Assembly: GCA_017392525.1 (NCBI GenBank) | Contig: JAFOVD010000058.1 | Span: forward strand, 1 to 56,473 | Length of the DNA: 56,473 nucleotides | Direction: 5' to 3' | Source: Lachnospiraceae bacterium | GTDB taxonomy: Bacteria; Bacillota; Clostridia; Lachnospirales; Lachnospiraceae | In this document: positions 1 through 56,473 of the stretch, one piece after another | Numbering within the stretch: position 1 is the first letter of the stretch | Layout: every line of letters starts with the position of its first letter | The notes under the pieces: model-generated | Database searches by the model: none | Told to the model about the DNA's origin: nothing | What the model saw: only the letters and a program-made list of their open reading frames with translations | Program-made: the position numbers and the translations under genes

Positions 1-554
1 CCGAATCGGCCAACACCACCCTGCCCCGGCGTATTTACCTGGCCTCTTCCCTGTAATTCTCGTTCTACCATCTTCCTGTCAAGGTACGTACCTGCAAATA
101 AAAGGTCTATTCTCCGATCTTTATAATCTACCGGATGCAGATCTGCTGTACCCCCTAGAGGTAGATACTCTACCGTCTTTAAATGTGGATAGTATTGCTT
201 CATATATGCCTGATGCCGCTTATCAATTGCTATTGCATGGTAATCCTTCAGCGGGAAAACCAGTCCCGGATGATGATACAGGGGATGATCCAGGATATAA
301 TTATAAAACGGTGCCTGCAACTGATCTAAAAAACGGCTCCCATCATCCATAACCAGATACGGAAGCTTACTGTTAATATCTAAAACTGCATCATACCGCT
401 TTTCTAAACATGCTTGAAGCGCGTCAAGATTCGTTTCCGAAAACTCCACGCGCTCCACATCACATATTTTTTCCAGCTCCTCCTGGATTCGATCCAGGAA
501 GAAACTACCGGAAAAATAACATAATTCTCTTGAACTGATAAGCAAAACTTTCAT
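1..554 (-). CDS. Glycosyltransferase-like protein, DUF3880/CgeB type (partial)
   Basis: The reading frame starts at an ATG at 554 and runs off the left edge with no stop, so only about 184 N-terminal residues are present. It opens MKVLLISSRELCYFSGSFF and carries a segment reading RRIDLLFAGTYLDRK near residue 155, like the DILFVGS-type strand in DUF3880/CgeB-like glycosyltransferases, which have a Rossmann-like fold. An Asp/His-rich stretch (ILDHPLYHHPGL) precedes it. These proteins are inferred to glycosylate surface or spore components; the substrate cannot be read here. It lies 4 bp downstream of the map stop codon on the same strand, so it probably ends the map operon. The family call is moderate because the catalytic C-terminal half is outside the window. 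Confidence 0.6.
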   Translation of the reverse strand, partial: MKVLLISSRELCYFSGSFFLDRIQEELEKICDVERVEFSETNLDALQACLEKRYDAVLDINSKLPYLVMDDGSRFLDQLQAPFYNYILDHPLYHHPGLVFPLKDYHAIAIDKRHQAYMKQYYPHLKTVEYLPLGGTADLHPVDYKDRRIDLLFAGTYLDRKMVERELQGRGQVNTPGQGGVGRF

Positions 555-558
555 TGCA

Positions 559-1437
559 CTAATAAGAAATTACCTCATATCCATCCTCTGTAACAAGTAC
601 CTGATATTCCCACTGAGCAGATGGCTTACCATCTAATGTATATACTTCCCAGCCATTTTCCTTGTCTGTTGTAATCTGTGCAGTACCCATGTTTACCATT
701 GGTTCAATAGTAAATATCATGCCGGGTACCATAAGCATATCTTCGCCACGATTTGAAAGATATCCAACCCATGGTTCTTCATGGAATTCAAGGCCGATAC
801 CATGACCACCGATTTCACGTACTACGCTGTAACCATTTTCTTCTGCATGTTTATGTACCACTTCTGCCATATCCCCAAGGAATCCCCATGGTTTAACCTC
901 TTTAAGGCCTAAATCACAACACTCTTTTGTCACTTCCACAAGCTTCTTCCATTCCGGATCCACATCACCAATACAGAACATTCTGGATGAATCTGAAAAA
1001 TATCCATCTAGAATAGTAGAACAATCTACATTGATAATATCTCCCTCCTGAAGAATGACATCCTTGGATGGGAATCCATGACATACCTGATCATTCAGAG
1101 ATGTACAAACAGAATATGGGAACCCTTCATAGTTCAATGGTGCAGGAATTCCACCCATCTTTGTTGTAACATCATTTACAATATCGTTAATCTCTGCTGT
1201 TGACATACCGGCTTTAATCTTATCTGCCACCTCATCCAGACAGGCAATATTAATTTTTGCAGATTCTTTAATCTTGGCAATCTGCTCCGGTGTCTTGATA
1301 ATATCTCTAGGTGGGACAATATGTCCCTCTAAAGCGTAGCGATAGATTTTCTTATCCATGTTCTCATGACATGTCTTATACTTCTTACCACTTCCACACC
1401 AACATGGATCATTTCTACCAATTTTAGTTTGTTTCAT
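559..1437 (-). CDS. map: Methionine aminopeptidase type I with N-terminal SEC-C zinc motif
   Basis: Removes the initiator methionine from nascent cytosolic proteins. Residues 7-24 (GRNDPCWCGSGKKYKTCH) form a SEC-C zinc knuckle, seen in many clostridial Map proteins and thought to help ribosome association. The rest is a pita-bread peptidase with its metal ligands visible: His in VCHGFPS, Asp in NVDCS and GYFSDSS, His in GGHGIG, Glu in FTIEPMV and Glu in WEYQVLVT. At 292 residues it is a normal length for the SEC-C form. Its start overlaps the last 14 bp of the upstream SurA-like gene, indicating translational coupling. No damage is seen. Confidence 0.95.
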   Translation of the reverse strand: MKQTKIGRNDPCWCGSGKKYKTCHENMDKKIYRYALEGHIVPPRDIIKTPEQIAKIKESAKINIACLDEVADKIKAGMSTAEINDIVNDVTTKMGGIPAPLNYEGFPYSVCTSLNDQVCHGFPSKDVILQEGDIINVDCSTILDGYFSDSSRMFCIGDVDPEWKKLVEVTKECCDLGLKEVKPWGFLGDMAEVVHKHAEENGYSVVREIGGHGIGLEFHEEPWVGYLSNRGEDMLMVPGMIFTIEPMVNMGTAQITTDKENGWEVYTLDGKPSAQWEYQVLVTEDGYEVISY

Positions 1438-2230
1438 CTTCGTTATTATTTCCTTTCAGCATGTTTAGAATGCCATCCCAGAGGGTACTGTGTCCCTCTT
1501 CCTGCTTCTTCTGAAAATCCTCTCGTTCCTGATCTGTCATACCATTGATATAACTGACCTTAGAGTGGTTTAAAGAAATTTCGCCTATATTGACACGGTT
1601 CCAAACACTTGTATTCTCTTTTATGCTATGACTGGCTTCCAAAAGTTGTGTGAAATCATACCCGTCCCAGTCATATTCATTAAATGTGCGACCATTCTGT
1701 TCTGCTATCCAGCGTTGATACTTCTGGGCTAATGCCATTCGATCAATACTCTCGTTTATCTGCTCATCACTTACAGGAAGATTGTCCTTCTGCTGATCAT
1801 AAAGATCCATCCAGAAGTCTGTCCTCATATTTTCAAGGTATTCCTTTTCTTCATCCGTTAATGAGAAGCCCTTTTCCAATGCTGCATTGTAGAAAATCAT
1901 ATCATGTGCCGCCATACCAAGCGCTGTCTTCTTGGCATCTGCCTGGATAAAAACGCCATTTACATGTCCATTCCAATAGTCCTTGGTATTATCCGGATTA
2001 TAAATCTCTGCCTGTTCCTCGACCTTGGTTTCTTCATAAACCACGTAAAATGCCACATCTGAAAGAGTCATATCCTGCCCGTCTACAGTAGCACACACAT
2101 CATCCAGGTGTTCTTTATAATCCAGAGTTTGCCGACTCTGCAGTCCATGATACACCCCATAGGCAACGACTGCAAGAAGTCCCGCAATTAGAATAATTTT
2201 TATATATTGTTTTTTCCAAAAACTCTTCAT
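1424..2230 (-). CDS. Membrane-anchored SurA/PrsA-like protein without PPIase domain
   Basis: A 268-residue protein with a basic N-terminus and one membrane helix (about residues 9-26), then an extracellular helical domain. The stretch ATVDGQDMTLSDVAFYV resembles the 'V(N)G..It..e' opening of SurA_N/PrsA-type foldases, and the following helices (residues 105-185) fit that fold. No parvulin isomerase motif follows. A chaperone-like role outside the membrane is an inference. Its 3' end overlaps the map start by 14 bp, so the two are co-translated. The start follows a GGAGG site. It could instead be an uncharacterised lineage-specific protein. Confidence 0.6.
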   Translation of the reverse strand: MKSFWKKQYIKIILIAGLLAVVAYGVYHGLQSRQTLDYKEHLDDVCATVDGQDMTLSDVAFYVVYEETKVEEQAEIYNPDNTKDYWNGHVNGVFIQADAKKTALGMAAHDMIFYNAALEKGFSLTDEEKEYLENMRTDFWMDLYDQQKDNLPVSDEQINESIDRMALAQKYQRWIAEQNGRTFNEYDWDGYDFTQLLEASHSIKENTSVWNRVNIGEISLNHSKVSYINGMTDQEREDFQKKQEEGHSTLWDGILNMLKGNNNEDETN

Positions 2231-2262
2231 GCAATCCCTCCTATTCCATCTTCATTATAAAC

Positions 2263-2304
2263 TAAAAAAGCAGGACTGACCAGATTCCCGGTTTCGTCCT
2301 GCTT
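2263..2304 (-). terminator. Intrinsic terminator after the NlpC/P60 gene
   Basis: A 9-bp perfect stem (AAGCAGGAC at 2268-2276 with GTCCTGCTT at 2296-2304) is followed on the minus strand by a T-rich run. It ends the NlpC/P60 transcript and separates it from the SurA-like/map operon. Confidence 0.85.
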
Positions 2305-2318
2305 CTATCTCTCTTTTA

Positions 2319-3482
2319 TTATAATCGGCGAATTGCCACAATTGGTTTACATGTTACGGATCGGTTACATGTAATACCCGCTTTAGTACTCTGAGCTTCT
2401 ACAATCACACCTCCGCCGGCATAGATAGCAACATGACCGGCATAACAAACAATATCTCCCGGCTGAATATTATCATAGCTTACTGCTGAACCAACCGAAC
2501 AAAGAGAACCTGATGTCTGTCTTCCACCATTCAAATATCCAAAATGCTGATATACAGCCTGAACAAAACCGGAACAATCACAACCATTTGTTAAGGATGT
2601 TCCACCCCATACATAAGGATTACCAACAAACTGCATCGCATAAGAAACAACTGCCGAACCACTTACGGAACCACTTGGATTTGCGCTTACTGTTTCTGTT
2701 GTTCCTGAAGTCGTGCTTCCTGAATTATTTCCGGATGATGTATTAGCGGAATTATTTGAAGAACTCTGAGCTGCATTTCGCTGTGCTGCCGCATTCGCCT
2801 GGGCTACTGCTGCCGCCTGACGAGCTGCCTCTGCTTCCTGTGCAGCTTTTTCCTTGGCTGCCGCAAGCTTAGTATCAAAATCCGCCACCTCAGCTGATTT
2901 TTGAGAAATCAGTGTATTCAGTGAAGTTGTCTGTGCCTGATATTCACTCTGCTGGCTCTTTAAAGATGCCATATCATTTTCCAGAGCTGTCTGCAGCGCC
3001 TGTACTTCTGACTGTGTTGCCTGATAGTTCTCAAGCAGGTTACGATCGTATTCATATACAGAACTTGCATATTCCACACGATTCAGGAAATCGCTGATAC
3101 TACCGGACTCCATAAAAATTTCAAGAATAGATTTCTGTCCATTCTCATACATATAACTGATTCGAACCTTCATCGCATCATACTGTGTCTGAACAGCCGC
3201 CTCTGCATCTGCCAGGTTCTGCTTATTTTCCTCAATCTCTGCCTGTGTGTCCGCAATACTTGACTCAAGTTCATCCACCTTGGCCAGCATGGATACCAAT
3301 TCAGAGTCCAATTCATTTAATTCGCTTTCCGCATCACTCTTCTTCTTCTGCAAATCATTAATTGTACTCTGTGTACTTTGTGTAGCATGCACTACATCGA
3401 ATGGGAAAAATGTTGTAAGTGTTACTGCAATTAAAGCAACTGCCACCCCTCGTTTTACTTTTTTTATCTTAAATTTCAACAT
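2319..3482 (-). CDS. Secreted coiled-coil NlpC/P60 peptidoglycan hydrolase
   Basis: A cell-wall endopeptidase of the PcsB/CwlO type. Residues 1-33 form a signal peptide (VAVALIAVTLTTFFPF, cleavage after VVHA). Residues 35-220 are heptad-rich coiled coil that in this family docks to FtsEX or autoinhibits. An Ala/Ser/Asn/Gly-rich linker (about 215-275) leads to a C-terminal NlpC/P60 domain. The catalytic Cys is in NGCDCSGFVQAVY and the His in AGHVAIYAGG. It cleaves peptide stems in peptidoglycan during growth or daughter-cell separation. It is a single gene: veg lies upstream behind its own terminator and a terminator follows. Length and domain order are typical. Confidence 0.92.
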   Translation of the reverse strand: MLKFKIKKVKRGVAVALIAVTLTTFFPFDVVHATQSTQSTINDLQKKKSDAESELNELDSELVSMLAKVDELESSIADTQAEIEENKQNLADAEAAVQTQYDAMKVRISYMYENGQKSILEIFMESGSISDFLNRVEYASSVYEYDRNLLENYQATQSEVQALQTALENDMASLKSQQSEYQAQTTSLNTLISQKSAEVADFDTKLAAAKEKAAQEAEAARQAAAVAQANAAAQRNAAQSSSNNSANTSSGNNSGSTTSGTTETVSANPSGSVSGSAVVSYAMQFVGNPYVWGGTSLTNGCDCSGFVQAVYQHFGYLNGGRQTSGSLCSVGSAVSYDNIQPGDIVCYAGHVAIYAGGGVIVEAQSTKAGITCNRSVTCKPIVAIRRL

Positions 3483-3614
3483 AATTTTTCCTTAATTTTG
3501 AGCTTTGTTACAAAAATATTACTCACGTATTCATCTTAACGAAATATTTTCTATTTTTCAACTATATTTAGGGCATTTTCACAATTTTATCACCAAATCT
3601 AGTGGGGAAAATCA

Positions 3615-3653
3615 CAAAAAAAGAGGAAGAAATACTTCCGTATCTTCTTCCTC
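3615..3653 (-). terminator. Intrinsic terminator after veg
   Basis: GAGGAAGAA/TTCTTCCTC arms (3623-3631 and 3645-3653) enclose a second short ATAC/GTAT pairing. Eight Ts follow on the minus strand (3615-3622). Confidence 0.85.
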
Positions 3654-3676
3654 AACCTTTTCCATATTAAATTTTA

Positions 3677-3919
3677 TTAACAAAGCTTCATGCGGATTTC
3701 TTTTGTTATAATATCCGTATAACTAAATGATAACAACTGTGCTGGCTTCTTGCTATCCTCATCCTGTACAAGGATAGTGAAAACACTTGGATATGCTTCC
3801 TTGATAACTCCGCGCTGAATATCCACCTTGTTACGACCGCGATCCAACTGAATCATAACTTCGCTCCCACACTGTTGCTGAACGGACGCACGAACTTTGT
3901 CGAAATCTGAATGTTCCAT
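3677..3919 (-). CDS. veg: Veg family protein
   Basis: An 80-residue single-domain protein matching the Veg family: a basic DRGRNKVDIQRGVIKEAYPSV core, then a TILVQDE strand and SFSYTDIITKE. In Bacillus subtilis Veg stimulates biofilm formation, apparently by opposing the SinR repressor; whether that applies here is unknown. The gene is monocistronic with a strong consensus promoter (TTGACA, 17 bp, TAAAGT), fitting the famously strong veg promoter. The start follows a GGAGG site. It is divergent from plsC, and the two -35 boxes overlap. Confidence 0.9.
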   Translation of the reverse strand: MEHSDFDKVRASVQQQCGSEVMIQLDRGRNKVDIQRGVIKEAYPSVFTILVQDEDSKKPAQLLSFSYTDIITKEIRMKLC

Positions 3920-3966
3920 ATGTACTTACCTCCAACTTCCGTTTAGCCGACCTAAACGCCTTAATC

Positions 3967-4017
3967 ACTTTACCACACCAAAGCGGATTTGTCAAAGATG
4001 TCCAATTTTGGTATTCT
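3967..4017. promoter_or_regulatory. Back-to-back veg and plsC promoters with overlapping -35 boxes
   Basis: Minus strand (veg): TTGACA at 3995-3990, 17-bp spacer, TAAAGT at 3972-3967. Plus strand (plsC): TTGTCA at 3989-3994, 17-bp spacer, TATTCT at 4012-4017. The two -35 hexamers share five base pairs. Confidence 0.75.
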
Positions 4018-4054
4018 ATAGAAATGAATTTTGAAACACAGAGGTAACAATAAT

Positions 4055-4783
4055 ATGATTCGTACATTATTGGCTGTCTTAACAGTCGTCATATTCTTAA
4101 TTCTTGGCATTCCTGTCCTTGCAATCGAATGGATAATCGGAAGATTTAACAAGGAATGGCAAGACAAATCTACACTTGCATTAGTTAAAGGCGTATTTCG
4201 TCTAATCATTTTCTTCTGTGGCGTGAAGCTCGAAGTACACGGAGAAGAAAAGGTTCCTACCAATCAGGCAGTTTTATATATCGGAAATCATTTAAGTATT
4301 TTCGATGTTGTACTCGCTTATCCACTCTGTAAGGGTCTCACCGGATTTATCTCCAAAGATTCTATTCAGCGTGTGCCGCTTCTTCCTCTTTGGATGAAAC
4401 GTCTCTACTGCCTCTTCTTAGATCGTAAAGATCCAAGAGCCGGTATGAAAGTCATCTTAACAGCAATAGAATATATTAAATCCGGAATTTCTATCTTTAT
4501 CTTCCCGGAAGGTACCAGAAGTAATGATGGAACCATGGGAAGCTTTAAGCAGGGATCCTTTAAGGTGGCAACGAAGACAAACTGTCCTATCGTTCCTGTT
4601 TGTTTCACTAATTCCGAAGCTGTTTTGGAACGATTCCCTATTATTCGTAAGAAGCATGTAATTATCACATTCCTTGACCCTATCGTCCCTGACGATTTGG
4701 ATCCGGAGGACAAAAAGCACATCGCACCTTACGTTCAAAACTTAATGCAGGCACAGTTAGATAAAGACGCCCAAAATATTTAA
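4055..4783 (+). CDS. plsC: 1-acyl-sn-glycerol-3-phosphate acyltransferase
   Basis: Adds the second acyl chain to lysophosphatidic acid, giving phosphatidic acid for membrane phospholipids. One N-terminal membrane helix (about 3-22) is followed by the acyltransferase motifs: NHLSIFD (the catalytic H(X)4D) and FPEGTRS for glycerol-phosphate binding. At 242 residues it is a normal length. The frame opens at a TTG at 4031, but a GAGG site at 4041-4044 lies ten bases before the ATG at 4055, which is the better start. It has its own promoter and a terminator shared with the convergent murF. Confidence 0.92.
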   Translation: MIRTLLAVLTVVIFLILGIPVLAIEWIIGRFNKEWQDKSTLALVKGVFRLIIFFCGVKLEVHGEEKVPTNQAVLYIGNHLSIFDVVLAYPLCKGLTGFISKDSIQRVPLLPLWMKRLYCLFLDRKDPRAGMKVILTAIEYIKSGISIFIFPEGTRSNDGTMGSFKQGSFKVATKTNCPIVPVCFTNSEAVLERFPIIRKKHVIITFLDPIVPDDLDPEDKKHIAPYVQNLMQAQLDKDAQNI

Positions 4784-4788
4784 AACAG

Positions 4789-4833
4789 AAACAGGCGGTA
4801 GAAATGATATTCATCTCTACCGCCTGTTTTTTA
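4789..4833. terminator. Bidirectional terminator between plsC and murF
   Basis: An ACAGGCGGTAGA / TCTACCGCCTGT stem (4791-4802 and 4815-4826) is flanked by an A-rich tract on the left and a T tract on the right, so it can stop both convergent transcripts. Confidence 0.85.
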
Positions 4834-6375
4834 TTCTGTCATTGCTTTTACTATCTCTGGGAAATTCATAAAATGTGACGATTTCACAAGAATCGTATCT
4901 CCCTTAACTATATTCTCTCGAAGGTAAGCTATCAATTCCTGCTTATCTTCGAAGTGAACATTTCTAGAACCTTCTATACCACTATCTAATACTGCACGAT
5001 TCATCTCAGTTGATAGTTCGCCGGTTGTAAGAAGTATATCTATCTTATTTCGAACTACTTCCTGCCCAACCTGATAATGAAGCGCCCGCTCGTCTTCCCC
5101 AAGTTCACCCATATCGCCCAGAACAGCAATCTTTCTGCCTTCTGCCATAGCAAGAACTCCAAGGGATGCCTTCATAGACTGTGGGTTAGCATTGTAACAA
5201 TCATCAATCACCGTATAACCATTATGCTCAATAAAGTTACTACGTCCGCTGATTGTTCCTCCATTTGCGATTCCGGAACGAATCTCCCGAAGTGGCATAT
5301 CCAGCGCCAGTCCCACCAGCGTTGCAGCCAATGCATTATACACATTATGCTCTCCCGGAAGCGGTATAGTCATTAACATCTGTCCACGTCTCGTATGGAA
5401 TACTGCCTGCATACCCTGTAATCCAAGAGATTCCACATCTGTTGCCTGCGCAAACAATTCCTGAACCTCTGAAGCATTCGGAGCATCGTAATTCTTCTCT
5501 CCATACGGAAGAACAGGACCACATCCATGCTCTCCATAGAACTGTAATTCCAGCCCCTCCATTTCAGAAACAGTACACAGCTTATCATCATCCCCATTCA
5601 GGATAACCACACCCGGATGCATCATATGCTTAAATACTTCTGTCTTGGCCTTCAATATACCATCTCTTGTCTTCAGATTCTCCAGATGACACTGCCCTAT
5701 ATTCGTCATAACCACAATATCCGGTTTCGCCATTGCGCCGAGACGATCCATCTCACCAAAATCGGAAATGCCCATTTCCACAACAGCCACTTCATGATGA
5801 TCACGAATTCTAAGCAATGTAAGAGGCAAACCAATCTCATTATTGAAATTACCGGCTGTTTTCAAAACATCATATCGTTCCGATAAAACCGAAGCCACCA
5901 TTTCCTTGGAACTCGTCTTACCAACAGATCCAATAATACCAACGATTGGAATATTAAGTTGCTGACGATAGTACGCTGCCAAATCCTTCAGTGCCTGTTC
6001 TGTACTTTTTACCAGAATATAAGGTCCGGAAACAGTCTCCAGCTCCACCTCTGATAACACAGCCATAGCCCCTGCTTCAAATGATGGCTCAATAAAACGG
6101 TGTCCATCCACCTTCTGGCCCTTGATTGGGATAAATAATCCATCCTTCTCAATCAAACGATTGTCAATTACAGCATTCTGGATTTCGCGCTCCTTATACA
6201 GTGTCACCACATCCTTGTAGGTCCTTACCGTTTCACCGTATAACTCAGGAAATGATACTGCGGTATCCGGATGCATCATCATCGTATCCAAATCCACTGT
6301 TTTCTTGCCATCAACCGGAAAATAAAGTTTTCCACCAGTGGCCTTCATAATATGAAATAAATTCAGATTCTTCAT
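4831..6375 (-). CDS. murF: UDP-N-acetylmuramoyl-tripeptide--D-alanyl-D-alanine ligase
   Basis: The last cytoplasmic Mur ligase: it joins D-Ala-D-Ala to UDP-MurNAc-tripeptide using ATP. An N-terminal substrate domain (about 25-120) is followed by the ATPase core with P-loop GSVGKTSSKEM (about 150-160) and the NEIGLPLTLL segment. The C-terminal ligase domain contains IDDCYNANPQSMKASL. The 514-residue length is slightly long for MurF because of about 40 extra N-terminal residues. It sits 13 bp after ddl, which makes its D-Ala-D-Ala substrate, so one transcript supplies consecutive steps. No key residue is missing. Confidence 0.95.
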   Translation of the reverse strand: MKNLNLFHIMKATGGKLYFPVDGKKTVDLDTMMMHPDTAVSFPELYGETVRTYKDVVTLYKEREIQNAVIDNRLIEKDGLFIPIKGQKVDGHRFIEPSFEAGAMAVLSEVELETVSGPYILVKSTEQALKDLAAYYRQQLNIPIVGIIGSVGKTSSKEMVASVLSERYDVLKTAGNFNNEIGLPLTLLRIRDHHEVAVVEMGISDFGEMDRLGAMAKPDIVVMTNIGQCHLENLKTRDGILKAKTEVFKHMMHPGVVILNGDDDKLCTVSEMEGLELQFYGEHGCGPVLPYGEKNYDAPNASEVQELFAQATDVESLGLQGMQAVFHTRRGQMLMTIPLPGEHNVYNALAATLVGLALDMPLREIRSGIANGGTISGRSNFIEHNGYTVIDDCYNANPQSMKASLGVLAMAEGRKIAVLGDMGELGEDERALHYQVGQEVVRNKIDILLTTGELSTEMNRAVLDSGIEGSRNVHFEDKQELIAYLRENIVKGDTILVKSSHFMNFPEIVKAMTE

Positions 6376-6388
6376 AAAACGCTATATC

Positions 6389-7441
6389 CTATTCGTACTT
6401 TGCTAAAGACATGCGAATCAATTCCTCGCAAAGATCCTCATAACTTGTTCCAAGCACTGCTGCTTCCTGAGGCATCAGACTTGTTGGTGTCATCCCCGGA
6501 AGTGTGTTTGCTTCCAGGCAGAAGATATGTCCCTTCTCATCCATAAGAAAATCCATACGTGAATATGTATCCAGTCCAAGACCTGCTGCCACGCGCTCTG
6601 CGTACAACTGCATCTCAGCTGTCTTATCATCCGGAATCTCAGCCGGACAAGTCTCTACTGCAGAACCTGCAGCATATTTATTCTTGTAATCATAGAAACC
6701 AATCTTTGGTGCAATTTCAATAACAGGAAGTGCCTTGCCTTCCAGAACACCACAAGAGAATTCTCTTCCCTTGATATAGTCCTCTACAACAACCTCATCT
6801 TCCCAGAAGAATGCATCATCCAAAGCCTTCTGCATCTCATCTGCTGAATTAACAATTGTAACACCGATGGATGATCCGCCACATGCCGGCTTAACAACTA
6901 CCGGATAGTTGATTTCCATATCTTCTAAATCCTGTTTATATGTATCCTTCTGCAGGGAGAATCCGGCAGGGAATGGAATATCGTAATTAGACAGATACTG
7001 CTTTGTAACTCCTTTATCCATTGCTAAGGCGCAACTTAAATAACCATTTCCGGTGTACTTGATTCCAAATAAATCAAATGCAGCCTGCACCTTGCCATTT
7101 TCGCCGTCTGCACCATGTAATGCCATAAAAACAATATCTGCTGCGGAACAGATTCTGATTACATTTGGTCCAAAGAAACTCTTGGAGTCTCCCGGACGAC
7201 TAGCCTTAATTGCTTCAATATCTGGAGCTTCTGTTGGGATTGTTTCCACCTTGACACTTGCTTCCTCAGCGCGGTCGAAGATACCTGAGATATCATCACC
7301 TTCCACGCCATATCCCATAAATACGTCTAATGTTAAAGCCTTATGACCTCTTGCACGAAGCGCCTTTGCCACCATGTCTCCTGATTTAAAAGACACATCA
7401 CGCTCCGTACTGAGTCCACCAGCTAATACTACAACATTCAT
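6389..7441 (-). CDS. ddl: D-alanine--D-alanine ligase
   Basis: An ATP-grasp enzyme that forms the D-Ala-D-Ala dipeptide of peptidoglycan. It opens MNVVVLAGGLSTERDVSFKSG, the typical first strand and glycine loop. ATP-grasp features include YPVVVKPACGGSSIGV and the metal-binding C-terminal CLEANTLPGMTPTSL. At 350 residues it is a standard length. A GGAG site precedes the ATG. It is the first gene of a ddl-murF pair. The VanA-type hallmark residues were not checked, so ligase specificity for D-Ala is assumed from the family and from the murF partner. Confidence 0.95.
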   Translation of the reverse strand: MNVVVLAGGLSTERDVSFKSGDMVAKALRARGHKALTLDVFMGYGVEGDDISGIFDRAEEASVKVETIPTEAPDIEAIKASRPGDSKSFFGPNVIRICSAADIVFMALHGADGENGKVQAAFDLFGIKYTGNGYLSCALAMDKGVTKQYLSNYDIPFPAGFSLQKDTYKQDLEDMEINYPVVVKPACGGSSIGVTIVNSADEMQKALDDAFFWEDEVVVEDYIKGREFSCGVLEGKALPVIEIAPKIGFYDYKNKYAAGSAVETCPAEIPDDKTAEMQLYAERVAAGLGLDTYSRMDFLMDEKGHIFCLEANTLPGMTPTSLMPQEAAVLGTSYEDLCEELIRMSLAKYE

Positions 7442-7527
7442 TTCAATTCTCCTTCTTTCAAGGTAACATTTCTTATTTTAAACTAATCTAAATTATATTA
7501 CCCCAATACACGGTGGACTTCAATAGA

Positions 7528-8541
7528 TTAAAAGTACCAAATCAATGGAATCTCTCGAATCATATCCTCCATATGATATTCAATTTTCGATTCCGGATTC
7601 AATTCCTTTAGCAAAGACTTCGCCCATTCCACATCTTTATTCGCCAGGCTCATCTGCCCCAAACGGTATTCCAGATTCATTCGTCCCCAGACCAGAACAA
7701 TTACAAGCATCATATTTCCCAGGAAATAATACTGCTCCATAATCAGTGGCATTTCCTGAGACGCCAGCAAAAGCTCCCCCATTAACATTTTCGTCATCAC
7801 AATATTGAAACGATTACAACAGTTCTCTTCATCTGCCACAATATTCTGCAAATCAATAATTCTTCGATGCATCTGAAAATACTGCATCGCCTTATCATAT
7901 TCATGTATCCGAAAATATAAAACTCCTACAAGATTTATCAGTCTTCTCTCATCCAAATCCGAGGTCAGCCGTCCGATAGTTCCATTCATATACTTAGGCA
8001 AATCTGCCTCCTGAAACCCGACTTTACGATTCAACAGATTCAAAATATCCTTCAACATGACATCTGTAATGGTCTTTATACTCTCTCTTTGCGCAGGCGA
8101 ATCATCCAACACATAACACTGCATCTCTCTAAATTTCCAACAAACCGTTATATACGCCCAGGCCATCTCCCGATTCGATCTATAGTAAACCGCCTTCATC
8201 TCCTCAGGTTCAACCGGTGGTTTTAAAACCTTTCCCTCTCTGAAATTCTTTTTTGTCCAACGATCCATCTTCTCCATAATCTCTTTATCCTGCGTCTTCT
8301 GATCCTGAGATTCTTCCTCTTCCGCAGTCTGCATAATCAAAGACTGTTGGCAGTCCAATCCCTTCTCCCGGAAAAATCCTAAGATTCGTTCTATGGAATC
8401 CTGTGTAGGAACTTGTGTCCCTCTCTCATATCTGGAAATAGACGTGCTAGACAATTGTGTCTCTCTTGCCAGTGCTTTTTGAGAGATCTTTAGAATTTTT
8501 CGTAACTCCCTGATCTGTACCCCCATTGACCAAGGTTGCAT
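7528..8541 (-). CDS. XRE-family transcriptional regulator with TPR-like C-terminal domain
   Basis: Residues 7-60 form an HTH_3 domain (IRELRKILKISQKALARE, then STSISRYERGTQVP). The remaining roughly 270 residues are helical and TPR-like, in the style of Rgg/PlcR-like regulators that can bind peptides or partner proteins; no ligand can be inferred. An ATG at 8559 is possible, but a GGGAGG site lies inside its first codons, seven bases before the ATG at 8541, which is chosen. The gene lies alone between hpf and ddl. Confidence 0.75.
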   Translation of the reverse strand: MQPWSMGVQIRELRKILKISQKALARETQLSSTSISRYERGTQVPTQDSIERILGFFREKGLDCQQSLIMQTAEEEESQDQKTQDKEIMEKMDRWTKKNFREGKVLKPPVEPEEMKAVYYRSNREMAWAYITVCWKFREMQCYVLDDSPAQRESIKTITDVMLKDILNLLNRKVGFQEADLPKYMNGTIGRLTSDLDERRLINLVGVLYFRIHEYDKAMQYFQMHRRIIDLQNIVADEENCCNRFNIVMTKMLMGELLLASQEMPLIMEQYYFLGNMMLVIVLVWGRMNLEYRLGQMSLANKDVEWAKSLLKELNPESKIEYHMEDMIREIPLIWYF

Positions 8542-8581
8542 ACTCTTTCCTCCCTTCATGCATGTTACTGTACTAGAAATA

Positions 8582-8606
8582 AAAGAGGACCAACAAGTGG
8601 TCCTCT
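8582..8606 (-). terminator. Intrinsic terminator after hpf
   Basis: AAGAGGACCA / TGGTCCTCTT is a ten-bp perfect stem with a 5-nt loop, followed by TTATTT on the minus strand. It ends the hpf transcript. Confidence 0.85.
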
Positions 8607-8653
8607 TCTCCCCCTTATTTAGTTGTCTAACCTAATTCAGAATTATCGATTTT

Positions 8654-9184
8654 TTAAAATTCCGGCTCGATAATACCGTAAGTATTGCCCTTTCTCTTAT
8701 ACACTACATTTACTTCATCTGTTTCAGCATTTCTAAATACAAAGAAGTCATGTCCTAATAATTCCATCTGTACACATGCATCCTCCGGATACATAGGTTT
8801 AATTCCAAATCTCTTGGAACGAATAATACGAATTTCCTCCTCATCCTCTGTCTCATCTCTTTCCACAAACTCTTCACTAAAGTCTGATATGGATTGCTTT
8901 TTTGCAACTAATTTATGACGATACTTCTTGAGCTGTCTTTCGATTACCTCTTCCACCAAATCAATGGAAACATACATATCATTACTTACTTCTTCTGCTC
9001 GAATAATGCTTCCCTTAACCGGGATTGTTACTTCGATTTTCTGTCTCTCCTTTTCTACTAATAGTGTTACATGGGCTAATGTGTCCTCGGCGAAATATTT
9101 ATCCAACTTGGATAACTTTTCTTCGACTGCTGCCTTCAGTCCTTCTGTTAATTCGATGTTTTTACCTGTGATTGTTATTCTCAT
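8654..9184 (-). CDS. hpf: Ribosome hibernation promoting factor, long form
   Basis: Binds the 30S decoding region and dimerises ribosomes into 100S particles in stationary phase. The N-terminal domain (residues 1-100) begins MRITITGKNIELTEGLK and has the usual basic helix (RQLKKYRHKLVAKKQ). An acidic linker (ETEDEEEIRIIRSKRF) precedes the C-terminal dimerisation domain that defines long HPF (about 120-176). An ATG at 9193 abuts the AAGGAG site, while the ATG at 9184 is nine bases from it and is chosen, giving 176 residues. A clear sigma-A promoter lies upstream. Confidence 0.95.
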   Translation of the reverse strand: MRITITGKNIELTEGLKAAVEEKLSKLDKYFAEDTLAHVTLLVEKERQKIEVTIPVKGSIIRAEEVSNDMYVSIDLVEEVIERQLKKYRHKLVAKKQSISDFSEEFVERDETEDEEEIRIIRSKRFGIKPMYPEDACVQMELLGHDFFVFRNAETDEVNVVYKRKGNTYGIIEPEF

Positions 9185-9235
9185 GATGTACATCTCCTTT
9201 TCGCTTTAGATTTGACACCTTCATGTCATGTCATT

Positions 9236-9263
9236 ATTATATCATACAACTTATCTCTATCAA
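9236..9263 (-). promoter_or_regulatory. hpf promoter
   Basis: On the minus strand, TTGATA (9263-9258), a 16-bp spacer and TATAAT (9241-9236) precede hpf by about 50 bp. Confidence 0.65.
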
Positions 9264-9381
9264 TCTATTTTTTCAGATAATTTTACTTATAAAAGTCTAT
9301 TGTATTATAAATACAAATTGGTCATTTCCTATATAATAATGCTATAATCTATCTGAAAATCACGAAGGGAGCATGTAATAT

Positions 9382-10137
9382 ATGCCAATAGATACCTTGA
9401 AATCTCGTCCGGTTGCATTCGTTTCCGGTGCATCACGCGGAATCGGAGCCGGTATAGCCAGAGCACTTTTTCAAAACGGGTATGATTTGATATTAACCTG
9501 TGAAAAAAATAAAGATAAGCTAGAAGCACTTGCAAAAGAACTTCTTTCAACAGATTCTACGTATCGAACCATCCTTACATTTACTGGGAATATGGGAGAT
9601 GCTCAATTTGTAAAGAAGACCGCAGAAGAAGCACTTGCTCATTTTAACCGAATTGACGTCGTTGTAAATAATGCAGGAATTGCGCATATTGGATTAATCA
9701 CAGATATGTCGGTAGAACAATGGCAACATATGCTCGATGTAAATCTCTCTTCCGTCTTCTATACAACGAAAGCATTTCTGCCAACCATGATTCACAATCA
9801 TGCCGGGAATATTATCAATATCTCAAGTATGTGGGGAACCGTTGGCGCTTCCTGTGAAGTTGCTTATTCCGCAACCAAGGGTGCGATCAACTCTTATACG
9901 AAGGCACTTGCTAAAGAACTTGCGCCAAGTCACATTTCCGTCAATGCGATTGCATGCGGCGTCATCGATACCGATATGAATGCATGCTTTTCAGACGACG
10001 AAATGCAAGCTTTAATAGATGAAATTCCAGCTGGACGCCTCGGCACTCCTGCAGATGTTGGAAATGCTGTCGTCCACTTAATTCAAATGGATTACGTCAC
10101 CGGCCAGATTATCGGTCTGGATGGCGGATATATTTAA
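9382..10137 (+). CDS. Short-chain dehydrogenase/reductase, FabG-like
   Basis: A 251-residue Rossmann-fold oxidoreductase. The cofactor loop GASRGIGAG lies at about residues 15-23, NNAG near 91, catalytic Ser in INISSMWG, and Tyr/Lys in YSATKGA. The C-terminal GQIIGLDGGYI is typical of 3-oxoacyl-ACP reductase-like proteins. It stands alone, outside any fatty-acid operon, so the substrate is uncertain and the FabG symbol is not assigned. A GGGAG site precedes the ATG. Confidence 0.85.
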   Translation: MPIDTLKSRPVAFVSGASRGIGAGIARALFQNGYDLILTCEKNKDKLEALAKELLSTDSTYRTILTFTGNMGDAQFVKKTAEEALAHFNRIDVVVNNAGIAHIGLITDMSVEQWQHMLDVNLSSVFYTTKAFLPTMIHNHAGNIINISSMWGTVGASCEVAYSATKGAINSYTKALAKELAPSHISVNAIACGVIDTDMNACFSDDEMQALIDEIPAGRLGTPADVGNAVVHLIQMDYVTGQIIGLDGGYI

Positions 10138-10140
10138 TGA

Positions 10141-10177
10141 AAAAATTCATAAAAGGGCTGCAATCTCTTGCAACCCT
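10141..10177 (-). terminator. Terminator after the WYL regulator
   Basis: On the minus strand GGGTTGCA pairs with TGCAGCCC (one U-G wobble), followed by TTTTATGAATTTTTTC. On the plus strand the same position is a C-A mismatch, so it serves mainly the minus-strand WYL gene. Confidence 0.7.
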
Positions 10178-10195
10178 TATCACCTCTTTTTATCA

Positions 10196-11212
10196 TTAAA
10201 CTTTATAGCAATCTGAATAATTCTCCATAATCGCCTTTAGATATTCCTGATATTCTTCTCGTACCTCTAAAGGCGATACGAGTGAAATATCTTTTCCAAG
10301 TCCCGTAAGCCATCCAAAGAACTGCGAGCTCACCTGCACGTTTACATGAGCTACAACCCGCTTTTCTTCTGTTCCATCAACCGCAATCGGATGCATCATA
10401 ATATCACTTCCAAAACGATCCACCAAAACATTACTAAGATACGACGCACACTGTAACGTGATTTTACGAGTTTCTCCCGCATACATACCAAATGTAGATT
10501 TCGAATACGATGCTTCGCTAAGTTTTTTACGCACTTCTTTTCCGCCACGGGGCTGATCCATTTCCTTCGCATTTAACATCTTATCTACACGATAATGACG
10601 AATCTCCTGGTCTTTTTCACTATAGGCAACTAAATAATAATTCTCGTCTGCCCATAAAAGAAATGCGGGACTCACCTCATAACACTCGCCATCGCGATGC
10701 AACGTTTTCTCCTTATTCTCATTCCAGGAGAAATATTGAAACTGCATTCGCCTATCATCTTCAATACAATTGTAGATTGTATCTATAATATAATAGATGC
10801 TCTCATTTTCTGCCTTCGCGCGGTCCTGAACAACAACCTGACGATGTAAATCCTTCTCCTCATGTATCGATCCAAGCTGCTCAATCTTCTTCACAAGCTC
10901 TCTCGATTTTTTTTCAGTAATAAATTTCGATGCAGAAACTGCATCAACAAGAAGCTTCAATTCCGGAAGTTCAAATTCACGACTAGCCAGATACCATCCA
11001 TGGCCATCTTCCGCCTTTAAAATATCCATCCCATATTTTTCCAGCGCATCCAAATCGCGATAAACGCTCTTTCTCTCCGCCGTGATATTAAATCCATTTA
11101 ATTTCTTTATCAATTGTCCCGCCGTCAAAGGATGTTTTTCATCGGTCTCTCGTTCCAATATATCCTTGATGCGTAGTATCTTCTCTTTCTGATTCACCTG
11201 ATTCGCCATCAT
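10196..11212 (-). CDS. WYL-domain transcriptional regulator
   Basis: A DNA-binding regulator with an N-terminal winged helix (ILRIKDILERE, then SVYRDLDALEKYGMDI) and a WYL ligand-sensing domain centred on LLWADENYYLVAYSE, plus the C-terminal WCX extension. WYL domains often sense nucleic acids or small ligands; the target here is unknown. The frame is open further upstream, but an AGGAAAGG site five bases before the ATG at 11212 gives a 338-residue protein starting MMANQVNQ, the usual family start. It is divergent from the glycerol-3-phosphate cluster, which it could regulate, though no operator is seen. Confidence 0.85.
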   Translation of the reverse strand: MMANQVNQKEKILRIKDILERETDEKHPLTAGQLIKKLNGFNITAERKSVYRDLDALEKYGMDILKAEDGHGWYLASREFELPELKLLVDAVSASKFITEKKSRELVKKIEQLGSIHEEKDLHRQVVVQDRAKAENESIYYIIDTIYNCIEDDRRMQFQYFSWNENKEKTLHRDGECYEVSPAFLLWADENYYLVAYSEKDQEIRHYRVDKMLNAKEMDQPRGGKEVRKKLSEASYSKSTFGMYAGETRKITLQCASYLSNVLVDRFGSDIMMHPIAVDGTEEKRVVAHVNVQVSSQFFGWLTGLGKDISLVSPLEVREEYQEYLKAIMENYSDCYKV

Positions 11213-11374
11213 AACCGCCTTTCCTAATCCCATTTTACTACATCTCTCCCGGCAAATCACTGCCCCCACTAATATTAGCATTTGACCCTCAAGTTTTTCC
11301 GATTTCATGTTCCATTCGCTAAGTAAAATAGTCGAATATGCAAGGAAATGCCAACTTTTTGAAGTATTTTGGCA

Positions 11375-11403
11375 TTGTCGCATTTCCTTTCACGTGCTAT
11401 GAT
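11375..11403 (+). promoter_or_regulatory. Promoter of the glycerol-3-phosphate cluster
   Basis: TTGTCG (11375-11380), a 17-bp spacer and TATGAT (11398-11403) lie upstream of the leader terminator and the first flavoprotein gene. Confidence 0.6.
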
Positions 11404-11438
11404 TATAGGGAATTAAATATTCGTTACCAGGAGATTTG

Positions 11439-11492
11439 AGCAAGGTAAATAGAAGAGGCACAGCGTCCTCTTTTATTTGTCTTGCTTTTTTT
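11439..11492 (+). promoter_or_regulatory. Leader terminator, predicted GlpP antitermination target
   Basis: A 20-bp uninterrupted stem with three G-U wobbles (arms 11439-11458 and 11467-11486) has an 8-nt loop and ends in seven Ts (11486-11492). It lies between the promoter and the ribosome site at 11503-11509. In Bacillus, GlpP with glycerol-3-phosphate prevents termination at such a leader hairpin before glpD. Here glpP lies at the end of the same gene cluster. The structure is seen; GlpP binding is inferred. Confidence 0.75.
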
Positions 11493-11517
11493 ATTGGTTT
11501 TAAAGGAGGAAGCTTAC

Positions 11518-12951
11518 ATGTATGATGTATCAATCGTTGGCGCAGGTGTAATCGGCAGCGCCATCGCAAGAGAATTATCCAAGTTCCAGGTAAATGCATG
11601 CGTAATCGAAAGAGAAACGGATGTATGTGAAGGAACTTCAAAAGCAAATAGTGCCATTGTTCACGCTGGTTTTGATGCAAAACCTGGAACTTTGAAAGCA
11701 AAGCTCAACGTAGAAGGCAATGCTCTTATGGAGAAACTAAGTCAAGATTTGGATTTCCCGCTTAAAAAGAATGGATCTCTGGTCGTTTGTACCAAAGAAC
11801 AAGATGAGAGTCTTCTCGACAAACTCTTAGAGCAATCTAAATTAAATGGGGTACCTGGTTGCCGTATCGTAGAGCGCGAAGAAATGATTCAGATGGAACC
11901 TAATCTTGCTGACGATGTTGTAAAAGCACTCTACGCACCAACCGGTGCAATTGTATGTCCTTTTAATCTTACAATTGCACTCGCTGAAAATGCTGCTGAT
12001 AACGGTGTTGAATTCAAGATGCAGACATGTGTCAAATCCATCGAACGCACCGATGATTATTATGTGATCCATACAGATAATGGAGATATCGAAACAAAAT
12101 CGATTGTAAATGCTGCCGGTGTTTATGCTGACAAATTAAACAATATGGTTTCCGGTCGTAAGCTTAAAATCATACCTCGCCGCGGTCAATATATGCTACT
12201 CGATAAAACTGCAGGCGAACATGTCAGTCATACCATCTTTCAGTTGCCTAGCAAGATGGGCAAGGGTGTCCTTGTAACACCTACTGTTCATGGCAACCTC
12301 TTAGTAGGACCGACCGCCGAAGATATCGACAATAAAGAAGGTGTTAACACAACGATGGATGGCTTAGATTCCCTGGCTCCAACCTCTTCACTCAGTGTGA
12401 AAGATGTTCCTTATCGTCAGGTTATTACAAGCTTTGCAGGGCTTCGTGCTCATGAGAAAGATGGTGACTTCGTACTTGGCGAAGCTGAAGATGCTCCTAA
12501 CTTCTTCAATGCGGCCGGTATTGAATCACCTGGTCTTTCTTCTGCACCTGCAATTGGCGTTATGATTGCTAATGAAATTGCAGAAAAACTCGGCCTTAAA
12601 GAAAATCCTGATTTCAACGGAACTAGAAAAGGAATCGTAAATCCTGCATCACTTTCCATGGATGAAAGAAATGCTCTCATAAAAGAAAATCCTGCTTACG
12701 GTCAGATTATCTGCCGTTGTGAATCTATCTCAGAAGGTGAAATCCTTGATAGCATCCACAGAACCCTCGGCGCCCGCACTCTAGATGGTGTGAAACGTAG
12801 AACACGTGCCGGTATGGGACGTTGTCAGGCTGGCTTCTGTTCTCCAAAAGTTATGGAAATTCTGGAACAGGAAGTTCCAATGAGTATGTTTGATGTTCGT
12901 AAATCCGGAGAAGACTCTAGGATTGTTGTTGGTTATAACAAAAAGATTTAA
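11518..12951 (+). CDS. FAD-dependent glycerol-3-phosphate dehydrogenase, GlpA-like
   Basis: A 477-residue flavoprotein predicted to oxidise glycerol-3-phosphate to dihydroxyacetone phosphate. The N-terminal FAD fingerprint is VSIVGAGVIGSAIARELS. A DAO-type fold continues to about residue 370 (FAGLRAHEKDGDFVLG). The last 80 residues form a BFD-like Fer2 domain with CRC...CQAGFC cysteines that probably hold an iron-sulfur cluster, as in anaerobic GlpA. An in-frame start at 11482 would lie inside the leader terminator; the ATG at 11518 follows AAGGAGG and is chosen. It heads the cluster with a second flavoprotein and a DUF1667 protein, a set common in Clostridia. Confidence 0.85.
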   Translation: MYDVSIVGAGVIGSAIARELSKFQVNACVIERETDVCEGTSKANSAIVHAGFDAKPGTLKAKLNVEGNALMEKLSQDLDFPLKKNGSLVVCTKEQDESLLDKLLEQSKLNGVPGCRIVEREEMIQMEPNLADDVVKALYAPTGAIVCPFNLTIALAENAADNGVEFKMQTCVKSIERTDDYYVIHTDNGDIETKSIVNAAGVYADKLNNMVSGRKLKIIPRRGQYMLLDKTAGEHVSHTIFQLPSKMGKGVLVTPTVHGNLLVGPTAEDIDNKEGVNTTMDGLDSLAPTSSLSVKDVPYRQVITSFAGLRAHEKDGDFVLGEAEDAPNFFNAAGIESPGLSSAPAIGVMIANEIAEKLGLKENPDFNGTRKGIVNPASLSMDERNALIKENPAYGQIICRCESISEGEILDSIHRTLGARTLDGVKRRTRAGMGRCQAGFCSPKVMEILEQEVPMSMFDVRKSGEDSRIVVGYNKKI

Positions 12952-12965
12952 AGAGGAGGATCATG

Positions 12966-14228
12966 ATGAGTCAGTATGATTTAGTAATTGTTGGCGGTGG
13001 TCCTGCTGGACTTGCAGCTGCCGTTTCCGCAAAAGATAACGGAATTGAAAAGATACTTATTATCGAAAGAGACAACGAACTGGGAGGAATTCTAAATCAG
13101 TGTATCCATAACGGTTTCGGTCTCCATACCTTTAAAGAAGAACTAACCGGTCCAGAATATGCCGGCCGCTTTATTGAACAGGTAAAAGAAAGAAATATTG
13201 AATATAAATTAAACACGATGGTCATGGATATTTCCGCTGACAAGGTAGTCACCGCCATGAATCGCGTAGATGGCATGTTCCAGATTGAAGCCAAAGCCAT
13301 CATTCTGGCAATGGGTTGTCGCGAAAGATCTCGCGGAGCTCTAAATATCCCGGGATATAGACCTGCCGGAATCTACTCTGCCGGAACTGCCCAAAGACTT
13401 GTGAATATCGAAGGCTATATGCCGGGTCACAAAGTTGTTATCTTAGGATCCGGGGATATCGGTCTTATCATGGCCCGCCGTATGACACTGGAAGGAGCTG
13501 AGGTTCAGGTTGTTGCTGAACTCATGCCTTATTCCGGCGGTCTAAAACGAAATATCGTTCAGTGTCTGGATGATTTTGATATTCCTCTCAAGCTCAGCCA
13601 CACTGTAATAGATATTGAAGGTAAAGAAAGAGTTACCGGTATTACGATTGCGGAAGTTGGCCCGGATCGTAAACCAATCCCAGGAACAGAGGAGCATTAT
13701 GATTGTGATACCCTCCTCTTATCCTGTGGACTTTTACCTGAAAATGAACTTTCCAAAACAGCCGGTGTTACACTTAGCAACATCACTAGCGGACCGATTG
13801 TAAACGATGCACTTGAAACAAATATAGAAGGGGTATTTGCATGCGGTAACGTACTTCATGTACATGACCTTGTCGACTTCGTTTCCGAAGAAGCTTCAAA
13901 TGCTGGTAAAAACGCTGCAAAATACATCAAAGAGGGAAAAAGTAAGAACAGTAAAAATGTTCAGATTCACGCAGTCGATGGCGTTCGCTACACCGTTCCT
14001 TGCACAATTCGTCCAGATGAGATGGATGACAAGGTAACGATACGTTTCCGCGTTGGGCAAGTATTTACGGATTGTTCCGTAGCAACTTATTTTGGCGATG
14101 AACTGATTAATAAACGTGCCAAAAAAATCATGGCGCCCGGCGAGATGGAACAGGTGATTTTATTAAAATCAAAACTGGCTGAATATCCGGATTTAAAGGA
14201 TATCACAATTAAGATTGAGGAGGCATAA
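12966..14228 (+). CDS. FAD/NAD(P)-dependent oxidoreductase, partner of G3P dehydrogenase
   Basis: A 420-residue pyridine-nucleotide-type flavoprotein. The FAD motif LVIVGGGPAGLAAAVSA is at the N-terminus, and a second dinucleotide-binding motif (VVILGSGDIGLIMARRM) lies near residue 160. A final FAD-contact segment reads GVFACGNVLHVHDLVDFV. It probably passes electrons from the GlpA-like subunit to an acceptor, taking the place of GlpB. Fourteen bases separate it from the upstream gene. ATGs at 12963 and 12966 are both possible; the second has better spacing from AGGAGG. Length and motifs are intact. Confidence 0.85.
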   Translation: MSQYDLVIVGGGPAGLAAAVSAKDNGIEKILIIERDNELGGILNQCIHNGFGLHTFKEELTGPEYAGRFIEQVKERNIEYKLNTMVMDISADKVVTAMNRVDGMFQIEAKAIILAMGCRERSRGALNIPGYRPAGIYSAGTAQRLVNIEGYMPGHKVVILGSGDIGLIMARRMTLEGAEVQVVAELMPYSGGLKRNIVQCLDDFDIPLKLSHTVIDIEGKERVTGITIAEVGPDRKPIPGTEEHYDCDTLLLSCGLLPENELSKTAGVTLSNITSGPIVNDALETNIEGVFACGNVLHVHDLVDFVSEEASNAGKNAAKYIKEGKSKNSKNVQIHAVDGVRYTVPCTIRPDEMDDKVTIRFRVGQVFTDCSVATYFGDELINKRAKKIMAPGEMEQVILLKSKLAEYPDLKDITIKIEEA

Positions 14229-14230
14229 GG

Positions 14231-14596
14231 ATGGAAGAGAGACATTTAACCTGTATTGGCTGTCCTATGGGATGCCAGCTCACAGTAACGATGGAAAATG
14301 GAAAAGTAACAAATGTTACAGGAAACACATGCAAGCGTGGCGATATCTATGCCAGAAAGGAAGTTACCAACCCTACAAGAATCGTAACCTCCTCTGTCCG
14401 CGTAAAAGGCGGCAAAATCGCAATGGTTTCTTGCAAGACCAAGGAAGATATCCCTAAGGGTAAAATCTTCGATATATGCAACGCTCTCGAGTCTGTAGAA
14501 GTCGATGCACCCGTCGAGATTGGCGATATTCTTCTTAGAAATGTTTGTGACACCGGTGTCGATATTGTCGCAACCAAAGCAGTAGGTTGCAAATAG
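14231..14596 (+). CDS. DUF1667 protein, probable subunit of the G3P dehydrogenase complex
   Basis: A 121-residue cytosolic protein with a cysteine-rich start (LTCIGCPMGCQLTV, then a Cys in NTCKRGDIYA) that resembles the cluster-binding N-terminus of molybdopterin oxidoreductases but has no further domain. DUF1667 proteins regularly follow the two flavoproteins above and are thought to be an iron-sulfur or structural subunit. Its ATG lies two bases after the previous stop, so it is co-translated. A terminator follows it, before glpP. Confidence 0.85.
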   Translation: MEERHLTCIGCPMGCQLTVTMENGKVTNVTGNTCKRGDIYARKEVTNPTRIVTSSVRVKGGKIAMVSCKTKEDIPKGKIFDICNALESVEVDAPVEIGDILLRNVCDTGVDIVATKAVGCK

Positions 14597-14629
14597 AATT
14601 TGATTTTATAATTATATAAAGACTATACT

Positions 14630-14664
14630 AACAGGGATGAAGTATTTCTTCATCTCTGTTTTTT
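14630..14664 (+). terminator. Terminator after DUF1667 gene
   Basis: ACAGGGATGAAG pairs with CTTCATCTCTGT (one G-U wobble) and is followed by six Ts, separating the enzyme genes from glpP. Confidence 0.85.
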
Positions 14665-14709
14665 GTTACGAAGTAACGTAACATTTCTTATAAAATAAAG
14701 GGGTTTATT

Positions 14710-15276
14710 ATGGATACAATTTTTAAAGAGGCTTTGGAATGTTCTCCAATCATAGCAGCAATCAAGGATGACAAGGGACTTAAACGATGTGTTGACTCTG
14801 ACAGTCAAATCATCTTCATTCTCTATGGCGACATTATGAATATCGAAAAAATCGTTAATGAAGTGAAAGATGCCGGAAAGATTGCTATGGTGCATATCGA
14901 CTTGATTCAAGGACTATATAACAAAGAAATTGCCGTTGATTTTATACGCAATAACACTCGCGCGGATGGCATTATCTCAACAAAGGCGCAACTGATTCAA
15001 AGAGCACAGGAACTTGGGCTCTATACCATTATGCGTTTCTTCGTTATCGATTCCATGGCCTATGATAATATTCGTAGACAGGTTAAGAATGTTCATCCTG
15101 ATGTGATTGAGATTCTTCCTGCGCTTATGCCAAAAGTCATAAAAAAAATCTGCGACAATGTCAAAACACCGCTAATCGCAGGTGGACTTGTCGCAGATAA
15201 AGAAGATGTTATGGCTTGCCTTGAGGCAGGAGCCGCTTGCATATCTTCTACGAACCAATCTGTCTGGTTCTTATAA
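14710..15276 (+). CDS. glpP: Glycerol-3-phosphate-responsive antiterminator
   Basis: A 188-residue GlpP family protein. The family signature is clear: PIIAAIKDD near the start, VHIDLIQGL, ADGIISTKAQLI, and a C-terminal PLIAGGLVADKEDV...SSTNQSVW typical of its TIM-barrel-like phosphate site. In Bacillus, GlpP binds glycerol-3-phosphate and the leader mRNA of glpD, stopping early termination. The matching leader hairpin is at 11439-11492, upstream of the first flavoprotein gene. A terminator before glpP and a TATAAA box suggest it can also be transcribed alone. An AGGGG-like site precedes the ATG. Confidence 0.93.
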   Translation: MDTIFKEALECSPIIAAIKDDKGLKRCVDSDSQIIFILYGDIMNIEKIVNEVKDAGKIAMVHIDLIQGLYNKEIAVDFIRNNTRADGIISTKAQLIQRAQELGLYTIMRFFVIDSMAYDNIRRQVKNVHPDVIEILPALMPKVIKKICDNVKTPLIAGGLVADKEDVMACLEAGAACISSTNQSVWFL

Positions 15277-15292
15277 TTCTCAACTCTATTCT

Positions 15293-16483
15293 TTAGGATG
15301 CTTCTGGAGCACTTTTGCCTTTAAACACAAGTTTTAATAACAATGGTGTGATAAGTGTTGTCACAATTACCATAAGCACAACCGGTGGGAACATTGCTTC
15401 CGAAACCAGGCCATAGCTTGCTCCCTTATCAGCAACAATCAATGCAACTTCACCTCGTGAAATCATACCAACACCAATCTGCAGTGCTTCCTTGTTCTTG
15501 AAGCCACAAACTTTAGCACCTAAACCGCATCCAATAACCTTGGTAAGAATAGCTACAACCGTCAAAATAACGGCAAAGAACCATGCTTCTCTTGTCATAC
15601 CACCAAGTGTTACCTTAATACCAATACATGCGAAAAATATGCATGAGAAGAACATATTCGAAATATCCGATACCTTGACATCAACATAGTCACGAATCTT
15701 TGACATACAAAGCATCAAACCTGCAAAATATGCACCTGTAATATCGGCAATTCCAAAATACTCTTCGGAAATATATGCCATAATCAACGCAAATGCAATC
15801 GCAAAAAGGCCGGCTCTTCTCTTATGATCTGCATCCGCAATCTTAAACTCGAGCTTGTTTACAATCAAGAAAACAATCGCAATCAAAACTGCATACAACA
15901 AAATCTGGATTACAACCTTTGCAGGACTAACAGATGTGTCTTTCATAGACGATACGATTGTAAGAACAATAATACCAAGGATATCATCAATTACTGCCGC
16001 ACCAAGAATGGTGGTACCAACGGCGCCATTCAGATGCCCCAGTTCTTTCAAAGTCTGAACCGTAATACTTACGGAAGTTGCTGTTAAAACAACACCGACA
16101 AATAACGCTTCAAGAAATACCGTATAGTCATTTAAATCCGCTTTAAAGAACAATGCATAAGTGATCGTTCCAAAAAGAAGTGGTATTGCAACACCAATGA
16201 CTGCAACCACAAAAGATGCTAGCATGTTCTTCTTCATTTCCTCCATCTCCGTCGTCAATCCCGCAGAGAACATGAGGAATATAACACCGAGCTCTGACGC
16301 ATCTGTCAAGAAATCGCCATTTACTCCCGTAATTGTAATTATATTAAGTGCCGATGGTCCAAGGATGATACCTGCAATCAGAAATCCAACCACCTCTGGA
16401 AGGTCTACCTTCTTCGCAAAAATACCAAGTAGCTTAGTTGATATGATAATCAATGCAAGCCATAAAAATATCGTGTAGTCCAT
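15293..16483 (-). CDS. Cation:proton antiporter, CPA2 family
   Basis: A 396-residue integral membrane protein with about 12 helices, similar to NapA/KefB-type exchangers. Recognisable motifs include DLPEVVGFLIAGIILGPSAL near the start and AVIDDILGIIVLTIV mid-protein, where the Asp-Asp pair probably carries the cation and protons. GMISRGEVALIVADKG lies near the C-terminus. There is no TrkA regulatory domain. It probably exchanges sodium or potassium for protons; which ion is not readable. A TTG at 16501 opens the frame, but AGGAGAGG lies five bases before the ATG at 16483, which is chosen. It converges with glpP. Confidence 0.88.
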   Translation of the reverse strand: MDYTIFLWLALIIISTKLLGIFAKKVDLPEVVGFLIAGIILGPSALNIITITGVNGDFLTDASELGVIFLMFSAGLTTEMEEMKKNMLASFVVAVIGVAIPLLFGTITYALFFKADLNDYTVFLEALFVGVVLTATSVSITVQTLKELGHLNGAVGTTILGAAVIDDILGIIVLTIVSSMKDTSVSPAKVVIQILLYAVLIAIVFLIVNKLEFKIADADHKRRAGLFAIAFALIMAYISEEYFGIADITGAYFAGLMLCMSKIRDYVDVKVSDISNMFFSCIFFACIGIKVTLGGMTREAWFFAVILTVVAILTKVIGCGLGAKVCGFKNKEALQIGVGMISRGEVALIVADKGASYGLVSEAMFPPVVLMVIVTTLITPLLLKLVFKGKSAPEAS

Positions 16484-16605
16484 AAAAACCTCTCCTATCA
16501 ATCTTTCATTCGATGCCTATTATACTCTTTTGCTCATTTTTTTTGCGATACAATTTGCGAAAATTGTACGTCTGTTCTTCATATAATACTTCTATATAAA
16601 TCCAA

Positions 16606-17388
16606 CTACTCTTCGTATGCCAGCAGTGCCTGACACAGGCGCATCTTCTCCGGTGTTGGTGCACTGTTATGAAATGTTACATGTCCCTCATATGACGTAT
16701 CTGTATTCGCTAATCCAGCGGCCTCTATTCGGCGTTTTAACTCTCTCGCAGTTCCCTCTGCACCGTCAAAAATCTTCACCTGATCTCCCAGCACTTTTTG
16801 AATCTGCTTTCGAACAAATGGATAATGCGTACATCCCAGTACTGCAGCATCTATTTGATTATCTTTATAGTCATATAACAGCTGATCTAAAAAATCATAC
16901 ACTTCCTTCGATTTATAATGTCCACTCTCCACAAATTCCATGAGTCCCGGACATGGAAGCTGATAAACCGTGGCATCCTGGCCATATTTATCCAAAAGGT
17001 GCTGGAATTTACCCTCACGAATCGTCATTGGCGTAGCCATAACAAGCACTTTCGCCTCTTTCTTATACTGCACCGCAGGCTTTAACGCTGGCTCAATTCC
17101 CACCAACGGTAAATCCGGATACATCTGTCGAAGCGATGCCACCGCTGCAGAAGTCGCTGTATTACAAGCAATCGCAACCGCCTTGCATCCCATATTCAAA
17201 AACTCCTGTACATGCGCTACCGTCAAGTCTTTCACTTGTTCTTTCGTCTTTGTACCATAAGGAGCATTTTTGGAATCTCCATAATATAAGAAATCTTCAT
17301 GAGGCATGATTTTCACCATTTCACGAAGAACACTGATTCCGCCTACGCCGGAGTCAAATACGGCGATTGGGCTCTTTGTTTTATCCAT
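16606..17388 (-). CDS. murI: Glutamate racemase
   Basis: Converts L-glutamate to D-glutamate for peptidoglycan. Motifs: VFDSGVGGISVLREM with the catalytic-site Asp-Ser, YYGDSKNAPYG, the first catalytic Cys in ACNTATSAAV and the second in LGCTHYPFV. At 260 residues it is standard. The frame could start at 17424, but that would place the start codons inside the terminator of the upstream receptor gene; the ATG at 17388 follows AAGGAAG and gives the usual N-terminus. Confidence 0.95.
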   Translation of the reverse strand: MDKTKSPIAVFDSGVGGISVLREMVKIMPHEDFLYYGDSKNAPYGTKTKEQVKDLTVAHVQEFLNMGCKAVAIACNTATSAAVASLRQMYPDLPLVGIEPALKPAVQYKKEAKVLVMATPMTIREGKFQHLLDKYGQDATVYQLPCPGLMEFVESGHYKSKEVYDFLDQLLYDYKDNQIDAAVLGCTHYPFVRKQIQKVLGDQVKIFDGAEGTARELKRRIEAAGLANTDTSYEGHVTFHNSAPTPEKMRLCQALLAYEE

Positions 17389-17410
17389 GATTTCATCTTC
17401 CTTCAATACT

Positions 17411-17447
17411 AAAAAGAGTTCCATTGAGATAACTCAACGGAACTCTT
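17411..17447 (-). terminator. Terminator after the chemotaxis receptor gene
   Basis: AAGAGTTCC-type 15-bp stem (one G-U wobble) with a short loop, followed on the minus strand by TTTTTAG. Confidence 0.85.
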
Positions 17448-17462
17448 ATTATAATACTTTAT

Positions 17463-19217
17463 TTAAACAGATACAAACTTCTCTGTCGATTCATTTAACT
17501 GTTCTGTCACTCGCGAATTCTCGCTCATAGCCTCTTCAATATCATTGAAACCGCTGACAATCTCGGTAGAATTCTCCGCCGACATCGTGATTGCAGAAGA
17601 GCTTTCCCGAATAGAGGTATTGATCGTCGATACCGACGTCACCATTTCCTGCATAATATCATTTAATTTTGATGCCTTATCTGCAAATCCATTCAGCATC
17701 TCATTCATAATGACTGCCGCATCTTCGTATTTCTTTCCTGTTTCTGCGTAATCATCGTAATCAGGAATCACATTTTCCCGCATGAAATCCAGTACAAATC
17801 TGGCATTTTCCGAAAGGGAATTCACGGCCTTTGTAACCTCATTACTGATATCCTGAATGGATGCCGCGGTGTCTCGACTGTTTGCCGCAAGCGAACTGAT
17901 CTCGGAAGCAACAACCGCAAATCCCTTGCCAGCCTCACCCGCACGTGCAGATTCGATGGACGCATTCAACGCTAAAAGGTTCGTCTGATCCGCAATATCC
18001 AGAATAACATTCGTAAGTTCTGCAATCTGCGTTACTTTCTCACTATCCTTCAGGGACTGCTCTAACACCGTAGATAATTCCTGCATCTTCTTACCGGTAT
18101 CATTCTTACGTTCTTCCACGCGAAGCTTCAATTCATCGGCCTCCACGCGAATTCCATCGGCAGTCTTAGTACCGTCGGCTGCATCACTGGAGATATCCTC
18201 TGCTGCACGTCGTACTTCATACACCTGATCATTGATTCCATCCAATGTACCACTGATGGTCTCCATACTCGCTGCCAATTCCTCCAACGCTGCAGAAGTA
18301 CTCGTGATATTATCATTCGCCGTACGAACCTGCATCGAAACTTCCTGGGCAGACTGCGAAAGGACATCCGCACCACCCTTCACTTCTTTCATAATCTCCT
18401 GCAGTGTCGCAATGAAATGATTCATACCGTCTCGAATGTACACAAGCTCAGATTCTGTCTTCGTATGGATACGAACGGTCAAATCGCCGCGACCATTTTC
18501 AATATCGCGAATCATCTTCGAAACTTCCTGAGACATCGACTTAATCTTCTTAACGATATTCTGATAAGAAAGGACGAAATTCAAAATAATCATCACTATG
18601 ACAATCATAGTACCGAGTACTGCAACCTTCTGCCCATTTGCAAGCAAGCTCTCCATCTTGTCTGTCGTTGCAATCGAATCATCCTTAATTGCCTGATCAA
18701 TCACCTCGGTAGAGTGGAAAATCGCAACTTTCTGAATCTCTGCCTTATCAAATAAGACAGCGTACGCAGACTCCGTATCCGCTGCATCACCGAAGGCAAT
18801 CGCCTTGTCAATCAAATCTATCAGACGGTCATATTCCCCCTGAATCTGTTCCATTTCGGAAAGCACCGTATCATTTCCTGTCTCTGTATAATATGCCGAC
18901 AGATTGTCGATGTCCTTCTGAATCTCCGCCTTTGTCGCATCAATTTGTGGCAATAGGGCGTCCTTAGTCTCCTGTGCCTCCGCTGAAACATGGCCCTGTG
19001 TCTGATCGTAGAGCGACATCACATCACTCTTCAGCTCCGCCTCCTCTGTTGTAACGCTAATCATATCATTAAACATCGCTTTACTAGAACTCGTCGAGTT
19101 TTTCATGGATGTCATAATCATCAGCATAACTATCACAAATGCAAGTAACATCACGATATTGATACTTAGCACCTGAAACAAAATCGTCTTCGTTGTCTTG
19201 ATTTTCTTCTCTTTCAT
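17463..19217 (-). CDS. Methyl-accepting chemotaxis protein
   Basis: A 584-residue transmembrane chemoreceptor. Membrane helices lie at about 13-37 and 195-215, flanking an extracellular helical sensor domain of about 150 residues (four-helix-bundle type). A HAMP segment (about 216-270) leads to a long cytoplasmic coiled coil with the conserved tip [25 protein letters not shown] that contacts CheA/CheW. It begins 13 bp after the stop of a sugar-binding lipoprotein gene, implying that the binding protein presents ligand to this receptor. A GGGGGG-containing ribosome site precedes the ATG. Confidence 0.92.
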
Positions 19218-19230
19218 CTATGCCGCCCCC

Positions 19231-20529
19231 CTATTCCTTCGCATAATACTCCGCTGCTGCCTGGCTGATTGCCTGTGTAAAACTTCCACTGTCATAGGTA
19301 CCGCTCGCATAAGCCTGGAATAATGGTGCCAGTGCATCTTTTCCAAGTCCCTCCTTGAAGTTCTGCCAATGCCAGTTACTGGTCTTCTGCGCTGCGATAT
19401 GATCGGAAATCGTCTGTGCAAACGGATCTTCTGCCACGTAAGCACAGTCCGTAAATGGACTTACAAATCCAGCTTCCTCAACCAAAATCTTCTGTCCTGC
19501 ATCGCTTGCACACCATGCAAGGAACTTCTCGGATTCCGTAACATTTCCTTCCTTTGCTACAGCCCACCAGGACGGAGCCGATGTGAGGATGGTATCCTGA
19601 CCATCTTCAAAAGCATAAGGAGCCATCCCTATTTCGAAATTACCAGCAGACTGGTATTCCGAAGCATAATCCCCCATCAAAGATGCTCCGATCCAGGATC
19701 CCTGGGTTACAAAGGCATATTTTCCAGAAGCAAATCCCCTGACCTGTTCCTCATACGTACCATTTACCAGAAGGGCTGGATCTGCGTACTGTTGCAGTAA
19801 TCCGATGAGATTTGCATAATCCTGGAAACGATTCACGTCGATCTGACCACCATCATTCAATAAATCAATATACGTCGTATCCTCTCGATCCAATCCGGAA
19901 TCCAGATAGGCACCAAAGATATGATTACCAGAAGACCAACCCAGGTTTTCTGACTCTGCACAATACCCGCTTACCGCAGTCAGTCCCAGCTCGCCCTTCA
20001 TAGAATCCAATTTTGCAAAAGCCTCCTGATAAGCCGATAGACTCGTCAGCTTCGTCGGATCAATCCCGGCCTTTGCCAGAATATCTGCGTTATAGGCAAG
20101 TCCGATTGCCTCGATCGTATATGGAAAACCAATGGTTCCATATTCCGAATCAACATAAGCTGCCTCCGTTTTCTTGGCCCATTCCTGATCACTCATATCC
20201 ACCAGTAAGCCTTCCCAATTTTCAAAACTTGCCCCTTCGCAAACAAAGATGTCCGGCAACTGATTGGACAGATAATATCCCTTCAAAGTTGCCTGCGCAT
20301 CTACACCTGCCGCGATAGATTCCACAACAACCTGTATCCCGGTTTCCTTCTCATAGGCAGCCGCCAAGGTCTGCAGTTGTGCATCTACTTCGCTCTTTCC
20401 ATTTAGTAAATGAATCGTCGTGTCAGACGATGAACCTGATGTACTCTTTGAATTCTTCACACATCCACCGAGTACTGTGGATATGCCTAGTAAAGCTACC
20501 AGAAAAATAGTACAGACTCTCTTCTTCAT
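19231..20529 (-). CDS. Sugar ABC-type substrate-binding lipoprotein
   Basis: A 432-residue extracellular solute-binding protein (SBP_bac_1 type). The signal peptide ends in the lipobox LGGC (Cys at about 22), followed by a Ser/Thr-rich tether. The mature part has typical features: LQTLAAAYEKETGIQVVVES, LPDIFVCEG, YAFVTQGSW and a C-terminal helical region. Ligands in this family are usually oligosaccharides. No permease or ATPase gene is adjacent; instead it is cotranscribed with a chemoreceptor. An AAGGAGG site precedes the ATG and an extended -10 (TGCTATGAT) lies upstream. Confidence 0.9.
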   Translation of the reverse strand: MKKRVCTIFLVALLGISTVLGGCVKNSKSTSGSSSDTTIHLLNGKSEVDAQLQTLAAAYEKETGIQVVVESIAAGVDAQATLKGYYLSNQLPDIFVCEGASFENWEGLLVDMSDQEWAKKTEAAYVDSEYGTIGFPYTIEAIGLAYNADILAKAGIDPTKLTSLSAYQEAFAKLDSMKGELGLTAVSGYCAESENLGWSSGNHIFGAYLDSGLDREDTTYIDLLNDGGQIDVNRFQDYANLIGLLQQYADPALLVNGTYEEQVRGFASGKYAFVTQGSWIGASLMGDYASEYQSAGNFEIGMAPYAFEDGQDTILTSAPSWWAVAKEGNVTESEKFLAWCASDAGQKILVEEAGFVSPFTDCAYVAEDPFAQTISDHIAAQKTSNWHWQNFKEGLGKDALAPLFQAYASGTYDSGSFTQAISQAAAEYYAKE

Positions 20530-20666
20530 ACGCTTCCTCCTTATATAAAACCCATTACAAATTAATCATAGCATTTCTTTTAGACAAACTGTATAAAAAA
20601 AGCATAAAACATATGCTATAATCAAATCGGTATTAGTAACCAGTTTTTGGGGAGATAGGAGTTTCT

Positions 20667-20927
20667 ATGCATCGATTAAATGATTTGGTGAAGGATCAAA
20701 ACAAACGCCGTGTCTGCAAATCCTGCGGACGCATCCTGCCACGCTCACTAAAAGGTGACACCTGCCAAAAATGTAAGGACGAAGAAATGTACCGTCAGGT
20801 CAAGGATTACATCCTGCACCATAGCGTAACTGAAAAAGAGCTTTCTGAAATCTTTAATATACCATTATCTAAAATACATCAATGGGTGAGCGAAGGTTTC
20901 ATAGAATATCGAAAGGGGTGGAAATAA
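20667..20927 (+). CDS. Zinc-ribbon/HTH protein, YvyF-like
   Basis: An 86-residue protein with an N-terminal zinc ribbon (CKSCGRILPRS...CQKC) and a C-terminal helix-turn-helix (VTEKELSEIFNIPLSKIHQWVSEG). This order matches the flagellar-operon protein family of Bacillus YvyF (TIGR03826), which sits near flgM. Here it is a single gene divergent from the chemotaxis pair, which fits a motility link. The role could be regulatory, but no target is known. An AGGAG site lies five bases before the ATG, and an extended -10 (TGCTATAAT) is upstream. Confidence 0.6.
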   Translation: MHRLNDLVKDQNKRRVCKSCGRILPRSLKGDTCQKCKDEEMYRQVKDYILHHSVTEKELSEIFNIPLSKIHQWVSEGFIEYRKGWK

Positions 20928-20940
20928 TTCCACCCCTTTT
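20912..20940 (+). terminator. Terminator after the YvyF-like gene
   Basis: AAAGGGGTGGAA / TTCCACCCCTTT stem containing the stop codon, followed by a short T run. Confidence 0.8.
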
Positions 20941-20972
20941 GCTTATATGCTACCTTCTTTTCTCGCAAAATA

Positions 20973-21299
20973 CTATCTTTTACACCATCTGCGTTTCTGG
21001 CATTTCGGACATTTTAAATATGCCTGATTCACAGTCCTCATAGTCAGAAAATATTCTACCGCTGACGGTTTTATTCTCTCGTGACAGTCCGGACAATAAT
21101 ATACACTTGTGTCTACCAATGTCTTCATCAGAAACCCTTCTGCTAAACTCCATATTACAATCATCACAAAAGCAATAACCGCCACCTGCACCGTACTCAT
21201 ACCTGACTTATAATGATATAAAAACAGAATGGCTCCTATGCAAATTGCCAGAATAAATAAAAATAAACCGATTGCCAACCCTCTTCTTTTTAATTTCAT
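20973..21299 (-). CDS. Small membrane protein with C-terminal zinc ribbon
   Basis: A 108-residue protein not assignable to a named family. Two membrane helices (about 8-28 and 36-60) are followed by a cytosolic tail with CPDC and CPKC pairs spaced like a zinc ribbon and a basic end. The ATG lies three bases after the stop of the decayed ABC ATPase gene, and its GGAGG ribosome site lies within that gene's final codons. It therefore once belonged to the same operon as the lost transporter. It could be an accessory protein of that system. Confidence 0.6.
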   Translation of the reverse strand: MKLKRRGLAIGLFLFILAICIGAILFLYHYKSGMSTVQVAVIAFVMIVIWSLAEGFLMKTLVDTSVYYCPDCHERIKPSAVEYFLTMRTVNQAYLKCPKCQKRRWCKR

Positions 21300-21302
21300 A
21301 GC

Positions 21303-21483
21303 CTATACCTCCCTCACCCTATAATTATCGAATACGTATACTTTTTCATTCCCTTTTAGCAAGCTTTGATCATGTGTTGCCATAATTAATATTTTATCTT
21401 TTGCTATATTTACAAGCAACTCATAAACTCTGATTTGAATCCTCCTGAAAATCCAAACAGATATTATATTCACTCAACCTCAC
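21303..21483 (-). pseudogene. Remnant of an ABC transporter ATPase gene
   Basis: On the minus strand about 45 codons ending at 21303 read as the end of an ABC ATPase: VNIAKDKILIMATHDQSLLK contains the switch (H-loop) histidine in ATHD, followed by NEKVYVFDNYRVREV and a stop. There is no Walker A, signature or Walker B upstream. A GTG at 21483 with a GGAGG site opens another frame (MRLSEYNICLDFQED) that stops after 20 codons. This looks like an internal deletion plus frameshift. It lies between the LytTR/GHKL system and a small membrane-protein gene. Confidence 0.65.
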
Positions 21484-21591
21484 TTCACAATTCCTCCTCT
21501 GATACTCAATCACATTTTCTTATAATTCTAGCGATAAATATCAATAAAAACCAAAAATGGAGTAATATGTATTATTTTAGGAGTAAATAAC

Positions 21592-21619
21592 AAAAATCCG
21601 GCATACACTGCCGGATTTT
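21592..21619 (-). terminator. Terminator after the LytTR response regulator
   Basis: AAAATCCGGCA / TGCCGGATTTT stem followed on the minus strand by a T run. Confidence 0.85.
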
Positions 21620-21645
21620 AAAACAAACTATATTTATTCTTTTCC

Positions 21646-22356
21646 TTATTCCTCTGCTAAATAACACGCATATGCATCTCGAAATGCATTGTATTTATAA
21701 CGACTAATCATCACTATATCTTCATTCTGAATACATATATTAGCCTTATTAAAGGATTTTACATACTTAAAATGAACCAAAAATGATTTATGACTGCGAA
21801 AGAAAGATTTCGACTCCAGTCGCTTTTCTATACTCGCAAGAGTCTCTTTACATCGAAGAGGAGTGGAACCATCAATAAAATTAATGATACAGTTTTTTCC
21901 ATCCCCTTCTATATAAGCAATTTTCGAATGCTTTATATAATAGATTTCTCCATCTACTTTCACCATTAACGTACCATCTTTTTCCATTCCGCTGATATAA
22001 GCATCTAACACACGAAAAAGCTGGCTTTCTATTATAGGTTTAACCAAGAATCGATATGCATTCACTTCGAAAGCCTCATATACGACTCTTTCACAGCTTG
22101 TCAAAAAAACAATTTTTGATTCCACTGTACGCTCTCTTATTTTTCTGGCAGTCTCCATACCGTTCTGCCGATTTCCTTCAAAGTAATAATCTAAAAATAT
22201 CAAATCAAACTCCAAAGAATCCGACAATAAATCCTCGCCACTAATAAATTCTTTGATACTATATTTCAAGTCCTTCGTCAAAAAATATTTCAGTAAACAT
22301 TGATGAACTTCTTTGCATGTTTGAATTTCATCATCGCAAATAGCAATCCTTATCAT
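21646..22356 (-). CDS. LytTR-family response regulator
   Basis: A 236-residue AgrA/ComE-like regulator. The receiver domain (1-125) has the acidic pocket AICDDE and phosphoacceptor Asp in FDLIFLDYYFEG. The C-terminal LytTR DNA-binding domain (about 130-234) includes YYIKHSKIAYIEGDGKN and SFFRSHKSFLVHFKYV. It lies 17 bp after the GHKL kinase gene and shares its transcript. LytTR proteins bind two direct repeats 21 bp apart, and a matching pair exists upstream of the kinase at 23740-23770, suggesting autoregulation. Confidence 0.92.
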   Translation of the reverse strand: MIRIAICDDEIQTCKEVHQCLLKYFLTKDLKYSIKEFISGEDLLSDSLEFDLIFLDYYFEGNRQNGMETARKIRERTVESKIVFLTSCERVVYEAFEVNAYRFLVKPIIESQLFRVLDAYISGMEKDGTLMVKVDGEIYYIKHSKIAYIEGDGKNCIINFIDGSTPLRCKETLASIEKRLESKSFFRSHKSFLVHFKYVKSFNKANICIQNEDIVMISRYKYNAFRDAYACYLAEE

Positions 22357-22373
22357 ACTTCCACCATCGATTA

Positions 22374-23681
22374 TTATAAAACATTTAATACTATTGATAC
22401 CATTGCCCGAAAAATTTCTTTTTCATAGCTACATGTAAATTTTCCATTATATTTTTTTACAGAATCTCGCACATTTCTCATTCCGAATCCGTGCATTCCC
22501 GGACACTTTTTACTTGTTTTTATGCGATTTTTCCCATCAATTAAAACTTCTTTGCTAGGATTATCCATTGTTAGAACCCATATATTTGGCTTTAAAATAG
22601 ACTTAATATATATTTCTTTTTCGCCACACAAATCTTGACAGGCTTCTATTGCATTATCCAATAAATTCGAAAGAATCACTGCCATATCAATATCCTTCAC
22701 ATAATTCGTTGGAATCCTTCCATCAAATGTAATTCGGATACCAAATTGTTCTGCCGTATTATACTTTGTAGATAGAATCGCATTAGCAACAAAATTTCCT
22801 GTATCATACATTTCGCTACATTGTTTACATATCTCTTGCAAATCCTCAATATATTCCAGTGCTTTTTCATGATTCTTTTTAGAAATCAGCTTATACAGAA
22901 CATGCAATAAATTTTTTACATCATGACGAAATTTTTTTATCTGATCATTCTTTTTTTTCCACTCATTATAGTATTCTATCGTTTGCTTCATCTGCCTCTC
23001 TAGCAAATAATTTGTACTTACTAAATCATTTTTCTGCTTTACTATAATTAATGTACGACAAATCAGTAATGCAACAGAAAAATACACCATTATCGCTAAC
23101 ATCTTCATAGAAAATGCATACTGATTGTTATTTAATATTCCATACTCTAATATGGAAACTGCATAAATGATAACTATGAATAAAATATAATCTCTTCCAT
23201 TCACATTTGAAAAGACCACTTCTATCTGACCTGACTTTTTCATCCGATTAAGCATGCATAAAAAAAGTAATAATAAAATACTTGTTATAAGCTCTGCTAC
23301 CAGATTCAGAAACTCTTCATTTCTAGCCCTTGAATTTAGCAGCACTAGATACAGATTCCCTGCAATTGACGAATTTAATCCTACAAAAAAAATGTTCATA
23401 AATACATGTTTTAAACGAACTTGAAAATATAGAGAAAGTAAAAAAAAGGATTTGATAGAAAAAAGGAGCATCCACAAGCATGATCCAAGTCCTCCTTGAT
23501 CTTTCATAACAGAAAAACCAACTAGTACCAACATGTATGCAGAAAATACACACATTTTTATCATGTTGGATGTCTTCCTTTTTTCTATTAACAAAAAATT
23601 ATTTGCTACTACATAGAGATTTAAAAATTCTATGATTCCCCAAATACCATTTAATCCGATATAATACAAAACACTCATCAT
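22374..23681 (-). CDS. GHKL-domain sensor histidine kinase, AgrC-like
   Basis: A 435-residue kinase with six or seven N-terminal membrane helices (residues 1-205), as in peptide-pheromone receptors. The cytoplasmic part has the phosphorylated His in KKFRHDVKNLLHVL, an N box in ILSNLLDNAIEAC and a G box in HGFGMRNVRDSVKK. The frame is open 123 bp upstream, but AGGAGG five bases before the ATG at 23681 fixes the start. No AgrB/AgrD-like or peptide precursor gene is adjacent; a decayed ABC ATPase is, so the signal source appears lost or elsewhere. Confidence 0.88.
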   Translation of the reverse strand: MMSVLYYIGLNGIWGIIEFLNLYVVANNFLLIEKRKTSNMIKMCVFSAYMLVLVGFSVMKDQGGLGSCLWMLLFSIKSFFLLSLYFQVRLKHVFMNIFFVGLNSSIAGNLYLVLLNSRARNEEFLNLVAELITSILLLLFLCMLNRMKKSGQIEVVFSNVNGRDYILFIVIIYAVSILEYGILNNNQYAFSMKMLAIMVYFSVALLICRTLIIVKQKNDLVSTNYLLERQMKQTIEYYNEWKKKNDQIKKFRHDVKNLLHVLYKLISKKNHEKALEYIEDLQEICKQCSEMYDTGNFVANAILSTKYNTAEQFGIRITFDGRIPTNYVKDIDMAVILSNLLDNAIEACQDLCGEKEIYIKSILKPNIWVLTMDNPSKEVLIDGKNRIKTSKKCPGMHGFGMRNVRDSVKKYNGKFTCSYEKEIFRAMVSIVLNVL

Positions 23682-23739
23682 TCCCCCCTCCTCTTCTTTT
23701 TTTATAATCATATAATAATTCTTCTCAATATAGAGCTTG

Positions 23740-23770
23740 TTAGAGTGAACGGTATCATTTTTAGAGCGAA
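23740..23770 (-). promoter_or_regulatory. Probable LytTR-type regulator binding site
   Basis: Two direct repeats, TTAGAGTGAA (23740-23749) and TTAGAGCGAA (23761-23770), start exactly 21 bp apart (two helical turns), upstream of the kinase/regulator operon. The spacing is the known LytTR arrangement; the factor is inferred. Confidence 0.6.
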
Positions 23771-23782
23771 TAACACTAAAAT

Positions 23783-23815
23783 ACAAAAAAAGAGGTATCC
23801 GCATCGGATACCTCT
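23783..23815 (-). terminator. Terminator of the tRNA operon
   Basis: AGAGGTATCC / GGATACCTCT perfect stem with a 5-nt loop, followed on the minus strand by seven Ts. Confidence 0.9.
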
Positions 23816-23820
23816 AAGCG

Positions 23821-23893
23821 AGCGACAGACGGGGCTCGAACCCGCGGTCTCGACCTTGGCAAGGTCGCGCGTTACCAACTACGCCACTGTCGC
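23821..23893 (-). tRNA. tRNA-Gly (GCC)
   Basis: A full cloverleaf: acceptor GCGACAG/CTGTCGC, anticodon stem CGACC/GGTCG with loop TTGCCAA (anticodon GCC), T arm GCGGG-TTCGAGC-CCCGT. CCA is not encoded. Last gene of a three-tRNA operon. Confidence 0.95.
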
Positions 23894-23931
23894 ATATGTC
23901 ATATGATTGCTCTAAGAACTTCCATTGACAG

Positions 23932-24002
23932 AGCGGGTGATGAGAATCGAACTCACGTGTCCAGCTTGGAAGGCTGGCGTTCTACCATTGAACTACACCC
24001 GC
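23932..24002 (-). tRNA. tRNA-Gly (TCC)
   Basis: Acceptor GCGGGTG/CACCCGC, anticodon stem CCAGC/GCTGG with loop CTTCCAA (anticodon TCC), T arm GTGAG-TTCGATT-CTCAT. CCA is not encoded. Confidence 0.95.
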
Positions 24003-24034
24003 ATATTTTGTTGTAATATCTATTCGATATTCAA

Positions 24035-24107
24035 TGCCCAGTTCCGGAATCGAACCAGAGACACGAGGATTTTCTGTCCTCTTCTCTACCAACTGAGCTA
24101 ACTGGGC
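24035..24107 (-). tRNA. tRNA-Phe-like (GAA) with A at position 33
   Basis: Acceptor GCCCAGT/ACTGGGC and T arm TCTGG-TTCGATT-CCGGA are intact. The anticodon stem GAGGA/TCCTC encloses loop CAGAAAA, giving anticodon GAA, but position 33 is A where U is nearly universal. The D stem ends in A, so the G10-C25 pair is also lost. CCA is not encoded. It may be a divergent or defective copy. Confidence 0.75.
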
Positions 24108-24335
24108 ATTTCTGAATTTTATTTATAAACGATTGTTTACAAACTCAACTCACAACAATGGATAGTTTACCTAAAAAGGGTCTTCCTGTCAACAGAATTT
24201 ATTAAGAAATTTTAAAAAATTTATTATCAAATTCTCTTTCTTATTTTTTTATTTGATTTTCTGGGATTTTTGGACATAACCTAATAATATATTTTTCATT
24301 TCTATAAATTCTAAACTCATCTCTAGGAGGTAAAT
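24108..24335. other. Intergenic region between tRNA operon and surface-protein genes
   Basis: No coding frame. On the minus strand TTGAGT with a 17-bp spacer and TAAATA (or 15 bp to TATAAA) is a weak candidate promoter for the tRNA operon. On the plus strand an AGGAGG site precedes the next gene. Confidence 0.5.
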
Positions 24336-24965
24336 ATGAAACAAATTATCTTTGGCGTTGTCTGTGGCGCAATCATTATTCTATCCGTTATCAATTGTCT
24401 TCGGTTCCACCAGATGCAATCCTATAACACAGAATTCCAAACCGCACTTTCAAATGCTTGCGATCAGGTATCTACAGCTATGACAAATGGTGAAATACAC
24501 GACAATACCGAATTAAAAACATACTTTAAGACCTGTATGAGTAACAACATTTCAGATCATTCTGATGATCCAAAATTCAGTCTGTCTTATAAGTTTATTG
24601 ATGCAGATGCCGATCTCGGTCTTTTTTCTGTCTATGTAAAAGAAACCTATAGCGACGTCAACAAACAAGAACGCAGCATCTCCGACGGACGTACCATAAT
24701 CATCGAAGAAGAGCTTCCGCCTCAAAGTCACACTGTTCGCTACGAGATCCCAACAGATATTTCTGAGCAATATAAAAGGCCTAGCCTCTACCACGAATAT
24801 CAAATCGAAGAATCTCAACCACTTTCCGTTCCCGATGCACCGTCTTTCGACTCATTGACATTCTCGCATTGGCGCGACTCCCAAAATAACAAAGTGTATA
24901 CCGAGTCTGAGCTAAAAGCACTTTCAAGCGACCGAGACTACACCTTTGTTGCAGTCTTTCAATAA
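24336..24965 (+). CDS. Membrane-anchored surface protein (small), unknown function
   Basis: A 209-residue protein with one N-terminal membrane helix (about 4-22) and an extracellular remainder. Its final 45 residues (SLTFSHWRDSQNNKVYT...YTFVAVFQ) resemble half of an InlB B-repeat/Listeria-Bacteroides repeat, the beta-grasp module of many Gram-positive surface proteins. There is no lipobox or sortase signal. AGGAGG precedes the ATG, and the next gene, which carries the same type of repeat, begins 36 bp later, so the two probably work together at the cell surface. The function is unknown. Confidence 0.6.
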   Translation: MKQIIFGVVCGAIIILSVINCLRFHQMQSYNTEFQTALSNACDQVSTAMTNGEIHDNTELKTYFKTCMSNNISDHSDDPKFSLSYKFIDADADLGLFSVYVKETYSDVNKQERSISDGRTIIIEEELPPQSHTVRYEIPTDISEQYKRPSLYHEYQIEESQPLSVPDAPSFDSLTFSHWRDSQNNKVYTESELKALSSDRDYTFVAVFQ

Positions 24966-25001
24966 TTCTACTATTTTCATACTTTAATGAGGAGGTATTC
25001 T

Positions 25002-27074
25002 ATGTCAAAACACCGTGTAACTATTTCTCATCAGGCAATAACCGCTCTACTCTATTTCGCACTTTTTCCACTGGTATTCCTGGCTTGTTTTCTCTGGCAA
25101 TATCGCTTTGTGGAAGCTGCCAATAACTATATTAAAAATAAAGATTTCTATGTATATGGAATCACTAATGATTCTGAAATACACTTTATGACAATTGATG
25201 ACGACCGCGACGCAATTGTCAATGACACAGCCTGGATCGGAGGCGGTGAAATCACCTATGAGTGGACAGATGCCACCTCCATCCTCGTACATATGAAAAA
25301 TGTCAATTGCCACAAATACACCCCATGGATCTATGTCCGCGTTCCGGACACCCAGGGGTATCATTTCACCAGCTCTGAATTCGGCCCATGGACCGGAACC
25401 GGTTGTGCAGGAACAGACGCTCATTATACAGGAGCTGCATATATCATGGATTCCACTGTACAGCAATATATCGGAGCCCAATTCGGTTATTCCTATGTTA
25501 CATTTCACCGTGATCCAAACACCTATTTCATCCATTATGACGGCAATGGATCAACCGCCGGCTCAATGGATCTACAATCCATGCTTTATGACCAACCTGC
25601 TGCCCTCTCCGGATGTAATTACACCAAAAGCATCTCCCTCTCCTTCGATGCAAATGGCGGAGTTGCTATTCCTGATGCTTCTGCAAATGCAGCTTTTCTT
25701 CATTGGAGTCGCGATAACCAATCCTTTGCTCCCGGAACATCCGTCAACAATTTATCCGGTGTAAATGGGGACATCGTCAATTTTCAGGCAAACTGGGGAA
25801 ATGCAACCATCTCCCTCCCAAACACAACCCGGACCGGCTATAAATTAATTGGTTGGTACGATTCTAAGAACCGTTATGTCGGCTCCTACAACACCAACTA
25901 CTCTTATAATACTGACCAGACTCTCTACGCCCAATGGAAACCTATTACCTATACCATTACATATCATGCAAATGGTGTCGGTAATTCATCGCAAGATACT
26001 GTCTCACAGACCTTTACCTATGATTCCACCGGTTATATTCAGAGTTCTGACTTCTCTCAAAATGGATTCATCTTCCAAAATTGGAATACAGCACCTGATG
26101 GCAGTGGTACAAGCTACACTGTCAATCAGCCTATCTTAAATCTATTCCAGAACGAAGGAGAGAACCTGGACCTCTACGCCATGTGGGACACAGATTTTAC
26201 TCTTGACTTAAATGGTAATGGTGGAACGTTGGGCGATGGAAAAACAGATATCTGTATTGAACATGTAAATAACGAAACCACCCTCTCCGAATACGTATTT
26301 ACAATGCAAAGATCTGTCAGTGCTTCCGAACAGGAGCATTATGACAGGAACTCCGATTCCTATGTAGACTACACCTATTACTATAGCCAGCAGGGCTGGT
26401 CTCTTAACAACAGTGATTATTATTATGACGATCGGGTCTACTATGCAGAGGACTCCATCCACAAATATCACCTGAACTCCGCAGATTTTCTGATTAATAC
26501 AATGCACGCCTTCCCGGATTTAGTCAACACAGACGAATCTGGAAATGTTACTGTCACTATGTTTGCAGTCTGGGATGAAGCACCGGTCATTCAGAGTCAA
26601 GACTTCTATATCACCTCAGATACGCTATCCAATATGTCTCAGGATGGCCTTATATCCAGACTCCTTCAAGACACACAGGTGGAGGTAAGTGATCGAGAGG
26701 ACGGAAATGATGTTGACCTGTCTGTATGCCAGCTTGACTGGGACTTTCTAACACATATTGGTGATAATAATGATCCGAACAGTCCAGAGCTTGGTGCTTC
26801 CTCCATTACTTACCGCGCAACAGATATCTGTAACAATGTAACAGAATATAACATCTTAATCATCGTCACCTCTTCCGGCTCTGTACGCTCTACGCAAAAT
26901 GACGGTAGTGTATCACCTCTCTATGCAAGATATATTGATTACAAGGCCTATAACTCCGATACCGACCTGGGCGGAATTGAACCTGATTCCAAATGGAACA
27001 CAGATTCCAATTGCCAAAAAAAACTGATAAACGCTCTTATACGCATAAAAAAATATGGAACCAAGTCCTATTGA
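25002..27074 (+). CDS. Membrane-anchored surface protein with InlB B-type repeats
   Basis: A 690-residue type II membrane protein: a short cytosolic tail, a helix at about 12-32 and a long exterior region rich in Tyr, Asn, Asp, Ser and Thr. Repeats of the Listeria-Bacteroides type are clear (RTGYKLIGWYDSKNR...LYAQW, and NGFIFQNWNTAPDGSGTSY...LYAMW). The C-terminus is basic, with no LPXTG motif. An ATG at 24987 is possible, but GAGGAGG lies within its first codons; the ATG at 25002 is chosen. The stop codon lies inside the terminator hairpin. An adhesin or cell-wall-binding role is inferred. Confidence 0.7.
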   Translation: MSKHRVTISHQAITALLYFALFPLVFLACFLWQYRFVEAANNYIKNKDFYVYGITNDSEIHFMTIDDDRDAIVNDTAWIGGGEITYEWTDATSILVHMKNVNCHKYTPWIYVRVPDTQGYHFTSSEFGPWTGTGCAGTDAHYTGAAYIMDSTVQQYIGAQFGYSYVTFHRDPNTYFIHYDGNGSTAGSMDLQSMLYDQPAALSGCNYTKSISLSFDANGGVAIPDASANAAFLHWSRDNQSFAPGTSVNNLSGVNGDIVNFQANWGNATISLPNTTRTGYKLIGWYDSKNRYVGSYNTNYSYNTDQTLYAQWKPITYTITYHANGVGNSSQDTVSQTFTYDSTGYIQSSDFSQNGFIFQNWNTAPDGSGTSYTVNQPILNLFQNEGENLDLYAMWDTDFTLDLNGNGGTLGDGKTDICIEHVNNETTLSEYVFTMQRSVSASEQEHYDRNSDSYVDYTYYYSQQGWSLNNSDYYYDDRVYYAEDSIHKYHLNSADFLINTMHAFPDLVNTDESGNVTVTMFAVWDEAPVIQSQDFYITSDTLSNMSQDGLISRLLQDTQVEVSDREDGNDVDLSVCQLDWDFLTHIGDNNDPNSPELGASSITYRATDICNNVTEYNILIIVTSSGSVRSTQNDGSVSPLYARYIDYKAYNSDTDLGGIEPDSKWNTDSNCQKKLINALIRIKKYGTKSY

Positions 27075-27081
27075 TTCCATA
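27047..27081 (-). terminator. Terminator after HD-GYP gene, overlapping the end of the surface-protein gene
   Basis: On the minus strand TATGGAATCAA pairs with TTGGTTCCATA (11 bp, one wobble) and is followed by seven Ts. On the plus strand the stem holds the surface-protein stop codon and is less perfect. Confidence 0.8.
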
Positions 27082-27090
27082 CTTTTATCT

Positions 27091-28137
27091 CTATGGTTCT
27101 GTCAGATTTTCTCCTTCGATAAACACCTGATCATAACCAACAATTGTAATATTGTAAGTGTCTCGATCCTTCGCAAGATCCAGTACTGTTTTATCCTCCA
27201 GCATAACCACCGGACGAAGTACTGTTTTCGCACGATTCTTAAGCACACGTGCCTTCTGTCCCGTTGAAAGCATTACATCCGTACCAACCGGATAAATTGT
27301 CAGATAGTGAATAAAATTCTCAACTATCCTTGTATCAAACATAGAACCACAGTTAGCCATTAGATACTCAACACATTCTTTTGGATCATAATCATCCTTG
27401 TATGCGCGTTTCTGACATAGCGCATCATAGACATCAGCTACATGAATGATTCTCGCATACAACGGAATATGATCCTCTTTAATTCCTCTCGGATACCCTG
27501 TGCCGTCCCAGTTCTCATGATGAAGCAGAATTCCCATACGTGTTCTGCTTGTAACAACCGGATTATCATACATCATATTGTATCCAATGGCCGGATGCTG
27601 ATTAATAATTGCCCGTTCTTCCGGTGTCAGTTTCCCCGGCTTATCCAGGATATCCTTGTTGATACCTCTCTTTCCAATATCATGTAACATTGCAGATGTA
27701 CATAATTCCTGCAAATCATAATTATTTAATCCTAATCCAATGCCACATGTGGTTGCCAGCATTGCAACATTAACGGAATGAGCAAATGTATCATTATGGT
27801 AGAATTTCAAATCTTTAAAATCAATCACCAACTCATCCACACCGAGCAATGATTCCGTAATCTCTGTCGAAAGATACATCACTCTGTCAATATTCATTGT
27901 CTGCAGGGCATTCACTGCGTCCATTCTTGTCTTCTCATCGAGGATTTCTCTTAAATCCTCGTATTCTGCATATTCGTCATAAATGTATAATCCCGGAAAA
28001 TCCATAATCTGAAGCTGTTTAATAATACCTGCTGTCAGCTCATGATTTGCCGCAAGAAGACACACCCCTCGCTTATCAAAAATACTTTTTAGCGAAATCA
28101 TGCCCGGTTTTAATGCACTGGGTTTTACATATTTCAT
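27091..28137 (-). CDS. HD-GYP domain phosphodiesterase
   Basis: A 348-residue cytosolic protein. An N-terminal DUF3391-like segment (about 1-100) precedes an HD-GYP domain with MLHDIGKRGI, HPAIGYNMM, HHENWDGTGYPRG (the GYP motif) and DVYDALCQKRAYK. HD-GYP proteins hydrolyse cyclic di-GMP and often adjust motility or biofilm formation. The C-terminal 60 residues form a small beta domain typical of clostridial members. It is the last gene of an operon, 13 bp after the YhaN-like gene. Confidence 0.9.
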   Translation of the reverse strand: MKYVKPSALKPGMISLKSIFDKRGVCLLAANHELTAGIIKQLQIMDFPGLYIYDEYAEYEDLREILDEKTRMDAVNALQTMNIDRVMYLSTEITESLLGVDELVIDFKDLKFYHNDTFAHSVNVAMLATTCGIGLGLNNYDLQELCTSAMLHDIGKRGINKDILDKPGKLTPEERAIINQHPAIGYNMMYDNPVVTSRTRMGILLHHENWDGTGYPRGIKEDHIPLYARIIHVADVYDALCQKRAYKDDYDPKECVEYLMANCGSMFDTRIVENFIHYLTIYPVGTDVMLSTGQKARVLKNRAKTVLRPVVMLEDKTVLDLAKDRDTYNITIVGYDQVFIEGENLTEP

Positions 28138-28150
28138 TTACATCATCCTC

Positions 28151-30829
28151 TTATTTTGGCATACGACTTTCATGACAGGTAAAGTATATAATCTGCTTTT
28201 CCTGTCCAAGTTCTTCCATCAATTCCCATGCCATCTCTGTCTTGTCACGATCAAGATTTGTAAACGGATCATCAAGTATTATCATCGGCTGCTCCTTCTG
28301 ATAAAGCGCATCCATAAGCGCCATACGAGAACAGAGTGCCACCAGATCCTGATATCCCGAACTGAGATATCCCTCTTGTCGCGTAATTCCTTTATAAGTA
28401 TATGAAACAGACAAATCAATATCCAGTGAAAAATTACGAACCAGGATTTCTGCATCATCTTCGTTATATAATTTCAACAAATAATGGCGTAATCCATTCT
28501 GAAGCGGAGCCATATAACGTGACAAAAAGTTTTCCTTGGCCTGATGCAGATACTGAAGCGTCTTGTCTAACAGATCAACACGCTTTACGTACTCAGCCTC
28601 TGTTTCCTGCAATCCCTCTAATCTGGATTTCTGATCCTCTAAATTACTGAGTTTCTCAGAAAGCAATGCCAGTTCCTCGCGCTCTTTTGCAATAAACTGA
28701 TTACATTCTGCAATCTTATCATCAACCTCAGTCTGCTTCTCCTGCACTTCTTCAACAGTTTCCATATCCTCACTAAGGTCATGTTCTGACTCAAAAGCAC
28801 GAATACTCTCCTGCAGACTCTCTACTTTCTTCGATAACTCCATATACTGGTTTCGATTTAATAAAACCGTATTAAGTTTATTTTGTAACAAATCTTCCTC
28901 ATCATCAAACTGAAATCCACTTAAAAATTCTCTAAGTTCCATCAGTGTACGATTTGTCTCTTGATGAAGCTTTTCCACCTGCTGCTTATTCAACTTATAC
29001 TCCATATAAGTTCCTGCATGATTTCTCAGGTGCTGAAGCAAGTCCACCTCATTCATATCGTGGTACAAATCCATTTCATAAACTGCAGCATAGCCCGTAA
29101 GTGCCGTGTATAACTGCAATTGCAATGATGACAATTCCTCTAATGTACCGGAAGTATTCTCAATTAACTTCGACTCTTCCGAAAGTAATCTGTCATAAAG
29201 ATCCTTCTTTCGTTGAATTTCCGCTATCATCTGCTGTGTCGAATCATTAGGCGAAACCAGGAAATAACTCAAGAACTCCTTGACTTTGGTCTCAACCAAA
29301 TCACGTTCTCTACTGGTTTCATCCAGTCGAACCTGAGCTGTTGCCAGACGACTGGCACGCTCTCCGCTGGCTTTTCGCTCCAAACTATTCTTTCGAATAG
29401 TTCTTAATATTCCAAATACCATGAGGAGTGCGGCTGCCAGGAAACAGATTGCCGCCACAACAACTGTACGTGGTCCCTCCGTAAATCGTAGAAATGATAC
29501 GCCACCTAACACCAGCACAAGAGTAAGCAACCCGAACATAAGCATTGCTCCACTACTGCTGTGTTCCTCTGAAGCCTCTTCAACAGCCTTTTTCTGAGCC
29601 TCTAGATGCTGGACAGTCTCCTCCAATTCACGAACCTGTCCATCCAAAGTTGCAAGCTGCACTGCATCCGCAGATGCATTTGCAAGCTCATCCAATCCCG
29701 GATTCTTCTTGGCAAAATAGAATTTTAATTCCTGCAGATGATCCTTGTCTTCATCAGACATCTGTGCATGCTCACCCTTGATACGAAGTTCCTTTAATTT
29801 ATCAGCATCTTCCATCCAGCCCGTCATCATCTCATCTGTTGGAACCCCATGTTCGAACAATTTATCGAGAAATGCTACCTCTTCCGTTGTTGGAAGCAAT
29901 TTTGTCTTTTCTTCCAACTCTCTTTGATCTACCTCTAACTGACGTTCTGCAGTAATCATTTCTTGAAGGTACTCTTCTTCCGGTATACCTCTTGCAAAGA
30001 AATCATCCAACTTCTCCAGTTGCTCCTGCGTCTCTTGCATCTGTTTCTTCTGCTCGCGATATGCACCTAGTTCCTGTTCCTTCTTACTCTGCTCTGCAAT
30101 CCTGTCCTGTAGACGTTGTTTCTGCTTCTGCAAATCCAGAAGCGTATCATGTCGTTCTGAAAGAAGCGCACTCTGTTTCTCATATGCATCTGAAAGTGCC
30201 GGTAATTTCTCAATTTCTTCCTTGCACTCACGAATATCCGCCTTGATACGCACCAGCTTACCAACATTTTTCGAACTATTTCTATTATAGTTACGACGAG
30301 CCTCTTCAATCTTGGCTACTGCCGCATCAAAATTATTGATATCATCGCGGGCAGACGCCAGATTACCAAGCTTTGCATTCATTGAATCCGTCATTCCGGT
30401 TTTTAATCCATCCTGCGGTACAAAGATGCTCTTCTCAAATGACACTCGATCCATCTCAAAAAGCTCTTCTCCGATATTTTCCGTGAAATCCTTACTCTCA
30501 AGGCCTGTCTTCACATCATAAAGAGCAAATGTATCATCCTTGTCAGACCGTCCAAAGGTACGCTCAATTCGATAAGTTCCTCTCTCGACTTCAAATGTCA
30601 AACTTCCGCCATAAGTCCCATAATCCCATGGATGATAATGCTCTCGTTCCTGCAACTCCTTGCGGCGAGGATTGTACTCCATTCCATAGAACATGGATTT
30701 AATAAATACAGAGAAAGTTGTCTTTCCCCATCCATTCTTTTCACAGAAGCTGTTTAATCCATCACTAAAATTGAAATGTTCATTCTGGATTCGACCGAAG
30801 CCTGTAATATTACATTCTAGTAATCTCAT
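28151..30829 (-). CDS. YhaN-like SMC/SbcC-type ATPase with central membrane helices
   Basis: An 892-residue AAA_23/AAA_27-type ATPase. The N-terminal half-site has the Walker A GWGKTT within SFCEKNGWGKTTFSVF; the C-terminal half-site has a signature-like LSSGYQDLVALCSRM and Walker B MIILDDPFTNLD. Between them are long coiled coils (about 170-400 and 480-780). Two membrane helices (about 428-445 and 455-478) interrupt them, so the arms may be tethered to the membrane. YhaN and YhaO of Bacillus resemble SbcC/SbcD. Its ATG overlaps the yhaO-like stop by 4 bp (ATGA), typical of a complex. Confidence 0.85.
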   Translation of the reverse strand: MRLLECNITGFGRIQNEHFNFSDGLNSFCEKNGWGKTTFSVFIKSMFYGMEYNPRRKELQEREHYHPWDYGTYGGSLTFEVERGTYRIERTFGRSDKDDTFALYDVKTGLESKDFTENIGEELFEMDRVSFEKSIFVPQDGLKTGMTDSMNAKLGNLASARDDINNFDAAVAKIEEARRNYNRNSSKNVGKLVRIKADIRECKEEIEKLPALSDAYEKQSALLSERHDTLLDLQKQKQRLQDRIAEQSKKEQELGAYREQKKQMQETQEQLEKLDDFFARGIPEEEYLQEMITAERQLEVDQRELEEKTKLLPTTEEVAFLDKLFEHGVPTDEMMTGWMEDADKLKELRIKGEHAQMSDEDKDHLQELKFYFAKKNPGLDELANASADAVQLATLDGQVRELEETVQHLEAQKKAVEEASEEHSSSGAMLMFGLLTLVLVLGGVSFLRFTEGPRTVVVAAICFLAAALLMVFGILRTIRKNSLERKASGERASRLATAQVRLDETSRERDLVETKVKEFLSYFLVSPNDSTQQMIAEIQRKKDLYDRLLSEESKLIENTSGTLEELSSLQLQLYTALTGYAAVYEMDLYHDMNEVDLLQHLRNHAGTYMEYKLNKQQVEKLHQETNRTLMELREFLSGFQFDDEEDLLQNKLNTVLLNRNQYMELSKKVESLQESIRAFESEHDLSEDMETVEEVQEKQTEVDDKIAECNQFIAKEREELALLSEKLSNLEDQKSRLEGLQETEAEYVKRVDLLDKTLQYLHQAKENFLSRYMAPLQNGLRHYLLKLYNEDDAEILVRNFSLDIDLSVSYTYKGITRQEGYLSSGYQDLVALCSRMALMDALYQKEQPMIILDDPFTNLDRDKTEMAWELMEELGQEKQIIYFTCHESRMPK

Positions 30830-31923
30830 TCTTCAATATCCTCCCCCATTATTGCTTTCATTCCAATCTCAATAATCTGAGAGCGTTCTTCCTCCGGCAA
30901 ATCTTCGCCCTGCATCAAACGGACAAACTCTCCTTTAAGAGAGCGGTCATTAACAAAACTCTCATAATGTATTTCCGGGCTTGTCCGATCATAAATTTTG
31001 AAAAAGAAAAATCTATCTTCAAATGTACGCAGTATTCTTGGAATATCCATGTCAAAGTCCATATCCGTATTGCCTTCCAATACTACCTTCACCAGATCTT
31101 TTTCGCTAATCGCTTGAATTGCCTTCTCGATTTCTGCAAGAATCACCGGCATATCCATATCTGTTGTAATTTCAACAGGCACCTCATGCAAACGTCGATA
31201 TGCAAATGGAATAAATTCACTGTCAATCACACTATCATGAATATCCAAAAGAACAAAACCCTTATCTCCGCATTCATCGAACCCACGGCCCTCTAGACAT
31301 CCGCTATAACAATACTCGCCTCGTTCATCAAGGCGTTCATTTTTATAGGAATGAATATGTCCAAGGGCAAGATAATCAATATATTTATTCTTATAATCAT
31401 TTAGATTAATAATCTCTGTTTTATCATTCCCAACATAATCAGACTCCTGACCATGAAGCATAACAATATTGATTTTTGCCTGGTCAAGAATTAGATTTGT
31501 AGCCAACATTTTACTGTTATTTTTGTTTATTTCACGACCTGTAATTACTACCTCGTCATCTTCACCAAAGCTATACGATGTCCACTCTTCTTCAGAAAAT
31601 GTCTTCAGATTCTGCGGAATGTCTCCCTCCAAATCTGCAAGGAAATCCGTCTTGTCATGATTTCCCTTTAGATAGAGAAATGTTATATATGGATGAGATT
31701 CAATAATCTCAAGTGCACGATTTTTAGCCAGCTTACGAATATGGTTCTTATCGAACATATCTCCTGCAATCATAACTGCAGAAACTCCCTGCTGCTCGCC
31801 AAACTCTACCAGACGCTCAAATGTATCCAATAATTCATCGCGTCTCATTTTCGCCTTATCGGCAGTAAGATTGCTCTCTAGCTTTGAGTCTAGATGAAGA
31901 TCAGCACAATGGATGATTTTCAT
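30826..31923 (-). CDS. YhaO-like metallophosphoesterase (SbcD-type nuclease)
   Basis: A 365-residue calcineurin-like phosphoesterase. Metal-binding motifs are in order: CADLHLDS (residues 6-13), AGDMFDKN, LKGNHDK, MLHGQ and LGHIHSYK. This is the DNA repair exonuclease arrangement (SbcD/Mre11). A C-terminal 120-residue capping region follows. It pairs with the downstream YhaN-like ATPase, overlapping it by 4 bp, so the products probably form a nuclease-ATPase complex. The start codon shares one base with the stop of the GTPase-NYN gene. Confidence 0.88.
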   Translation of the reverse strand: MKIIHCADLHLDSKLESNLTADKAKMRRDELLDTFERLVEFGEQQGVSAVMIAGDMFDKNHIRKLAKNRALEIIESHPYITFLYLKGNHDKTDFLADLEGDIPQNLKTFSEEEWTSYSFGEDDEVVITGREINKNNSKMLATNLILDQAKINIVMLHGQESDYVGNDKTEIINLNDYKNKYIDYLALGHIHSYKNERLDERGEYCYSGCLEGRGFDECGDKGFVLLDIHDSVIDSEFIPFAYRRLHEVPVEITTDMDMPVILAEIEKAIQAISEKDLVKVVLEGNTDMDFDMDIPRILRTFEDRFFFFKIYDRTSPEIHYESFVNDRSLKGEFVRLMQGEDLPEEERSQIIEIGMKAIMGEDIEE

Positions 31924-34535
31924 TAATTAACTCCTTTCAGTCCCTCTTCATTCACCCGCTTTATAACACCTTCAAATTCTCTGGAAGATATTCTACGAGC
32001 CCCTTCTCCAACCACAATCATTTGCACTAAGCCATCGGAAGAAACAACAGTGACATCGGCATTTTGTGAATTCGCAATCACATGTGTTGTACGTTCAATA
32101 TATGCGTCTGCCGTCTGTGCTTCCTTGGTATAAACCACGTGGATATTATGATAATCAAATACCTCACCCGGATTTCCCTTGACTTTGTATGCATCAAATA
32201 CAAGTATCAGTTCTACTCCTGTATACCCCTGATAATTGCATAATATATCCATTAATTTTGTACGCGCTGATTCCAGATTACTACGAGATAATTCATCCAA
32301 TTCCTTCCATGCAAATATCACGTTATAGCCATCCACCAACACGTACTTCTTTCGTACTACTGCCTTCTTTTTATCATTTCTGGCAGCAACTCCCGGATGA
32401 TTTTTCAGATACGCTTCTCTTGCCTCTTCCACTTTACTCTGATCTGCAAAAACTTCCGTCTTCGATGCCGGAAGAGGTCGCCTTATTTCACCAAATGTTC
32501 TTGTGAAAATAGCTTCCAGTTCGTCATCCAAACCACTGTATCCATTATAGCTATTTTTCTTACTTTTGGCTATTTTGGAAGATTTCACATTACCTTGTGG
32601 GGAAATAACCTCCACCTGCTCTTCTGAATCATATAATCCAGGTATCGGTTCATCCGGGTTTTCTCGATGCACATAAATGGATTCATATGGATGATACATA
32701 TCCTCTCGGAAATCATAACCAATGCTTTCTATCACTTCCTCAGCATTATGGCAAGGCTTATATCCACTGAGTTCCATACGGATTTCACCCACTCCCCCCG
32801 TATAAGAAGCAACCTCGGATGCATAATCCATCGCACAAACAACCGGGACATCCCCCTCTAATATACAGTGATCCCCGTAAATTTCAGGTGATGACATCGT
32901 TCCATGCATCTTCTCTATATCCATCATTGCTCGTCCCACACTTGCCTGCGGAATCTCTAAAGTAACATGATAATAAGGTTCTAACAAAACACAATCCGTG
33001 CGTAGCAAACCATCCCGGACTGCAATTCCTGTCGCCTTTCTAAAATCTCCACCTTCTGTGTGTTTCTTATGAGACTTTCCATCCACAAGTGTAATCTTCA
33101 CATCAGTAAGAGGCGAAGAAGTTAGCACACCCGCCTGTTCTCTACGTATCAATTGATTCATAACCTGATGCTGATAGTTTTTATTCAAATTATCAATCGG
33201 ACATTCTGTCTCAACTACAATCCCGGAGTTTTCCGGAAGAGGCTCCATTGTGAGAACAACATCTGCAAAATGTTTCAACGGCTCATAATGACCATGCCCC
33301 ATGGTCGGTTCCGAAATCGTCTCCTTATACATAATATTGCCAGTGCCAAAATCGACCTCTTCCTGAAATCTCTTACGCATGCGCTCCTTCAAGACTTCTA
33401 TCTGCACTTTTCCCATCAAGTGTACGTGAATCTCCTGCAGTTTCTCATTCCACTCTATATGAAGCATCGGATCTTCATCTTCTAATTCTCTCAAATCCTC
33501 CAAAATCAAATGTGGATTCTGTTCCGAAGACAATAAAACCTTATATGATAAAACCGGTTCTAACGCAGGCACATCCGAATCCTCTTCTGCACCAAGTCCC
33601 TGTCCCGGATAAGTGTAATCCAGTCCCGTCACCGCACAGAGTTCTCCCGCTTTCACGCATTGCGCCGGTTCATATTTATCACCTTTGTAAATTCGAATCT
33701 CATTGACCTTCTCCGCTTCATCCGGATATGCACCATACGGAAGCACCAAGTCTTTCGCTCTCAATGTACCGCCTGTTACTTTTAGAAATGTTTGCCGTGC
33801 ATGATTTTTGTCTCGGTTGATTTTGTATACTTTTCCACCGAAATCATCACCAAAAACGGGATTATCCACATAATGCTCTAAAGTATCAAGAAATGATTCC
33901 ACTCCTTCCATCTTAAGAGCTGCTCCATACAACACCGGAAAGACATCCCGATTTCGGATTGCCTCTCGAATAATCTCATCCTGAATATCCCCATTCCTGT
34001 CAAACTCTTCTAACAAGGATTCTGAACACATTGCAAGATGCTCTGCCGTTTCATTTCCATGAACGTCAGAAAAATCCACGCAGTTATCACAGAGTTTATC
34101 CATGATATCTGCCTGAATTTCTTCCTTTGACATATGGGATATGTCCATCTTATTTACAAATATAAATGTTGGGATTTCATAACGTTTTAGAAGTTTCCAA
34201 AGCGTTCTCGTATGTGACTGCACACCGTCAAGTCCACTGATTACAAGAATTGCATAATCTAAAACCGGAAGGGTACGTTCCATCTCAGCTGAGAAATCGA
34301 CATGTCCAGGAGTGTCGACAAATGTGATTTCCAAATCCTTATATGACAAACTTGCCATCTTCGATAGAACCGTGATTCCACGTTCTCTTTCTATATCATC
34401 TGTATCCAGAAAAGTGTCCCGATGATCAACGCGTCCAAGCGAACGTATCTCACCCGCAAGATACAGCATGCTCTCTGATAAAGTTGTCTTTCCTGCATCC
34501 ACATGTGCCAGGATGCCTGCTACGATTTTTTTCAT
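31923..34535 (-). CDS. Tet(M)/EF-G-like translational GTPase fused to a NYN (YacP/Rae1-like) nuclease domain
   Basis: An 870-residue fusion. Residues 1-640 resemble ribosome-protection GTPases: G1 AHVDAGKTT (10-18), RGIT switch (52-55), DTPGH (74-78), NKMD (128-131), then EF-G-like domains II-V. The Tet(M) tip loop SPVS is replaced by GKSHKKHTEGGDFR, so tetracycline resistance is not assumed. After a linker (about 640-728), residues 729-870 form a NYN domain with the acidic residues of the fold visible: VDGYN, VFDAYK, TADAYIE and SSDGL. Rae1/YacP cuts mRNA in the ribosomal A site. No clear ribosome site precedes the ATG. It heads the operon with yhaO, yhaN and HD-GYP. Confidence 0.88.
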   Translation of the reverse strand: MKKIVAGILAHVDAGKTTLSESMLYLAGEIRSLGRVDHRDTFLDTDDIERERGITVLSKMASLSYKDLEITFVDTPGHVDFSAEMERTLPVLDYAILVISGLDGVQSHTRTLWKLLKRYEIPTFIFVNKMDISHMSKEEIQADIMDKLCDNCVDFSDVHGNETAEHLAMCSESLLEEFDRNGDIQDEIIREAIRNRDVFPVLYGAALKMEGVESFLDTLEHYVDNPVFGDDFGGKVYKINRDKNHARQTFLKVTGGTLRAKDLVLPYGAYPDEAEKVNEIRIYKGDKYEPAQCVKAGELCAVTGLDYTYPGQGLGAEEDSDVPALEPVLSYKVLLSSEQNPHLILEDLRELEDEDPMLHIEWNEKLQEIHVHLMGKVQIEVLKERMRKRFQEEVDFGTGNIMYKETISEPTMGHGHYEPLKHFADVVLTMEPLPENSGIVVETECPIDNLNKNYQHQVMNQLIRREQAGVLTSSPLTDVKITLVDGKSHKKHTEGGDFRKATGIAVRDGLLRTDCVLLEPYYHVTLEIPQASVGRAMMDIEKMHGTMSSPEIYGDHCILEGDVPVVCAMDYASEVASYTGGVGEIRMELSGYKPCHNAEEVIESIGYDFREDMYHPYESIYVHRENPDEPIPGLYDSEEQVEVISPQGNVKSSKIAKSKKNSYNGYSGLDDELEAIFTRTFGEIRRPLPASKTEVFADQSKVEEAREAYLKNHPGVAARNDKKKAVVRKKYVLVDGYNVIFAWKELDELSRSNLESARTKLMDILCNYQGYTGVELILVFDAYKVKGNPGEVFDYHNIHVVYTKEAQTADAYIERTTHVIANSQNADVTVVSSDGLVQMIVVGEGARRISSREFEGVIKRVNEEGLKGVN

Positions 34536-34680
34536 GAAGTTATTATAACATAATAACCCTATTCCTCTATATTACCTATGTCATTTTCATATATCCACAT
34601 ATCCTGATTGAATTTTTCAAATTTTATAAGTTTATTCTCTCGTAATTCTCGTTCTGCAATAGAAATCCACTTTTTCCTGT

Positions 34681-34761
34681 TCAATCTGATGCAAAATCTT
34701 CACACAAATTATATAAAGTTTTTCTCTGAAACTCTTCGTCATCGCATATTGCAATTTTCAT
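34681..34761 (-). pseudogene. N-terminal remnant of a LytTR/AgrA-type response regulator
   Basis: An ATG at 34761 opens MKIAICDDEEFQRKTLYNLC, the classic start of a response-regulator receiver domain with its acidic pair, but stops after 26 codons. No phosphoacceptor or DNA-binding part follows. It is probably debris from a lost signalling locus. Confidence 0.55.
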
Positions 34762-34833
34762 AGTTCTGTCCTCACATCATAGTCTTAAAGCATATTTTAA
34801 AAAATTTGAACTATTTGTCAACCTTTCAGACAA

Positions 34834-35005
34834 CAAAAAAACAGCCCGCACCCCTGCGAGCTGTCCAACCGTAAAAACCCTCCGCGTTCTCCTAAAAAGA
34901 CATTGCGTCTGTCAGATCTAGTCGTCGAAATCCCCCTCACCATGAAGATCTGCAATTAGCCATCACCACAATGATTTCGATCACGGATAGGATCCTATTT
35001 AATGA
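34834..35005 (-). ncRNA. Probable structured non-coding RNA, unidentified
   Basis: About 170 nt of unusually GC-rich sequence within an AT-rich gap, with no reading frame. On the minus strand it ends in a strong terminator (ACAGCTCGCA/TGCGGGCTGT, 34841-34864, then seven Ts). Upstream pairings include UCCGUG with CGCGGA as a closing helix, CAGAUCU with AGAUCUG, and GACA with UGUC, giving a rod-like fold with a large internal loop. TTGAAT-15 bp-TATCAT upstream is a possible promoter. It matches no riboswitch I recognise; a 6S-like RNA is one possibility. The ends are approximate. Confidence 0.55.
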
Positions 35006-35067
35006 TATCACTTTCCAAAAATATTCAAATATGACGATATAGACGATTTTCGGCTCCGAAAATTGTG

Positions 35068-35119
35068 TAAAAACACAATAATCAGAGCCGATACATGTAA
35101 TTTATTAATAATTAGGAGG
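35068..35119 (+). promoter_or_regulatory. Sigma-D-like promoter and ribosome site without a gene
   Basis: TAAA (35068-35071), exactly 15 bp, then GCCGATAC (35087-35094) matches the flagellar sigma-D consensus. AGGAGG follows at 35114-35119, but no start codon or plus-strand gene does; the 3' end of glgP lies there in the opposite direction. Confidence 0.4.
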
Positions 35120-35128
35120 TTATTTTAT

Positions 35129-37396
35129 TTAGCGTAAGTGCCACACTTCATCATTATACTGAGCAATGGTTCGATCAGATGAGAAGAATCCTGCCTTTGC
35201 TATATTTACAAGACATTTCTTTTCCCAAGCCTTACGATCTTCATAATCAGCGTAAACCTTATCCTTTGTCTCAATATAATCTTTAAGATCTAATAATGTC
35301 ATAAACCAATCTTTAGAGATAAGTTCATGATGTAATCTTTCCAGATTTTCCTTATTTCCAAGCTTTGTAATCTCTGGTCCAACAATGAAATCAACCAGTT
35401 TCTTAATTAACTTATCTTTCTTATAAAAGTCCTTAGCGCAGTATCCACTCTTTGCATAGAGATCAATTACGGTGTCAGATTTCTCACCAAAGATATAGAT
35501 ATTTTCATCTCCAACAAGATCTCGAATCTCGACATTTGCACCATCTTCTGTTCCAAGTGTCACTGCACCATTCAACATAAACTTCATATTTCCAGTTCCG
35601 GATGCTTCTTTTGATGCAAGAGAAATCTGCTCTGAAATATCTGCTGCCGGAATAATCTTTGCTGCATAACTTACATTGTAGTTCTCAGCCATTACTACAC
35701 GGAAATATGGCGCTACATCCGGATCATTTGCTGTGAGTTCCTGCAAGCACAGGATTAAGTGAATGATATCCTTTGCAATTACATAAGCAGGAGCAGCCTT
35801 TGCACCGAAAATCATTGTAATTGGACGAGCAGGCTTCTTACCGCCTTTGATTTCCAGATATTTATAGATTGCATATAAGCAGTTCATCTGCTGACGCTTA
35901 TATTCATGAAGTCTCTTAACCTGTACATCATAGATTGATTCCGGATCAATTGTAACTCCCTGCTTTTTCTTGAAGTACTCTGCCAACACAACCTTGTTCT
36001 CATGTTTGATCTCATCCAATTTCTGAAGTACCGCATCATCATCTGCATATGCAAGGAATTTCTCTAATTCATTTGCATCCTTTTTGTATCCTTCACCAAT
36101 CTTCGATGTAATAAAATCTGCAAGTGTTGGATTACAGTGAAGTAACCATCTGCGGAATGTTATACCATTTGTCTTATTGTTAAACTTCTCAGGATATAAC
36201 TTGTAGAAATTATTTAACTCTGAATCTTTCAAAATCTCTGTATGAAGGGCTGCAACACCATTGATAGAATATCCATAATGAATATCCATATGTGCCATAT
36301 GCACAGCATTATTCTCATCAATGATATATGTACTCTTATCAGAAACCTTTGCACGGATTCTATTATCTAATTCACGGATAATCGGAAGCAGATGAGGTAC
36401 CACTTCTTCCATATAATCCATTGGCCATGTTTCAAGTGCTTCTGCAAGAATCGTATGATTTGTATATGCACATGTCTTCTCTGTCACCTTAATTGCTTCA
36501 TCCATTGTAAATCCTTCTAACTGAAGAAGACGGATTAATTCCGGAATAACCATCGATGGATGTGTATCATTAATCTGGATTGTGACATGCTTATCCAATT
36601 CATGTAAATCATATCCCTTAGCTTTTGTTTCCATGAGAATTAACTGTGCCGCATTGCTAACCATAAAGTACTGCTGATAGATACGAAGAAGTCTTCCGTC
36701 TCGATCAGAATCATCCGGATACAAGAAGAGTGTCAGGTTCTTCTCTACTGCAGTCTTATCAAAATCGATGCTATCTCCCTGCACCATATTGTCATCTACA
36801 GAATCTAAATCAAAAAGATGCAACTTATTCACAGTTCCTGTTTCATAACCCGGAACATCAATATCATACATTGTAGAATGTACTGTCATCTTTCTAAATG
36901 GAACTGTAAAATCAACCGGTACTTTATTTAACCAGCTCTCTGTCGTAAGCCAAGGATTCTTTACTTCCTTCTGTAAATTTTTCTCAAACTTCTGCTGGAA
37001 AAGTCCATAATGGTAATTTAATCCAACACCATCACCCTGTAATTCCAAACTTGCAATTGAATCAAGGAAACAAGCCGCCAAACGACCAAGTCCACCATTT
37101 CCAAGAGATGGTTCTAATTCCATTTCCTCAATATCTGCAAGGTCAACATCATGTTTCTTAAGTGCTTCTTTCACATCATCATATAAACCCAAGTTAATCA
37201 GGTTGTTGCTAAGAAGCTTACCAATTAAAAACTCTGCAGAAATATAGTAGAGTTTCTTATCTCCCTTTACAGGCTTCTTGTCAGCCATTTCCTTTTTTGT
37301 AAGCAGAAGCAATGCATGATAAATTTCTTCTGAAGTTGCTTTATCAAACCCGTGTTTAAATGTGTCCTTCAAAATCGCTTCAATTCTTTTTTCCAT
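35129..37396 (-). CDS. glgP: Glycogen/maltodextrin phosphorylase
   Basis: A 755-residue GT35 enzyme that releases glucose-1-phosphate from alpha-1,4-glucans. The pyridoxal-phosphate lysine lies in [11 protein letters not shown] near residue 600, followed by [17 protein letters not shown]. The N-terminal active-site segment [16 protein letters not shown] is present. The length is typical of clostridial phosphorylases, shorter than animal forms. It is the last gene of malQ-lacI-glgP, 37 bp after the regulator gene. GGAAAAGGAA precedes the ATG. Between its stop and the RNA at 35.0 kb, no T-rich terminator is seen. Confidence 0.95.
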
Positions 37397-37433
37397 TTCC
37401 TTTTCCTTTCCTTATATAACCTCTAACCCATTT

Positions 37434-38456
37434 TTATATTTTTTTAACGCTATCTCGTTCTATAAACTCAGCGTCAAATACCACTTTTTTCTCTGTTTCA
37501 ACACCATCAATCTCCTGCATCAACATCTTCACTGTGGCCTTTGCCAATTCTTCTTTAGGCTGGGCCATTGTTGTCAGGGACGGAGTCATGTACTCTGTTA
37601 AATCAATTCCATCAAACCCTACTACAGAATAGTCATCTGGAATTTTCTTTCCCGCCTCGGAAATTGCCTTATAAGCTCCAAAGGCAGTTAAATCGGAAAT
37701 CGCATAAACCGCTGTAAAATCCACTCTGGATTCCAATAATTCTTTCATTACTGTGTAACCATTTTTTGCTGTAAAATCCGGTATATCATCCTTCATATAT
37801 CCCACAAGATTTGCATCATATGGAATACCGTAATCCGCCAGCGCTCGTTTATATCCGTCTAATCTAAGGCCACCTACGGCATAGTCATTCTTACGACCTG
37901 TAATGATAGCAATTCGTTTATGTCCTAAACTACATAGATAATCGACAATACGAAAACTCTCTTTTTCATCATCAATTGATACCGATGCAGAATGACGTAC
38001 ATTTGCATTTACCGCAACTGTACAAAGCACATATGGTATATCAAGCCTCTTAAGCGTTACATCCGGATTTTCTATCATACCACCCATGAAGATTATCCCC
38101 TTAAGACGTTTTTCCTTGATTAAAGCTTCTGCAACAGTCGCCTCGTCCTGGTCAGACGCCATCTCTTTTAACACAAATGTATATCCTTGCTTACCAAGTT
38201 CCTCTTCAAATATTCGAAACATACTCAAAAAAAACTGGTTGTTCAGACCTTTTACAAGTACCCCGATAGCGTTATTTTCTGTAAGTTTTAAATTTCTTGC
38301 TGCATTATTCGGCACATAATGAAATTCTTCTACTACCCTTAAGATTCTCTCTTTTGTCGCCGGATTAATACCCGGGTCATCATTAATAGCACGGGATACT
38401 GTACTCGTCCCTACTCCGCAAATTTTTGCGATATCCTTGATCGTAAGATTTGCCAT
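37434..38456 (-). CDS. LacI-family transcriptional regulator of the maltodextrin operon
   Basis: A 340-residue repressor: a LacI HTH (TIKDIAKICGVGTSTVSRAIND, residues 4-25), hinge helix (PNNAARNLK) and a periplasmic-binding-like effector domain. It sits between malQ and glgP; its ATG is two bases after the malQ stop and its GAGGAG ribosome site lies in the last malQ codons, so the three are one operon. It probably controls that operon through the two AACGTT-centred palindromes upstream of malQ, with a maltodextrin-type inducer. Both points are inferred. Confidence 0.9.
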   Translation of the reverse strand: MANLTIKDIAKICGVGTSTVSRAINDDPGINPATKERILRVVEEFHYVPNNAARNLKLTENNAIGVLVKGLNNQFFLSMFRIFEEELGKQGYTFVLKEMASDQDEATVAEALIKEKRLKGIIFMGGMIENPDVTLKRLDIPYVLCTVAVNANVRHSASVSIDDEKESFRIVDYLCSLGHKRIAIITGRKNDYAVGGLRLDGYKRALADYGIPYDANLVGYMKDDIPDFTAKNGYTVMKELLESRVDFTAVYAISDLTAFGAYKAISEAGKKIPDDYSVVGFDGIDLTEYMTPSLTTMAQPKEELAKATVKMLMQEIDGVETEKKVVFDAEFIERDSVKKI

Positions 38457-38458
38457 GT

Positions 38459-39976
38459 TTACTCCTCTTCTACTGTTTCCTTAGTAGCCGCTCTTCCGAA
38501 AATCTGCGTCACGCGAGAAATACGCTTTGCTAAAGCGCCTGTAATCTGTTCATCTGTTGCGCGCCATTTCCAGTTTTTACCCAATGTAGATGGGGTATTG
38601 ATACGGCTCCGATTATCCAGATACAGATAATCCTGTAATGGAATAATACAATATTTTGCGGAACTTGCGTGAACTGTTCTGATTAACCGTCTTGCTAAAT
38701 CTTCCTTATCCATAGCATCACCATCTACATATTCAGCAACCAACTGTAAATCTTCCTTTGGTATACCCTGCAACCAGCCGACCAGAGTCTCATTATCATG
38801 TGTTCCTGTATAAGCAACACAGTTTGTTCCATAGTTATGTGGCAGATAATCATTAGCTGCGCCTGTATCTCTTGCATCAAATGCAAACTCTACCACCTTC
38901 ATATTCGGATACCCAGTATCCTTAACCAATTTGCGAACTGTATCTGTTATAAATCCCAGATCCTCTGCGATAATTTCTACATCCTTCAGCTTCGTGCTAA
39001 GATGTCTAAACAAATCAAATCCCGGTCCATCTACCCATTTTCCATCCTCTGCAGTTTCTGCCGGGTAAGGAATTGAGTAAAACTGATCAAATCCACGGAA
39101 ATGATCAATTCGTATGACATCATAGAGTTCTGCACACTTTGTCATACGCTGTGTCCACCACGCATACTCCGTCTTCTTATGATAATCCCAATCGTAAATC
39201 GGATTTCCCCAAAGTTGCCCTGTTGGTGCAAACCCATCCGGCGGACACCCTGCAACTGCCACCGGTTGACCATCCTTGTCTAACTTAAAGAGTTCCGGAT
39301 GTGCCCATACATCTGCACTATCATAAGAAACATAAATCGGAATATCTCCAATAATTCGAATTCCTTTCTTATTGGCGTATTCTTTTAATTTATTCCATTC
39401 GCTATAAAACTCATATTGTAAGTAGCAATAGAAATCTATATCTTCCGCCAACTCACTTCTGTATTTTGCCAGGGCTTCCGGCTTTCTGAGACGAATATCC
39501 TCATCCCATTCATTCCAGCTCTTATCCTGAAAATGATTCTTGATTGCCATATATTCACTATAATCGTGTACCCAAAAATCATTCTCTTCCATAAACTTCT
39601 TATAATCTGCATCTTCTGCCAGATTTTTATTAGAAAATGCTGTTCTAAGAAGTTCAAATCTTGATTTATAAAGTGCCCCATAATCTATGGAAACGTCATC
39701 ATTACCATAATCAGAACGTTCACATAATTCCCGGGTTAGTAAACCCTGCTGAATCAGCTCTTCAAGACTGATGAAATATGGATTTCCTGCGAAAGTGGAA
39801 AAGGACTGATATGGACTGTCTCCATAACTTGTTGGTCCCAATGGCAAAATCTGCCAAAAGCTCTGACCGGCTAACTCCAGGAAATCAACAAATCGATATG
39901 CCTCTTTGCTAAAGCAACCAATACCATATTTTCCTGGTAAACTGAATACCGGAAGCAATACCCCGCTTGCTCTCAT
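38459..39976 (-). CDS. malQ: 4-alpha-glucanotransferase
   Basis: A 505-residue GH77 enzyme (amylomaltase) that rearranges maltodextrins so that phosphorylase can act. The catalytic nucleophile is in IRIDHFRGFDQFY, the acid/base Glu in IAEDLGFIT and the transition-state Asp in GTHDNETLVGW. The N-terminus GVLLPVFSLPGKYGIG is typical. An ATG at 39997 is open, but GGAGG lies eight bases before the ATG at 39976, which is chosen. It is the first gene of the operon with lacI and glgP. All key residues are present. Confidence 0.95.
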   Translation of the reverse strand: MRASGVLLPVFSLPGKYGIGCFSKEAYRFVDFLELAGQSFWQILPLGPTSYGDSPYQSFSTFAGNPYFISLEELIQQGLLTRELCERSDYGNDDVSIDYGALYKSRFELLRTAFSNKNLAEDADYKKFMEENDFWVHDYSEYMAIKNHFQDKSWNEWDEDIRLRKPEALAKYRSELAEDIDFYCYLQYEFYSEWNKLKEYANKKGIRIIGDIPIYVSYDSADVWAHPELFKLDKDGQPVAVAGCPPDGFAPTGQLWGNPIYDWDYHKKTEYAWWTQRMTKCAELYDVIRIDHFRGFDQFYSIPYPAETAEDGKWVDGPGFDLFRHLSTKLKDVEIIAEDLGFITDTVRKLVKDTGYPNMKVVEFAFDARDTGAANDYLPHNYGTNCVAYTGTHDNETLVGWLQGIPKEDLQLVAEYVDGDAMDKEDLARRLIRTVHASSAKYCIIPLQDYLYLDNRSRINTPSTLGKNWKWRATDEQITGALAKRISRVTQIFGRAATKETVEEE

Positions 39977-40017
39977 AATCTTTTCCTCCAAAAACATATA
40001 TAATCCCTTAGTTGGAT

Positions 40018-40075
40018 GGAAACGTTTCTATTAAATCGGAATTTTCTTTGTTTTTACTTCATTGGTAACGTTTCC
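40018..40075 (-). promoter_or_regulatory. Two LacI-type operators upstream of malQ
   Basis: Palindromes GAAACGTTTC (40019-40028) and GGTAACGTTTCC (40064-40075) have centres 46 bp apart. Both are centred on AACGTT, as expected for LacI/MalR operators. A TTGATA on the minus strand next to the distal site may be the -35 element. Confidence 0.65.
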
Positions 40076-40155
40076 TATCAACTTGATTTAACATTATCAT
40101 GATTCTATTTTTTATGCAATACCTTTTTCAAAATACGTTATTTTTTAATAAAATA

Positions 40156-40184
40156 TTGCACTATTTGCCACGTTCTGATAATAT
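40156..40184 (+). promoter_or_regulatory. Promoter of the AraC-family gene
   Basis: TTGCAC (40156-40161), a 17-bp spacer and TAATAT (40179-40184) upstream of the ATG at 40246. Confidence 0.6.
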
Positions 40185-40245
40185 TGTGTCTGTAATTATT
40201 TGGGATGTTTTTCAGTTTTCTGTTAATTTTATATGGGGGGCTTTT

Positions 40246-41457
40246 ATGAAAGAGTTTACAAATGTCATTAAACAGAGCTTATTAGATTTAAACCTGTCAT
40301 CAGGTATTCCATTTCTTATTGTTAATACTGAGTGCGAAGAATTGTTTGCAGCACCGGAGGTGATATTTCACACAATAAGATCTGACATCTATTCTTTTTG
40401 TCACCAGCTTTTAAAACAATATAGAGTTACTCCTGATGAAGTATTGATTTTCTACTTCAATAATGATTACTACGCAGCTATGGCATGGTTGGATCAGGAC
40501 ACATTCTTTTTATCTTTACCTATGTGTAATATTGAACAGCACGCGTTTTCTGCCGAAGCAATCAGAAATAATATCATTCCTGAACATTTATCTGATTTTT
40601 CACACTTTATGTCTACAATTCCACCTAAAGACAACCAGCAGGTGGCTCGATTTGCAAGTGTTGTTCATCACCTGATTGCTGGACAGCCACTTAATAAAGT
40701 ACAGATTCAGTACAACGAATTAAGCAGCATGCCGAAATTCGACCACTACAAACATTATGACGAAAAGCGTGAAGATGTTCCTGATATGAATCTGACACTT
40801 CCAATTATCGAAGCGGTGCTCAATGGCAATATTACAGAACTTAAAAATATTTATTCGCGACCTGATCACACAGTAATTCCTCATATGAGCGCAAACTTAC
40901 TGAATCAGAAACGTTATCAGTTCGTGCTCAATGTTTCTACTCTCGCAGGCAGAATGATAGAAGCAGGTTATTCTAAAAACAAGCTGTTCCCATACTGCGA
41001 CGAGGCTATGCAGAAGATGGACAGAATGCATAACACCAGAGATATTGATCGTCTGGCATATCAGACTACTATCGGTCTTTGCGAAATGGTACATGACGCA
41101 CGAGATAAGAAGAAATTGTCTTCTGCCATCGCACTTATCTGCGAATATATTCAGAAACATATTTATGAAGCAATTCGTTTGGAAGATCTTGAAAAGGTAA
41201 CCAGTTTGAATAGACGTACCTTGACGATGCGCTTTAAAGACGAAATGGGAACAACCATTCCAAAATATGTAAGTGACCGCAAGTTGGATGAAGCCAAGTA
41301 TCTGCTTTCTTCATCTAAGATGAGCATCTCAGAAATAAGCGATTTACTTAGCTTCTCCAACCAGAGTCACTTAACTATGCGTTTCCGCGAAAAATATGAT
41401 ATTACCCCTAACGAATATCGTAAAAATATGGGGATTCTTAATGATGAAGCCGAATAG
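40246..41457 (+). CDS. AraC-family transcriptional regulator
   Basis: A 403-residue regulator with a C-terminal AraC domain (about 300-400). The two helix-turn-helix units read LEDLEKVTSLNRRTLTMRF and ISEISDLLSFSNQSHLTMRF, ending ITPNEYRKN. The N-terminal 290 residues are not recognisable and lack a cupin signature; Lachnospiraceae have many regulators of this shape. The frame opens at 40099, but GGGGGG lies six bases before the ATG at 40246, inside a transcript starting near 40190. It is divergent from malQ-lacI-glgP and may regulate carbohydrate use, which is inference. Confidence 0.85.
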   Translation: MKEFTNVIKQSLLDLNLSSGIPFLIVNTECEELFAAPEVIFHTIRSDIYSFCHQLLKQYRVTPDEVLIFYFNNDYYAAMAWLDQDTFFLSLPMCNIEQHAFSAEAIRNNIIPEHLSDFSHFMSTIPPKDNQQVARFASVVHHLIAGQPLNKVQIQYNELSSMPKFDHYKHYDEKREDVPDMNLTLPIIEAVLNGNITELKNIYSRPDHTVIPHMSANLLNQKRYQFVLNVSTLAGRMIEAGYSKNKLFPYCDEAMQKMDRMHNTRDIDRLAYQTTIGLCEMVHDARDKKKLSSAIALICEYIQKHIYEAIRLEDLEKVTSLNRRTLTMRFKDEMGTTIPKYVSDRKLDEAKYLLSSSKMSISEISDLLSFSNQSHLTMRFREKYDITPNEYRKNMGILNDEAE

Positions 41458-41472
41458 GCTTCATCATTTTTA
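41441..41472 (+). terminator. Terminator after the AraC-family gene
   Basis: ATGATGAAGCC / GGCTTCATCAT 11-bp stem containing the stop codon, followed by five Ts. Confidence 0.85.
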
Positions 41473-43212
41473 CTTACGTTTCTTTAATAACTTCATGACA
41501 CCAATTCCTCCTGCGAGAAATACTGCTGCCACTCCACTGATAACATATGGCAGTTTACTGTCTGATTCCGTATCCTCTGCAGTATTTGTATCACTATCTG
41601 TGGATGTTGTCTTCATTCCTAAAAGATCTGCTGTCAAAGTATCCGGCTTCTCAACCTCATAATCTGAATAAGATGGAGTCTCGGTTGCGCCGCTAAAATC
41701 CGCCTCTTCGCTATATGATGTAACTGTTACTGTGTACTCACTATCGCCATCTACATACACGGTTCCATCTGTTCCCACAATAGTAACTGTGTTTCCGTCC
41801 TCATCAACGATTGTACCTTCATTATAAAGGTTGGTTACGGTACTATCGCCGGTTACTGTCCATGTGGAATCATCAGAAATATAGAGATTAGCCTCTCCAT
41901 CTCCACCTTCTCCGGCGTATGTCTCATCATCAATAAATGCACCGGTTAAACTACTTCCATTTGTCATGTAAAAATCCAGCTGACTGATAGAATCATAGAT
42001 TACGTCGCCTTCCATCACCTGCTGATCTGCTGTAAAATTACAATCTGCGCCATTTTCACCTGCAGTTCCCCATCCTCTTTCATTTGTATTTCCGGTAACC
42101 TGCAAGAAAAATTCTGCATCATCAGCCATTGTAATATCTACGTCACTTAATAAAATTGTACTCTCGGTATTTGTTGTATAGAGAAGTCCTCCGTTTTCAG
42201 AAGTAATACTTCCACCTACCATGGTAAATGTTGAATTTCCCTCTTCCGAATCACCTGACATACTCTGATAGAGAATAATTGACCATGTATTGTCGTTCTG
42301 CTCGCTATCCGGCATGTTACTTGTCAGGTCTGAATCAAATAGCCTAAGAGTATTTAAGCCCTCTATACAGATACCTTCTGATCCATTCGCATTTAAAACT
42401 GCATTATTCACAGTAATATCCGCCGTACAATAGATTGCCGGTGAACCGGTACCATTTGAGGTATATGTTCCACCATCTACTACCATCGTGCCGCCGCCCC
42501 TATCAGAACGAATTGCCGCCGATGACTCACCACTTGTTTCCACTTCAAGTCCCCATGCATAAAGGGTTCCTCCGCCTGCCACATGAATACCACCCGAAGT
42601 ATCCTGTGTAGTTGTAATGCTCACGCCCTGAACATAAGTGATACCATCTCCATAAGAAAATATACCCGCACCACCTGCGGAATCAGTCGTAATCGTTCCA
42701 CCATTCACAATAGAAGTTCCATCTGTTGTCAACATTGCTGCACCGACACCATAAAAACTGCTGTTATCTCCACCTGTTGAATCCGAGCTGGTTCTATTAA
42801 TCACAACATTATTAAACTGTGCCACACCACCCAATACATGAATAGCATTCTCATCTGTACCGGTCGATTCATAGGTTTCATCTGTAGATTCCGTATCCTC
42901 AGAGATTTCTGTTACCGAAGTCCACTCTGTCACTGCTGAGCTACCTCCTCCGGAACCACCAGGGGCTTCTCCACTTGGGGCTTCTCCACTTGGAGCCTCG
43001 CCACTTGGAGCCTCGCCGCCAGGTCCGCCTCCGCTCTCACCATCCGGCAAATCCGGAGGAGTCGAGCTGGAGCTGCTCGATGAGCTTGTCGTCTGCGATG
43101 CCGCATAAACATTTCCAATAGTTCCTGTATATATTGTTCCAAAGGAAACAGATCCGGCAACCGCTACAATGTAAGTAGCCTTCATAAATTTCTTCACTGT
43201 TTTATTTTGCAT
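41470..43212 (-). CDS. Surface protein with beta-helix-like repeats and SGEAP repeats
   Basis: A 580-residue exported protein. A signal peptide (about 1-34) is followed by a Ser-rich run and a Pro/Gly/Glu stretch with three SGEAP units. Residues about 95-520 are Gly/Thr/Ser/Asp-rich repeats like a right-handed beta-helix (for example AAIRSDRGGGTMVVDGGTYT). The C-terminus has a membrane helix and KLLKKRK tail preceded by LPYVISG; this is not a canonical LPXTG, so anchoring is probably by the helix, or by a variant sortase signal. Similar proteins are polysaccharide-binding or adhesive. It is a single gene. Confidence 0.7.
   Translation of the reverse strand: MQNKTVKKFMKATYIVAVAGSVSFGTIYTGTIGNVYAASQTTSSSSSSSSTPPDLPDGESGGGPGGEAPSGEAPSGEAPSGEAPGGSGGGSSAVTEWTSVTEISEDTESTDETYESTGTDENAIHVLGGVAQFNNVVINRTSSDSTGGDNSSFYGVGAAMLTTDGTSIVNGGTITTDSAGGAGIFSYGDGITYVQGVSITTTQDTSGGIHVAGGGTLYAWGLEVETSGESSAAIRSDRGGGTMVVDGGTYTSNGTGSPAIYCTADITVNNAVLNANGSEGICIEGLNTLRLFDSDLTSNMPDSEQNDNTWSIILYQSMSGDSEEGNSTFTMVGGSITSENGGLLYTTNTESTILLSDVDITMADDAEFFLQVTGNTNERGWGTAGENGADCNFTADQQVMEGDVIYDSISQLDFYMTNGSSLTGAFIDDETYAGEGGDGEANLYISDDSTWTVTGDSTVTNLYNEGTIVDEDGNTVTIVGTDGTVYVDGDSEYTVTVTSYSEEADFSGATETPSYSDYEVEKPDTLTADLLGMKTTSTDSDTNTAEDTESDSKLPYVISGVAAVFLAGGIGVMKLLKKRK
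42962..43020 (-). repeat. 15-bp tandem repeat encoding SGEAP
   Basis: Four near-identical 15-bp units (CCACTTGGGGCTTCT and variants with silent changes) encode the Ser-Gly-Glu-Ala-Pro linker of the surface protein. Copy number may vary between strains. Confidence 0.8.
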
Positions 43213-43235
43213 ATATTCACTTCCTCCTATATGTA

Positions 43236-43270
43236 AATAACCACCGTAAGATTTCCTTACAGTGGTTATT
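43236..43270 (-). terminator. Terminator after the hydrogenase gene
   Basis: AATAACCAC TGTAAG / CTTACG GTGGTTATT 15-bp stem with a wobble and a short loop; the following T tract is weak. Confidence 0.6.
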
Positions 43271-43305
43271 ATAATAGGCCAAACTTAATGCAACCTTAAA
43301 TCATT

Positions 43306-44784
43306 CTATTTTTCCATATGACCATCTCGATACATTGAGAATTTATCCATTGGATAATTATCAAGATTTGCGATAACCTGCCTCTTGTCTGCTTTCGAAA
43401 GAAGCGCCTCTCTTGCCTTAGTAATCTCCTGTTCTGTCTTATGCTTGGATGGTCCACCAACGCAACCGCCAGGACAAATCATACCCTCAATAAAGTCTTC
43501 TGGAAGCTTTCCAACTTTCATAAGCAACAACGCCTTACGACACTCATCTCCTCCGGCACATCGTTTTAGCTTTATATCTGATATATCCTGACCACGTTCT
43601 TCCATGCACTCCAAAACTGCATTTGCAACGCCGCCAGATGTTGCAAATCGCTTACCCCAGATGGAAGACTCCTGATATTCATCATTGACAGCTTTTAACT
43701 CTACACCTTTAGATCGAAGCAACGCACGGAATTCACCATATGTCATTACATAATCTGCATTATCCGGAACGGTTTCATCCTGAGCCTCACCTTTTTTCGC
43801 AATACAAGGTCCAATAAAGACCGTCACACATCCCGGATGTGTAGCCTTGAGATATCTGGATATTGCACACATCGGGGATACTACAGATGACATATTCTGT
43901 TCATAAATCTCCGGGAAATGTTTACGGAGCATATTGATAAATGCCGGGCAACAAGATGTCGTCATCTTACGTCCCTCTTCCTTGGCTTCAGCCCACTCTG
44001 CAGATTCATAGGCAGCCGTCATATCTCCGCCCAAGCCGACTTCTACCATATCAGCAAATCCCAGTTCCTTAAGTCCATTCTTAATTGATGCCATTGAGAT
44101 ATCTTCGCCAAACTGTCCTTCTGTCGCAGGTGCGCACATCGCAATTACTTCTTTACCTGCTTTGATATTATTTATAATATCAACCAGGTATGACTTAGAT
44201 GAAATGGCTCCAAACGGACAGCTATGAATACAGTGACCACACTGTATACATTTGCTCTCATCGATAACGCAAACGCCATAGTCATTGTATGTAATAGCAC
44301 CAACAGGGCAAGCCTTCTTACATGGTCTTACGAGATGTGCAATTGCACCATACGGGCAGGCTGCTGCACATTTACCGCATTCCTTACATTTATTCGGATC
44401 AATCTTCGTACGGTTTTCACCAAGCGAAATAGCACCAAAGGCACAAGAATTCATACACGCTTTACCCATACAGAGACGGCAGTTATCCGTAACTGTATAA
44501 GACGCAATCGGACATTCTTCACATGCAGGTGCAAGCACCTGAATAATATTTTCTGATTCTTTCTTTGGCGTTGGGCACTTTCCCATCGCCAGATTAATTC
44601 TTTGTTTTACAAGTTCACGTTCTTTATAAACGCAACATCTATACTGAGCTGTCGGTCCCGGACTGATTTCATAAACGAGTTTTTCTTTACCTTCCTCATC
44701 CAATCCATCATTCCAAGCCAATCGCGCCACTTCTTCAATGACTTTATGCTTCAGTTTCAATATACCTGCATCAGCCGTAATCAT
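43306..44784 (-). CDS. Group B monomeric [FeFe]-hydrogenase
   Basis: A 492-residue hydrogenase of the clostridial B1 type, opening MITADAGILKLKHKVIEEVA. The N-terminal part carries a Cys-rich region and four [4Fe-4S]-type motifs (CRLCMGKACMNSC, CKECGKCAAACP, CKKACP, CIQCGHCIHSCP). The H-cluster domain has TSCCPAF, GPCIAKKGE and CPGGCVGGP, in which the catalytic cluster ligands lie. It lacks the TSCCPgW-type L1 of group A enzymes. The electron partner is probably ferredoxin. GGAGGAG precedes the ATG and a Rex-type operator overlaps its promoter, so expression should follow NADH/NAD+. It is a single gene. Confidence 0.92.
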   Translation of the reverse strand: MITADAGILKLKHKVIEEVARLAWNDGLDEEGKEKLVYEISPGPTAQYRCCVYKERELVKQRINLAMGKCPTPKKESENIIQVLAPACEECPIASYTVTDNCRLCMGKACMNSCAFGAISLGENRTKIDPNKCKECGKCAAACPYGAIAHLVRPCKKACPVGAITYNDYGVCVIDESKCIQCGHCIHSCPFGAISSKSYLVDIINNIKAGKEVIAMCAPATEGQFGEDISMASIKNGLKELGFADMVEVGLGGDMTAAYESAEWAEAKEEGRKMTTSCCPAFINMLRKHFPEIYEQNMSSVVSPMCAISRYLKATHPGCVTVFIGPCIAKKGEAQDETVPDNADYVMTYGEFRALLRSKGVELKAVNDEYQESSIWGKRFATSGGVANAVLECMEERGQDISDIKLKRCAGGDECRKALLLMKVGKLPEDFIEGMICPGGCVGGPSKHKTEQEITKAREALLSKADKRQVIANLDNYPMDKFSMYRDGHMEK

Positions 44785-44832
44785 ATTTTACTTCTCCTCC
44801 ATAAGATACTTTACTATAACCCTTAATTTGTT

Positions 44833-44850
44833 TTGTGAAATTTTTCACAA
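44833..44850 (-). promoter_or_regulatory. Rex-type operator of the hydrogenase gene
   Basis: TTGTGAAATTTTTCACAA matches the TTGTGAA-N4-TTCACAA operator of the redox repressor Rex. It overlaps a possible -35 (TTTCAC, 16 bp, TATAGT) upstream of the hydrogenase. Rex itself is not in the window. Confidence 0.75.
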
Positions 44851-44942
44851 CCCCTACATCTATTTTATCTTTTTTTCTTCTTTTTTTCTACCTTTTTTAT
44901 GTATCTCCTCAAATACTTATACAAAAAAGATAGCTAACATAA

Positions 44943-44991
44943 TAAGAGCCTCCTTAAGCCTAAACACTCAGTGGTTACAGCTTAAGAAAGC
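44943..44991 (-). terminator. Probable terminator downstream of the broken gene
   Basis: GCTTTCTTAAGC pairs with GCTTAAGGAGGC (12 bp with two wobbles), followed by TCTTATTATG on the minus strand. Confidence 0.55.
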
Positions 44992-45000
44992 CCTTTTTAA

Positions 45001-45306
45001 TTACATTTCATTAACACTATTTTCTTCTGATTCCACAATCTGATTACGTACATAATTCTCACCAGATGTCATTTTCATAAAAGTATCAAATAACTCTCGT
45101 TCCTTGTCCTCAGCATATTTTTTCCACTTCTCCGAATCAAAATCCTTCTGCCATAATGCTTTCAATTCTTCATCAGTCGAATAATGCGTTTGACTGTATC
45201 CTATATTAACCTCTGGCTTCGCATTGTCCCCTTCCATAATATTGTATTCCATATAAGACCAGCCTTCTTTTACACCATATGCAACATCATTCTTCTGATT
45301 CGTCAC
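45001..45306 (-). CDS. Hypothetical protein, probable C-terminal part of a broken gene
   Basis: A 101-residue hydrophilic sequence with no recognisable family. Its only in-frame start is a GTG without a ribosome site, 8 bp after the stop of the frameshifted gene 45314-45477. It reads as the continuation of that gene rather than an independent one: both are hydrophilic, charged and on the same strand. It ends near a hairpin at 44948-44991. If translated alone, it would be a small cytosolic protein. Confidence 0.4.
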   Translation of the reverse strand: MTNQKNDVAYGVKEGWSYMEYNIMEGDNAKPEVNIGYSQTHYSTDEELKALWQKDFDSEKWKKYAEDKERELFDTFMKMTSGENYVRNQIVESEENSVNEM

Positions 45307-45313
45307 TCATATC

Positions 45314-45477
45314 CTATAACCGAAATGAAATATCCGGAAATTCTTTACCCAGTTTATCATAATATGAAATACAATCATCTATAGCACTATTCTCAAACTT
45401 TTTTCGCTAAGCGCACTGCTTTTCCCAGCATATTGAATAGTCGCTGCATTTGAAGTTCCCAAAGTTACTCTATTCAT
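45314..45477 (-). pseudogene. Frameshifted gene, N-terminal part
   Basis: An ATG at 45477 after a GGGGG site opens MNRVTLGTSNAATIQYAGKS; after a run of six As the frame must shift by one to continue KFENSAIDDCISYYDKLGKE and end at 45314. A sigma-D-like promoter lies 170 bp upstream. The family is not recognised; the SYYDKL..EFPDISF style occurs in small Lachnospiraceae proteins of unknown role. Confidence 0.5.
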
Positions 45478-45645
45478 AAAACCCCCTATTTTATTTCTTT
45501 ATCTCGATGATCTGAAACTGATGATTCATAATACTGTACATATATCCTTTGATTCATACTTTTCTCTGAACATTTTGAACTAGAGCACATAAAAAAGTAT
45601 TTATCATAACTCTTTGTATACATATAAACTTTGATGTCCCTTATA

Positions 45646-45672
45646 TTATCGGTAAATGTGTTAGATACTTTA
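45646..45672 (-). promoter_or_regulatory. Sigma-D-like promoter upstream of the broken gene
   Basis: On the minus strand TAAA (45672-45669), 15 bp, then ACCGATAA (45653-45646), close to the flagellar sigma-D consensus TAAA-N15-GCCGATAT. Confidence 0.5.
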
Positions 45673-45709
45673 TATACACCTTGCAAAAAGTGTATCGTTA
45701 TTTGCATTT

Positions 45710-45892
45710 TTACCAGGCGCCGCCTCCGAAACCTCCACCGGAGAAGCCACCTCCTGAGAAGCCGCCCATGCCGCCGATTCCTCCGCTTCCACCAAGTCCA
45801 CCAAGTCCGCCTTGCCCCATATGTCCTGAACCATTTAGATTTGACATATTTACTTCACGAACAGGCAGGCAATGATGGATGTGATGCGTCAT
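45710..45892 (-). CDS. Short glycine-rich protein
   Basis: About 60 residues ending in a long Gly run with Phe, Ser and Trp (GGFSGGGFSGGGFGGGAW), like the C-terminal tails of DUF2207/TPM-type proteins but with no domain ahead of it. The open frame extends back into tRNA-Tyr and its terminator, so the true start must be later; the ATG at 45892 or at 45847 are candidates, neither with a strong ribosome site. It could be a gene remnant. Confidence 0.35.
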   Translation of the reverse strand: MTHHIHHCLPVREVNMSNLNGSGHMGQGGLGGLGGSGGIGGMGGFSGGGFSGGGFGGGAW

Positions 45893-45961
45893 TCCATAGT
45901 ACCAAAACGGGCTATATGTAAATGTTCCCAATTCATATGTCCATTCTACTCTTTTTGGCAC

Positions 45962-46001
45962 AAAAAAAAGAAGGACGCCCCTCTTCTCATTGCGTCCTTC
46001 T
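45962..46001 (-). terminator. Terminator after tRNA-Tyr
   Basis: AGAAGGACGC / GCGTCCTTCT perfect stem (45969-45978, 45992-46001), followed by seven Ts on the minus strand. Confidence 0.9.
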
Positions 46002-46019
46002 AATTTGAATCTGTAGCAC

Positions 46020-46101
46020 TGGGTGGTGGTGGATTCGAACCACCGAAGCAATTTGCAGCAGATTTACAGTCTGTCCCCTTTGGCCACTCGGGAAACCACC
46101 C
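46020..46101 (-). tRNA. tRNA-Tyr (GTA)
   Basis: A class II tRNA of 82 nt: acceptor GGGTGGT/ACCACCC, anticodon stem CAGA/TCTG with loop CTGTAAA (anticodon GTA), a long variable arm (TGCAAATTGCTTC) and T arm GGTGG-TTCGAAT-CCACC. CCA is not encoded. Confidence 0.95.
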
Positions 46102-46133
46102 ATTTGTTTTAAATTTTCAAAACAACCTTGTTT

Positions 46134-46162
46134 AATATATCATATGAGGAACACCGTCGCAA
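46134..46162 (-). promoter_or_regulatory. tRNA-Tyr promoter
   Basis: On the minus strand TTGCGA (46162-46157), 17 bp, TATATT (46139-46134). The spacer lies within an imperfect 12-bp hairpin between the GH13 gene and the tRNA. Confidence 0.65.
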
Positions 46163-46211
46163 TACGGAGTTCCCCATTTTTTTATAATTTTTTCATATTT
46201 TATTCACATTT

Positions 46212-48242
46212 TTAGAAGTTGTGGCGTAGCACCATAGCTGTGTATGCCTGTAATGTGACATGAACATTTCCACCATCTACACTGTATTTCACAGGCATAA
46301 TGGAATAACCCGTTTCATTTGTCAGCATAATTTCTTCCATCTCACCATCCGGGACACCTGTCAACCATACCGGCACATCTCTCTCAATCGTCTTATCAGA
46401 ACTATTTACAACAACCACCAACTGTTGATCTCTGGTAAATCGTCCATAACTAATAAAATTATCATCACAACGAAGGAATATAAATGAGCCTCGTTTCAAT
46501 GCCGGATTAAGTCGATGTAACATTATCATGTCTCGATTGAAATCAATCAAAGCGTAATCCGCATTATCCCATGGATAAGTACGTCGATTATCCGGATCGG
46601 TAAATCCCACCTGACCCGCTTCATCGCCATAGTACAGTGTTGGCGCTCCCGGCCATGTCATCTGCACCAAAGTAGCCTCTTTCATAACTGCCACATTAAC
46701 ACCTTCGCCAGCTGCAGCAGAGCCCAAATCAGCCACACGTCCCACCAAATGATTCGTACGTGTCAGGAAACGACTATGGTCATGATTCGATAACTGATTC
46801 ATAGAACACATCAATGAAGGAGTCAAAAACTGTGTCATGGTATGACGCATTGTAAGTTCAAACTGCTGTCCATTGCCAAGGGCTTCCTCATGAAATTCGT
46901 CACTATGCTTTTCCATACCTGTTAAAAAGTATGATACCGGCTCCATAAACGCATCATAATTCATGACTGTATCCCACTGGTCGCCTTCAAGCCATGCACT
47001 TGCATCACCATAATGCTCAGCCAAGATAATCGCTTCCGGATTAGCATCCTTAACTTCATCACGGAATCTTCTCCAGAAAATATGATTAAAACGTTCACTA
47101 TGTCCCAAATCTGCCGCAACATCCAATCTCCATCCATCCGCATTATATGGCGGAGAAACCCACTTTCGACCAATATGCAAAATATACTCTGTAAGTTGTA
47201 ACGACCCTTCATAATTTAGCTTTGGCAACGTATCATGCCCCCACCAGCCATCATAAGCGCCATTATCAGGCCACTGTCCTTCTTTGTTAAAGTTAAAGAA
47301 ATTATGATATGGACTGTTTTCTGTGTGGTAAGCCCCCTCTTCAAATCCATCCTGTCCTTGATAAACGCGTTCTCGATCCAGCCACTTATTAAATGAACCG
47401 CAGTGATTAAACACACCATCCAGAATAACCTTGATTCCTTTTTCATGTGCTTCCTTCACAAAATCAATAAAGAACTGGTTCGATGCTTCAAGATTTTTTA
47501 AATCCGCCACACGCTTTTTATATTTGCTCGCATGTGCATTATTAAAATCTCCATGAACGAGAGGCTCCCCTCCATCTTCCACAATCTTTCCATAATGCGG
47601 ATCAATATAATCGTAGTCCTCCGTATCATATTTATGATTTGAGGGTGAAACGAATATCGGATTGAAGTAGATAACCTCTACTCCCAGACTTTTCAAATAA
47701 TATAACTTTTGACGAACCCCCTCAAGATCTCCGCCATAGAAATTACTTACATCAAAATTTGATGGCGGTGTATTCCAATCCTGAACATGTTTTGCATAAT
47801 CAGAGATGTAATGATATTCATTATCTACCGTATCATTTCCCGGATCGCCATTATAAAAACGATCCACCAATATCTGATACATTACTGCACCCTGAGCCCA
47901 CTCCGGAGTATAGAATCCGGGTACAATAGTAAATGCATATTGCCACCTCTGAGTATCGCTCACTCCATACCGGTCCAGATAGCATGTATCATCCTCTGAA
48001 ATAATCTGATAGATATAACCAAAGCGCTCTTCACCCAGATTAATCTTAGTCTTATAGTAATCAAATATCTCGGTCTCACGATCCGGTTTCATCTCCACAC
48101 GTTGATGCTTTGTCAACAGATACACCTTTGAAACATCATGGTGTGCCACTCTAATTCGAACCTCCACACGGTCTCCCGGCTTCGGCTGCCATGGTCTACA
48201 AAATTCTGGTGTACCGTCACTAAATATCGCTGTTCTATTCAT
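46212..48242 (-). CDS. GH13 alpha-glycosidase, neopullulanase/cyclomaltodextrinase type
   Basis: A 676-residue cytosolic enzyme (no signal peptide). An N-terminal beta domain (about 1-125, CBM34-like) precedes a GH13 barrel: YFNPIFVSPSNHKYDTEDY, DGVFNHCG, nucleophile Asp in GWRLDVAAD, acid/base Glu in IILAEHYGD and SNHDHSRF. A C-terminal beta domain ends the protein. Such enzymes hydrolyse cyclodextrins, pullulan and maltodextrins inside the cell, feeding the malQ/glgP products encoded about 6 kb away. The start MNRTAIFSDGTPEF follows an AAGGGAA site. Intact. Confidence 0.92.
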   Translation of the reverse strand: MNRTAIFSDGTPEFCRPWQPKPGDRVEVRIRVAHHDVSKVYLLTKHQRVEMKPDRETEIFDYYKTKINLGEERFGYIYQIISEDDTCYLDRYGVSDTQRWQYAFTIVPGFYTPEWAQGAVMYQILVDRFYNGDPGNDTVDNEYHYISDYAKHVQDWNTPPSNFDVSNFYGGDLEGVRQKLYYLKSLGVEVIYFNPIFVSPSNHKYDTEDYDYIDPHYGKIVEDGGEPLVHGDFNNAHASKYKKRVADLKNLEASNQFFIDFVKEAHEKGIKVILDGVFNHCGSFNKWLDRERVYQGQDGFEEGAYHTENSPYHNFFNFNKEGQWPDNGAYDGWWGHDTLPKLNYEGSLQLTEYILHIGRKWVSPPYNADGWRLDVAADLGHSERFNHIFWRRFRDEVKDANPEAIILAEHYGDASAWLEGDQWDTVMNYDAFMEPVSYFLTGMEKHSDEFHEEALGNGQQFELTMRHTMTQFLTPSLMCSMNQLSNHDHSRFLTRTNHLVGRVADLGSAAAGEGVNVAVMKEATLVQMTWPGAPTLYYGDEAGQVGFTDPDNRRTYPWDNADYALIDFNRDMIMLHRLNPALKRGSFIFLRCDDNFISYGRFTRDQQLVVVVNSSDKTIERDVPVWLTGVPDGEMEEIMLTNETGYSIMPVKYSVDGGNVHVTLQAYTAMVLRHNF

Positions 48243-48356
48243 AGTAATCTTCCCTTTATACTTTTTTACATATGCCTAACCCGCAGCATATATATTATGA
48301 AATATTTATTCTATTTTATTATAATCTATATTTTGGTTTTTGTTAAAATGTGTAGA

Positions 48357-48384
48357 AAAAAAGACAGCTGTTAGCTGTCTTTTT
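48357..48384 (-). terminator. Terminator downstream of ftsH and two short frames
   Basis: AAAAAGACAGC / GCTGTCTTTTT stem, followed by seven Ts on the minus strand. Confidence 0.85.
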
Positions 48385-48401
48385 AGGAGAAGGTATTTTT
48401 A

Positions 48402-48491
48402 CTATGGGGGTAGTAAAAATATATATAATGTATTGGGGGTTTTTACGATGATTATTATATCAACCGTCCACGCAAAAGTCTGCACAAACAT
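48402..48491 (-). CDS. Candidate 29-residue hydrophobic small protein
   Basis: An ATG overlapping the stop of the preceding 12-codon frame (TGATG) opens MFVQTFAWTVDIIIIVKTPN, a hydrophobic peptide that stops at 48402, before the terminator at 48357. There is no ribosome site of its own, so expression would depend on coupling. No homologue is recognised. It could be chance. Confidence 0.25.
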   Translation of the reverse strand: MFVQTFAWTVDIIIIVKTPNTLYIFLLPP

Positions 48492-48529
48492 CACAAAAGT
48501 TGGTGTACATTTTTATGCAATTTGTACAT
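48491..48529 (-). CDS. Candidate 12-residue peptide (MYKLHKNVHQLL)
   Basis: A very short frame with a perfect AGGAGG (48541-48536) six bases before the ATG, 49 bp after the ftsH stop. Its stop overlaps the next ATG. It may be a leader peptide. Evidence is limited to the ribosome site and coupling. Confidence 0.3.
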   Translation of the reverse strand: MYKLHKNVHQLL

Positions 48530-48577
48530 AACTTCCCTCCTGTGTACATTTCTACACCAAAGTAACACATCAAAAAC

Positions 48578-50446
48578 TTAATCTGTCTCTTCTACTGCTA
48601 CTCCACGGCCTTCCTTCTCCGGTGCAATTCCTTCCGGAAATAAAGCTTCGAACTCATCTCTGCCAATCTTTTCTTTCTCTAACAAAATCTCTGCTGATTT
48701 ATGCAGAATATCTATATTTTCCTTTAATATACGTTCTGCTTCCGCATAACACTCCGTGATAATACGTTTAACTTCACTATCAATTTGTGTTGCTGTATTC
48801 TCACCATAGCCTCTGTCATGAGCCAGATCTTTGCCTAAGAATACGTCATTATCATCATTATTATAGTTAATAGGGCCAACATCAGCTGACATACCATACT
48901 TTGTAACCATCGCACGAGCTGTTGCTGTAGCCTGTTTAATATCCTGTGAAGCTCCTGTTGTAATATCTCCAAAAATCAAGTCTTCAGCAATACGACCACC
49001 CATGGACACCTGAATATCCTGAAGCATCTTAGATCTTGTAATAAACATTTCATCCTTTTCCGGAAGTGGCATCGTATAACCCGCTGCTGATGCCCCCGTT
49101 GGGATAATTGATACACTGTATACCGGTCCCACATCCGGAAGCAAATGGAACAGAATCGCATGACCGGATTCATGATATGCCGTAATCTTACGTTCCTTTT
49201 CGGAAATAATACGGCTCTTCTTTTCTTGACCAAGGCCTACCTTGACAAAGGATTGTTTTATATCCTTCATCTGTATATATGAACGATCCTCTTTTGCGGC
49301 AAGAATTGCAGCTTCATTTAACAGATTCTCAAGATCCGCACCGGTGAAACCTGCTGTTGTCTGCGCAATTTGCTTCAAATCAACATCATCACCCAGCGAT
49401 TTATTCTTGGCATGGACATTGAGGATTTCCTCACGCCCACCAATGTCCGGACGACCAACAAACACTTTACGATCAAAACGTCCCGGACGCATAATAGCAG
49501 GATCAAGAATATCCACACGGTTTGTGGCTGCCATAACAATAATGCCTTCATTCGCGCCAAATCCGTCCATCTCTACCAGCATCTGGTTTAATGTCTGCTC
49601 ACGTTCATCATGACTTCCACCGAGTCCTGCCCCACGCTTACGTGCCACAGCATCAATTTCATCAATGAAAACAATACATGGTGCATTCTTCTTAGCCTCT
49701 GAAAAGAGATCTCTGACTCGACTCGCACCAACACCTACAAACATCTCTACAAAGTCGGAACCGGAAATGCTAAAGAACGGTACACCAGCCTCCCCGGCAA
49801 CTGCTTTGGCCAAAAGTGTCTTACCGGTTCCCGGAGGGCCCACCAGGATAACGCCCTTCGGAATACGTGCACCTACATTGGTATACTTTACCGGATCCTT
49901 GAGGAAATCTACTACTTCCTCCAGTTCTTCCTTTTCCTCCTTTAATCCGGCAACATCTTCAAATCTAGTCTTTACCTTGTCTCCAGATGTCATCTGTGCA
50001 CGACTCTTCCCAAAGTTCATCATACGTCCACCAGCGCCACCACTGGCTGCAGCATTCTGTGCATTAATTACAGATACAAACAAAATGAAGAACAATGCTC
50101 CCATCAATAACATCGGCAGCAACAGTTCCATCCACTGATCATGCGGAACATCTTCTAACGTATATGCGACATCCGCATCCTCCAATTCTTCCTCTGTCTT
50201 ACTTACATCAGAAGTATACATTACATAAGTGTCGCCATCCTCTATTGTAATATTAACTGTACCCGTTGGCACCTCAGCATTTTGTTCGATAGTCACCGAA
50301 GAAACAATTCCCTTATCCAAAGCCTTTGTAAACTGGGCCTGAGAATAAGTAGGGTCTTTTTTCTCCGTATACAAAAACCACAAAGCCACCAAAAGTGCAA
50401 TGACTATAAGGTAAACCCCAATCCCACTTCTTCTACGCTGTTTCAA
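48578..50446 (-). CDS. ftsH: ATP-dependent zinc metalloprotease FtsH
   Basis: A membrane-bound AAA+ protease that degrades misfolded membrane and regulatory proteins. Two membrane helices (about 8-25 and 108-130) flank an extracellular domain. The AAA module has Walker [11 protein letters not shown] (about 202), the pore segment [17 protein letters not shown], Walker [10 protein letters not shown] and the arginine finger in RPGRFDRKV. The protease zinc site is HESGH near residue 425. The start is a TTG at 50446 with GGAG eight bases upstream. At 622 residues it is normal. It is the last known gene of the tilS-hpt-ftsH operon. Confidence 0.96.
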
Positions 50447-50459
50447 AACTCATTCTCCT

Positions 50460-50984
50460 TTAATCGTTTTCTACTACACCAATATATGGCAGGTTTCTAT
50501 ATCTCTGGTCAAAATCAAGACCATATCCCACCACAAATTCATCCGGAATCGTAAATCCGGTATAATCGACTTTTACATCAACTTCTCTTCGATCCGGTTT
50601 GTCAAGCATTGTACAAAGAGTGATGCTCTTAGCGCCTTTATCCTTGAAATAATCCAATAGGAAACTAAGTGTATTTCCGCTGTCAATAATATCTTCAGCA
50701 ACAACAACATTTCTACCCTTAGGATCGAAATCCAGCTCCTTCGTAATCTTTACTTCACCGCTAGAAACCGTTCCACTTCCATAACTAGAAGTTGCCATGA
50801 AATCTACAACTACAGGAACTGTAATTCTCTTAGCCAGCTCTGTTGCAAAAAAAGCTGCACCTTTTAAGATACAAACAAGATAAACTTCCTCGCCTTCAAA
50901 ATCTTTGCTAATAGCTTCACCCAGTTCTCTGATTCTTCTAGTCAGTTCTTCTTCAGGGATCATCACTCTAATATTGTTACGCAT
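50460..50984 (-). CDS. hpt: Hypoxanthine phosphoribosyltransferase
   Basis: Salvages hypoxanthine/guanine to IMP/GMP. The PRPP-binding motif VVVAEDIIDSGNTL lies mid-protein, preceded by the flexible loop SSYGSGTVSSG and followed by DKPDRREVDVKVDYTGF. A TTG at 51008 extends the frame, but GGAGG lies 11 bases before the ATG at 50984, giving 174 residues and an 8-bp overlap with the tilS stop, the usual arrangement. Together with tilS and ftsH, it is a conserved Firmicute cluster. Confidence 0.95.
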   Translation of the reverse strand: MRNNIRVMIPEEELTRRIRELGEAISKDFEGEEVYLVCILKGAAFFATELAKRITVPVVVDFMATSSYGSGTVSSGEVKITKELDFDPKGRNVVVAEDIIDSGNTLSFLLDYFKDKGAKSITLCTMLDKPDRREVDVKVDYTGFTIPDEFVVGYGLDFDQRYRNLPYIGVVEND

Positions 50985-52443
50985 CTTTTTGAATTCCTCC
51001 AAACTCAATTTTCAAAATATATTTTGTATGCTTATCTACCTTGTAGTCTTCAGCCATTCTATCACCTACAACCCAGAGTATTCTCTGTTCATCTGCCAGT
51101 ACTATCGCACCGTCTCGCAACTCTCTCGGTATCTTTGCATCAATAAAATAGTCCTTTAATTTTTTTGAACCATGCTTTAAAACTGCTATCCTATCACCCG
51201 TCATTCGATTCCGGATTTGGATATTATCTTGAATTTTATCATAATCAAAGCATTTCGTATATGTTAATTCTTGGATTTCTGAGGTTTCCAATTCATTTAC
51301 TGAATACAGCATTACCTTCATTTCATATGTTCCAACATCTATCAACTCAGATTGCCCCGGTAACATTTCCGGAAATGTTATCGCCGAATCAAATTTCCAT
51401 TGTATAATACCGTCCTCCTTCATCTGAATCTGAGTACCATCCACATACTTCAACGTATGATAACTGCGAACAACCCTTGCCCCGGGAATTGATATGGATT
51501 TTCCAACTTCTTTTGACAGCAGATCCACCAACGCCTCAATATGTTTCTGTCCTAAATCTTTGGCATGTGTACTGTGATATCGTACCCACTCATGCATTAT
51601 CTCTTGTCTCACCTCTTGATTAAGAGCTAGAACCTTAGCACATATCAAATCCTTGTCCTCATCCATTACAAGATTTAAAATCTCATCCATTTCCTCAAAA
51701 TGCTGTTTTAGTATCGGTCGAAGCATTTCCATAGATTTCATAATATGATGATACGCTTCCGGATTAATCTCTTGTAAAACAGGTAAAATCTGATGTCGTA
51801 TACGATTCCTATCATAAGCAACATCACTATTTGTGCTATCCGTTCGATATTCCTGCTCTATTTCCGACAAATAGGAAATGATTTCTGCCCTAGTCGCAAA
51901 TAACAGTGGTCTGCATACCGTAACAGAACATACTTCTCCATCATCAACGAAATGGTGCATCTTCTTTACCGGAGCCATCCCTGCAAAGCCACGAAGTCCG
52001 CTTCCACGAGACAACTGAAAAATCATTGTTTCAATATTATCTATTCCATGGTGCGCAACCACGAGTTTTTGCTTATTTTCGCACGCAAAGCGCTGCATAC
52101 AAGCATACCGTAATATTCTGGCACTCTCCTCTAAAGACAAACCATTCTCTCTGGCATAGGAAACTGCATCTATCCCAATTGTCTTGCACCGGATATCTAA
52201 ATCAACACATAAGTTTTCCACAAATCGAGCGTCTTCTACACTTTCTTCACCTCGAATCCCATGCTCCACGTGGAAGACCTCTATATCATACTGACACTCT
52301 GGTTCTGCTGAAATTGTATACATCGCACGTAATAATGCGACAGAATCAGCACCACCAGAAACTGCTATCAAAATCCTATCACCGGGTTCAAAAATAGCTT
52401 CTTTCATTATGTAATTCTTTAGTTTCCGCTCAAATTCTTTCAT
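50977..52443 (-). CDS. tilS: tRNA(Ile)-lysidine synthase
   Basis: Modifies C34 of the AUA-decoding tRNA-Ile to lysidine. The N-terminal ATP pyrophosphatase P-loop is ILIAVSGGADSVALL; the TilS core continues with HVEHGIRGEESVEDA and RDSTNSDV-like YRTDSTNSDVAYDRNRIRH. The C-terminal TilS domain ends with IQNRMTGDR-like IRNRMTGDRIAVL and IVLADEQRILWVVGDR. At 488 residues it is standard. The chosen ATG at 52443 follows GGGAG; an upstream start at 52464 would fall near the terminator after divIC. It overlaps hpt by 8 bp. Confidence 0.95.
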   Translation of the reverse strand: MKEFERKLKNYIMKEAIFEPGDRILIAVSGGADSVALLRAMYTISAEPECQYDIEVFHVEHGIRGEESVEDARFVENLCVDLDIRCKTIGIDAVSYARENGLSLEESARILRYACMQRFACENKQKLVVAHHGIDNIETMIFQLSRGSGLRGFAGMAPVKKMHHFVDDGEVCSVTVCRPLLFATRAEIISYLSEIEQEYRTDSTNSDVAYDRNRIRHQILPVLQEINPEAYHHIMKSMEMLRPILKQHFEEMDEILNLVMDEDKDLICAKVLALNQEVRQEIMHEWVRYHSTHAKDLGQKHIEALVDLLSKEVGKSISIPGARVVRSYHTLKYVDGTQIQMKEDGIIQWKFDSAITFPEMLPGQSELIDVGTYEMKVMLYSVNELETSEIQELTYTKCFDYDKIQDNIQIRNRMTGDRIAVLKHGSKKLKDYFIDAKIPRELRDGAIVLADEQRILWVVGDRMAEDYKVDKHTKYILKIEFGGIQKDA

Positions 52444-52462
52444 TATCACTCCCTGCAAACAC

Positions 52463-52490
52463 AAAAAGGAGACCTCCCATGAGATCTCCT
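52463..52490 (-). terminator. Terminator or attenuator between divIC and tilS
   Basis: AGGAGATCTC / GAGGTCTCCT 10-bp stem (one wobble) with a 4-nt loop, followed by five Ts, only 20 bp before the tilS start. Confidence 0.75.
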
Positions 52491-52506
52491 ATATTACTAT
52501 CTTTAT

Positions 52507-52809
52507 CTATTTCTCTTCACGAAAAATGATTTCATTATCATAAATCAGACCCAACTTACTTTGTGCCTGGTCCTCAACATATTCATCAGACTTCGTATAG
52601 TTCTCATATTGTTCCAACTCTTCCGCCTTCTGCTGCTGTTCTTCCAGGCTTTCCTCCGCCTTCTGTTCTCTCTCCTTATAGTATTCATGTTTCTGATACA
52701 ATCGCATCATCTGAACACTCATCACCACAATTAAAAATAATACAAGCAGCACAATGAGGGGTTTTCTACTTCTATTTCTTCTTCTCTTTGTACCCTTTGT
52801 AACTTTCAT
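52507..52809 (-). CDS. divIC: DivIC/FtsB-type septum formation initiator
   Basis: A 100-residue bitopic division protein. A basic cytosolic tail (KGTKRRRNRSRKP) is followed by a membrane helix (about 18-36), a Glu/Gln-rich coiled coil (about 40-75) and a short DivIC C-terminal segment (AQSKLGLIYDNEIIFRE) with the conserved ARxxLG-like turn. It helps assemble the septal peptidoglycan machinery with FtsL and DivIB. The position between rqcP and tilS agrees with Firmicute synteny. AGGATGAG precedes the ATG. Confidence 0.9.
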   Translation of the reverse strand: MKVTKGTKRRRNRSRKPLIVLLVLFLIVVMSVQMMRLYQKHEYYKEREQKAEESLEEQQQKAEELEQYENYTKSDEYVEDQAQSKLGLIYDNEIIFREEK

Positions 52810-52898
52810 ATCTCATCCTTTTTAAAGCAAACTACTTTTCTTTATTATCTGTCATTCTAACAAAAATGTTAAACCCCAATTCAAGCAAGAATCTCCTC

Positions 52899-53138
52899 TT
52901 ACAGATATTTAAATAATTCTCCCGCTTCATCCTTCTTTGTTGTATCTTTCAGACTAAGGACTTCCGCTCGAACCGTCTTATTACCAAATGCAATTTCGAT
53001 AATATCTCCCGGCTTCACCTTGGTAGAAGCCTTTGCCACCATATCATTCACTTTCACTCGACCTGCATCGCAAGCTTCATTTGCAACTGTTCTACGTTTA
53101 ATCAAACGTGACACCTTTAAAAATTTATCTAAACGCAT
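52899..53138 (-). CDS. rqcP: RNA-binding S4 domain protein RqcP
   Basis: A 79-residue single S4 domain (MRLDKFLKVSRLIKRRTVANEACDAGRVKVND...), equivalent to Bacillus YabO. With RqcH it binds stalled 50S subunits and supports alanine tailing in ribosome quality control. It lies 89 bp before divIC with no yabP or yabQ between them. AGGAG-like site before the ATG. Length and sequence are typical. Confidence 0.93.
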   Translation of the reverse strand: MRLDKFLKVSRLIKRRTVANEACDAGRVKVNDMVAKASTKVKPGDIIEIAFGNKTVRAEVLSLKDTTKKDEAGELFKYL

Positions 53139-53208
53139 TTTATTCTCCTCAAAATCTATCTCTATAATACACCTATTATAAGGGTTTTTGTAGAATTTTC
53201 AAACAAAT

Positions 53209-53235
53209 GAAAATGAGCACTTATCCAAAGTGCTC
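53209..53235 (-). terminator. Terminator after the ABC ATPase gene
   Basis: GAGCACTT / AAGTGCTC stem containing the stop codon, then ATTTTCATTTG on the minus strand. Confidence 0.6.
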
Positions 53236-54105
53236 ATAAAATAAATATACATCTTCTAAATCTGGTTCTACCTGATTCATTTTCTGTAATATCTTCTCTT
53301 TATCTTTCGAGATAATCCTCACGTGATTTCGTTCATTTCCAGAATACCTAGCATTTGAAATCAATACGTTTTCCTGCATTTTCAATTCTTCTATCTCTTT
53401 ATTATTTACAATTCCCTCGTAAACATTTCCATCAACCTTACGAATCAATTCATCCGGGGTTCCAGCTTCCATTATATTACCTTTTTTCATCAAGATAATT
53501 TTATCCGCAATATACTCTATATCCTGCATTACGTGGGTCGCTATGATTACAATCTTCCCCTCGGATATTTCACTTATAAAATTACGAATTCTAATACGCT
53601 CTTCCGGATCCAAACCGGCTGTCGGTTCATCCATGATTAGTATCTTCGGATCATTTAGAAGCGCCTGCGCAATTAACAGACGCTGCTTCATACCGCCGGA
53701 ATAATTCTTGATTCGCTCATCCTTCTTATCCTGCAGATTTACAATATCAAGCATCTTATCGATTCTTATTTTTGCATCTGTCTTCGACAACCCCTTTAAG
53801 GACGCCATATACCATAAGAATTCTTCTCCCGAGAAATCATCATACAATTTTTGTTGCTGTGGCATATAGCCAATCAGGCTTCGATACTCTCGTCCAAGGG
53901 ATTTTATCGGTTTATCATCCCATTCTACCCTTCCACTGGTTTCCTTTAAATTCGTTGTAAGGATATTCATAAGCGTAGTTTTACCGGCACCATTTGGTCC
54001 TAACAAACCATAGACCCCCGGTTCCAATGTCTGTGAAAACTTATACAATGCAAAACTATCGCCATTATTATATGTCTTAGATATTTCTATAATGTTTAAA
54101 TTCAT
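53221..54105 (-). CDS. ABC transporter ATP-binding protein
   Basis: A 294-residue ATPase of the drug/peptide exporter type (CcmA/NatA-like). Walker A is GPNGAGKTT (about residue 37), the Q loop GYMPQQQKLYDDF, signature YSGGMKQRLLIAQALL, Walker B ILIMDEPTAGLDPEE and switch His in IIATHVMQDIEYI. About 70 C-terminal residues form an accessory domain. It lies 24 bp after a large permease gene; the pair probably forms an exporter whose cargo is unknown. Confidence 0.92.
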   Translation of the reverse strand: MNLNIIEISKTYNNGDSFALYKFSQTLEPGVYGLLGPNGAGKTTLMNILTTNLKETSGRVEWDDKPIKSLGREYRSLIGYMPQQQKLYDDFSGEEFLWYMASLKGLSKTDAKIRIDKMLDIVNLQDKKDERIKNYSGGMKQRLLIAQALLNDPKILIMDEPTAGLDPEERIRIRNFISEISEGKIVIIATHVMQDIEYIADKIILMKKGNIMEAGTPDELIRKVDGNVYEGIVNNKEIEELKMQENVLISNARYSGNERNHVRIISKDKEKILQKMNQVEPDLEDVYLFYEHFG

Positions 54106-54129
54106 ATCTGCCCCTTCGCAATCATATCC

Positions 54130-56091
54130 CTATGAAAAAATTTGAATCAAAAGAAGTGTGATGCTCATATGAAATACCATAAATACTATTAATGGAACCA
54201 CAATCAATCCCACTCCTACTGTAAGAACTACGGTAGCCTGCTTACATCTATCGATGATGTGCTTCAAGATATAGAGATATAGGAAATAGCATCCCGCTCT
54301 TATTACCGTTACCAATAAATAGAACTGTAGAATTGTCAGTCCTGTACTCAAATTAATTTGCGTAAACCAATTCATCTGCTGCCCAAAGGTAACGCCTCCA
54401 TCAATTCGAAATAAAGCATACCAACTAGCGATTTCCATCAGAAGAAATGCTATCATACCGAAGCTCCAGAAAACTCTGCTCTTCACCTTACGTAACCCTG
54501 TTTCCCCGATTCTTGTCGCATTTAAAATGGTATTCATACCTTTTTCATCGTCATAACTTTCTAGCGAGCAAGTCATCAGCAAGACAATACTCTCAAGCAT
54601 AAAGAAGATAAAGATATCTGCACGATAATTCTTCATCACTTCAAGATAAGAATACTCATCTATAAAATATTTGTCATAGATGCTACCCTCCATCGAAAGC
54701 AATCTATCCCGCTGTTCTTCTAAAATCTGCAATCCTTCCTCTTCAAATCCAAGGCTATTCAGTATACCATCTGCCTGAATATTATCAGGGCTATAAGCCC
54801 TATCCAACTGCTCCTCCAAATCGATTCTCTTTTTACTTACATATAAAAGAGAATCATCGGTTATTCTGCCCTGGCAACTATCTAGAAGTTTATGATACTC
54901 TCCAATCTTAAATTCCGCATACTCTCGATCTCTATCTGCATAATGAAATAAAGAAAAAAATACAAATAAAAGTACCACTACTACCATCCAGCGCTTCTCG
55001 TGAACCAGTATCTTCTTCCATTCCTGTATGCAGATATTAACTGTACGAAAAGCTCTAAGAAAAATCGTACGAATTCTGATTACAAGCTTAGAGATTATTC
55101 CGTCTACCACAATCTGCATCTGACGCTCATACATCCAGACTCCAACAGAGAATAAAACGATGCAAATCAGAACGCGATAAATAAGTGCAATTACTACATG
55201 CGACACCGGATATCCCATGATATTAAGATTCATCTCCGTCGCTATTGACGCTTTTATATCCCATGAATTAAAAAATGTCACTGCCCATATATAATTCAGG
55301 CTACTGCTGCTAGTTAATTTCATGGAAAGCAATAATTCCATAATCGTCAAAGCTAACATGATTAATTGAGGTACCCAGTTTTTTCGAATCATCAACTGTA
55401 ACGAAAAGATGATGATAAACACTCCTATCGCAGACAGGCATCGATACATAAGTGCCTTACAGACTAACTCAAGAATTGTGTAATTCGAAAAGACTCCTCG
55501 AAACAGCAATAAGACTTGGATTCCAGACTCTAATTCATCCAATCCATAACGATTTATAAGATATAGGAGACTCACCAATTCCATCGTAAGCACAAAGAGA
55601 ACTGTCACTATGCATCCGATGAATACCTTCGAAAATAAGAATCTAAGATGCCCCTCCCTTGTCTGTTTAAAAAGAATCAGTAACCCCTGTCGTCTTTCTG
55701 ATTGAAATAAAAAATCAACCAATGCACATAGAAAAACTATTACAAATAGTATTCCCGCTGAATAAGACGAATAATAATACAATGTCTGATAGGAACCCTC
55801 CCGTATCAACGGCATCGAAATAGAACGAATTTCTCGTTCTATTTTCTCAACATTCCTATAATTAAATCCATCTTTTTCCTCTTCAAATCGGCTTTTCATC
55901 GAATCCGTCTGCTCTGTAATCGTATCTATATAGTCTTGATAGGATTCTGCCGTTTCCGTAATACAATCCGCACTATAGCTATCTATACTTCGATCTAGTG
56001 TTACCGTATTCAAAACTACAAGTATAATAAATATAAGCCAGAGCATCTTTTTTCGAATTATCTTTTTCCATTCAAACAAAAGCTGCTTCAT
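54130..56091 (-). CDS. Large ABC transporter permease, two fused halves
   Basis: A 653-residue membrane protein. Each half has an N-terminal helix (about 14-31 and 365-385) followed by a hydrophilic extracellular loop of about 80 residues (in the second half YKLLDSCQG...DEYSYLEVM) and four or five more helices. This two-fold repeat suggests a fusion of two ABC-2-type permease subunits, so one polypeptide could form the full pore. It is flanked by an ATPase gene and a partial upstream gene, with 1 bp separating it from the latter. The substrate is unknown. Confidence 0.7.
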   Translation of the reverse strand: MKQLLFEWKKIIRKKMLWLIFIILVVLNTVTLDRSIDSYSADCITETAESYQDYIDTITEQTDSMKSRFEEEKDGFNYRNVEKIEREIRSISMPLIREGSYQTLYYYSSYSAGILFVIVFLCALVDFLFQSERRQGLLILFKQTREGHLRFLFSKVFIGCIVTVLFVLTMELVSLLYLINRYGLDELESGIQVLLLFRGVFSNYTILELVCKALMYRCLSAIGVFIIIFSLQLMIRKNWVPQLIMLALTIMELLLSMKLTSSSSLNYIWAVTFFNSWDIKASIATEMNLNIMGYPVSHVVIALIYRVLICIVLFSVGVWMYERQMQIVVDGIISKLVIRIRTIFLRAFRTVNICIQEWKKILVHEKRWMVVVVLLFVFFSLFHYADRDREYAEFKIGEYHKLLDSCQGRITDDSLLYVSKKRIDLEEQLDRAYSPDNIQADGILNSLGFEEEGLQILEEQRDRLLSMEGSIYDKYFIDEYSYLEVMKNYRADIFIFFMLESIVLLMTCSLESYDDEKGMNTILNATRIGETGLRKVKSRVFWSFGMIAFLLMEIASWYALFRIDGGVTFGQQMNWFTQINLSTGLTILQFYLLVTVIRAGCYFLYLYILKHIIDRCKQATVVLTVGVGLIVVPLIVFMVFHMSITLLLIQIFS

Positions 56092-56092
56092 A

Positions 56093-56473
56093 CTATCCCT
56101 CCGATGGAAAAACTACCTTTGGATTCCACATCGCGCCTTTTAGATTACCAATCTCTGTTTTATCCCATTGATAGAGGGTAAATCCCATCAAATCATCATC
56201 TAAGATTAATTGATATCTATAATCACCGATTCCGATACGTATATCAGATTCATCATCCACCCATTCCTGTTCTTCCACAAAGGTATCAATCAATTCTCTA
56301 TTTTTATCATAAACCTCTGTATGAACCTTTGTTGTATCAATATCGAATTCTTCCACTTTTTCGGGAAATATTAATGCATACATCACTTCATTACTATTTG
56401 AAATAAAAAGATGTTCTCCATCCGAATAAAAATTTCGATAATATGGAATGTCTGTCATATACGTATCTACATC
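56093..56473 (-). CDS. Hypothetical protein (C-terminal part, cut by window edge)
   Basis: The frame is open through the right edge; 127 codons are visible and the ATG at 56458 is probably internal. The sequence alternates short strands with aromatic and acidic residues (YRNFYSDGEHLFISNSNEVMY), suggesting a beta-rich domain, possibly extracellular, but no family is recognised. Its stop lies 1 bp before the permease start, so it is translationally coupled to the exporter and may be an accessory protein of it. Confidence 0.6.
   Translation of the reverse strand, partial: DVDTYMTDIPYYRNFYSDGEHLFISNSNEVMYALIFPEKVEEFDIDTTKVHTEVYDKNRELIDTFVEEQEWVDDESDIRIGIGDYRYQLILDDDLMGFTLYQWDKTEIGNLKGAMWNPKVVFPSEG

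What the first reader, a model, noticed from the sequence alone, without database searches (positions are those of the whole stretch)
31923..34535. Ribosome-type GTPase fused to a NYN/Rae1-like RNase
Seen: an intact EF-G/Tet(M)-type GTPase (AHVDAGKTT, DTPGH, NKMD) continues into a C-terminal NYN domain with all four acidic positions (VDGYN, VFDAYK, TADAYIE, SSDGL). Known: Rae1/YacP is a NYN enzyme that cuts mRNA in the ribosomal A site, and ribosome-protection GTPases enter the same site. Inference: one protein could use GTP to place an RNase on stalled or drug-bound ribosomes. The Tet(M) SPVS loop is absent, so an automatic label of tetracycline resistance would probably be wrong.
Basis: partly seen in the sequence, partly recalled or inferred. 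Interest (0 to 1): 0.78.

Follow-up and report, generated by a model that had tools for sequence, protein, structure and literature searches.

The report
Ribosome GTPase with built-in mRNA cutter
Many gut Clostridia carry one long protein that joins a ribosome-binding type of GTPase to a relative of the mRNA-cutting enzyme Rae1, apparently in place of a separate Rae1 gene; relatives are labelled tetracycline resistance, but it looks more like a housekeeping factor for stalled ribosomes, which has not been tested here.

Summary
Window 31923-34535 (-) is one intact 870-aa ORF: EF-G-type domains I-V (5-597), a variable tether, and a YacP/Rae1-type NYN domain (732-864) with all four acidic residues. 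The fusion is already in print, in two sentences of Atkinson 2015.

New here:
- It is common, judged by frame length: 111 of 140 genera sampled in the own family, 127 of 391 genomes of the class.
- It stands in for free Rae1. No rae1 lies beside sigH in 14 of 14 fusion-only genomes checked; one of the 127 also has a free copy.
- The acidic residues are invariant in 53 of 53 aligned fusions.
- The GTPase is no Tet(M): it sits in its own clade with NYN-less relatives and has another, nearly invariant domain-IV tip, KHTEGGDF for SPVSTPADF.
- Domain IV is its most conserved part. Rae1's C-terminal motif is mostly lost once fused.

Best reading: a housekeeping Rae1 brought to stalled ribosomes by its own EF-G-like carrier. 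Replacement of Rae1 is well supported; GTP-coupled delivery is inference.

The parts
31923..34535 (-). whole ORF, 870 aa: EF-G-type GTPase - tether - NYN (Rae1-like) fusion
33867..34523 (-). GTP-binding domain (residues 5-223), G1 AHVDAGKTT, G3 DTPGH, G4 NKMD
   Evidence: G15, K16, T17, T18 of G1, D74-H78 of G3 and N128, K129, D131 of G4 in 41 of 41 fusions
33609..33842 (-). EF-G domain II (232-309)
   Evidence: 22.6 bits, below the Pfam cut-off of 27; fold match spans 1-606
33345..33560 (-). EF-G domain III (326-397)
33000..33338 (-). EF-G domain IV (400-512), the part expected to enter the A site; the most conserved region of the protein
   Evidence: mean column entropy 0.86 bits (0.97 without the two search-pattern stretches) against 1.32 for G+II and 1.15 for the NYN core in 41 fusions picked through NYN
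33039..33080 (-). domain IV tip loop GKSHKKHTEGGDFR (486-499), where Tet(M/O/S) have SPVSTPADFR
   Evidence: H492, T493, G495, G496, D497, F498 in 41 of 41 fusions and 16 of 16 GTPase-only relatives
32745..32990 (-). EF-G domain V (516-597)
32616..32753 (-). C-terminal tail (595-640) shared with GTPase-only relatives (CHN..EEVI..IGY then SVFC.HG...YMH); in the window the second half (SVFC, YMH) is lost
32349..32615 (-). variable hydrophilic tether (641-729)
   Evidence: mean entropy 2.91 bits; tether 74-142 aa, median 84, in the 40 of 53 rows where a pattern could delimit it; low pLDDT
32490..32531 (-). short conserved helical motif LDDELEAIFTRTFG (669-682) inside the tether
   Evidence: I676 invariant in 53 of 53
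31944..32342 (-). NYN_YacP (Rae1-like) RNase domain (732-864)
   Evidence: B. subtilis YacP 5mq8/5mq9, E 5e-23, 50 of 128 aligned columns identical
32331..32333 (-). acidic residue D735
   Evidence: 41 of 41, 53 of 53
32193..32195 (-). acidic residue D781
   Evidence: 41 of 41, 53 of 53
32106..32108 (-). acidic residue D810
   Evidence: 41 of 41, 53 of 53
32034..32036 (-). acidic residue D834
   Evidence: 41 of 41, 53 of 53

Best explanation
This is the Rae1 of its lineage, fused to its own ribosome-binding carrier. Shown: a Rae1-type NYN with intact acidic residues sits on an EF-G-type GTPase; the fusion genomes examined have lost free rae1 from beside sigH, with one exception that has both. 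Inferred: the GTPase, in its GTP form, binds ribosomes with a vacant or stalled A site through its conserved domain IV tip; the tether of about 85 residues lets the NYN domain cut the mRNA in the A site, either after GTP hydrolysis withdraws domain IV or on a neighbouring (collided) ribosome. The cut would end translation of that mRNA and open the A site for rescue (tmRNA). It is a chromosomal housekeeping factor, not a tetracycline resistance gene.
Against: Rae1 works without any such fusion in B. subtilis, and 93 of 391 class genomes have NYN with no GTPase ortholog by the E < 1e-85 cut. GTPase-only relatives occur in 5 genomes without NYN, so the GTPase has a role of its own. 132 of 391 genomes have neither. 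Domain IV and Rae1 are both expected in the A site and cannot fill it together. The window's own copy is derived: it lacks the SVFC/YMH tail and the Rae1 C-terminal helix, and R166P near that end behaves as a loss-of-function allele of B. subtilis Rae1 (placing R166 in the motif is my inference). The link between fusion and motif loss rests on 1-2 independent contrasts, and the motif count depends on the pattern used (30 of 111 by a looser one). One fusion, L088, has a fast-evolving NYN. No conserved gene neighbour. No biochemistry.
Confidence: 0.55

Rival explanations
1. Two independent activities on one chain: NYN is Rae1 and the GTPase does its own job (translocation-type rescue or splitting); fusion only fixes dosage or co-localisation, with no GTP-coupled delivery.
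For: GTPase-only relatives live in genomes with a separate NYN (14 of 19) and without any (5 of 19); Rae1 needs no fused GTPase in B. subtilis; the tether is long and variable.
Against: Replacement of the free gene and drift of the Rae1 C-terminal motif after fusion suggest that the NYN came to rely on its carrier.
Confidence: 0.25
2. Tetracycline (or other A-site drug) resistance protein with an added RNase, as proposed in PMC4342817.
For: Nearest solved relatives by sequence are Tet(O)/Tet(M), 265 and 246 bits; a GTPase-only relative on a Ligilactobacillus plasmid is annotated TetM/TetW/TetO/TetS family.
Against: Clade apart, 100/100 against Tet 100/99; SPVS loop replaced; NCBIfam resistance cut-off missed; 111 of 140 sampled genera of the family carry it, while only 2 of 1214 matching plasmid records cover 80% of the query, one of them a 518-kb Monoglobus replicon with the full fusion; no known leader RNA found upstream.
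Confidence: 0.08
3. The NYN domain acts on rRNA or tRNA (maturation, or decay of faulty ribosomes) and the GTPase brings it to particles.
For: NYN/YacP was proposed to mature rRNA and tRNA (Anantharaman and Aravind 2006, as cited in PMC4342817); free rae1 lies beside the rRNA methylase gene rlmB.
Against: Characterised Rae1 cuts mRNA in the A site.
Confidence: 0.08

Closest known systems
Clostridial Tet-NYN fusions, Atkinson 2015 (PMC4342817)
   Same: Same architecture in ten clostridial species, noted in two sentences with a suggested RNase-based resistance.
   Different: In the passages read, that paper classes them as Tet and gives no account of Rae1 replacement, own clade or domain-IV tip; its supplements were not seen.
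Rae1/YacP of Bacillus subtilis (PDB 5mq8, 5mq9)
   Same: NYN_YacP domain, same acidic motifs, 50 of 128 aligned columns identical.
   Different: A free protein; the window copy is fused, not beside rlmB, and lacks the C-terminal helix.
Tet(M)/Tet(O) ribosome protection proteins
   Same: EF-G-type domains I-V, about 30% identity.
   Different: No SPVS loop, different C-terminal tail, separate clade, fused RNase.
EF-G
   Same: Fold over residues 1-606; histidine at the domain-IV tip position.
   Different: Tail, tip loop KHTEGGDF, and NYN; the own genome has a separate EF-G-like gene of 705 aa.
   Same: Same clade where tested, same tip loop and CHN...SVFC...YMH tail.
   Different: End after the tail; no NYN.

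Membership tests
Tet(M/O)-type tetracycline resistance proteins | EF-G-like domains I-V | tested here: met
Tet(M/O)-type tetracycline resistance proteins | domain IV loop SPVSTPADF | tested here: not met
   window KHTEGGDF; Tet(M), (O), (S) SPVSTPADF and TetB(P) SPASTPADF
Tet(M/O)-type tetracycline resistance proteins | score over NCBIfam NF012153 cut-off | tested here: not met
   423 bits against 775
Tet(M/O)-type tetracycline resistance proteins | groups with Tet proteins in a tree | tested here: not met
   6 Tet rows on one side (100/99), 56 fusion and GTPase-only rows on another (100/100)
Tet(M/O)-type tetracycline resistance proteins | confers tetracycline resistance | not testable with these tools
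   needs MIC
Rae1/YacP | NYN_YacP domain over cut-off | tested here: met
   155.9 bits against 24.6
Rae1/YacP | four acidic residues and N of VDGYN | tested here: met
Rae1/YacP | free-standing gene beside rlmB and sigH | tested here: not met
   own genome: cysS-mrnC-rlmB-sigH, no rae1
Rae1/YacP | C-terminal helix with LExxR | tested here: not met
   window ends 56 residues after the TAD-IE motif, free copies 81-86; 21 of 21 free copies have the motif
Rae1/YacP | groups with canonical Rae1 in a tree | tested here: inconclusive
   16 canonical free copies form a clade (99/98); fused NYNs and 6 free ones of the own family lie outside it; one fusion origin not rejected (p-AU 0.51)
Rae1/YacP | ribosome-dependent mRNA cleavage | not testable with these tools
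   needs assay
Published Tet-like GTPase-NYN fusion (Atkinson 2015) | both domains in one clostridial ORF | tested here: met
   clostridial by the titles of the nearest named loci

The most novel reading that the evidence does not exclude
A one-protein, GTP-driven ribosome-rescue endonuclease: a translational GTPase with a built-in mRNA-cutting domain, a core factor of gut Clostridia that replaced free Rae1 and handed ribosome recognition from the Rae1 C-terminus to an EF-G-like domain IV.
Probability: 0.4. Interest if true: 0.82.

Novelty: new member of a known kind. Interest (0 to 1): 0.57.

Why it matters
What draws Rae1 to a paused ribosome is, to my knowledge, unsettled. Nature appears to have joined it to a GTPase that should bind the same site and then let Rae1's own C-terminal motif go, which gives a direct, testable guess at what recruits it. 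It also means that a widespread gene of gut Clostridia may be misread as tetracycline resistance where annotation goes by nearest named relative.

Tried and rejected
Operon logic: the pair downstream (MRE11/YhaO-like and YhaN-like) recurs with the fusion only in L090 among the 39 other fusion loci and in none of the 80 loci (many cut short), so it says little about function. The neighbour scan (120 loci) found no shared partner; a gene that I read as a tRNA-dihydrouridine synthase directly follows in 5.

Defence system: PADLOC gave 0 families. Tet-type attenuator: Rfam on 34300-35400 gave one hit at E 0.52, taken as chance; promoter-like sites there are no more than in shuffles.

Split of an ancestral fusion in free-NYN genomes of the own family: not decided. 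Six such NYNs form a clade (99/93) among unresolved fused ones; one fusion origin is not rejected. Motif loss after fusion: only 1-2 independent pairs, so no test is possible.

Conservation of domain IV: the rows had been fetched with two patterns inside domain IV, so I repeated the count on rows picked through NYN, and without the pattern stretches; the order held.

Literature: passages of PMC4342817. Searches showed no second paper on the fusion among the rows listed; some searches listed 15 of 43, 12 of 91 and 10 of 853. Leroy 2017, Condon 2018 (Rae1 distribution, the likeliest to mention it), Deves 2023 and Gilet 2025 are not held; I saw only their titles in reference lists. PMC11780869, PMC10100781 and PMC8161019: passages seen, not used for a claim.

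Rows dropped: of 80 named loci, L206 and L223 (frame breaks, NYN in another frame), L274 (frame break), L216 (contig end), L270 (contig edge, NYN seen by tblastn), and L246, L256, L257 (no NYN found in the locus); of 64 full-length fusions 52 went into A2, mostly to leave out long N-terminal extensions. 20 of 166 class orthologs had unclear frames. 7 of 126 NYN genomes of the family had frames of 194-735 aa. The long NYN rows L087, L088, L089 were left out, and the fragment L146. In one search G243 and G447, which have no clear sigH, were not examined.

The model search did not list a Rae1 structure; the GTPase fills the list, so this is no evidence.
Full report
Observation. The ORF at 31923-34535 on the minus strand is intact, 870 aa. 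It holds EF-G domains I-V and a C-terminal NYN_YacP domain. Domain II alone scores under its Pfam cut-off, but the fold match spans residues 1-606. The best solved sequence relatives are Tet(O) and Tet(M), 265 and 246 bits; the NYN part alone matches only two B. subtilis YacP (Rae1) structures at E up to 1. NCBIfam's resistance model is missed by a wide margin, 423 against 775 bits.

Already in print. Atkinson 2015 (PMC4342817, passages) says that Tet proteins from ten clostridial species have gained a YacP-like NYN domain and may have an RNase-based resistance. Searches showed no other paper on it among the rows listed (three of them were capped lists); the 2018 paper on Rae1 distribution is not held and may mention it.

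Distribution. With PF05991, 249 of 391 class genomes have a NYN match. With the GTPase part, 166 of 391 have an ortholog at E < 1e-85, a cut that I set at a gap in the scores; 127 have an open frame of 780 aa or more and all 127 have a NYN match in the genome, 19 have a GTPase-only gene of about 645-730 aa, and 20 are unclear. In the own family, sampled one per genus, 126 of 140 have NYN: 111 in fusion-length frames, 8 free, 7 with broken or cut frames. Fourteen genomes of the family lack NYN and none of the 14 has the GTPase ortholog. Outside the class but in the phylum, by my count 12 of 289 genomes have a fusion-length frame; NYN was not checked there. Genomes of these searches are unnamed; the best 80 of at least 595 named hits are mostly titled Lachnospiraceae, Oscillospiraceae or other Clostridia.

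Replacement of free Rae1. I checked sigH loci of 23 genomes and read 21 of them. In five free-NYN genomes rae1 sits beside sigH, in four of them seen between rlmB and sigH; in a sixth, G413, NYN lies 1.7 kb away. In 14 fusion-only genomes no rae1 was found there; 12 show rlmB near sigH, and two (G193, G152) have sigH without rlmB in the fetched stretch. The own genome reads cysS-mrnC-rlmB-sigH. G330 has the fusion and also rae1 in the operon, a possible intermediate. Of the five class genomes with two NYN hits, three second hits are under the cut-off, one genome has two fusions, and one is G330.

Two building blocks. The GTPase tree puts fusions and GTPase-only proteins in one clade (100/100), apart from six Tet rows (100/99) and three EF-G rows (100/100); the 14 GTPase-only proteins of the class form their own clade (100/99), and a Ligilactobacillus one sits near the base of the fusions with weaker support. 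In the NYN tree the 16 canonical Rae1 form a clade (99/98). One fusion origin is not rejected (p-AU 0.51). Among 31 hand-picked free-NYN genomes, 15 also have a GTPase-only ortholog (6 of 9 in the own family, 9 of 22 elsewhere). But 5 of 19 GTPase-only genes of the class sample are in genomes without NYN. So the parts can occur apart.

Signs of function. The four acidic residues are invariant in 41 of 41 fusions picked through NYN and in 53 of 53 picked through domain IV-V and then kept for having NYN. In three of the 80 loci found through domain IV-V no NYN was found, one of them Bifidobacterium commune. dN/dS of the NYN part is 0.06-0.13 in the five pairs with dS under 1; more distant pairs are saturated. 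Domain IV is the most conserved region: mean column entropy 0.78 bits against 1.13 for the NYN core and 1.34 for domains G and II in A2. A2 was fetched with two patterns inside domain IV; in the set picked through NYN the values are 0.86, 1.15 and 1.32, and 0.97 for domain IV without the pattern stretches. The tether is the least conserved (2.91). The tip loop KHTEGGDF is nearly invariant in fusions and GTPase-only proteins and differs from the Tet loop; the position of EF-G's tip histidine (recalled as His583) is H in 39 of 41 fusions and 15 of 16 GTPase-only proteins, Y or F in the Tet proteins.

What fusion changed. Free copies end in a conserved LExxR motif, 21 of 21. Of 111 fusions 21 keep it, 33 end early (the window among them), 56 are long without it, and one was not classified; a looser pattern gives 30 of 111. 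In B. subtilis a R166P change near that end behaved as loss of function (PMC6613710, passages). The natural reading is that the GTPase took over recruitment, but fusion arose only once or twice on the tree, so this is not statistical proof.

Mechanism. Shown: architecture, conservation, replacement. Established for Rae1 elsewhere: A-site mRNA cutting. Inferred: delivery by the GTPase, with a hand-over or action on a neighbouring ribosome because the A site cannot hold both.

Limits. The window genome is 79% complete. Its copy is derived: it lacks the SVFC/YMH half of the tail and the Rae1 C-terminal helix, so another member would be better for experiments. Presence and absence counts use open-frame length as a stand-in for fusion.

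Noticed in passing
28151-31923 (-): MRE11/SbcD-like phosphoesterase (30826-31923) and AAA ATPase (28151-30829), a YhaO-YhaN-like pair (names recalled), start at the fusion's stop; the arrangement recurs in L090.
   Followed up: partly
34681-34761 (-): A 26-codon ORF MKIAICDDEEFQRK... in the 593-base gap before the fusion looks like the leftover start of a response regulator gene (recognised by eye).
   Followed up: no
L072, L094, L095, L102, L106: A gene that I read as a tRNA-dihydrouridine synthase follows the fusion within 26 bases in 5 of 120 loci.
   Followed up: no
L163 (Ligilactobacillus salivarius plasmid), L256 (Bifidobacterium commune): NYN-less members of the same GTPase group outside Clostridia; L163 is annotated as TetM/TetW/TetO/TetS resistance though its tip loop is VHTVGGDF.
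   Followed up: partly
residues 595-640 of relatives (A2); window 32616-32753: Conserved tail with C595, a second Cys (SVFC) and a final His (YMH) might bind a metal or dock on the ribosome; degenerate in the window.
   Followed up: no
window 32490-32531 (-): Short conserved motif D-EL--IF-RT(Y/F)G inside the otherwise variable tether, predicted helical; could be a ribosome-binding peptide.
   Followed up: no
G330 (L103, L104): One genome with both the fusion and free rae1 in the rlmB-sigH operon.
   Followed up: yes
24987-27074 (+): Protein with Listeria-Bacteroides repeats (Flg_new), perhaps a surface protein.
   Followed up: no
23820-24108 (-) and 46019-46102 (-): tRNA-Gly, tRNA-Gly, tRNA-Phe cluster and a tRNA-Tyr.
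   Followed up: no
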